Source of the DNA: Candidatus Nitrosotenuis sp.
GTDB lineage: Archaea > Thermoproteota > Nitrososphaeria > Nitrososphaerales > Nitrosopumilaceae
Direction of reading: 5' to 3'
Assembly: GCA_016844685.1 (NCBI GenBank)
Contig: JAENJF010000002.1
Span: 1-39,449, forward strand
DNA length: 39,449 bases
The notes beneath the pieces were generated by a model. The model saw nothing but the letters and a program-made list of their open reading frames with translations, did no database searches and was not told the origin of the DNA. Every line of letters starts with the position of its first letter. Within the stretch, counting starts at the first letter, position 1. A program made the position numbers and the translations under genes. Shown in pieces: positions 1-39,449 of this stretch.

Positions 1-465
1 CCAATAATTGGAAGCTGGGGAAGGGGAATTTTGCCCTTGCGAGACTACGACACTACAGAAGCAATAATAGAAATGCGCGACATTTCAGATGGCTCACATG
101 ACAGGATTTACTATTTACAGGAAATGATAAACCGCCCGCCGCGCGATATCCGAGCAATAACAGTTGGAGACCAGGTAATTGCAGCAATGTATAGAAAGTC
201 ACAGGGCGATTTTAAGACAAACATTGCCCTTGGAGGCGATCCAGAAGTATGTGAAATCACAAAAGAAATGGAAGATATTTGCATCAAGGCATCAAAGGCA
301 GTCGGTGGTGGAATTCTAGGAATCGATCTAATGGAGGATGAAAAACGGGGACTGGTAGTACACGAAGTGAATAATACCGTGGAATTCAAGGGGCTCGCAA
401 GGGTTGCCAAAAAAAACATCCCGCAAGAAATGATTAATTTTGCCCTGAATCAGGTTATCAAATAA
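1..465 (+). CDS. argX: LysW--glutamate/aminoadipate ligase, RimK/ATP-grasp family (ArgX-like), C-terminal part; truncated by window start
   Basis: Frame open from base 1 (PIIGSWGRGILPLRDYD...). Clear ATP-grasp C-terminus, similar to the LysX at 5404-6249 (RPPRDIRAI.VGD, LGG..E.CEIT.E.EDICIKA, G.DLME...RGLVVHE.NNT). Immediately upstream of argC/lysY. Arg- versus Lys-specific assignment is inference. Confidence 0.8.
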   Translation, partial: PIIGSWGRGILPLRDYDTTEAIIEMRDISDGSHDRIYYLQEMINRPPRDIRAITVGDQVIAAMYRKSQGDFKTNIALGGDPEVCEITKEMEDICIKASKAVGGGILGIDLMEDEKRGLVVHEVNNTVEFKGLARVAKKNIPQEMINFALNQVIK

Positions 466-490
466 ATTATACTATGTTACGGAGAATGAT

Positions 491-1546
491 ATGTTAAGAG
501 TAGGAGTAGTTGGTGCGTCCGGATTTGTAGGCGGAGAAATGCTACGTCTTTTGGTATCGCACCCCAAAGTCGAAATCGCGATGGTCACATCAAGGCAATA
601 CATAGGAGAGTACATCCACAGAATTCAACCATCACTCAAGGGATTTACAGAAATGACGTTTTCCGAACTAGATTATGATAAAATGTCAGACAAATGCGAT
701 CTTGTATTTACTGCAGTTCCACACGGAACCGCAACTGAAATAGTAAAAGCGCTGTACGACAGAGGCCTCAAAGTAGTAGACCTTTCTGCAGATTACAGAT
801 TACACAATCCAGAGGCATATGTAAAGTGGTACGGATGGGAACACCCACATCCAGAGTATTTGGAAAAATCAGTGTTTGGCGTTCCAGAATTACACAGAGA
901 TAAAATCAGAAATGCACAACTTGTGTCATGTCCTGGATGTATGGCAGTAACATCAATGCTGGCACTAGTTCCACTAATCAAAAACAACGTAATTGACACA
1001 GAGCATATTGTGGTTGATTCTAAAATTGGCTCATCGGGTGCAGGTGCGGGAAGCGTTGCAGGAACGCATCATGCAATGAGGTCAGGCGTCATCAGGCCAT
1101 ACAAACCTGCAAAGCACAGACACACAGGTGAGATAGAGCAGGAACTAAGCGAGATTGCAGGAAAGCACATCAGCATATCAATGAGTCCCCATGCAGTCGA
1201 TGTGGTTCGAGGAATTCTTTGCACAAACCACACATTCATGCTAAAAGACATGAACGAACTTGAAATATGGAAATTATACAGAGAACAATACAAGGATGAG
1301 CGATTCATCAGACTGATTCGCGACAAAAAAGGACTGTACAAGTTTCCAGATCCAAAGTTTGTAGTTGGCTCCAACTTCTGTGACATTGGATTTGACATTG
1401 ATGAGGACAACCACAGACTAGTTGCATTATCAGCTTCTGATAACCTAATGAAGGGCGCAGCGGGCTCTGCCATCCAAAACATGAACGTCATGTCGGGCTT
1501 TGATGAGATGGATGGCCTGAGATATTCACCTCTAACTCCAGTTTAA
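491..1546 (+). CDS. lysY: N-acetyl-gamma-glutamyl-phosphate / LysW-aminoadipate semialdehyde reductase (LysY/ArgC)
   Basis: MLRVGVVGASGFVGGEMLRLL..., SCPGCMAV catalytic Cys context, operon position. Confidence 0.93.
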   Translation: MLRVGVVGASGFVGGEMLRLLVSHPKVEIAMVTSRQYIGEYIHRIQPSLKGFTEMTFSELDYDKMSDKCDLVFTAVPHGTATEIVKALYDRGLKVVDLSADYRLHNPEAYVKWYGWEHPHPEYLEKSVFGVPELHRDKIRNAQLVSCPGCMAVTSMLALVPLIKNNVIDTEHIVVDSKIGSSGAGAGSVAGTHHAMRSGVIRPYKPAKHRHTGEIEQELSEIAGKHISISMSPHAVDVVRGILCTNHTFMLKDMNELEIWKLYREQYKDERFIRLIRDKKGLYKFPDPKFVVGSNFCDIGFDIDEDNHRLVALSASDNLMKGAAGSAIQNMNVMSGFDEMDGLRYSPLTPV

Positions 1547-1550
1547 AAAA

Positions 1551-2351
1551 ATGATTACAATCAAAATTGGCGGAAGTGTAGTAGAAAATCTCCATCCATC
1601 AACAATTCCCGACATCAAAAAAGTAGCAGAGAATGAAGGAGTAATACTGGTGCACGGCGGGGGAAAGGAAGTAACAAAGACATGTGAGGCTTTGGGAAAA
1701 GAGCCAAAATTCGTAGTATCCCCAAGCGGAATAAAGAGCAGATACACAGACAGGGAGACTGTAGAAATTTTCACAATGGTAATGTCTGGTAAAATCAACA
1801 AGGCAATAGTCCAGATGCTGCAAAAAAGTGGAATAAACGCAGTAGGACTAAGCGGTGTTGATGGAAAAATATTTCAAGCAGAAAGAAAGGACAAACTAGT
1901 AATCATAAACGAAAAGGGCAGAAAGCAGGTAATTGATGGAGGATATACTGGAAAGGTAACAAGTGTCAATTCGGACCTGCTCAAACTATTACTGGACCAA
2001 GGATACGTGCCTGTAATATCGCCAATTGCCTTATCCAAAGAGTTTGACTTTTTGAACATAGATGGTGACAGGGCTGCAGCAAATGTTGCAGGAAGTATAC
2101 ACAGTGACAAGGTTTTGTTTTTGACTAATGTTGATGGGTTGCTCATGAATGACAAACTAGTCGAGAAGCTCTCAAATGCAGAAGCAAAAGAAATAAGGCC
2201 AAAAGTTGGATTTGGAATGGAAAAGAAAATACTTGCTGCAACTGAGGCACTAGACATGGGGGTAAGGGAGGCATTAATTGCAAACGGCCAGCGGGAAAAT
2301 CCTATATCATCGGCAATTTCACATCAAAGGTGCACGGTAATTAGCAAATGA
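1551..2351 (+). CDS. lysZ: Acetylglutamate / LysW-aminoadipate kinase (LysZ/ArgB)
   Basis: MITIKIGGSVVENL...VILVHGGGKEV, NVDGLL; amino acid kinase family; operon position. Confidence 0.93.
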   Translation: MITIKIGGSVVENLHPSTIPDIKKVAENEGVILVHGGGKEVTKTCEALGKEPKFVVSPSGIKSRYTDRETVEIFTMVMSGKINKAIVQMLQKSGINAVGLSGVDGKIFQAERKDKLVIINEKGRKQVIDGGYTGKVTSVNSDLLKLLLDQGYVPVISPIALSKEFDFLNIDGDRAAANVAGSIHSDKVLFLTNVDGLLMNDKLVEKLSNAEAKEIRPKVGFGMEKKILAATEALDMGVREALIANGQRENPISSAISHQRCTVISK

Positions 2352-3538
2352 CTGAAGATGACTTTTTGGGCAGTCTGTATCAAAGATTCCCAGTAACAGT
2401 GGAAAGGGGATTGGGGACACGAGTCTGGGACATCAACGATAAAGAATACATCGACTGCATGGGCGGATATGGAGTAGCGCTAGTTGGACACAGAAACCCT
2501 CGAGTTGTAAATGCAATCAAGTCACAGCTAGACAAAATCATTACAGTTCACAGTTCGCTGTACAACAAGACACGTGAAGAGTTTTTGGAAAATCTAATCA
2601 GACTTGCTCCAAAAAAACTATCTCAGGTTCACCTAGGGAACAGTGGTACAGAGGCAGTAGAGGCTGCAATAAAGTTTGCAAGAAAGTTCACCGGAAAACC
2701 TGGTATGATCGCGATGAATGGCTCATACCATGGAAAATCCATGGGTGCACTGTCAATTACATTTAATCCGAAATATAGAAAGGCATTCATGCCACTTGTA
2801 GAAAAGGTAACATTTTCTCCATTTGGTGATATTGAAACGCTCCGGACAAAAATAGACAAGGACACTTCATTCATAATTATTGAGCCAATCCAAGGAGAAG
2901 GCGGAATCCATCCCGCACCAAACGGCTTTTTGCAAGAGGTTAGAAAGCTTTGCGATGAGAACGGAATTCTGCTAATTTTTGACGAAATTCAGTCAGGTCT
3001 TGGAAGAACAGGTAAAATGTGGGCGTGTGACCACTGGAATACGGCACCAGACATAATGTGCTTGGCAAAAGGAATTGCAGGCGGTGTTCCAATGAGTGCC
3101 ACTTTGGTTCGGCCAGACATTTTGGCTGCAATGAGCAAGGGCGAGCACTCATCCACGTTTGGTGGAAACCCATTGTCCTGTGCTGCAGGAACTGCCACAT
3201 TAAAGGCACTAACAGAAGATGGACTAGTCGACAATGCGGCAAGAGTTGGAAAGATACTCCGGGAGGGATTAGAAAAGCTCAAAAACAAACACAGCGTAAT
3301 TCGCGAAATTAGGGGAATTGGATTGATGATAGGAATAGAAATGAAGTTTGAGGTAAAGGACATACTAATGGACGGAATTTCAGAAGGAGTCTTGCTGTTA
3401 TACTCTGGCAGAAATATAATCAGACTGCTTCCACCACTGGTATTATCAGAGCAAGACATTACAAAAGTATTAGAAGTACTAGACAGACTAATGATAAGAG
3501 AGGCAGAGAGGAGAAAAAATGTACAAGGACAAGACTGA
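2348..3538 (+). CDS. lysJ: LysW-aminoadipate/ornithine semialdehyde aminotransferase (LysJ/ArgD)
   Basis: Class III PLP aminotransferase: HLGNSGTEAVEAAIKFAR, GSYHGKSMGAL, IFDEIQSGLGRTGKMWA; overlaps the lysZ stop. Confidence 0.93.
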   Translation: MTEDDFLGSLYQRFPVTVERGLGTRVWDINDKEYIDCMGGYGVALVGHRNPRVVNAIKSQLDKIITVHSSLYNKTREEFLENLIRLAPKKLSQVHLGNSGTEAVEAAIKFARKFTGKPGMIAMNGSYHGKSMGALSITFNPKYRKAFMPLVEKVTFSPFGDIETLRTKIDKDTSFIIIEPIQGEGGIHPAPNGFLQEVRKLCDENGILLIFDEIQSGLGRTGKMWACDHWNTAPDIMCLAKGIAGGVPMSATLVRPDILAAMSKGEHSSTFGGNPLSCAAGTATLKALTEDGLVDNAARVGKILREGLEKLKNKHSVIREIRGIGLMIGIEMKFEVKDILMDGISEGVLLLYSGRNIIRLLPPLVLSEQDITKVLEVLDRLMIREAERRKNVQGQD

Positions 3539-3938
3539 TGACGAAATCTTAAAGATCTTAAAAGAAGACTCTAGAGAATCCTTTGTAGACATTGGAAAAA
3601 AGCTAAAGCTATCAGAATCAGCAGTAAGACGCAGAGTAAAGAATCTCGTTGACAAAAAAGTAATTAAAAAATTTACAGTGGAAATGGGTGAGCAAAATTC
3701 AACAAAGGCAATCGTACTGATATCGGTGGAATCATCAATGGACACAGCAAAGGTCTCTGCAAAGCTGACAAGCCTTGAAGGAGTAAAGACAGTCTATGAA
3801 ATCACAGGACAGTACGATATAGCAGTGATAATTTCTGCGCCAAACATAACAGAAATCAACGGTTCAATTGACGCACTAAGAAAGATTCCGGGAGTATCAG
3901 ACACCAACACAGTAATTATTCTGCGCGAAGTCACATAG
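3519..3938 (+). CDS. lysM: Lrp/AsnC-family transcriptional regulator (LysM-like)
   Basis: N-terminal HTH DDEILKILKEDSRESFVDIGKKLKLSESAVRRRVKNL plus RAM-like domain (VYEITGQYDIAVII); inside the lys operon. Confidence 0.85.
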   Translation: MYKDKTDDEILKILKEDSRESFVDIGKKLKLSESAVRRRVKNLVDKKVIKKFTVEMGEQNSTKAIVLISVESSMDTAKVSAKLTSLEGVKTVYEITGQYDIAVIISAPNITEINGSIDALRKIPGVSDTNTVIILREVT

Positions 3939-4018
3939 ACGAATTTCGTGACAAAAAAATTGCTTTTTGCCTAAAATCACACCAGTTTTCTCCGATTTAA
4001 GCCGTTTTTAGTACGATT

Positions 4019-4030
4019 ATGTTTATAATG
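4019..4030 (+). promoter_or_regulatory. Candidate archaeal TATA box upstream of homocitrate synthase
   Basis: AT-rich TATA-like 'atgtttataatg' about 26-37 nt before the ATG at 4056, spacing compatible with a leaderless or short-leader transcript. Confidence 0.4.
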
Positions 4031-4055
4031 GGTATAATGTTAAACTGATTCTGCA

Positions 4056-5237
4056 ATGAATGATCCGAATTACTATGCACATCTGCATAATGAGTACGAT
4101 AAAAAGCCAAGAAAAATTCACGTACTGGACAGTACCCTAAGGGAGGGAGAGCAGCACCCCGGGGTTACATTTACCAACAAACAAAGAATACAGATTGCAT
4201 GGATGCTTGATTATTTTGGAGTGGACCAAATTGAGATTTCACCAATTGTGTCAGAGGATCACTTTGTGGCAACAAAGACAATCATCAAGCAGGGATTAAA
4301 GGCAGACATTGTTGCACATGTAAGGGCTCTCAAGGCAGACGTTGATGTTGCGCTAAAATGCGACCCAAAGTGGACCGCAACTTATCTTGGAATTTCAGAT
4401 ATTCACATGAAGGACAAGCTTCGAATCACGCGAGAAGAAGCAATGAGACGGGCAGTAGAAACTGTGGAATATGCAAAAGCGCACGGATTGAAAATGAGAT
4501 TCACAGTAGAGGACGGCAGCAGGGCAGACCCAGAATTCTTACTAAAAATTTGTAAAGCAATTGAAGAGGCTGGAGTGGACAGAATCAGTCTGCCAGATAC
4601 GGTTGGAGTGATGAGGCCAAAAGGCATGTTCAATTTTGTAAAAATGGTAAAAGAAAAGATCAAGGTACCACTTGATGTTCACTGCCATAACGACATGGGT
4701 TTTGCAGTGGCAAACGCATTTGCGGGAGTGGATGCAGGGGCAGACCAGATTCACACAACAATTGACGGAATTGGCGAACGAACTGGAATTCCATCACTTG
4801 CAGAAGTCGGAGTTGCTATGACGTATCTGTACAGATCGCCAAATGATTTTAGACTAGACATGCTAAGCGACCTTTCAAAACTGATTGCAGATTATACTGG
4901 AATTCACCCGTATGATTCAAAGCCACTTGTAGGTGCTTCGGCATACAAGCACAAGGCAGGAACCCATCTGGCAGCAATTCTTAGAAATCCGGCAGCATAT
5001 GAGCCGATTCCGCCAAGAGTGGTTGGAAACAGAAGAAGAATAGTATTTGGCGAGCTGGCAGGAAAGACTGGCTCTGCTTATCTGATGTCACTATTGGGTT
5101 TGGAAGTGAATGATGATCAGGCAAAGGCAGTTGCGTCTGGCCTTAAAAACCTCAGGATGGGCGACCTCTTGGAAATACCCCTGGATAGCAAACTTGAAAG
5201 AAAGATAATTAATGACTCTAAAAGCATTAAGGAGTAG
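4056..5237 (+). CDS. lysS: Homocitrate synthase / isopropylmalate synthase family
   Basis: HVLDSTLREGEQHPGVTFTNKQRIQIA, DVHCHNDMGFAVANA, GERTGIPSLAEV; next to lysW. Confidence 0.9.
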   Translation: MNDPNYYAHLHNEYDKKPRKIHVLDSTLREGEQHPGVTFTNKQRIQIAWMLDYFGVDQIEISPIVSEDHFVATKTIIKQGLKADIVAHVRALKADVDVALKCDPKWTATYLGISDIHMKDKLRITREEAMRRAVETVEYAKAHGLKMRFTVEDGSRADPEFLLKICKAIEEAGVDRISLPDTVGVMRPKGMFNFVKMVKEKIKVPLDVHCHNDMGFAVANAFAGVDAGADQIHTTIDGIGERTGIPSLAEVGVAMTYLYRSPNDFRLDMLSDLSKLIADYTGIHPYDSKPLVGASAYKHKAGTHLAAILRNPAAYEPIPPRVVGNRRRIVFGELAGKTGSAYLMSLLGLEVNDDQAKAVASGLKNLRMGDLLEIPLDSKLERKIINDSKSIKE

Positions 5238-5239
5238 AC

Positions 5240-5407
5240 ATGGTAAAATGCACTGAATGTGATTCCGATATTTCAGTTCCAAGTGATGCCCTAGAAGGCG
5301 AGATCGTTACTTGCCCCGATTGCGGTGCAAGTTTTGAGATAACCAAATCTTCAAGTGGATTTGGGCTAAAGCCGGCCCAAAGCGTTGGAGAGGATTGGGG
5401 GCAGTGA
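5240..5407 (+). CDS. lysW: LysW amino-group carrier protein, 55 aa (below the ORF-track length cutoff)
   Basis: Manual translation: MVKCTECDSDISVPSDALEGEIVTCPDCGASFEITKSSSGFGLKPAQSVGEDWGQ*; CxxC...CxxC zinc ribbon and C-terminal EDWG motif; stop overlaps the lysX GTG. Confidence 0.93.
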   Translation: MVKCTECDSDISVPSDALEGEIVTCPDCGASFEITKSSSGFGLKPAQSVGEDWGQ

Positions 5408-6249
5408 GCCCCGGAATAACGGTCCTTTACGATACTATCCGTCTTGAAGAAAAAGCCCTCTCAGAAGCTGCAAAGAAAAAGGGCATCGAGTTAGACATGG
5501 TAGATTGTAAAAACCTTGTTTTAGAGCTAGAGCAAAAAACCCAATTCAAGACAGTTCTGCAGCGATGTGTTAGTTACTATAGGAATTTGCACGCAACTGC
5601 GGCACTGGAGGGAATGGGTGCAAACGTGATAAACTCACTACACACAGGAATCTATGCTGGAAACAAGCTATTCACCCACATGATTTTGCAAAAACAGGGA
5701 ATTCCAACACCATTTGCCGCTGTTGCGTTTTCAAAAGACGCCGCACTTGGCGCACTAGACAAACTAGGATACCCCAAAGTAATCAAGCCAACAGTTGGAA
5801 GCTGGGGCAGAATGGTCTCAAAACTAAACAACAAAGAATCGGCGGAGGGTATCATAGAGGAGCGAGAGAAAATGTATCCCATATACCAGATTCATTATTT
5901 AGAGGAATTTGTATCAAGGCCACCACGTGACATACGAGCAATAGTAATTGGGGATAAGGTGGCAGGCGCAATTTACAGAAATTCATCAGGGGGAAACTGG
6001 AAGACAAATACTCATCTTGGTGGAACCGCAGAAATTTGCGAAATTACAGGTGAGCTAGAAGACATCTGCATCAAGGCAACCAGGGCAGTAAAGGGGCAAA
6101 TAGTTGGAGTCGACCTAATGGAAAGCAACGAAAGGGGATTGGTAGTTCATGAAATCAACAATACCACGGAATACAGAAACGTTGCACGAGTCACAAATAC
6201 GGACATTGCAGGACTAATTCTAGAATATGCAGTAAAAGCGGGAAAATAG
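5404..6249 (+). CDS. lysX: Alpha-aminoadipate--LysW ligase LysX (RimK/ATP-grasp)
   Basis: Full-length ATP-grasp; GTG start in a GTGA overlap with the lysW stop is more likely than the TTG at 5395 in the ORF track. Confidence 0.9.
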   Translation: MSPGITVLYDTIRLEEKALSEAAKKKGIELDMVDCKNLVLELEQKTQFKTVLQRCVSYYRNLHATAALEGMGANVINSLHTGIYAGNKLFTHMILQKQGIPTPFAAVAFSKDAALGALDKLGYPKVIKPTVGSWGRMVSKLNNKESAEGIIEEREKMYPIYQIHYLEEFVSRPPRDIRAIVIGDKVAGAIYRNSSGGNWKTNTHLGGTAEICEITGELEDICIKATRAVKGQIVGVDLMESNERGLVVHEINNTTEYRNVARVTNTDIAGLILEYAVKAGK

Positions 6250-6252
6250 AAA

Positions 6253-7383
6253 ATGGATTCTTCTTTTACTATTACGCCAAGGTTCTCAATCAAACTATTA
6301 GAAAAGGCACTTAGACTTTACACGCCGTCGCTTTCAGAAAGGCCAATGGCGGAGTTTCTTGCAGACAAGTGCGACGATCTTGGGTTTGAAAACGTTCGCA
6401 TAGACGAGGTTGGAAATCTGATTGCGACAATCGGTTCTGGCTCCCCAAGAGTACTTTTGTGTGGCCACATGGATACAGTACCTGGCAAGGTCAAGGTAAG
6501 AAAGGAGGGGGATTATCTGTATGGAAGGGGTGCATCTGACGCAAAGGCGCCGCTCATGGCAATGTTACTTGCAGCATCAACTATGCATCGGAATAATGGA
6601 ACAATAATTTTTGTTGGAACAGTAGATGAGGAGGGAAATGCAACGGGAATCAAGAATTTGGCAAAACAAAAACTCGATATCGATTATGCAGTGTTTGGAG
6701 AGCCAAGTGGAATAACACAGGTCACAATAGCATACAAGGGAAGAATTGCAATAAACCTCAAGGTAAATGTCGGCGATAGTGCACACGCAAGTGCGCCATG
6801 GCTTGCAAAAAATGCAATTGAAGAATCCATGAAATTCACATACGAGCTAAAGCAAGCACTGGAGGAAAACCAGGAGGGCAAGTCAAAGGGAATGATTCTT
6901 ACTGCAACAATGACTAAAATCAAGGGAGGAGATTCGCACAATGTTACCCCAAAGGAGTGTGATACCATAATGGATATTCGAATTCCAGTTACAATGAACT
7001 GTAAAATGGTTGGAGAAAAAATTTCGACAAAGGTAAGCGAGATTTCAAAAAGACTTGGAGTGGATGCGTTTTATTCTGTTTTGGATGAAACCGAACCGTT
7101 TGAGGCTCCAATGGACTCGCCGCTTGTCAGGGCATTTACACTAGGAGTAATAGATGTAGAGCGCAAAAGACCTGCGCTGATTAGAAAAACAGGAACAGGC
7201 GACATGAACATAATTGGCACACTGTGGAATATTCCAGTTGTGACTTATGGTCCGGGGGACCCCCATGCATCTCACACTATGGATGAGCGAGTATCAATGA
7301 ACGAGTATTTGCGTGGAATTGAGGTCTTGAGAAATACACTTCAACACCTAAAAAGACTTCATGATAACAAAAAAGTACTATAA
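6253..7383 (+). CDS. lysK: LysW-lysine/ornithine hydrolase LysK (M20 peptidase family)
   Basis: LLCGHMDTVPG, GRGASDAKAPLMAML, DEEGNATG metal-site motifs; operon position. Confidence 0.9.
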   Translation: MDSSFTITPRFSIKLLEKALRLYTPSLSERPMAEFLADKCDDLGFENVRIDEVGNLIATIGSGSPRVLLCGHMDTVPGKVKVRKEGDYLYGRGASDAKAPLMAMLLAASTMHRNNGTIIFVGTVDEEGNATGIKNLAKQKLDIDYAVFGEPSGITQVTIAYKGRIAINLKVNVGDSAHASAPWLAKNAIEESMKFTYELKQALEENQEGKSKGMILTATMTKIKGGDSHNVTPKECDTIMDIRIPVTMNCKMVGEKISTKVSEISKRLGVDAFYSVLDETEPFEAPMDSPLVRAFTLGVIDVERKRPALIRKTGTGDMNIIGTLWNIPVVTYGPGDPHASHTMDERVSMNEYLRGIEVLRNTLQHLKRLHDNKKVL

Positions 7384-8423
7384 TGCTTTGGTTCATAGGT
7401 CTTGGCATAAGCGGACCAGACTCTCTGTCCGATAAGACAAAAAAGATAATCTCAGATGCAGACGTAGTATATTTTGAGCAGTTCACAAGCCCAATGAAAA
7501 ATGATGAATCCCAAAAAATTAAGGAAATCGTAAAAGGCCAGTTCAAGTTTGCTCCCCGCTGGCTTGTTGAAGATGGAAAAGAAATACTGGATAATTCCAA
7601 GACAAAAAATGTGATCATGGTGTCATACGGGGACCCATATATCGCAACAACTCACATCGAACTTAGAACAAGGGCAATTCAGGAAAAAATCCAGACCAAT
7701 ACGGTTCATGCATCGTCTGCCATAACGTCACTGATTGGCGAGTGCGGCCTTCACTACTACAAGGTTGGAAGAACAGTCACAATTATGAGCGGCATTCCAT
7801 CAAGTACTGCATATTATACGATTTATGAGAACCTCCGAGTTGGGAATCACACAGTCATTTTACTAGAATACAATCAAAATGAAAATTTCTTTTTGAATCC
7901 AAAGGATGCAATACAAAGCCTCTTGGAATCAGAAAAAGAACAAGTGCGAAAGGTGATTTCGGACTCTACATATGGAGTGGTTGCCTCAAGAATTGGCCAG
8001 CAGGACCAAATGATCATATCTGGAAGTTTTGCCTCCCTGAAAGGATTAGATTTTGGAAATCCTCCCCACACAATAATAATTCCAGGAACACTACATTTTA
8101 CGGAATCAGATGCACTAAAAGCCCTAGCAAAGTGCCTTGATGAGCCATACGATAATTCATCAAAGATTGAAAGAATTGCGTCCCAGATGATGAAAAAATA
8201 CATTCCAATGGTGCGACGCGCACTGGAACAGATAACACCATACTACAAAGATGCAAAAGAATTTCACAGCGTAATAGAAAATGCAGAACTATACATCAGA
8301 GATGCTGAGCGGTTTTTTGAGCAAGGAAAAGATGAATTAGCAATATTGAGCATAGGATATGCAGACGGACTTGTTGATGCGCTAAGAATAGCAAAGGGAA
8401 TAGAGCCTGAGATTAATCCATAG
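7383..8423 (+). CDS. dphB: Diphthine synthase DphB with C-terminal DUF357-like domain
   Basis: MLWFIGLGISGPDSLS, SYGDPYIATTHIELRTRA typical of DphB; C-terminal helical AERFFEQGKDELAILSIGYADGLVDALR resembles DUF357. Confidence 0.88.
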   Translation: MLWFIGLGISGPDSLSDKTKKIISDADVVYFEQFTSPMKNDESQKIKEIVKGQFKFAPRWLVEDGKEILDNSKTKNVIMVSYGDPYIATTHIELRTRAIQEKIQTNTVHASSAITSLIGECGLHYYKVGRTVTIMSGIPSSTAYYTIYENLRVGNHTVILLEYNQNENFFLNPKDAIQSLLESEKEQVRKVISDSTYGVVASRIGQQDQMIISGSFASLKGLDFGNPPHTIIIPGTLHFTESDALKALAKCLDEPYDNSSKIERIASQMMKKYIPMVRRALEQITPYYKDAKEFHSVIENAELYIRDAERFFEQGKDELAILSIGYADGLVDALRIAKGIEPEINP

Positions 8424-8457
8424 ATTAAATTAAAACGATGAGATTGTAGGAGTATAA

Positions 8458-9075
8458 TTGGATATAATAGATAAAAAAATACTAGGTGCGTTTTACGTTT
8501 CATCGATTACCAAGGAATCACCAGTACAGTTGTGTGTAAAAAAAACCGCATTATCAGAAGAATACGTCAATGAGAGAATTTCAAAGATGGTAAAAAACGG
8601 AACCATAACAGACGACAAGACATCGCTTACGGAGTTTGGGAGAACTGCCATACGCGTTGTTCTTGCAGGCGGAGTCTTTGATATTATTCACCCAGGCCAC
8701 ATCCACACACTAAATGCCGGAAAGGCACTAGGTGACGTCCTTGTGGTGGTAGTGGCAACTGATAACACCGCAGTTAAAATGAAAAAAAGAAGACCGCTTC
8801 ACCCTGAGAGTCAGCGACATGAGTTGATCAGTTCGCTTGTAATGGTAGATTTGTGCCTTGTTGGAAGTGAGGGAGATATTTTCAAGACAGTCGATACCGT
8901 CAGGCCAGACATCATTGCCTTGGGGTATGATCAGGTTCACCAGGAAAAATTCATAGTTGATGGATGCAAAAGCCTAAAGCTGAATGTCAGAGTGGCAAGA
9001 CTTCAATCCCCAATTCCAGAGATCTCAAGCTCCAAAATTGAAAAAGAGTACGGCGAAGCAATTCACGGCCTATAG
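8458..9075 (+). CDS. ribL: FAD synthetase RibL-like cytidylyltransferase with N-terminal winged-helix segment
   Basis: VVLAGGVFDIIHPGHIHTLNAGKALGDVLVVVVATD (HxGH nucleotidyltransferase); ~65 aa N-terminal HTH-like extension; TTG start. Confidence 0.82.
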   Translation: MDIIDKKILGAFYVSSITKESPVQLCVKKTALSEEYVNERISKMVKNGTITDDKTSLTEFGRTAIRVVLAGGVFDIIHPGHIHTLNAGKALGDVLVVVVATDNTAVKMKKRRPLHPESQRHELISSLVMVDLCLVGSEGDIFKTVDTVRPDIIALGYDQVHQEKFIVDGCKSLKLNVRVARLQSPIPEISSSKIEKEYGEAIHGL

Positions 9076-9295
9076 CCAATTAGTTGTGTTATAGGTGGAT
9101 TAATGCAGTATTTTCACAATTCAGATGACAATACATACACGAATCAATTCATGATGGTAGTAAAAAATACTTCAATTGATTCAATTTTATATTCTATGAT
9201 TCCACGTGCTAAAAATTATAATTACTTGCAGTTAGGCCATACATAAGCAAATTCAGAACATCAGCCGATTATACATCGAGTCTGATGATATTCAG

Positions 9296-9847
9296 TTGAG
9301 GTTTGTTCACATAATACAAACTGGTCATTATGTATCTTTTAGAACATACCACGGTATGCAGATAAGCGATGCTAAAGCTAATGATTTGAAAAAATCAGAG
9401 TGGGAAAGTTTAGCTGATATTGACTTGGATAAAAACAAAATTCAAACAGTAAAGAAATATTCTTCTGTTTGTGACATATGGAAAGATAACACTCACAAAC
9501 TAATTACAAAAATTGAATACCAAACTCCAACTTATCTTCAAGCGTATAGTCAAGTGCACGCCGAATTTCTTCATTCTATTGATAATTCATTTGGTACGTA
9601 CTATATTTGGCAAAAGCAGCATTTTGACAAGATGGGGATTAATCAAAAAGTTATCAATGCATATGAAAAATTATGTGATAGTGGTACAAACAACATTTTA
9701 GAGTTAATGAATGCATATGCAAATTACAAAAAATTCCAAGCCGATTTAATTATCGATTACATGAAAATTGGAAATAACTATCTTAGTTGGTGGACAGACA
9801 TGTGTGGTAAGACAATGTCCTTTTGGAATTCACAACTCAATCGTTAA
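9296..9847 (+). CDS. Hypothetical Trp/Tyr-rich helical protein, possibly phasin-like
   Basis: Uninterrupted 183-aa ORF; FGTYYIWQKQHF...MKIGNNYLSWWTDMCGKTMSFWNSQLNR; internal ATG at 9354 is an alternative start. Confidence 0.55.
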   Translation: MRFVHIIQTGHYVSFRTYHGMQISDAKANDLKKSEWESLADIDLDKNKIQTVKKYSSVCDIWKDNTHKLITKIEYQTPTYLQAYSQVHAEFLHSIDNSFGTYYIWQKQHFDKMGINQKVINAYEKLCDSGTNNILELMNAYANYKKFQADLIIDYMKIGNNYLSWWTDMCGKTMSFWNSQLNR

Positions 9848-10086
9848 GAATGATTTTAGTACTTGGCAGATGGGCCAGAGGGACTTTTGATTCGTGTGAG
9901 ATCAGGAGATTACGGGATAACGTCAGAAGGCCACTGTGGGATGCACCATCTAATTTTTTATTTTGACCTTTAAGATTCTGTCATCTTTGATTATATTGTA
10001 CCTGACTGACAGCGTACAGATAGACAATACATTACGTTTTAAACAAACAGACACAACTCTATGTATTCTGAGATTCTGGATAATTT

Positions 10087-10737
10087 GTGGCCCGCAGGTA
10101 TATTGGGCGTCATAGTGCCCCAGAAAAAAGTACGGATGAGTCAAAACGTGCTGGGATTGGGGCAAAAATCGACATCAAGGATGCAATCGACGTTCAAGAT
10201 CGTAGTATAACATTCACAAAGGATCAAAGGCCACTTACTCCAACTGAGGCAACACAGGTCATGGCAAAAGAACTGGTAACCACCATACAAGACACGTCTC
10301 AGTATATTCAGGATATCAAGACTCACATGGACACGCAAATGTCAACAATCAATAAAATCAAAACACAGAAGGAGGAATTTGACAGAGAGTTAGAGTTATT
10401 GCGGTTTGGAAGTCAACAACCAAAGACAAAGAATTCATCCGTTGATGAGATGAGGAAAATTCGTGATGATCTAGTTGCAAGGAAAAAACTTGAAGAGACA
10501 AACCTTGCAAGATTAAGCAATAATGTCATGGGCATAAAAAGACAAGTTGATCAATATCAGAACTTAATTGATGAAGTAGACGGCAAATTAAAAGAAAATG
10601 CGTCTCAAACACCAAAACTTGTAGATGCGGACAAACAACTCATTGCAAAAGTTTTGTCATCAACTCTGGGCAAAAAATATGATGATGTCGAGCTGGCGCG
10701 AACAATAAATCAACTTGTAGCAAGTCTTGAAGAGTAG
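10087..10737 (+). CDS. Hypothetical coiled-coil protein
   Basis: 216-aa ORF, GTG start, heptad-like charged helices (QDIKTHMDTQMSTINKIKTQKEEFDRELELL). Confidence 0.7.
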   Translation: MARRYIGRHSAPEKSTDESKRAGIGAKIDIKDAIDVQDRSITFTKDQRPLTPTEATQVMAKELVTTIQDTSQYIQDIKTHMDTQMSTINKIKTQKEEFDRELELLRFGSQQPKTKNSSVDEMRKIRDDLVARKKLEETNLARLSNNVMGIKRQVDQYQNLIDEVDGKLKENASQTPKLVDADKQLIAKVLSSTLGKKYDDVELARTINQLVASLEE

Positions 10738-10746
10738 GATTAATCC

Positions 10747-11424
10747 TTAGACTAGAATTTTTATAGAAATCTCAGAGCCATTTTTCAGGTTTGCCTTTTT
10801 GCGTATTTCTGTTTCAGAAATCAATTCAATTATGGAATAGTCATGATGAGTTCGTTCAAGCAGTATTAGTTCACATGGGATTTTGTCGTTTAGCTTGCAC
10901 CTAAAGCACTTGACCCAGCCATAGGTTCTTTTACCATCTGAGAATCCATCTATTTTTACCCCGTCAAAAGTAGTAAGCTGTTTTAATGCCTCAACGTATT
11001 CCTTTTTTTCCAATTTGACATTCAGAGTTCCTGGAAATGGAATGTAGCCAATCTTTGATTTGAACTGCTTTGTGTATCCCTTGAGGGACATATAGTACGC
11101 CCCTTCACCCATTCCAGAAACAAGCGTTCCACTCAATTCAATAAATGACGGAATTGATTCAAGGCTTGCCTTTAGTAGATTAAACAGGTTCACTATCTGG
11201 TCATAGCCTTTTGGTGTGAGCTTGACTGAAACTTTTCTTCCACTCATTATTCGTTCAATGAATCCGCTCTGCTCTAGTTCCAAAAGATGCATTGATGCTG
11301 CTTGTTGTGAACGTTTGATGTTTTTCCCAAGTGATGATGTAGTGATTGAAATAAAATTATTTTGTGCTCCTTTTGATAGAAGCTCTGTCAGGGTTATGAG
11401 GTGTTGAATTTTTAGCTCAGACAT
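10747..11424 (-). CDS. ribK: CTP-dependent riboflavin kinase (DUF120) with N-terminal HTH
   Basis: GTLVSGMGEGAYYMSLKGYTKQFKSKIGYIPFPGTLNVKL typical of archaeal RibK; MarR-like HTH N-terminus. Confidence 0.9.
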   Translation of the reverse strand: MSELKIQHLITLTELLSKGAQNNFISITTSSLGKNIKRSQQAASMHLLELEQSGFIERIMSGRKVSVKLTPKGYDQIVNLFNLLKASLESIPSFIELSGTLVSGMGEGAYYMSLKGYTKQFKSKIGYIPFPGTLNVKLEKKEYVEALKQLTTFDGVKIDGFSDGKRTYGWVKCFRCKLNDKIPCELILLERTHHDYSIIELISETEIRKKANLKNGSEISIKILV

Positions 11425-11432
11425 TGAGCAGT

Positions 11433-12581
11433 TTATGCTACACCAAGGTCAGTAAATGTCTTTAGTGCGATACCGTCACGTTTTGTCAGATTGGCAATTC
11501 TGTGTCCTATCACACATTCAATTCCTGCCTGTTTTGCTCCATCTACTAGTCTTTGCGTTACTATCCCGTCAAGTATCAGGTATTTTATTCCGGACTGGGT
11601 TGAGAGTTTTGATACAAGTTCGCTTATTGGTACCTTAAAGATCTCGCTTTTGTTTGCATCAAGACCTATTGCTTCAAGTGTTTCGTTTATGCCTGCAAAT
11701 GTTTTTTCTGCAATTTCCGCCATTGGCTTGTCATTTTGGTCTGAAAGGGTAGGCTTTGGCTTGGGATTGTTCATTTCTTCGATGGTATCTTTGAGTATGT
11801 CTGCAATTTGTTGTGGTGTGCATTCTTCTACTTCTACTCCTTCTGGTGCTCGGTGTATGACGTCGATATCAACTAGGCTTTTGAGTTCTTTGAGTATGAA
11901 TCCGCCTGCCCTATCGCCGTCCAAGAATGCAACTACTTTATCTTTTGTTTCGCACAAGTCTTTGATTGATTCATCAATTCTTGCACCATCGATTGCCAGT
12001 GCGTTATCAATTCCTGCCCGCAAGAGATTGATTACGTCTGCACGGCCTTCAACGAGAATTATCCAAGGAGATTCAAATATTCCAATACCGCACGGAAGTT
12101 TTCCTTTTCCATAGGTGGTAAGCTTGCTTGAGGTGGATGTTCCCTCATGAATATCCTTTAGCATCGTTTCACCTTCGCTGATTGTCTTTGTAGCCCATTT
12201 TTGCTTGATTTCTTTGGCTCTCTTTATGATGTCGTCCCTTTTTGTTGCGCGGACATCATCGATTGCATTTAGCTTGAATTTGCAGTCAAATGGACCGACC
12301 TTGTCAATACTTTCAATAGCTGCAGATATGAGTGAGGCAGTATCTATATCAGTGCTCATTGGTATGAGTGCCTCTCCGGTAGTGGTATTTGTTGTAGCAT
12401 TTGTAGTCACTTCTATTCTTCCTACTTTGGATACTCGTTGCAGTTCATTCAGATTCATTTCCGGGCCTAGCAGTCCTTCTGTCTGCCCGAAAATTGCGCC
12501 GATTATGTCTGCGCGTTCAACGAGTCCATCAACATCAAAGGATAGCTTAACGTGATACTTGACAATTCCTGATGGTGGCAA
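11433..12581 (-). CDS. dnaG: Archaeal DnaG-like primase (TOPRIM)
   Basis: PPSGIVKYHVKLSFDVDGLVERADIIGAIFGQTEGLLGPE and TOPRIM (WIILVEGRADVINLLRAGIDNALAIDGA, VAFLDGDRAG). Confidence 0.95.
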   Translation of the reverse strand: MPPSGIVKYHVKLSFDVDGLVERADIIGAIFGQTEGLLGPEMNLNELQRVSKVGRIEVTTNATTNTTTGEALIPMSTDIDTASLISAAIESIDKVGPFDCKFKLNAIDDVRATKRDDIIKRAKEIKQKWATKTISEGETMLKDIHEGTSTSSKLTTYGKGKLPCGIGIFESPWIILVEGRADVINLLRAGIDNALAIDGARIDESIKDLCETKDKVVAFLDGDRAGGFILKELKSLVDIDVIHRAPEGVEVEECTPQQIADILKDTIEEMNNPKPKPTLSDQNDKPMAEIAEKTFAGINETLEAIGLDANKSEIFKVPISELVSKLSTQSGIKYLILDGIVTQRLVDGAKQAGIECVIGHRIANLTKRDGIALKTFTDLGVA

Positions 12582-12717
12582 ACGAAAATAGACCTCCTAA
12601 TAATCAATGATTTATTTTTTCATATCATAGATATAAGTGCTATTAATTTATGACGTATCTTTTGACTAATCTATAGCGTGTGCTAGGAAAAATTGAAAAA
12701 TGATAAAAATTGAAGGT

Positions 12718-13068
12718 TTATTCTGTGTTAAAAGAGTGACCGCATGAGCATGATTTTGTGACGTTTGGATTGTTTATCTTAAATCCAGATCCCATCAGGC
12801 TTTCAATATAGTCAATGTTTGCTCCTTGTAGGTGTTCTTGGCTGTAGCTGTCTACTAGAAGTTTTACTCCAGATTCCTCAATCATAGTGTCATCCTCTTC
12901 TGGCTTGGCTTCAAATCCCATGCCATATGAGAGTCCCGAACATCCTCCGCCTTGAACATAAACCCTTAGAAATTCTGGCTTTTCTGCCTCTTCTTTCATG
13001 AATTCCAAGATTTTTTCTGCTGCTTTTGGCGTCACTGTTACGAGCTTTTGTGTTTGTTCAGTTGCCAT
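12718..13068 (-). CDS. Iron-sulfur cluster assembly A-type protein (IscA/HesB/ErpA family)
   Basis: RVYVQGGGCSGLSYGMGFE ... CSCGHSF; three conserved Cys. Confidence 0.92.
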   Translation of the reverse strand: MATEQTQKLVTVTPKAAEKILEFMKEEAEKPEFLRVYVQGGGCSGLSYGMGFEAKPEEDDTMIEESGVKLLVDSYSQEHLQGANIDYIESLMGSGFKINNPNVTKSCSCGHSFNTE

Positions 13069-13143
13069 GAGGTTATTGCTGCTCCAAATTATAATAACGT
13101 TTTCACACTAGACCAACTAGGATAAAAAGAAATTAGGTATAGC

Positions 13144-13905
13144 TTATTTTTTTGACTTGTTTACAAACGCAGTCATTCGCTCTTGTCTGTCAGGATCTGT
13201 AAAGCAGTTTCTCCATGCCAACAGTTCAATTCCAAGGCCAGTATCCAAGTCTGCGTTTCGTCCCTTGTTGATTGCTATTTTTGACATTCTAACGCCGGAA
13301 ACGGAATTTGCTGCGATTTGTTGTGCCATCTTTGTTGTCTCCTCCATCAGAGATGCAAGTGGAACAACATGATTTACAAGGCCAATTTCTTTTGCCTCGT
13401 CTGCTTTGATTATCTTGCCAGTATACACAAGCTCCTTTGCCTTTGCAATTCCGACAATTCTCATCAGGCGTTGTGTTCCTCCCCATCCAGGTGGAATGCC
13501 AATTGTCACTTCTGGCTGTCCAAGCTTTGCAGTATCTGACGCAATTCTAATATCGCATGACATTGCAAGCTCACATCCGCCTCCAAGTGCAAATCCGTTT
13601 ACTGCTGCAATTGTCGGTTTGCTTACGTTTTCAACTGTTGCAGTTACTAGTTGCCCAAGCTTTGCATATTCGACTGATTCGTCTGCTGTGATTTTTGACA
13701 TGTACTCAATGTCTGCCCCTGCTGAGAATGCCTTTTCGCCCTCACCTGTCAGTATTATCACTTTGACTTCGGCATCAGTGTCTAGCTGTGTAAAGACTTG
13801 GATTATTTCTTTTGCAACATCCATGTTCATTGCGTTTAGCTTGTCTGGTCTGTTGATTTTTACAGTACAGATTCCGTTAGATTTTGATGTCGTAACTAAA
13901 GCCAT
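13144..13905 (-). CDS. Enoyl-CoA hydratase family; likely 3-hydroxypropionyl-CoA dehydratase/crotonyl-CoA hydratase of the 3HP/4HB cycle
   Basis: Crotonase fold: [50 protein letters not shown]. Cycle role inferred from lineage. Confidence 0.88.
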
Positions 13906-14247
13906 GTCTGGATCCGACTTTATGGTTGAAATAAATGTTGTCCAGACGTGTTATCGAGTCTTTGATTGATTATATTAACGGTGCCTGACCAACCACAGAC
14001 TTTCAGATAGGTCATGTTGCCAAAGTATTGCAGCCAGTCATGAAAGTAGTGATTAAATGTAAAATGACTAATCATCAGGGCTGGTAGCACATTGTAACAC
14101 TTACAAACCAAAGACTTGTCGTCAGAAAAACATGGCTCGGACAAACAGTTTAGACTGGTCTGAAGGGACATAGTACGTATTTTGATCTATTTTTGGACAA
14201 AACGCATACTCTGAAAACTTTATTGATTACCAAACAATGTACATTGT

Positions 14248-14601
14248 ATGGACTATCAAGGATTCCATGACAAAGTTATGATGGTAAGCCCTGCAATTCG
14301 CTTTGCTACCATTTGTGACTTGAACGGAAGGATAAAACATAGTGGTCATAGAAAAGGAGTAAAGAATCTCTTGACTGCCCAAGAGAGTCTGAAATCACTA
14401 AAAACATCCTCAAATGCATGGAAGGTACGAAACCAGATTGCAAGAAAGATTGGAAAGGGCAAATACGTTCTAGCGGAATATGGAAGGATAAAACGCATAG
14501 TTGTGCCACTTGGGAATAAACATCTGCTTTACTTGACTACCGGCACAAGAGCTGATCACGCAAAAATCATCAGCAAAGCCATCAGACTAAAGTTAAGATA
14601 G
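14248..14601 (+). CDS. Small thaumarchaeal conserved protein (DUF6659-like), paralogue of 23300-23698
   Basis: RFATICDLNGRIKHSGHRKGVKNLLT...KIGKGKYVLAEYGRIKRIVVPLGNKHLLYLTT aligns to the second copy. Confidence 0.75.
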   Translation: MDYQGFHDKVMMVSPAIRFATICDLNGRIKHSGHRKGVKNLLTAQESLKSLKTSSNAWKVRNQIARKIGKGKYVLAEYGRIKRIVVPLGNKHLLYLTTGTRADHAKIISKAIRLKLR

Positions 14602-14724
14602 ACTTGGTGATGTCAAAAGACATTTTTTCATCGGAAAAATCAAATTATTTCACAAGTGAAACAGCTGAATTACATGTATTTTATCGCCAATTAATTCAAT
14701 TTTCTTTGAAAAATTTAGTCATAA

Positions 14725-15210
14725 ATGCAACAACAAGTTTTTCAATTACGAGTTGCATATAATTTTGTGAAGAAAAATTCTTCCTCAGAACCTAATTCTG
14801 AAAATACTAGTTCTTTAATCGAGTCAAAAACTATTTCGCAAAATTATATGAATACGTTAGAAATTTGGCAAAAGGCTTATGAAGAATGGCAAAAGGCTGG
14901 AGAGTCGGCCCTAAAACAATATGCAAAAGCAATGGAAGAAGCATCCAAGGGATCTAATGTTGAACTGGTGAAAAAATACAATGAATTATGGGAAAATACT
15001 TGGAAAAATATTGGTGGGGACAATCCTTATTCATGGTATCAAAAAATATGGGAGGATTTATGGAAAGAATCAGGTTTTGCATCTTTCAATTCGTTTAACG
15101 AGTATTGGCAAAACATATGGAAGAATACATCAACTGATACTTTTAAGAAATCAATAGAAGCTTTTGAAAAATTAAATAAAAAACTGAGTAAACCTGGAAA
15201 AACAAATTAA
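14725..15210 (+). CDS. Phasin/PhaE-like Trp-rich amphipathic helical protein
   Basis: Repeated W-x-x-x-(W/Y) spacing: LEIWQKAYEEWQKAGESALKQYAKAM...WENTWKNIGG..WYQKIWEDLWKESGF...EYWQNIWKN. Confidence 0.65.
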   Translation: MQQQVFQLRVAYNFVKKNSSSEPNSENTSSLIESKTISQNYMNTLEIWQKAYEEWQKAGESALKQYAKAMEEASKGSNVELVKKYNELWENTWKNIGGDNPYSWYQKIWEDLWKESGFASFNSFNEYWQNIWKNTSTDTFKKSIEAFEKLNKKLSKPGKTN

Positions 15211-15220
15211 CATATCCAAA

Positions 15221-15595
15221 TTACTCTATTCTTTGATAGATAGTTTTGAACTCTTGTGAAAGTGTATAAGCTATATTTTGTAAGTGTGTGATTTGAATCA
15301 TACTTTGTTTATCTTTTGCTATTTGCCGCATTAACGTTAGACATTGATGCATCTTGTTATGATCATCAGGATGTTGATCATTAGGGCCTTTTTTGTCCAT
15401 CAATACATCTTTGAAAATCTCACTAAAATCTATGCAGTATTTTAGAATTGTTTCCTGCCAATCAGGCGACGTTAACGGTATGTCCATTGCGTTAGCTAAT
15501 TCTCTAAATTCATTTCCTCTATCCAATATCAGCATGTTCAAAGATGTCTTTGCCCTTTTTTGTTCAAAATCTTTTAGATACTTTAACATGCCCAT
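15221..15595 (-). CDS. Hypothetical helical protein convergent with the phasin-like gene
   Basis: 124-aa ORF, MGMLKYLKDFEQKRAKTSLNMLILDRGNEFRELANAM... Confidence 0.6.
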   Translation of the reverse strand: MGMLKYLKDFEQKRAKTSLNMLILDRGNEFRELANAMDIPLTSPDWQETILKYCIDFSEIFKDVLMDKKGPNDQHPDDHNKMHQCLTLMRQIAKDKQSMIQITHLQNIAYTLSQEFKTIYQRIE

Positions 15596-16125
15596 ATGTT
15601 ATTTGAAGAATCCACGTATCTAATAAAATTTTATTGAGTACAGCGTTGAAGAAATAAAACGATACTTACATGCAATATATGAATTCTACCATATTTTTAC
15701 AAATTGTATCATTTAGATGTAGAAATAGCTTAACATCATTACCTTGATAATTTTTTTAAACAAAAAACATTCTTCCAAAATTAAGACAAGTGGCAAGTTA
15801 TCTTTTATTTATTTTCTCCCATACCATTTGATCTTTTTTCCAATAATATCTGTAAGAATTTTTCTTTTGATTTTGTGCTGTATAGAGAACATCTCAATCT
15901 ACAATTACAGCATGGACACAATAAACCATTCCGCTTTATGAAGATATTTTGTATGTCAGTACAGAACCTAATGCCGACTAGGGAAAACTTCCAGATGAAA
16001 TATTTAAGATTGTTGCAAACTACAATTTATCATTTGTTATTCATCATTTAAAACATGAACTTTAGGAGGCAAATCATAGTTGAAAAAAGATCAGAGATTT
16101 AAATGACAAAACCGTTTATACAAAT

Positions 16126-16827
16126 ATGAAAAATGACTCTGCAACCAAGAATGAACTTGTGTCTGCCATAGAAAACGAGGCTAAATTTAGAATAGATGGT
16201 TTTATTCAAGGAGCAATTGATTTAGCTGAAGAAGTTCACGCTGATGTAAAAAGAGAAGATGGAATTGCATCTTTTCTTGAAACTCACGTTTGGCCAGTCA
16301 CAATAGATGTAATAAGGCATTATAAATTGGCAAACAAACCGTTAACTACTCTTCAGATAGTTTCCTCAATGCTACACGATGTCATGGAAGATAATGAAAA
16401 GATTCTTGATTTGTATACCGCAAAAGCATACGGTTTTGATGCATATTTTAGACACAGATTTGGGGATTACGTATACAACATAGCTATGATTTTGAAAGTA
16501 AAACCACTAGAAAGTTATCAAGGTTCTAATGACAATGAACGTCAGACTGAAAGGTTTCGCGAATATTGTAGTGTTCTTGCAAGTTCTGAATATGATGTTA
16601 AAACTATCAAGCTAGCAGACAGATTAAACAACATGAGGTTTATTGCCAGAGTTCATGGACATGAAAAAATAGGACGTTACATAAGGGAAGCAGAAGACTT
16701 TTACCTTGCATACTCGATTATACCGCCTTGTATGGGTGATTTTTACACAGAAATTCGAAAGGCGTATGAGGATTTAAGAAACGTAAAGGTAAATACCGAG
16801 TTTGTGATTAAAAATAAATCAAAATAA
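16126..16827 (+). CDS. RelA/SpoT-type HD-domain phosphohydrolase without synthetase domain
   Basis: SSMLHDVMEDNEKI (HDxxED) and VKTIKLADRLNNMRFIARV (xLADRLNNM) typical of SpoT/MESH1 hydrolases. Confidence 0.8.
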   Translation: MKNDSATKNELVSAIENEAKFRIDGFIQGAIDLAEEVHADVKREDGIASFLETHVWPVTIDVIRHYKLANKPLTTLQIVSSMLHDVMEDNEKILDLYTAKAYGFDAYFRHRFGDYVYNIAMILKVKPLESYQGSNDNERQTERFREYCSVLASSEYDVKTIKLADRLNNMRFIARVHGHEKIGRYIREAEDFYLAYSIIPPCMGDFYTEIRKAYEDLRNVKVNTEFVIKNKSK

Positions 16828-16860
16828 TTATTGCCACATACAGATAGTTTCCACTTTTAG

Positions 16861-16989
16861 CTACTTTAACGGTCTTAGCTCACAGTCACATTCGTCTTTT
16901 TTACCACAAAAAGGACATAAACACTCACAATTTAGTAGAGGAGTCTGACAAGTAGGACATTTGGTATATTCAGCAAAATCTTCTCTCAT
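16861..16989 (-). CDS. Cys-rich 42-aa putative double zinc-knuckle mini-protein
   Basis: Manual translation: MREDFAEYTKCPTCQTPLLNCECLCPFCGKKDECDCELRPLK*; 8 Cys; below the ORF-track cutoff. Confidence 0.6.
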   Translation of the reverse strand: MREDFAEYTKCPTCQTPLLNCECLCPFCGKKDECDCELRPLK

Positions 16990-17106
16990 TAGATCTCGCC
17001 ATTACGGGAATATACCATTAAGAAATTTAAAGTGATTCGTGCAAAATCTAAAAAATTGACCACAAATTCATTTGATTTATGAATATTTTTAAATAAAATA
17101 TTATTT

Positions 17107-18984
17107 TTAGCCGTACTGATAGTTTATTCCTTTTTCTCCACGCGGATGTTTCCAATCGGTTTCTTGAGAACAGGTGCCGCACTCGATACATCCTTCATGG
17201 GCCAGCATCACTTGATCATTTTCTAATGTATAGCACTTGGTAGGACATAAAATGGTCAATTTTTTCATAAATTCTGTCTTGTTATCAATTACTTTGATAT
17301 GAGATTGTTTGTCGTCATCATAATTTAATTTTGCAATTCTTTGTGCTAGTGAAGGAATTGATGGCAAATAGGTTGAATTTACTGCTTTTCCTAGTCTCTC
17401 TGCAATCAGGATTGGAACTTTGACATAGGTGTCTTCAGATTCCACCATTGGCAGCAATCTATCATAACCAAGAATGTTTGCAAATTTTACAGCAACAGAT
17501 CTGAATGTCCCACTTGACATTAGTTTGATTATTGGCCCATAACGTGAACCTATAATGTCTTTTGGAACGTCCTTTGCCGCATCAAGGAAAATTTTCAAAT
17601 AGTCTTTATCAATTTCAGTCATATCTTTGGTGTAAGGACTCTGTTCTACAGCGAACGAGTATGATTCACCAAGATTTTTTAGTTCAAAGTTGTTTTTGTC
17701 TAAAGAGGCAGCTACTGCATTTGCTGCCCTTACTGCGTCATCTATTCCGACATTTAGGCCTTCAATACGTGGACCGATGAATATGCCCCTGCCTGCGGCG
17801 TCCCCGACAAATAATATGTTCTTAAAGTAAGGTTTTTTCATCCTACATCGTTTTCCATCTGGAATTAGTTTTGCGCCATATTCAGATTCGTTGTAATCAG
17901 TTACAAAGCTAACACCGTATTTTTGGGTTAGCTGATCCTGTATGAAAGTCAGTTTTTCTTTGATTTCCTCAGCTGAAGAATACTTGCCAGATTTTATCAA
18001 ATTCTCTCGTCCTGTTGGGGAAAGAGCTGCATCTCTAAGTTCATACCAAGTTTTTATTAGCTTTGCCACTGCGAATCGTACACGCATTTGCTCTTCCTGT
18101 GGAAGGCTCTTGTCTATTTCCTTTCGAAGTGGAATCTGGTCTTTGAGAAATTCGCTTACATAGGGATTTGCTATCAAGGCATTAATCAATGAAGACGGAT
18201 CCGTTGGATTTGAAAGTAATGAATCAAAATGATAAACTGCGCCTAGGGACAAGGTATTAGAATTTGTGTACAGGAATCCTCCCCCAATGTGATTTAGGGT
18301 GACATCTCCTGAAAAAAGATGGGCTGCCCCTTCTCCTGATTCTACTCCGAATCTCTCATTAATTATCTCTTCAGGTACTTTGACAACAACTTTGACTCCC
18401 TGATATAATTGAGACGGGGTGAACTTTGGACGCACTCCGCAAATCTCAGCCACTTCTGAATTAACACCGTCGGCTGCAATGATTGCCTTTACTTCAAATT
18501 CTTCTAGCTCATCAGTTGTAATAGTCGTCTTGCCTGTCTGAGCATCCCAAGAAATAGAGTTAACGTGTACTCCAGGTATTATGCCACCCCCCAATTTTTG
18601 TGCACTTTCTAAGGCCTGCTTTGCAAACCAAGCATTCAGCTTATTCAATAAAACTGAATAACCAAAATTGGCCTCATAATCATGGGCTGCAGTCAAATCC
18701 ATCGAGTAGATTTTGTTTTTTGATGCAGCGTGCAAGATGTAACTCGTAATTTTTCTCTCAAATGGTTTATCTGTGAAAAAAGCATCTCCATAAACATCCT
18801 CAACATTGAAAACTTTGCCGCGTTTTGGTTTTTTAGAATATAAAATACCACCCGACAAGTTCTTCGTTCCCACCTTATGACCGCCCTCAATGAGGACTGC
18901 CTGTTTACCCAGATTGGATAGTTGTTTTAGAGCGGCAAGGCCAGCTGAGCCACCACCAATAATTGCTACATCATATTTTTCCAT
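17107..18984 (-). CDS. fixC: Electron-transfer flavoprotein:quinone oxidoreductase (FixC-like) with fused C-terminal ferredoxin-like FixX domain
   Basis: YDVAIIGGGSAGLAALKQL (FAD), KNILFVGDAAGRGIFIGPRIEGLNVGIDDAVRAAN, C-terminal CPTKCYTLENDQVMLAHEGCIECGTCSQ. Confidence 0.9.
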   Translation of the reverse strand: MEKYDVAIIGGGSAGLAALKQLSNLGKQAVLIEGGHKVGTKNLSGGILYSKKPKRGKVFNVEDVYGDAFFTDKPFERKITSYILHAASKNKIYSMDLTAAHDYEANFGYSVLLNKLNAWFAKQALESAQKLGGGIIPGVHVNSISWDAQTGKTTITTDELEEFEVKAIIAADGVNSEVAEICGVRPKFTPSQLYQGVKVVVKVPEEIINERFGVESGEGAAHLFSGDVTLNHIGGGFLYTNSNTLSLGAVYHFDSLLSNPTDPSSLINALIANPYVSEFLKDQIPLRKEIDKSLPQEEQMRVRFAVAKLIKTWYELRDAALSPTGRENLIKSGKYSSAEEIKEKLTFIQDQLTQKYGVSFVTDYNESEYGAKLIPDGKRCRMKKPYFKNILFVGDAAGRGIFIGPRIEGLNVGIDDAVRAANAVAASLDKNNFELKNLGESYSFAVEQSPYTKDMTEIDKDYLKIFLDAAKDVPKDIIGSRYGPIIKLMSSGTFRSVAVKFANILGYDRLLPMVESEDTYVKVPILIAERLGKAVNSTYLPSIPSLAQRIAKLNYDDDKQSHIKVIDNKTEFMKKLTILCPTKCYTLENDQVMLAHEGCIECGTCSQETDWKHPRGEKGINYQYG

Positions 18985-18992
18985 GATACCAC

Positions 18993-20177
18993 CTACGCCT
19001 CAACAGTTTTCTCCTGTTTTTTTAGCTCTTCAATCAACAATGGAATAATATCTTCCATTCTTCCTTTTATGAATAGATCTGATTCATCTTTCATTTGAGA
19101 ATTTTCATCTGGATTTATTGCAACAACAAGTTCTGCTTCTTTCATTCCCGCAATGTGTTGAATTGCTCCACTGATTCCAACTGCAACATATACCATAGGG
19201 TTTACTTTTCTTCCACTGGTTCCAATTACTCGATCAGGTATCATATAATTATTTGAGAGGGATTGATTTACTGGAAATGGCTTTTTTGATATTGGTAATG
19301 AGACGCCTATTTCAGCTTTCAAGACTTTTGCAAAATGTTCTATGAGTTTGATATTTTCATCAGGAGAATCTTTTATTCCGCGTCCAAAACTAACTATGGC
19401 TTTACAGCTATCAAAATCAACTTCACTTTTGATTACCTTTCTGCTAAGGATTTTTACTGCAAGGTCTTTTTGGTCAATAGTTGGTATGAAATCTAAAACT
19501 ATGCCAGTTCTGGATTCATCAGGCGTGATTGCTTCAAAGACGCCAGGTATGATACTGCAGGATTGCGGGTGATAATCTCTTTCTATTGCGGGATTTTTAT
19601 TATCAAGGCATAGAATTGTAGTCCACAGAAAACCAGAAAAATCAGGTCGATACATTTCAATTGTTTTTTCATAAGTTACAGGCTTTCCAGCTGTTTTACT
19701 TTGATGTGTAATTGTTACGTCGTTTATCTCGAGTTTGTTAATATCGGAGGCAAGACCTGATTCAAGTTCGGTTAAAACAGTTGATGATAAATGCCTGCCA
19801 ATACTATCTGCAGCAAAGAACATGTAGCGGGGTCTTTTGAATTCTGCTCCATAGGTTGGCTCAATCTTTGTTGCAAGATCTTTGTCTGACGCAATTTGAC
19901 AAATTACTTTTGTGTAAATTGTATTTCTCATTTCTTTTAGTTCTGGATGATCAGCACAAATTACTGCATCTGCCCCATACTCGATTAATTGATTAGCCAG
20001 ATCTTTTACTTGATGTCCCAATAATACTGCGATGACTTTTTCATTCGATTGATATTTTTTATTGAAATCATCAAAGAGCCTTCTTGCCTCACCAAGCATC
20101 TCAAGACTTACCGGAACTAGTTTTCCATCCTCTAATTCCATTACAACATGAACATGCCTGTATTTTCCTTCAGTCAT
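18993..20177 (-). CDS. fixB: Electron transfer flavoprotein alpha subunit (FixB/EtfA)
   Basis: VIGTSGRKVNPMVYVAVGISGAIQHIAGMKEAELVVAINPDENSQM... ETF-alpha FAD signature. Confidence 0.93.
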   Translation of the reverse strand: MTEGKYRHVHVVMELEDGKLVPVSLEMLGEARRLFDDFNKKYQSNEKVIAVLLGHQVKDLANQLIEYGADAVICADHPELKEMRNTIYTKVICQIASDKDLATKIEPTYGAEFKRPRYMFFAADSIGRHLSSTVLTELESGLASDINKLEINDVTITHQSKTAGKPVTYEKTIEMYRPDFSGFLWTTILCLDNKNPAIERDYHPQSCSIIPGVFEAITPDESRTGIVLDFIPTIDQKDLAVKILSRKVIKSEVDFDSCKAIVSFGRGIKDSPDENIKLIEHFAKVLKAEIGVSLPISKKPFPVNQSLSNNYMIPDRVIGTSGRKVNPMVYVAVGISGAIQHIAGMKEAELVVAINPDENSQMKDESDLFIKGRMEDIIPLLIEELKKQEKTVEA

Positions 20178-21052
20178 TTTATCACCATTGCAGATAAGGC
20201 TTCCTTGATTTTTGAAACCGCTTTTCTAATATGTTCTGGATTTGAACCGTCCAGGACCTCGGCCTTTCTGTTTGCTTTTCCCTTGGGAATCCTTTCAACC
20301 TTGTAAACAATTGTTGGTGAACCTGGAAGGCCAACTAGTGTCTGATCAACTCCTAGTTGTTGTACATTGAAAACTTTGAGATATTGTTTGTAATTGTCAG
20401 CTCTGATTTTTGCTTCTTTTTGATATTTTTCATACGCGAGCCTTTCAGAGACAGTGTTAAAGGTTGCTTTGTAGGAAGGATCAATTGCTATAAACACGGG
20501 AAGCGGTGCCTGCACTTCTTCAACAACGTCGTAAAATCCCTGAAGGCTAACAATTCTTTTGATTGTAATAGTCCGAGTTTGTACGTCTACATGATAATCA
20601 ATTACATTTCCAAAGAATGTATATCCAAGCTTCCAAGCAGTCTGAGGCCCAGTTTGCCCCGTTTCACCGTCAGATGCACGATGCCCTGAAAAAACAATGT
20701 CAGCTTTATCTTCTAGTTTTTGAATACCTGCTCTTAGAACCTCGGCAGTAGCAAGAGTGTCAGCCCCAGCAAAAATTCTATCGGAATACAAATGAAGTTC
20801 TTCAGCATCACAGGTTTGCTGGGCTTGTTGAAGAGCCATCTCCCCCATTGGTGGACCCATAGTTGTTACTGCGATTCTTGCACCATACCTTACTTTGGCA
20901 TAAAATGCAGCTTTTGCTGCAACCGCACTGTGTGGACCTAGAGTGCTTTTTGTTTCGGCACGGTTAAGTGTTCCATCTGGATTGTAGCTAACACTGCCTT
21001 CTGAAAAGTCTGGTTCTAGTTTTATAATCACAGCCAAGTTAAGTTGTGTCAT
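20174..21052 (-). CDS. fixA: Electron transfer flavoprotein beta subunit (FixA/EtfB)
   Basis: AVAAKAAFYAKVRYGARIAVTTMGPP, SGHRASDGETGQTGPQTAWKLGY; overlaps fixB. Confidence 0.92.
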   Translation of the reverse strand: MTQLNLAVIIKLEPDFSEGSVSYNPDGTLNRAETKSTLGPHSAVAAKAAFYAKVRYGARIAVTTMGPPMGEMALQQAQQTCDAEELHLYSDRIFAGADTLATAEVLRAGIQKLEDKADIVFSGHRASDGETGQTGPQTAWKLGYTFFGNVIDYHVDVQTRTITIKRIVSLQGFYDVVEEVQAPLPVFIAIDPSYKATFNTVSERLAYEKYQKEAKIRADNYKQYLKVFNVQQLGVDQTLVGLPGSPTIVYKVERIPKGKANRKAEVLDGSNPEHIRKAVSKIKEALSAMVIK

Positions 21053-21076
21053 TCATCTCTCCATTTACCAATCAAA

Positions 21077-21274
21077 TCAATTCACAATAACTGACTTTAC
21101 ATTTACAAACTCTTTTAATCCATAATTTGATAGCTCTTGTCCTATACCAGAATTTTTGATATTGCCAAAAATAATTCTCGAATCTTTTACTTCATGATTG
21201 ACTTGTTCGGAGGAGATTGCATCATATTCAGCAAAAATTTCTTCAGTGGCTGGATTAATGGTAGTAATCTTCAT
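21077..21274 (-). pseudogene. Internally deleted aldehyde (succinate-semialdehyde-type) dehydrogenase remnant
   Basis: 65 aa joining an ALDH N-terminus (MKITTINPATEEIFAEYDAISSEQV) to an ALDH C-terminus (FGNIKNSGIGQELSNYGLKEFVNVKSVIVN); the ~400-residue catalytic core is absent. Confidence 0.8.
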
Positions 21275-21559
21275 GATAGCCCTCTAGGAGGGAGATTAAT
21301 AAATATTGGTAGTACAAACCATTTATTACCAATCATTACCACTAGATATATCCTATAGTCCACAACGGAAATCATAAGCAAGTAAAACGACAGAGAGCAA
21401 AGACATCTTTGCAGTTTATGCATAATGTTTCCTCAAATACAAAGAAAAGAAGCAATTAGGAACTTGAACCAAGTATTTCTCTTATAAATCACCAAAAAAG
21501 AATGCAAAATACGAAAAAATTACTAAAAATGGGTTTTACATAGAATAAAAAATGTCGAG

Positions 21560-23029
21560 CTAAAATTGTATCAAATTCCTAACTATTTGGCTTTCCTCAG
21601 TGATAATTTTGCCTGGATTTAATACGTTGTCTGGATCAAACAGTTTTTTGAGTTCTCTAAAAATTTTGTAATTCTTATTTCCATATTGTAGCTTTACAAA
21701 CTCAGATCTAGGTAAACCGTCTCCATGTTCTGCAGTAATTGTTCCACCCATTTTAATTACCTTAATGAAAAAAATTTTTGCTATCTTCTTTAGCAGTTTC
21801 TTATCTTTTCTTTTTGAGATTAAACGAATGTGCAAATTGCCGTTACCAGCATGTCCATAAATAATAGATTTGGTATCAAATCGCCGGTTAATTCCGTTGA
21901 TTATTGAGATTAATTTATCAAGATCTTCAACAGGTACTGCAGCATCTTCAATCATATGAGGAATTCTCATATTTTTTGGAATAAACTTAAGATTATAAGA
22001 CAAGGCCAAATCTCTGAATCTCCACCATCTCTCAATATCGAGTTCGGCATAAAGTTCACAGACTATTCTTCCGAGAATTATTTTCTTCAGTTTAGAAATA
22101 TTCTTTTTTAAATTTGTGTCATATTCTACAAATAGCAAACACTTAGTTGAAGGATGAAATCTGTGGCTGATGTTCTTCAAAGTGTGTTCATCGACAAATT
22201 CTAGTGATACAGGTTTTGTTCTTAGAATATTTACACATTCTTTTGTGCTCTTTACAATATCATCATATTCGATAATTAGCAAACATTTCTGTTGAGGAAT
22301 TTTTTTTGTTTTTAATTTAGCTGATACAATGATTCCAAGAGTACCTTCAGACCCTGCTATTATTTTGTGGGAGTCATTTAGATTCTTAATTGCATCCAAT
22401 CTATAACCGCAGGAATTTTTTGTAACATTTGGATATTTCTTTCTATCTATGGCATGTGCAAAATTCGTAATAGCTTTTCCGAATTTTTTGTTAGATGGTA
22501 GCGTAATAACTTCGCCATTTCCTGTAATTATGGTAACTTCGAGTAAATTATCAATTACACTACCGTATTTTAATGATTTACTTCCGCTTGAATTATTTGC
22601 AATCATTCCTCCAACAGAACAGTATGGTCCTATCGAGGGGTTAGGGGCAAAAAAAGATTCTTCCTTCTTTAAAATTAAATCGAGTTTTCCTTTTGTTATT
22701 CCTGGACCTACCGACACAAAATTCTTTCCAACTTTGATATGATTCAAATTTTTTAGATCAAGAATTATACCAGAACCTAATGCCCCACCAACAAGCCCTG
22801 TTGATGCCCCTCTTGGAACAATTGGGATTTTATTTTCTCTAGAAAACTTTATTATTTTTAAAATATCGTTTTGATTTTTTGGAAATACGACAACTTTTGG
22901 TTTAATCTGATATGAGCTTGAATCAACTGAGTAATAATCCAATATTTCTTTGTCCCAAAGAACTTCGCCAGAAATTAGTTCAGCAAGATTTTTTCTAACA
23001 TTGTTTAATAATTCTATGCTAGTAACCAT
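21560..23029 (-). CDS. GlcD/D-lactate/D-2-hydroxyglutarate dehydrogenase-type FAD-linked oxidase
   Basis: VPRGASTGLVGGALGSGIILDLKNLN, SIGPYCSVGGMIANNSSGSKSLKYGS, YGHAGNGNLHIRLI, TITAEHGDGLPR...FDPDNVLNPGKI; lacks an Fe-S domain. Confidence 0.9.
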   Translation of the reverse strand: MVTSIELLNNVRKNLAELISGEVLWDKEILDYYSVDSSSYQIKPKVVVFPKNQNDILKIIKFSRENKIPIVPRGASTGLVGGALGSGIILDLKNLNHIKVGKNFVSVGPGITKGKLDLILKKEESFFAPNPSIGPYCSVGGMIANNSSGSKSLKYGSVIDNLLEVTIITGNGEVITLPSNKKFGKAITNFAHAIDRKKYPNVTKNSCGYRLDAIKNLNDSHKIIAGSEGTLGIIVSAKLKTKKIPQQKCLLIIEYDDIVKSTKECVNILRTKPVSLEFVDEHTLKNISHRFHPSTKCLLFVEYDTNLKKNISKLKKIILGRIVCELYAELDIERWWRFRDLALSYNLKFIPKNMRIPHMIEDAAVPVEDLDKLISIINGINRRFDTKSIIYGHAGNGNLHIRLISKRKDKKLLKKIAKIFFIKVIKMGGTITAEHGDGLPRSEFVKLQYGNKNYKIFRELKKLFDPDNVLNPGKIITEESQIVRNLIQF

Positions 23030-23299
23030 TTTGCCTCAAGTTGATAAGCGAGTTAAAAACATAATTGAATTAAAATGTCACCCCTTTTCATGTATTCAGT
23101 TTAATGATAAATGGAGAAACAGATTAGAAAAATTAGGGTCGGAATACATGAAAACCTAAAAAATGAAAACGGTTTTCAATTTTAAAATAACTAATATAAA
23201 AAGATTCTTGAAAATGTTAAAGTTTTTTATAAAAAATTAAACAGGTGTTAATAAAAAAATATAGAAACCTTATCATCATACCTTCAATTAGATATCATA

Positions 23300-23698
23300 A
23301 TGTCTTCAAATGTAGAAATGATGGATGATGACGGTAAACTAGTAAGTATGGTAATGGAAGGAATTCCAAAGGCAAGGTTTGCACTAGTATGTGACGAAAA
23401 GGGAAAGATTCTTTGGAATAGTCGTCGAAACAATGTGACACATCTTCTTACTGTTGAAGACACAAAAAAATCGATAAAAAGAGCTTTAGAAAACTGGCGT
23501 TTTCGTGATGAATTGTCATCAAAGATTGGAAAAGTCAAATATGCCTTAGCAGTTTATGAAAAACTCATACGGGTAACTGTTCCACTTGCAAATGGCCATA
23601 TGCTATTAGTAAGTATACAAGAAGAAAATCCAGGCCACATAAAAAGCGTCATGAATATTGTAGAGTGGGTCCAAAAACATTCTACCAAATTTCAATAA
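23300..23698 (+). CDS. Small thaumarchaeal conserved protein (DUF6659-like), paralogue of 14248-14601
   Basis: RFALVCDEKGKILWNSRRNNVTHLLT...KIGKVKYALAVYEKLIRVTVPLANGHMLLVSI. Confidence 0.75.
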   Translation: MSSNVEMMDDDGKLVSMVMEGIPKARFALVCDEKGKILWNSRRNNVTHLLTVEDTKKSIKRALENWRFRDELSSKIGKVKYALAVYEKLIRVTVPLANGHMLLVSIQEENPGHIKSVMNIVEWVQKHSTKFQ

Positions 23699-23854
23699 AT
23701 ACCAATAAACAACACTTTCAGGATCTTGGATTAATCAGTATTCGTATTTCTATAACAAATTGTACGTTACAGAAGTTTGAATCAATTGCTCAATCATATC
23801 CAGATATCAAATAGATACCAACTAGTACATTATCATACTAGTGGATTTTAATCC

Positions 23855-25975
23855 CTAGATGTGCTTGCCCCACTGTACAAGTGCGGCTGCTGCTGCAACC
23901 CAGTCTCGAAGGTCATCATACACTGGGACTCCCTCGTTTTCTATTAGCTTTGAAATCTTTTTAGTGTACGGTCCGCCGTTTCCTCCAACCAAAAGCGGTT
24001 TCTTTTTCTGCTTTGAGAATTCCGCCAGATGCTGGATGATTATCTCTTCTAGCGGGTCGTCTTGGAACACGAACCATGGCATTACGATATCCACGTTTGG
24101 ATCGTCCATGAACTTTTGAATTGTGTATCTATAGTCATCTGCGTTTGCGCCACCCGTTACGTCAGCTGGGTTTCCTTTGCCAATTACATATGTTGGTGGA
24201 AAGTGTTCCTTCATTTCCTTTAGTGTCTTTGGCGTTACCTTTGCAAGCTCTAGTCCCAATCTTTCAAAGTGGTCAATTCCTCCAATCATTGGTCCTGCGC
24301 CGTTGCTACACATTGCAGCAGCATTTCCTTTTGCTGCCGGCTGCCAGGCAAGTGCCTTTGCAACTGCTGCCAATTCCTGATAGCTGTCAACTGAGATGAT
24401 TCCTGCTTGCTTGAATGCCCCCATGATTATTGCGTTAGAGCCTCCAAGCGATCCGGTGTGGGATGCTGCCTGCTTTGCGCCAGCCTCTGTTCTGCCACTC
24501 TTCCATATCAGGACCGGTTTTTTCTTTTCCTTCATTACGCGCTTTGCAGTCTCAATGAACTTGCGTCCATCCCCAAAGCCTTCTACGTATAATGCAATTA
24601 CTTTGGTTTGTGGATCGCTTGCCAGATACCATATCATGTCTGCCTCATCAACATCGGAGCGGTTTCCATAGCTGACCATCTTTGATAATCCAAAGGAATC
24701 TGCAGTCTCCAAAAAGCTAATTCCCATGGTACCGCTCTGTGACAGTAATGCAACTGGCCCCAGTTTTGCTCGGACCATTCTTTCCTGCCCTTGGAATGCA
24801 CAATCTAAGCGGTTTGCCGCATTGAACATTCCAATACAGTTTGGACCAATTATTCTGATTTTGTGCTTTTCTGATAATTGTTTAATTTGCGCCTCATAAT
24901 CTGCTCGTTCTCCTCCGAGTTCTTTTCCACCGCCAGACACTATCACAACATTGTGAACTCCCTTCTTTGCACATGATTCAAGAACCGGCGGTGTTACAGA
25001 AAGGTCTACACACACTACTACAAGATCAACTGGTTCAGGAATTGCGTCAACTGAAGGATAGCATTTGATTCCTAAAATTTCATCTGCCTTTGGATTTATT
25101 GGATAGACCTTTCCCTTGTAATCGTGTTTTGCAAGGCTGTCTAAAATAGAGTTTCCAACCTTTCCTGGAGTAGCAGATGCCCCAACCAGTGCCACGGACT
25201 GGGGTGTGAAGAATTTTTCCATGAAAGAGTCATTTGGTTTTTCCTTTGAGATTGCATTTTTGTTTATTTCCTTTGAGAGAATTATTTTCGCATCAACTAC
25301 AAAGTACGATTTTGCATACACCACAACTGGGTTAAAGTCAATGCTGTTCACATATTTAGCGTTGTCAACTCCAATTTTTCCTATTTGGACTAGTGCCTTT
25401 GCAAGCATGTTCAAATCAACAGGCTCGCTTCCTCGGAATCCTTTGAAGAGTTTTGATGACTTTAATTCATTTAGCATGGATTTTGCATCTACAGTAGTGA
25501 TTGGAAGCATTCTGAATGCAACATCCTTGAATACTTCGGTCATTACACCGCCAAGCCCTACCATCATGACTGGGCCAAATTGAGGATCGTTTTGGAGACC
25601 TACTATTAGCTCAATTCCTTTTGGAACCATTTTTTCCAAAAGAACTCCTTTGATTTGGACTCCCTTTTTCTTTGAGAGTCTTTTGTACATGTCATTAAAT
25701 GTTTTTTTAACATCAGAATCATTATTGATTCCCACCTTTACTCCACCAACATCTGTTTTGTGGAGTATTTGTGGAGAAACTATTTTCATTACTAGAGGAT
25801 AGCCAATTTTCTTTGCGGCCTTTACTGCTTCGTCTGCAGAGTTTACCATGGCATATGGTGGAACTTTTACGCCGTATGTCTTGAGTATGGATTTTGAGGC
25901 TTCTTCGGTAATTACTTTATGTGTTGTCTTTATTGTCTCTTCAAAAATTTTTTGAGTTGAACTCAATGTGATCAA
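23855..25975 (-). CDS. ADP-forming acyl-CoA synthetase, fused alpha/beta (3-hydroxypropionyl- or 4-hydroxybutyryl-CoA synthetase type)
   Basis: ATP-grasp half ([48 protein letters not shown]) plus CoA-binding half ([41 protein letters not shown]). Substrate inferred. Confidence 0.9.
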
Positions 25976-26010
25976 ATCCCTCCATGCTCAATATATTAAA
26001 CTTGCTTTGA

Positions 26011-26697
26011 TCAGAGTTCAAATGCCGACTTGAAATTCTTGTAAAAGGTTTTCATGTTATTTTGTACTAGAGGTATGTTTTGGTCTATTTGGTTCTTAAT
26101 CATGCTTGGATCGATGTATGGAGTTTTTGCTAGGTCTTCTGTGGTGTTTTCAAGCCAAGATAGGATTATTTCTTTATTGACCTCAAAATGGAATTGCACC
26201 CCAACTGCGCTTCCCACCTGAAATGCCTGATTGTACATGCCAGAATATGCAAGCCTTGCTGCATTTTTTGGAATGTCAAATGTGTCACCGTGCCAATGAA
26301 ATACAGTAAATGGGCTTTTGATTCCCTCAAAGAGTTTGGACTTTGAGGCTAAATCCACCTGAACGTCATAATAAAAGCCAATTTCCTTTTTTGCTCCAGG
26401 ATAAACATTTGCGCCAAACGCCTTTGCTATTAGCTGAGAGCCAAGACAAATCCCAAGGACTGGAATTTTTTTGTCAGCTGCCTGGCGAATAAGACTCATT
26501 TCATTTTTTAGATATTCCAGATCATCGTTTGCGCTCTCCGGTGCTCCAAGTACTAGAACTATACTGTGATCAAGGCTTGGAAGTTTTTCCTTTTTTGCAA
26601 AAACAGTCTTTAGCTTGAATCCATCTGATTCAAATAATTCACCTATGGTTCCAGGCCCCTCAAGTCTTGCGTTTTTTATCACAAGTATGTCGGACAT
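26011..26697 (-). CDS. Class I glutamine amidotransferase-like protein
   Basis: KIPVLGICLGSQLIAKAFGANVYPG, VFHWHGDTFDIP, GVQFHFEV triad context. Confidence 0.88.
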   Translation of the reverse strand: MSDILVIKNARLEGPGTIGELFESDGFKLKTVFAKKEKLPSLDHSIVLVLGAPESANDDLEYLKNEMSLIRQAADKKIPVLGICLGSQLIAKAFGANVYPGAKKEIGFYYDVQVDLASKSKLFEGIKSPFTVFHWHGDTFDIPKNAARLAYSGMYNQAFQVGSAVGVQFHFEVNKEIILSWLENTTEDLAKTPYIDPSMIKNQIDQNIPLVQNNMKTFYKNFKSAFEL

Positions 26698-26700
26698 TTT

Positions 26701-27213
26701 TTAACAGCTTGTATTTTCGTTCATCATTTTAAGAAATTCCTGGCCGGAATATTCATGTGGAGTGGAAAATGGAATTACGCCGATTATGGTATAATCCAGC
26801 GTTGTCAATATTTGCATCTTGTTTGCGTCAACACGGGTAACATCAGTTCCCTGAATTTCAGTGTCAAGAAATGAGAAAAATATTTGCGCAACCTGCTTGT
26901 CGTCTGCTGTAAATTTACCATTTACATTTGCCTTAGAGTGTGGAGCGATGCCTGTCCCAGATGTTGTGAATGTTCCAAGCTGTTTTGAGTCATAGAGTAT
27001 GGTAAATTTGTATTTTGTAAAGCTTGTTGGATAATCAGATGGATTACAGACTTCCAGATTTCCGCCATACATGACGGAAAGAAAGTCAAAGTTCTTTGTT
27101 GTCCACTTGAACTGGATGTCATTTGCAGATAGTAAATTCAGCGATGAATAGCCAAGCGATGATACGATTACAATTATTGATACTAGTACTATTATGGTGT
27201 GCTTGTTTGTCAC
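26701..27213 (-). CDS. Hypothetical membrane-anchored protein (LEA14/WHy-like extracellular fold possible)
   Basis: N-terminal TM segment IIVLVSIIVIVSSLGYSSLNLL; beta-rich remainder. Confidence 0.6.
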   Translation of the reverse strand: MTNKHTIIVLVSIIVIVSSLGYSSLNLLSANDIQFKWTTKNFDFLSVMYGGNLEVCNPSDYPTSFTKYKFTILYDSKQLGTFTTSGTGIAPHSKANVNGKFTADDKQVAQIFFSFLDTEIQGTDVTRVDANKMQILTTLDYTIIGVIPFSTPHEYSGQEFLKMMNENTSC

Positions 27214-27240
27214 GAATCAGAGAGTGATTTGGGCTCAATT

Positions 27241-27400
27241 TTAGGTATTGTGAACTACTACCGAAAGTCCGGCAGCCTCTTCCTGCTTCGTTGACCGAGC
27301 TTTTGATCTCCGCAAGCGTGAATTCCCGTAGTTCCTGCAGTAATCTGTCTGAACACATCCAGTTTCGGCTTTACGTGGTGACTGGTAGAGGTTCATATTT
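27241..27400 (-). mobile_element. Solo TnpB 3'-end / IS200-IS605-type right end with candidate omegaRNA
   Basis: Minus-strand ORF tail ...SRLRRSKARSTKQEEAAGLSVVVHNT* resembles tnpB C-termini; RNA 3' end CUGCCG-GACUUU-CGGUAG hairpin followed by UAGUUCAC; no tnpB body upstream. Confidence 0.5.
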
Positions 27401-27572
27401 TTAGTGTGACCTTTTTCAATTTTGCCTGGCTCTGACATTAGTGTATCTTTTGGATTTGCCGTTTTTAACAATTCTGTTTTGCCGCCCGTCATGTCATGGT
27501 TTACGGCGAACAGGTTTTAACCGGTGGATGGTGGTCTTCTCGCTACGTTTCTATAAAATGAAAAAGAGGGTT

Positions 27573-28844
27573 TTATGGCCAAAGGCCTTTTGCTTTGAAT
27601 GCCTCAACAACTCGACCTACTGCCAAAACCATTGCCGCGCGTCTCATGTCCACTTTGTGTTTTCTTGATAATGCAAGGGTATCCTTGAATCCCCGAGTGA
27701 TGTGGTCTTCCATCTTCTTTGCAACCTCATCAAACGTCCAATAGTATCCCATGTTGTTTTGCACCCATTCAAGGTACGAGATACAGACACCGCCAGAGTT
27801 TGCAAGAATGTCTGGAATCATGATTATTTTTTTGCTATACAGAATTGGATCTGCGTCAGGCATCGTAGGACCGTTTGCCGCTTCTGCAATTATTTTGCAG
27901 CTTATTTTCTTTGCAATGCTTGCGGTGATCTGGTTTTCAAGTGCTGCTGGAACCAAGATATCACATTTTGTCGTGAGTAATTCCTCGGTGCTGATTTTTT
28001 TGCTTCCTGGGAATCCGACAACTGAACCGGTCTTGTTTTTGTATTCCAGAACTTTTTTAGAGTCCATTCCTTTTGGATTTACGATTGCGCCTTTAGAGTC
28101 TGATACTGCAATTACTTTTGCGCCCATCTTTTCAAGATATTCTGCAGTATAGGTTGCTGCGTTTCCATATCCCTGCAGCACAACTTTGGCACCTCTTAGC
28201 TTGAGCCCAATTGTTTTTGCTGCCTCTCTGATACAATATGCACATCCAAGTCCAGTTGCAACATTTCTTGCAAGTGAACCTCCAATAGAGAGTGGCTTAC
28301 CTGTAATGACGCCTGGGTCAGATTCGCTTCCATGTAATTTGCTGTAAACGTCCATTATTTGTGCCATTTCTCTTCCAGTTGTGTACACATCTGGTGCTGG
28401 AATGTCTTTCTTTGGTCCAATTATTTCAGAAATAGCATATGCGAATCTTCTTGTAAGGGCTGCAAGTTCGTTAGCACTAAGTTTTTCTTTTTTCGGATTA
28501 ACATAGATGCCTCCTTTTCCTCCACCTAAAGGAACATCAACTACAGCACACTTCCAAGTCATCCAAGAAGAAAGTGCTTTAACTTCCTTTTCCATATACT
28601 CTACTCCCCCTTCTGGATCAAAGTATCTGATACCACCTTTGTAGGGACCTCTATCATTATTGTGTTGGCTTCTAAATCCAGTGAAAGTCCGGATTTTTCC
28701 ATTATCCATCATGACTGGGAGTTTTACTCTTAGAACCTTGTTTGGTTCTGCAAGGTAGTCCCTTAAGCTTTTGTCAATTTTTAGAATTGTACAGGCATCG
28801 TCAAGTTGTTTTAATGCATTCTTCCAAGGATCTGCTAAAATCAA
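27573..28844 (-). CDS. gdhA: Glutamate dehydrogenase
   Basis: GFRSQHNNDRGPYKGGIRYFDPEGGVEYMEKEVKALSSWMTWKCAVVDVPLGGGKGGI; VLQGYGNAATYTAEYL. Confidence 0.95.
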   Translation of the reverse strand: MILADPWKNALKQLDDACTILKIDKSLRDYLAEPNKVLRVKLPVMMDNGKIRTFTGFRSQHNNDRGPYKGGIRYFDPEGGVEYMEKEVKALSSWMTWKCAVVDVPLGGGKGGIYVNPKKEKLSANELAALTRRFAYAISEIIGPKKDIPAPDVYTTGREMAQIMDVYSKLHGSESDPGVITGKPLSIGGSLARNVATGLGCAYCIREAAKTIGLKLRGAKVVLQGYGNAATYTAEYLEKMGAKVIAVSDSKGAIVNPKGMDSKKVLEYKNKTGSVVGFPGSKKISTEELLTTKCDILVPAALENQITASIAKKISCKIIAEAANGPTMPDADPILYSKKIIMIPDILANSGGVCISYLEWVQNNMGYYWTFDEVAKKMEDHITRGFKDTLALSRKHKVDMRRAAMVLAVGRVVEAFKAKGLWP

Positions 28845-28876
28845 ATTTACCGAAATTTATTGGAGTCAGATTCTAT

Positions 28877-29098
28877 TTAAGTTTGTTGAACAAAAGGTGC
28901 TGTCAAGTCTCCATCGGTTTTATTCTTGTCAAAAATCGTCGGGCGGGGTTTTAGTTTCAACGGATACCATCTATTGCCATCATAAACCATCAAAATATTT
29001 CCATCAATTCTATAATCTATCACTTTCTTACATTTATGACTAGGAAGTTCTTCTGCTATTATCTCTAATCTACATTTTGGACATTGACTAAAATTCAT
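28877..29098 (-). CDS. Small zinc-ribbon-like protein (73 aa)
   Basis: MNFSQCPKCRLEIIAEELPSHKCKKVIDYRIDGN... CxxC plus HxC. Confidence 0.6.
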   Translation of the reverse strand: MNFSQCPKCRLEIIAEELPSHKCKKVIDYRIDGNILMVYDGNRWYPLKLKPRPTIFDKNKTDGDLTAPFVQQT

Positions 29099-29347
29099 GG
29101 GTTTCTTCTATATGCTTCCTTCGTTCAAGCATGTTGCCTAGATAAAAAGTGGTATAACCATAAAGACCAAGACAAAATACAAGCCAAAGATCAAAAAAAT
29201 CAACCAATTAAAACACCCAACGACTTTTGACAAGAATAAAACTGATGGAGACGACAGAACCTGAACAAAAATCGATCTAAGGATCACCGATCAGAAATTT
29301 GATTCACAAAATCGATATACCGTAACAAAATATGAATTGTTGATATA

Positions 29348-29716
29348 ATGAGTGACAAGATTTCACAACTTTTAGATCAGAAATACATCAACTTGGAGAC
29401 ATATAGGAAAAGTGGAAAGGCGGTTTGCACCCCGGTGTGGTTTGTCATAGAAAACGACACAATCTATGTCATTACTACAAAAGACACGGGCAAAGTAAAA
29501 CGCCTGCAAAACAACCAAAATGTAAGAATCGCGCCATGTAGATTCAAAGGGGAACTAAAAGGAGATTGGATGCATGGAAAGGCGAGATTTGCAGAAAAGG
29601 ACGAAACAGAGCAGGCAATTAAGCTTCGAAAGAAAAAATACGGGTTTCAGGCACGACTCGTTGGAGTCCTTGTTGCAAGAAAGGGCACCCCGGTAGTAAT
29701 TGCAATTCAGATTTGA
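29348..29716 (+). CDS. Pyridoxamine-5'-phosphate-oxidase-like (PPOX/F420-type split barrel) protein
   Basis: INLETYRKSGKAVCTPVWFVIENDTIYVITTKDTGKVKRLQNNQNVRIAPC. Confidence 0.85.
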   Translation: MSDKISQLLDQKYINLETYRKSGKAVCTPVWFVIENDTIYVITTKDTGKVKRLQNNQNVRIAPCRFKGELKGDWMHGKARFAEKDETEQAIKLRKKKYGFQARLVGVLVARKGTPVVIAIQI

Positions 29717-29722
29717 GTGGAA

Positions 29723-30103
29723 TTACAGGTAGACCTTTTTTGAGTTCAGTTTTCGCTCAAGCTTTGTTGCTACGTCGTCTAGTGCCAGAATGTTTGCCTC
29801 AAGATAGTTTGAGAGGTGAAATATTGAGCCGTATTTTTCTCCTACTTTTGTGACAAGGTTGTTTTTCTCAAGTACCCCAAGATGGTGCTGAACTGCCTTG
29901 TAGTCAAGATTCATTTCAGACGCAAGCTGGTTTGTGTTAAACGGTCTTTCTGATAGCAGCCAGATTATTTTGAGTCGAGTATAGCCTCCCCTAGTTCCGG
30001 TGAATACATAAAGCAAAAGTCGCCTTGCATCTCGATCAGGCTTGTGTGTGAGTGTGGCTGATCTTGTCCTTACTAGTTCTCGTATCTCAACTAATTTTTC
30101 CAT
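29723..30103 (-). CDS. ArsR-type winged-helix transcriptional regulator
   Basis: RLKIIWLLSERPFNTNQLASEMNLDYKAVQHHLGVLEKNNLV. Confidence 0.82.
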   Translation of the reverse strand: MEKLVEIRELVRTRSATLTHKPDRDARRLLLYVFTGTRGGYTRLKIIWLLSERPFNTNQLASEMNLDYKAVQHHLGVLEKNNLVTKVGEKYGSIFHLSNYLEANILALDDVATKLERKLNSKKVYL

Positions 30104-30238
30104 ATCATACGCTCAATACATGGAATCGCGCAATTACTTAAAACACTATTTCCAAATCTACTCCAAATCCCACCCAAAATCATTGAGGCTAAAAAAGCAA
30201 CTAACGCTTAAATTGACAACGGGGATAGCTGAGTCATT

Positions 30239-30970
30239 ATGATGCCAGCGCGCGGCTACGACATGACGCCGACAATGTATTCGCCGGACGGAAGAATATA
30301 CCAAGTAGAATATGCAATTGAAACAGTAAAGCGAGGAACGCTTGCAATTGGCATCAAGGCAAAAGACGGAGTCATCATGGCAGTTGAAGAGATCCCACGA
30401 AAGCTGCAAGCAGCCGGAATCACACAAAAGATCTTCCAAGTAGATGATCACATAGGAGTTGCAGCAGCAGGCTACATTCCAGATGCAAGAACACAGGTGG
30501 ATGACGCACGCACGTTTTCACAAAGCTATAAACTCATTTACGATGAGCAAGTAGACGTTGAAACAGTAGCAAAACATCTAGCAGACAAATGTCACCAATA
30601 TACCCAGTATTCAGGCGTACGACCATTTGGAGTTGCACTCATAGTTGCAGGAGTCGACCAACGCGGAAACATAATCTATGTTACTGATCCCAGCGGAACA
30701 TTTGTTGCATATGCAGCAGTTGCAATTGGCGCAGGCTCTGAAGAGGTAAATTCGTTTTTGGAGAAAAACTACAAGGATGAAATGTCAATTGATGAGGCAT
30801 CAGCGTTGGCAATTGCAGCAATTGACATGAAGGGCGAACAAAAGGAAGAAACAAAACACATCAAGATGGCCCGAATTACAGACAGCAAAAAAGTTCTTGA
30901 AAAGGTATCAGATGTAGACTTGGAAAAATATGCCAAGATTGCAAAAGAAAAATATCCGAAATCGGCATAA
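30239..30970 (+). CDS. psmA: Proteasome alpha subunit
   Basis: GYDMTPTMYSPDGRIYQVEYAIETVKRGTLAIGIKAKDGVIMAVE signature. Confidence 0.96.
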   Translation: MMPARGYDMTPTMYSPDGRIYQVEYAIETVKRGTLAIGIKAKDGVIMAVEEIPRKLQAAGITQKIFQVDDHIGVAAAGYIPDARTQVDDARTFSQSYKLIYDEQVDVETVAKHLADKCHQYTQYSGVRPFGVALIVAGVDQRGNIIYVTDPSGTFVAYAAVAIGAGSEEVNSFLEKNYKDEMSIDEASALAIAAIDMKGEQKEETKHIKMARITDSKKVLEKVSDVDLEKYAKIAKEKYPKSA

Positions 30971-31037
30971 TTTTAGAATCTATACCAATTCAATCGTTTC
31001 AATAGCTTTTCACAACACTGAAATGATTTATGGAAAT

Positions 31038-31586
31038 TTATTTTACTAGAACTACTGGACATTTAGCTCGTTGTACAAGTTCAATTGTCACACTGCCAAA
31101 CATGAATTGTTTTGGACCGTCTCTTGCTCTTGTCCCCATTACAATTAGATCCACATTTTGTTGGGTTGAAAATGCCATTAATGAATCTGAAATATGATCA
31201 GAAAGAATCATGTCGGATTTGATTTTTACCCCAAACTTTTCTGCGGCTTTATGTATGATTTGAAATAACGAATGCACTTGCTTGATTTTATTTCTCTCTA
31301 TTATTGTTTGATGACTTGTCATATCAAGAAATGAACTCGATATTATACTGCTATAGATTACGGTGATAATTGAAATTTTTGAATTGTATTTTTTGGCAAG
31401 ATCTAGCGCAAATTCAAAAGCACGGTATGACATCTGCGATTCGTCAAATGGCACTAGAATGTGCTTGATTAGCGATGGTGAAACTTCCTTGCATTCATCT
31501 ATCACAGGACAGATGATTTGACTATCTTGCATCAATAGAATAGTTTTGACTTGTTTTCTTATATCTTGGAGTTTGTTCTTTTTCAA
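31038..31586 (-). CDS. Universal stress protein (UspA family)
   Basis: IKHILVPFDESQMSYRAFEFALDLAKKY ... VDLIVMGTRARDGPKQFMFGSVTIELVQRAKCPVVLV. Confidence 0.92.
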   Translation of the reverse strand: MKKNKLQDIRKQVKTILLMQDSQIICPVIDECKEVSPSLIKHILVPFDESQMSYRAFEFALDLAKKYNSKISIITVIYSSIISSSFLDMTSHQTIIERNKIKQVHSLFQIIHKAAEKFGVKIKSDMILSDHISDSLMAFSTQQNVDLIVMGTRARDGPKQFMFGSVTIELVQRAKCPVVLVK

Positions 31587-31595
31587 ACAACAAAA

Positions 31596-32228
31596 TTACT
31601 GTTTTGTATTTTGTTTTAGTTTAGTCTTTTTGGTAGATTTGGAGTCAGTTTTCTTTGTTTTGGTATCGGTTTTTTTGGTAGTTTTGGCATCTGTTTTTAC
31701 TTTATCTACAGTCTTCGAGTTGGTATTTTTGTCACTGTCTGATGTCTTTGGCTCAGAGGATTTAGTTGATGACTTGATTGGAGATTGGGATGAACCTGCA
31801 GGTAGGCCAGATTCTCCAACCATTATACTAAACGTAGTCTTTTCGGATGGAATTGGCTGAAACAAGATTCCTTGTACATCAACTATGATTTTGTATTCAC
31901 CCTTTTCTTTGAATACAACTGGAATTGTTATTGTGCCAATTGATGTGTGAGATAACGGTATTGGGCCAAATACTGCACTTCCGTCCTTTGTTACAGCGAC
32001 AGTATAATCAATATGTTCTTGGATTGCGCTTGTCTGTCCATTTAGAAAATCGATTTTTAGTTTTGCAGAATTGCCAGGAGATAATTTTTCTGGAAGTGTG
32101 GAAATTCCCACCTTGATGGTTCCCTTGTCAGTAGGCAATACCTGCTGATAGTTTTCTGCAGATGCGTTAAATGGGTATGCTACAAGTATTCCAAAAACAA
32201 GTACTGTGATACAAAAAACTGCCTTCAT
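31596..32228 (-). CDS. Secreted protein with Lys/Thr/Ser-rich low-complexity C-terminal tail
   Basis: Signal peptide MKAVFCITVLVFGILVAYPFNASAE (ATG at 32228 preferred over the ORF-track start at 32291); tail KTTKKTDTKTKKTDSKSTKKTKLKQNTKQ. Confidence 0.75.
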   Translation of the reverse strand: MKAVFCITVLVFGILVAYPFNASAENYQQVLPTDKGTIKVGISTLPEKLSPGNSAKLKIDFLNGQTSAIQEHIDYTVAVTKDGSAVFGPIPLSHTSIGTITIPVVFKEKGEYKIIVDVQGILFQPIPSEKTTFSIMVGESGLPAGSSQSPIKSSTKSSEPKTSDSDKNTNSKTVDKVKTDAKTTKKTDTKTKKTDSKSTKKTKLKQNTKQ

Positions 32229-32425
32229 TTGATGTAATATGGGAAAAGAATCGATATAAGACTTTGTCCTAATCAAAACCGTGCTTTGCAAATAATCTAA
32301 AAAAGTGTTGTTAATACAAATGATGTGTAATCTTCACTTGCTTAATTATACAATTACTATTGTTAACAAAAAATTGTAGACACACTGGATTAGTACAAAT
32401 TATAGTTGATCAGTACCTAGTACTA

Positions 32426-33115
32426 ATGGGTCTTGGGAGTTATTGGGGAGAGGTAATCGAGGTCTTACGGCAGATTATCCCAATTTATGACAAGGTAAAC
32501 AAGTACATTTCACTTGGAAAAGACACAGAACATCGAAATAGAGGCATAAGAGGCAGAGTAAATCCAGGCGACTCCATTTTGGATGCAGGCTCGGGCTTTG
32601 GCAACATGTCAAAGACTGCAGAAAAAATCTGCAATGGCAATTTGACAATTATGTTGTATGATCCGCTTGTTCCAATGCTAAAGAACACAAGTATCTATTT
32701 TCAAAAAATTCCTGATTTGTCGTGTGGAGTCTTTGAGCACATACCATTCAAGGACAAACAGTTTGATGCAGTTTTGTGCGGATATTCCCTGAGAGACGCA
32801 ATAAATCTCAGAATTGCAATTTCAGAAATTCACCGTGTTCTCAAAAATGGAGGACGTTTTGTCATAGTTGATTTAGGAAAGCCCGACAATCCCCTGATTC
32901 GCCTAGGCGTTTCATTTTATCTTAGGATGATTTTGCCAGTTATTGCATTTTTGGTTGGCGGAAGGCTTGGGTTGAAATTTGGAACATTATATGGAACGTT
33001 TAAGCGATGGCCCCAAAACAAAAAACTAGAATCATTACTTCTTGAAAAATTTTCACGCGTTGAATTTGAGAAAGACCTCATGGGCGGAGCAATAATGGTT
33101 GCAGCTTACAAATGA
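32426..33115 (+). CDS. SAM-dependent methyltransferase (UbiE/MenG-like)
   Basis: DSILDAGSGFGNMSKTAEKI, FEHIPFKDKQFDAVLCGYSLRDAINLRIAISEIHRVLKNGGRFVIVDLGKP; internal ATG at 32426 chosen. Confidence 0.8.
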   Translation: MGLGSYWGEVIEVLRQIIPIYDKVNKYISLGKDTEHRNRGIRGRVNPGDSILDAGSGFGNMSKTAEKICNGNLTIMLYDPLVPMLKNTSIYFQKIPDLSCGVFEHIPFKDKQFDAVLCGYSLRDAINLRIAISEIHRVLKNGGRFVIVDLGKPDNPLIRLGVSFYLRMILPVIAFLVGGRLGLKFGTLYGTFKRWPQNKKLESLLLEKFSRVEFEKDLMGGAIMVAAYK

Positions 33116-34263
33116 AAAAAACGCTCATTCTTGTAAATATCACTGGTCTTTTGATTGGCATATCATATGGAATGCACAATCCAATTGTTCCAATATTTGC
33201 AAAAAACGATCTTGGCGCATCATACGCGGATCTTGGACTAATTGGTCTTGCAAATTTCATTCCATACATATTCATTCCAGTTTTTGTCGGGGTTTTGCTT
33301 GGTAGATTCAACAATGGGCGCCTCCTATCCCTTGGAATCATCATAAATTCGGCATCCGTGTATTTGCTTTCGCTTGCAAGGTCTGTTCCCGAGGTAATGG
33401 CATTTAGGGCAATGACTGGAATAGCACATGCGTTCTTTTGGCCACCTGCAGAATCCATCATATCAAATGCTAGCACCGAAGAATCGCGCATAAAAAACAT
33501 TGCAAGATTCACGGGATTTTTTGTGAGCGGCTTTATGATAGGTCCGCTCATTGGAACATTTCTTTTGGAGGGAATGGATGCATCGTATAGGCTTTTGTTT
33601 CAGATTGCCACCTTTGTTCTGGCATCATCCATAATATTTTCAATTCAGGTTGCAAAGAAACACGTTCCTGTATCGCACTCTAAATTTTCATTTTCCGGTA
33701 TAAAGGAAATAACCAAGTTTCCCCAAGTGATTGCAATTTTGATTTATTGTGCCTCGTCATTTGGAATGATTTTGGCAATTCATCCCGCTTTTTTGAATGA
33801 CCGCAGCATGTCGGCGACCGCAATTGAGATTTTGTATTTTGTGTTTGGTGCTTCACGTGTTGTGACACTTGCATTGGCAGAAAGACTTGCAAGGCACACG
33901 GCAAAAACTTTGATTGCCTCAACACTTTGCATTTCATCTGGGCTTTTGCTTTCATTCTTTTCTGGATCAATAGTAGATTTTGCAATTGCTATGACCCTCA
34001 TGGGATTTGGATTTAGTGTGATTTTCCCGTTAACACTTGAGATAATTCTAAGAAAGGTGAAAAAAGAAAATTCAGGTGTGATAATAGGCGCATATGAAAC
34101 CGTATTTGGTATTGGGTGGGCAATTGGCCCAATTGCATCTGGCCTGATATCAGAGTTTTCTGGAAACGCAACTCCATATTTGGTGTTTTTTGTACTTGGA
34201 ATAGGAATTTCTGTAATGAGTGCAATAAAAAAGAAAACACTAGAGTCTGCTGCAAACTCCTGA
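33112..34263 (+). CDS. Major facilitator superfamily transporter
   Basis: ~12 hydrophobic segments; HNPIVPIFAKNDLGASYADLGLIG; ATGA overlap with upstream methyltransferase. Confidence 0.88.
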   Translation: MKKTLILVNITGLLIGISYGMHNPIVPIFAKNDLGASYADLGLIGLANFIPYIFIPVFVGVLLGRFNNGRLLSLGIIINSASVYLLSLARSVPEVMAFRAMTGIAHAFFWPPAESIISNASTEESRIKNIARFTGFFVSGFMIGPLIGTFLLEGMDASYRLLFQIATFVLASSIIFSIQVAKKHVPVSHSKFSFSGIKEITKFPQVIAILIYCASSFGMILAIHPAFLNDRSMSATAIEILYFVFGASRVVTLALAERLARHTAKTLIASTLCISSGLLLSFFSGSIVDFAIAMTLMGFGFSVIFPLTLEIILRKVKKENSGVIIGAYETVFGIGWAIGPIASGLISEFSGNATPYLVFFVLGIGISVMSAIKKKTLESAANS

Positions 34264-34272
34264 GACTTTTAA

Positions 34273-35430
34273 TCACCGGATATGTTTTCTAATCTTTCCA
34301 ATTACAAACACCGGAAGTGCAAAATACATGCCAATGTTTAGCAAAATTATTCCAGTTCCGTATACAATCAGTTCTTGTTCTGAATCAATGTGCACGTAAT
34401 TCAACAATGATAATGAAGAAAGCATTGGAGAAAGCGCAGTCTTTATTGTTTCTTTGAATAGTGGGCTTTGTCTTTCCCAGTCTGCTATTGTTGGACTAAA
34501 TGAATAATAGAATATGTTGAATCCATCCATAAATGCAGAACCCGAATCTGTCTTGAGCAATGTGCCATCACGTAATTCCCTTAGGTGTTGCACTTGGGGT
34601 GCAAGCTCTGTTCCATAGGCAGCAGTGGTAACTAGGCATCCCCCACCGCTCTTTTTCTCAATTACACAGACTCCATTTTCAAGAACTGTTCCTTCTCCAC
34701 AAACTCCAATTGGTGGCTTTGGTTCCGGTACTCCGACTACCTCATAGATTGTTTTTCCTGGGAAATACTTGGTAAACCACTCCTTGAATGCAGGTTCGTT
34801 GTTGTATCTATCCACATATGTCTGTGGGTCCTTGGTAGGATCTGGGAATCCAGGAATTGTGGTTTTTGGTTTTTCTGCTGGTTTTTCTTCTGGCGGTGGT
34901 GTGGTTGGTTCTGTTGTTTTAGGTTCTTCTGTCTTTGGGGTTTCAGTTTTTGGCGGTTGCATTGGCGGTTGTGTTGTTATGGTTGTGGTTGTAGGGGTAG
35001 GAATTATTTTTTCTTTCATCAGATCTATAGCGGATGGTACAACAGGCGAGCCATCTGCAGAATAATCAAATAATGTAAATTTTCCAATATAGTTTAGCTC
35101 GTTGCTATAAAATGCAGTTGCGTTGTAGATACCTTTTGCTGTAAACTTGGCAGCATTTTTGTCAATTGAAGTATCAAAAGGACTGGTCTTGAAGGTTCCA
35201 TCTGAATCGGCGTATGTCTCTCGTAACATAACATAGCTTTTGTCAGGACCATATACTTTGATTGAGACTATTTTATTTGCATGTGCGGCATCTGTGGTAC
35301 CAGTAAATACTATTTTATCACCTTTTTTGTAGATTGCCTTTTCTGTCCCAAATGTTTGAATCACGGCAAAAGCAGGCGTAACAGCCATGCTTACAACCAA
35401 GAAAATCAAAATTACTGCTAGTTTCATCAA
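34273..35430 (-). CDS. Secreted/surface protein with Pro/Thr/Glu linker and CFI-box-CTERM-like domain
   Basis: Signal peptide; PTPTTTTITTQPPMQPPKTETPKTEEPKTTEPTTPPPEEKPAEKPKTT linker; GGGCLVTTAAYGTELAPQVQHLRELRDGTL; C-terminal TM. Confidence 0.82.
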   Translation of the reverse strand: MMKLAVILIFLVVSMAVTPAFAVIQTFGTEKAIYKKGDKIVFTGTTDAAHANKIVSIKVYGPDKSYVMLRETYADSDGTFKTSPFDTSIDKNAAKFTAKGIYNATAFYSNELNYIGKFTLFDYSADGSPVVPSAIDLMKEKIIPTPTTTTITTQPPMQPPKTETPKTEEPKTTEPTTPPPEEKPAEKPKTTIPGFPDPTKDPQTYVDRYNNEPAFKEWFTKYFPGKTIYEVVGVPEPKPPIGVCGEGTVLENGVCVIEKKSGGGCLVTTAAYGTELAPQVQHLRELRDGTLLKTDSGSAFMDGFNIFYYSFSPTIADWERQSPLFKETIKTALSPMLSSLSLLNYVHIDSEQELIVYGTGIILLNIGMYFALPVFVIGKIRKHIR

Positions 35431-35559
35431 ACTTATCTAGAATTATGATTAGATTTTAGGATCTTTAACTAGATTGTACACAATTGTATAGCTACTGCTA
35501 GACAGATATAGACTAGGCATTTTGCCAAACTTTATTTTTCGAGAGATGAAAAATCAGTC

Positions 35560-35907
35560 ATGCTTGATTATTCTCTTAATATCTTGGGAAGTGAATGGAT
35601 AATCATCATATTGGTAGCCCTAATTGTTCTTTTTGGCACAAACAAGCTTCCAGATGTAGCAAAAAAGCTTGGACGGGCAGTTGGGGAATATAACAAGACA
35701 AAAGCAGAGATTCAAAATCAGATGACTGGCATCACAAACGCAGATCTCAACATAACCAATCCAGTCCAAAATGAAAGGCAAAAACTAGAATTTATGGCAA
35801 AATCACTTGGTATTGATTTTGCTGGAAAAACAGATGACGAGATAAAAAAAGCTATTTCAGACAAGATGTCTGATAGCCCCAATTCAAATCAAAAGGATAG
35901 AGGCTAG
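35560..35907 (+). CDS. tatA: Twin-arginine translocase TatA/E family protein
   Basis: ILGSEWIIIILVALIVLFGTNKLPDVAKKLGRAVGEYNKTKAEI. Confidence 0.9.
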   Translation: MLDYSLNILGSEWIIIILVALIVLFGTNKLPDVAKKLGRAVGEYNKTKAEIQNQMTGITNADLNITNPVQNERQKLEFMAKSLGIDFAGKTDDEIKKAISDKMSDSPNSNQKDRG

Positions 35908-35909
35908 TC

Positions 35910-36645
35910 TTGACCAAGATTTCGTTTAACAAGATTTACAACATGAATTGTATTTCTCATAGTAACCGATCCTCCGTTTGCGATTGATTTTAGAGCGACA
36001 AGACAAAACTACAACAGAACTGCATCCAGAGTAATGCAGGGGTATAATGAAATTAAACAAAAGGACTATTATGATTTTTCACTCCGGTGGATGTCAGATG
36101 CATTTAGGATTCTAAAAAAATCTGGAAGCATGTATGTTTTTTCCGGATGGAACAATCTCAAGGACATTTTAAATGCTCTGGATAATGTGGGATTCGTTAC
36201 CATCAATCACGTAATTTGGAAATACCAATTTGGAGTAGTCACATCAAGAAAATATGTAACGTCGCATTATCATTGCCTGTATGTTTGCAAAGACGAGAAA
36301 AAAAGAAAATTCTATCCGTTTGTAAGATTCAAAAAGACAGATAGAACGCAAGACGGACACAGTCTTCACTACAAAGACAAAGAAGACGTCTGGGAAATAA
36401 AACGAGAATACTGGACGGGTGATAAAAAGACGCCAACCAAATTACCCGCAGAAATTGTAAAAAAAATTCTCCAGCATTCTAGTAGGACTGGTGATGTAGT
36501 GTTTGATCCATTTTTGGGCTCAGGCCAAGTTGCAGTGATTAGCAAGATGCTAAAGCGCAAGTATCTTGGCTTTGAAACCGTCCCAGAGTACTATGATTTT
36601 GCCAAAAATAGGCTTGAAAAGAACATGTACAGATTAAAGGCATAG
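35910..36645 (+). pseudogene. Beta-type (N4/N6) DNA methyltransferase, probably decayed by deletion/frameshift near the N-terminus
   Basis: Frame A from TTG 35910: MTKISFNKIYNMNCISH...; frame B: IVFLIVTDPPFAIDFRATRQNYNRTASRVMQGYNEI... through FDPFLGSGQVAVISKMLKRKYLGFE. The DPPF motif lies upstream of the track ORF start at 36034 and its frame stops at 35944-35946. Confidence 0.75.
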
Positions 36646-36661
36646 GCTCTGTCAAATCTAC
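36645..36661 (+). repeat. Left copy of a 17-bp perfect inverted repeat GGCTCTGTCAAATCTAC
   Basis: Reverse complement at 37842-37858. Confidence 0.9.
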
Positions 36662-36665
36662 GGTT

Positions 36666-36691
36666 ACTTGGTAATTATACAATAACCAAGT
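36666..36691 (+). repeat. Subterminal imperfect palindrome (candidate IS200/IS605 left-end hairpin)
   Basis: ACTTGGTAATTATACAATAACCAAGT: 7-bp stem, one mismatch, 3 further bp, ATAC loop. Confidence 0.7.
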
Positions 36692-36712
36692 CATTATGTA
36701 GTCATACACTGA

Positions 36713-37845
36713 TACCTATACACGGAATCAACATTATCTGTCACCCAACATCATAGCAGTCCTGAATTAGTATCGTTAATGGAAGAATTCAGGTGGATGC
36801 TAAACGAATCCATCAGAATTGGAATGGAGAGAAACCTTACCTCACAGCAAGCCTTCAATTCTAATGTATATCAAGAGCAATACAGGTGGCAAAGTCAAAG
36901 ATCAACGATTTTAGAAAAACAAGAAAAAAGAATCCAAATGCCAAAATCCCATACTACAAAAAACCATATGTTACAGTCGATAAACAGTCATACCAAATCA
37001 TGGGAAACACACTCATAATCGGAGTCAGGCCTGGGCGACCATACGTTGGAATTCCACTAAATGATTATACTGTATCCCAATTCGCTGATCCTCACATCAA
37101 AATTGGAGCAATTACAATTACCCGTAATACAATATCTATTTCAATATCAAAAGAAACTCAAAGTATCACACCAACCGAATTTGTAGGAATCGACACAAAT
37201 CTGAACAATATATCTACGGTTCACTCAGATGGACATGTCGACGTTTTCTCAGATGTAGCCAAGATAACAAAAATCAAGCAAAAATACAGAAAGGTAAAAT
37301 CACATTTCAGGCGAAATGATGTCAGAATTGGAAAGAAAATATTTCAGAAATATGGCACAAAACAACAACACAAAACCAAGCAAACCCTTCACAATATTTC
37401 AAAAAAACTCGTAACACAGAAAAAGCAACTAATCCTTGAGGATCTAAAAGGCATTAGAAAACTATACCAAAAAGGAAATGGCCAAGGAACAAAATACCGC
37501 TCAAGGCTCAACGGCTGGCCATTTTATGAATTTAAAAGGCAACTAGAGTACAAATCAAAGTGGTATAACGGGATTCCAGTCATCAAAATAAAACCCAACA
37601 AGACGTCATCAAAGTGTTCGATATGTGGGGCAAAAGTAATCCCCGAAGAGAACCGACAGATAAGATGTCATTGCGGTCACAGAGAAGACCGCGATATCAA
37701 TGCTGCACGCAATATTTTGTATAAAGGAGTACCAGTTGTGCAGCTACGAGGCCTGCGACTCAGGCCAGACGCGCCACAAGGTGAAGCAATGAAGCAGTCA
37801 AAAGATGCCAAGCAGATTGTGACGAGTCAAATCAACCTACAGTAG
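36713..37845 (+). pseudogene. tnpB: TnpB-family RNA-guided nuclease, frameshifted (N-terminal frame 36713-~36880, main frame ~36865-37845)
   Basis: N-terminus ...LSVTQHHSSPELVSLMEEFRWMLNESIRIG; main part with VGIDTNLNNIST, LILEDLKGIRK, SSKCSICGAK...CHCGHREDRDINAARNIL; C-terminal EAMKQSKDA. Confidence 0.88.
37750..37766 (+). ncRNA. Candidate omegaRNA (reRNA) hairpin within the tnpB 3' coding end
   Basis: GGCCTG-CGACT-CAGGCC perfect 6-bp stem, 5-nt loop, just downstream of the zinc-finger codons, where TnpB-associated RNAs are known to originate. Confidence 0.4.
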
Positions 37846-38512
37846 ATTTGACAGAGCCCTCTTTTGAAAGAATCTGCACTTCAGACGACGTTACGAGTTT
37901 CTTGAAGGTTCTTGCGTCGTTTTCGCTTCCCACAATACTGCCATAGTGCATTGGAATTGCAAGCTTTGGTTTTATTTCTTTAACCGCTTTTGCTGCTTCA
38001 TCTGCAGTCATTACATATGTTCCACTAACGGGTACAAATAAAACATCTGGTTTTATGTCAATCATTTCAGGTATCAAATCAGAGTCTCCAGTATGATAGA
38101 ATCGAGTATTGTTTACTGTTATGATGAACCCTACCTTGTTGTCCTCTTTTGGATGAAACGGCTTTTTTGTATCTGAATTTATCTTGTCAATGTTATAGGC
38201 GCGGACTGCACTTATTTTGAATCCGTCAATATCTTTTTTTTCATTTGGGGCAATGCCGATTAATTTCTTGCATGGTAGTTTAATTTGTCCAAGACATTCT
38301 TTTGCTGCTACTATGACGGTTTTTTCATCAACGATTTTTTCCAAGTCAACAACACTTAGATGATCAAAATGATTATGAGAAATCAATACGATATCTGCAT
38401 GAAATTTTTTCTCTATCTTGTATGGATCAAAACAAATTGTGATATTATCTTTTGTTAATGTGAATGTATCATGCCCATACCACTTTATCTTAATACCGTT
38501 ATATTCCAGCAT
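37832..38512 (-). CDS. Metallo-beta-lactamase-fold metal-dependent hydrolase (UPF0173-like)
   Basis: ISHNHFDHLSVVDL, FYHTGDSDLIPEM, PVSGTYVMTADEAAKAVKEIKPKLAIPMHYG. Confidence 0.88.
   Translation of the reverse strand: MLEYNGIKIKWYGHDTFTLTKDNITICFDPYKIEKKFHADIVLISHNHFDHLSVVDLEKIVDEKTVIVAAKECLGQIKLPCKKLIGIAPNEKKDIDGFKISAVRAYNIDKINSDTKKPFHPKEDNKVGFIITVNNTRFYHTGDSDLIPEMIDIKPDVLFVPVSGTYVMTADEAAKAVKEIKPKLAIPMHYGSIVGSENDARTFKKLVTSSEVQILSKEGSVKSTVG
37842..37858 (-). repeat. Right copy of the 17-bp inverted repeat (GTAGATTTGACAGAGCC on + strand)
   Basis: Reverse complement of 36645-36661; overlaps the last codons of the MBL gene. Confidence 0.9.
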
Positions 38513-38536
38513 AATTTAAAACCATTATTTACCAAG

Positions 38537-38914
38537 TTAAACTTTGCTTGATTCCAATACTATTTTGTTATTCGAAATAGAAATTATAGAGCCGCCAAAT
38601 TTTTTTATGATTGATTTTAGCTCTCTGTCCATTGTTGCCACAATGCCCCCCTGTTTTTTTATGTATGATTGTAATGCCGCATCAGCAAAATTACCATTCA
38701 AGGAAATGGTCGGAAATGATTTGATGTAATCAAGCGTTAGAATTACAGCGCCTTTTTTTTCCTTGTCATCTAAAAGCTTCTTTAGTTCCATAATCACAAT
38801 ACTTGGAATGATAAATCGAATGCTGCCTATTTCAGTATCAATTGTTGAGAGATTCTTTATTCTATTGGTAGCCAAATGAATGAGAAAACTTGTGTCGCAT
38901 ATTACATCAACCAA
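38537..38914 (-). CDS. PIN-domain protein (Fcf1/VapC-like)
   Basis: VDVICDTSFLIHLAT...IPSIVIMELKKLL...NFADAALQSYIKKQGGIVATMDRELKSIIKKFGG. Confidence 0.85.
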   Translation of the reverse strand: MVDVICDTSFLIHLATNRIKNLSTIDTEIGSIRFIIPSIVIMELKKLLDDKEKKGAVILTLDYIKSFPTISLNGNFADAALQSYIKKQGGIVATMDRELKSIIKKFGGSIISISNNKIVLESSKV

Positions 38915-39449
38915 CTATGCCTGCTCCGATTAGTCGCCATCTTTCCTCAATCTTTCTGCTTATTGCAACATTACTTTGTTCAAAAAGGCAAACTGGCCTT
39001 TTGAATTGAACCTCGATATTCTCTGCCTTTGCCTTGATTACCTTGGCAAGAACTGGCGCAGTTCCTATATTGAGTCGTAATGATTCTCCTGCCTGTATTG
39101 GTGTTACCTTGACATCGTTTACTGTTCCAACCGCAGAATCAAACAGATTGACTTGTAGATGTGCTTCATTCGAGTTTTCTGGCAGTGTACCCGGTTTTCC
39201 TATAACTGATCCAATCAGAGAATCACTTCGAGTGAGTGAAGGATCTAACTTGGTTCCTATTGCCACAAGACCTCCTGGCTTTACACCGTTTACTATTCCT
39301 GCTGCCGTACCTAGCGAAACAACTTGTGTATGGATTGGCTCGTAATTATTTTTCTTGCTGCTAAGGATACCTGGTTTTATCTCAATTTCATCTCCAATTG
39401 AAAATGTCCCTTGAGTCAGGCTTCCTCCGATTACTCCGCCTTTGATATT
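38907..39449 (-). CDS. Translation initiation factor aIF2 subunit gamma, C-terminal part; gene continues beyond window end
   Basis: Frame open to window end: NIKGGVIGGSLTQGTFSIGDEIEIKPGI...GGLVAIGTKLDPSLTRSDSLIGSVIGKPGTLPE...KRPVCLFEQSNVAISRKIEERWRLIGAGIV. Confidence 0.93.
   Translation of the reverse strand, partial: NIKGGVIGGSLTQGTFSIGDEIEIKPGILSSKKNNYEPIHTQVVSLGTAAGIVNGVKPGGLVAIGTKLDPSLTRSDSLIGSVIGKPGTLPENSNEAHLQVNLFDSAVGTVNDVKVTPIQAGESLRLNIGTAPVLAKVIKAKAENIEVQFKRPVCLFEQSNVAISRKIEERWRLIGAGIVG

What the first reader, a model, noticed from the sequence alone, without database searches (positions are those of the whole stretch)
36645..37858. TnpB element nested in a 17-bp perfect inverted repeat at a convergent-gene junction
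GGCTCTGTCAAATCTAC (36645-36661) and its exact complement (37842-37858) flank tnpB. The left copy overlaps the methyltransferase stop; the right copy encodes the MBL protein C-terminus (GSVKST). Removing the element would leave a near-perfect palindrome, i.e. a terminator-like hairpin between convergent genes. IS200/IS605 elements are known to favour hairpin or ssDNA targets, so this may be a fossil target site. Alternatively the repeats are true ends of a differently mobilised TnpB.
Basis: partly seen in the sequence, partly recalled or inferred. Interest (0 to 1): 0.6.

Follow-up and report, generated by a model that had tools for sequence, protein, structure and literature searches.

The report
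TnpB element with IS6-type transposon ends
The 17-letter mirrored repeat is the pair of ends of a jumping gene that carries TnpB, the RNA-guided DNA cutter related to Cas12, and those ends are of the IS6 (DDE transposase) type rather than the type TnpB is known to travel in, so TnpB seems to have been adopted by a second, unrelated kind of transposon in ammonia-oxidising archaea.

Summary
The 17-bp perfect inverted repeat is real but is not a fossil hairpin target. It moves with the element: the host genome holds about a dozen more copies, ends of the same ~1.2-kb TnpB element or its miniature derivatives, and relatives' empty sites contain no copy. The ends resemble IS6-type (DDE) terminal repeats, insertions carry 8-bp target duplications, and the identical 17-mer ends an element with an IS6-like transposase in the same genus. 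Several other TnpB lineages in Nitrososphaeria show the same architecture (9 of 52 TnpB loci; 0 in shuffles). So TnpB is the sole cargo of a non-autonomous IS6-type element. A one-sided motif, T(T/C)A, sits immediately 5' of the duplication on the left-end side at 12 of 14 insertions, exactly where a TnpB TAM would lie; IS6-like elements without TnpB show it at 1 of 20 sides. The window copy is degenerate (43-nt deletion, frameshift). Its contig joins two separate insertions, 445 kb apart in a closed relative, by misassembly or recombination, so the convergent-gene junction is not ancestral. An intact orthologous copy in two relatives is under purifying selection.

The parts
36645..36661 (+). 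Left terminal inverted repeat (IS6-type, GGCTCTGTCAAATCTAC)
   Evidence: Exact match; same end on other copies in the host genome
37842..37858 (-). Right terminal inverted repeat; presumed 3' end of the omegaRNA
   Evidence: Exact complement; same end on other copies and on intact elements of G010 and G005
36645..37858 (+). Whole element as assembled, 1214 bp; probably the left part of one insertion joined to the right part of another
   Evidence: flanks do not match
36779..37845 (+). tnpB, degenerate: N-terminal frame from 36779, frameshift by a 43-nt deletion near 36871, then 319-aa frame 36886-37845 with RuvC and zinc motifs; stop codon inside the right repeat
36637..36644 (.). Left copy of the 8-bp duplication of the methyltransferase-site insertion (AAGGCATA); its partner AAGGCCTA is on host contig C80
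36634..36636 (+). TTA immediately 5' of the duplication: candidate TAM
   Evidence: T(T/C)A at 12 of 14 insertions
37859..37866 (.). Right copy of the 8-bp duplication of the MBL-site insertion (CTCTTTTG); relatives read TTATTA|CTCTTTTG
37640..37858 (+). Presumed omegaRNA region: conserved 3' end of tnpB running into the right repeat, with a terminal GUCAAAUC/GAUUUGAC stem
   Evidence: Alignment and weak consensus structure; inferred, no Rfam match

Best explanation
The feature is a non-autonomous transposon: tnpB (with, presumably, its omegaRNA at the 3' end) between IS6-type terminal inverted repeats, with no transposase of its own. An IS6-like DDE transposase acting in trans recognises the GGCTCTGT... 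ends and joins them to staggered target cuts, leaving an 8-bp duplication. Because the right end is also the presumed 3' end of the omegaRNA, TnpB would take as guide the duplication plus right flank and recognise the unoccupied allele next to the T(T/C)A that precedes the duplication, cutting empty alleles so that the occupied allele is copied in or retained. Shown here: the ends, 8-bp duplications, empty sites, multi-copy mobility, miniature derivatives, the one-sided motif, and purifying selection on an orthologous intact tnpB. Inferred: which transposase acts, omegaRNA boundaries, TAM function, retention. The window's own tnpB is frameshifted, and its contig fuses two insertions.
For: The 17-mer recurs as ends of the same element in the host genome. 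Exact 8-bp duplications: AAATCTCT at an orthologous intact insertion in G010 and G005, with uninterrupted sites in G008 and G006; C126/C6 halves meet in relative G006 with a 7-bp overlap; methyltransferase site AAGGCATA/AAGGCCTA with C80; 36-39-bp derivatives with exact duplications. IS6 consensus GGTTCTGTTGCAAA and 8-bp duplication (PMC6807381, PMC7986276). Identical 17-mer at one end of an IS6-like transposase element with duplication TCAAACAT in the same genus. Other TnpB lineages: 9 of 52 loci with IS6-type ends plus exact duplication, 0.0 in shuffles, 0 of 42 control loci. Motif: T(T/C)A 12 of 14 on the left-end side, at most 2 of 14 at other offsets, 1 of 11 on the right-end side, 1 of 20 for IS6-like elements without TnpB. 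dN/dS 0.21 for orthologous intact tnpB.
Against: No IS6-like transposase was found in the 84%-complete host assembly. The two host copies that look complete have non-matching flanks, so no complete host copy with a duplication is seen on one contig. Six of 14 motif sites take their left side from a relative, and three assume the duplication. The two solo 36-39-bp copies that lack tnpB show the motif too, which could mean that the transposase, not TnpB, prefers it. dS of the intact tnpB pair is about half that of the flanking genes, unexplained.
Confidence: 0.8

Rival explanations
1. The IS6-like transposase of this lineage itself prefers T(T/C)A on one side, and TnpB is only a passenger being carried and slowly lost; the motif then says nothing about TnpB.
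For: Host copies of tnpB are decayed and tnpB-less miniature copies have TCA at the same place.
Against: Ten related IS6-like elements show no such motif (1 of 20 sides); the bias is one-sided and oriented with tnpB although the ends are inverted repeats (1 of 11 on the other side); tnpB is under purifying selection at an orthologous site.
Confidence: 0.3
2. An ordinary IS200/IS605 or IS1341-type TnpB element, mobilised by a Y1 TnpA in trans, whose ends only by chance look like inverted repeats.
For: TnpB is otherwise known in IS200/IS605, IS607 and TnpB-only elements; both ends can form small hairpins; the TTA motif sits where a TnpA target/TAM would lie in spirit.
Against: Y1 elements lack terminal inverted repeats and target duplications (established knowledge); both are present here at many loci and in several lineages.
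Confidence: 0.04
3. One reading: two halves of an ancestral bidirectional terminator hairpin between convergent genes, split by an IS200/IS605 insertion.
For: The arms are perfectly complementary and lie at two convergent gene ends.
Against: Relatives' empty sites lack the repeat; the repeat recurs with the element elsewhere; the two genes are not neighbours in relatives.
Confidence: 0.01

Closest known systems
IS6 (IS6/IS26) family insertion sequences and their MITEs
   Same: GG start and G at position 7 of the ends, inverted repeats of 14-18 bp, 8-bp target duplication; MITEs known (PMC7986276, PMC6807381)
   Different: No transposase inside; the only gene is tnpB; passenger genes are reported for a single family member in the review
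IS200/IS605 and TnpB-only IS1341-type elements
   Same: TnpB with RuvC and zinc motifs, tnpB 3' end running into the right end, a short motif on the left side at TAM position
   Different: Terminal inverted repeats and 8-bp duplications; the motif is separated from the left end by the duplication
Fanzor1/Fanzor2 in eukaryotic DDE transposons (mariner, hAT, IS4-type)
   Same: A TnpB homologue captured by terminal-repeat transposons that make target duplications (PMC3627910, PMC10711439)
   Different: Archaeal, a true TnpB, IS6-type ends, several lineages in one class of archaea
TnpB gene drive / transposon retention by RNA-guided cutting
   Same: Proposed use of the flanking DNA as guide to cut empty alleles (PMC11870625)
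   Different: Demonstrated for IS200/605; only inferred here, with a transposase class of different chemistry

Membership tests
IS6-type element (non-autonomous) | Terminal inverted repeats beginning GG with G at position 7 | tested here: met
   GGCTCTGTCAAATCTAC both ends; consensus GGTTCTGTTGCAAA from PMC6807381
IS6-type element (non-autonomous) | 8-bp target duplication | tested here: met
   AAATCTCT, ACTAATC(G), AAGGC(A/C)TA, TAGGAATA, ATTAAGGA; not visible on the window contig itself
IS6-type element (non-autonomous) | IS6 DDE transposase in the element or acting in trans | tested here: inconclusive
   None in the host assembly; an IS6-like transposase element with an identical 17-bp end in the same genus; activity in trans not testable here. 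NCBIfam IS6 model 120.8 bits, just under the cut-off of 125
IS200/IS605 (including IS1341-type) | tnpB encoding an RNA-guided nuclease | tested here: met
   guided_TnpB model 118.7 over cut-off 100; RuvC motifs present
IS200/IS605 (including IS1341-type) | No terminal inverted repeats, no target duplication | tested here: not met
   Both present
IS200/IS605 (including IS1341-type) | Y1 (HUH) TnpA in the element | tested here: not met
   No other ORF in the element; a Y1 enzyme elsewhere in the genome was not searched for
TnpB-omegaRNA nuclease system | omegaRNA from the right end and a TAM 5' of the guide-matching site | tested here: inconclusive
   T(T/C)A at the expected place in 12 of 14 insertions; RNA structure weak; cleavage not testable with these tools

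The most novel reading that the evidence does not exclude
A prokaryotic DDE (IS6-type) transposon lineage has taken over TnpB so fully that insertions are found almost only next to a TAM: either TnpB cutting of empty alleles decides which insertions survive, or TnpB-omegaRNA bound at TAMs steers integration. This would be RNA-guided retention or targeting working with a transposase chemically unrelated to TnpA.
Probability: 0.5. Interest if true: 0.85.

Novelty: new variant of a known kind. Interest (0 to 1): 0.66.

Why it matters
TnpB is the ancestor of Cas12 and is described in bacteria and archaea with Y1 (IS200/IS605) or serine (IS607) transposases, whose target motif doubles as TAM. Finding it repeatedly between IS6-type ends with 8-bp duplications suggests that the nuclease benefits unrelated transposition chemistries in prokaryotes, as Fanzor does in eukaryotes. 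The one-sided T(T/C)A gives a direct prediction: it should be the TAM of the intact 371-aa TnpB. IS6 transposition is thought to be replicative, so if the motif is a TAM, the usual rationale that TnpB prevents loss on excision does not apply simply, and a homing or gene-drive role becomes testable.

Tried and rejected
Fossil hairpin target: rejected by empty sites. TTAC at 36664-36667 as target: it lies inside the element and is not kept in copy C60. IS6 transposase in the host: none found. TnpB as passenger inside the IS6-like transposase elements: the elements examined carry other passengers, not TnpB. TnpB tree: lineages with detectable IS6-type ends are scattered among lineages without (12 changes, not clustered beyond shuffles); several of the 'without' are cut by contig ends or show only a right end, so single origin against repeated capture is not resolved. 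In that tree, two rows counted as having ends (L203, L217) rest on weak matches. Rfam: no match. Duplication at C66's 120-bp derivative: none found. Motif in other TnpB lineages: T-rich but not significant (8/10 against 3/10 with T at -3, p=0.07). Literature: no paper found that places TnpB between IS6-type ends; the library lacks most subscription journals.

Full report
What is there. The 17-bp inverted repeat is exact at the stated coordinates. Between its arms lies a degenerate tnpB: an N-terminal frame from 36779 and a 319-aa frame 36886-37845 that matches Cas12f1-like_TNB (PF07282, 5e-22) and the NCBIfam guided_TnpB model above its cut-off. Compared with intact 371-aa relatives, 43 nt are missing near 36871, so the frames do not join. 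The RuvC and zinc motifs are kept.

The repeat moves with the element. In the host genome (G000, 1.33 Mb, 153 contigs, 84% complete) the 17-mer occurs 8 times exactly and 14 times with up to 2 mismatches, none in the reversed control. Nearly all are left or right ends of the same element, often at contig ends inside it. A second full copy, C60:80109-81207, has the same two boundaries and perfect ends, while its interior is 79-87% identical and carries deletions. Miniature derivatives exist: 39 bp (C137:8607-8645) and 36 bp (C60:8984-9019), each with an exact 8-bp duplication (TAGGAATA; ATTAAGGA in tnpB orientation). Deletion between the GTCAAATC of the left end and the GTCAAATC just inside the right end would produce them (inference from the sequence).

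Target duplications and empty sites. In two same-genus genomes (G010:C17, G005:C87) an element of 1257 bp with intact tnpB sits at the same place with an exact 8-bp duplication AAATCTCT. G008 and G006 have the uninterrupted site with one copy of the octamer and no repeat. The halves C126 (left end) and C6 (right end) come from one insertion: their flanks meet with a 7-bp overlap in relative G006 (L239), giving duplication ACTAATC(G). At the window's left side the flank ends AAGGCATA; contig C80 begins inside an element right end, continues AAGGCCTA, and then matches the sequence after the methyltransferase in relatives (77-82% over 1.5 kb in four of them). At the window's right side, relatives' MBL ends LSKE plus tandem stops exactly at the boundary, TTATTA|CTCTTTTG. 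GSVKSTVG is therefore read-through into the transposon, not native coding sequence.

The junction. In the closed relative G008 the methyltransferase locus (1.30 Mb) and the MBL locus (1.75 Mb) are 445 kb apart, and they lie on different contigs in G006, G007 and G010. The window contig therefore joins the left flank of one insertion to the right flank of another. C60 does the same: its left flank continues in relatives into the right flank of C28, and its right 152 bp is 90% identical to an empty site on host contig C144. Misassembly at a repeat, or strain mixture, is the likelier cause (my estimate about 0.7). Recombination between copies, or IS6-type cointegrate chemistry, which leaves exchanged flanks (PMC7986276), is possible. 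Window 1-36644 and 37859-39449 should not be assumed contiguous.

Which transposon. The ends begin GG and have G at position 7, as in the IS6 consensus GGTTCTGTTGCAAA, and the duplication is 8 bp as in IS6 (PMC6807381, PMC7986276). In the same genus (G006:C16, L074) a 3013-bp element has the identical 17-mer at one end, GGTTCTGTCAAATTCAT at the other, exact duplication TCAAACAT, and a 429-aa protein with an IS6-type DDE domain (PF13610 53.5 bits, cut-off 27; NCBIfam IS6 120.8, cut-off 125). Ten such IS6-like elements with exact 8-bp duplications were found in Nitrososphaeria. None was found in the host assembly, so the enzyme acting in trans is inferred. Whether archaeal elements belong in the IS6 family proper is disputed (PMC6807381), hence 'IS6-type'.

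More than one TnpB lineage. Scanning TnpB loci for GGTTCTG-type inverted ends with an exact 8-bp duplication gave 9 of 52 loci against a mean of 0.0 in 30 shuffles and none in 42 control loci. Examples: L096 (GGTTCTGTTAACTT, AAAGAGAG), L104 (GGTTCTGGTGCATC, CTAATAAC), L113 (GGTTCTGTGTAATTGACGAGACC, CAACAAGA), L200, L216, L221. In the tree they are scattered among related TnpBs without detectable ends, so the number of captures is open.

The one-sided motif. Oriented by tnpB, 14 insertions of the window family were compared. T(T/C)A lies directly 5' of the duplication in 12 of 14 (T at -3 in 14, A at -1 in 13), against at most 2 of 14 at any other offset, a background of 0.04 (binomial p about 1e-15), 1 of 11 on the right-end side (p=0.0002) and 1 of 20 sides of IS6-like elements without TnpB (p=2e-6). 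The motif was noticed in the data before it was tested, so these p-values are descriptive; the right-end, offset and IS6-like comparisons are the useful controls. All eight sites whose left flank is read directly are T(T/C)A; six sites take the left side from a relative, and in three the 8-bp duplication is assumed. This is the place a TAM must have if the guide is the duplication plus right flank. Other lineages show T-rich but different triplets (T at -3 in 8/10 against 3/10, p=0.07), as expected if each TnpB has its own TAM, but not proof of it.

How it most likely works. An IS6-like transposase moves the end-bounded unit and makes the 8-bp duplication (duplication shown, enzyme inferred). 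TnpB uses RNA from the right end and adjacent flank to cut unoccupied alleles next to T(T/C)A, favouring insertions with a TAM (inferred). Support for a working nuclease: the orthologous intact genes in G010 and G005 have dN 0.07 and dS 0.34, ratio 0.21 (NG86; YN00 gives 0.32), although their left end has decayed. Their dS is about half that of the flanking genes (0.67-0.73), which I cannot explain (gene conversion or codon constraint are possible). RNA structure at the right end is plausible but weakly supported, and Rfam has no match.

Relation to known systems. It fails IS200/IS605 membership (terminal repeats and duplications present). It meets IS6-type end and duplication criteria, with the transposase inferred. 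The nearest analogy is Fanzor in eukaryotic DDE transposons (PMC3627910, PMC10711439). I found no description of TnpB between IS6-type ends in the searchable library; that library is incomplete.

Noticed in passing
window 36645-37858: The contig probably joins two different genomic places here (methyltransferase locus and MBL locus, 445 kb apart in closed relative G008); findings that rely on synteny across this point are unsafe.
   Followed up: yes
L021:1610-2860 (G000:C60:80109-81359): The second full element copy also has flanks from two places; its right 152 bp is 90% identical to an empty site on host contig C144, suggesting strain mixture or misassembly in the MAG.
   Followed up: partly
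L029:1608-1646 (G000:C137:8607-8645) and G000:C60:8984-9019: Solo 39-bp and 36-bp palindromes with exact 8-bp duplications: minimal derivatives of the same element.
   Followed up: partly
L168, L169, L170, L172, L174, L183, L228: IS6-like transposase elements of 2.4-3.4 kb in Nitrososphaeria, several with a SWIM-like zinc segment before the DDE domain and unidentified passenger ORFs, with exact 8-bp duplications; unusually long for IS6.
   Followed up: partly
L076:3252-4508 and L078:1194-2450: Orthologous intact tnpB whose dS (0.34) is half that of its flanking genes (0.67-0.73).
   Followed up: no
L252 (G010:C17 near 69463) and L073 up to 3942 (G007:C38): Right-end remnants of the element at the same place in two species, upstream of an aspartyl-tRNA synthetase-like gene; an old shared insertion.
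   Followed up: no
L091 near 2443 (G007:C1): A related TnpB whose right end (GGTTCTATTACC...) abuts what looks like a tRNA gene 3' end.
   Followed up: no
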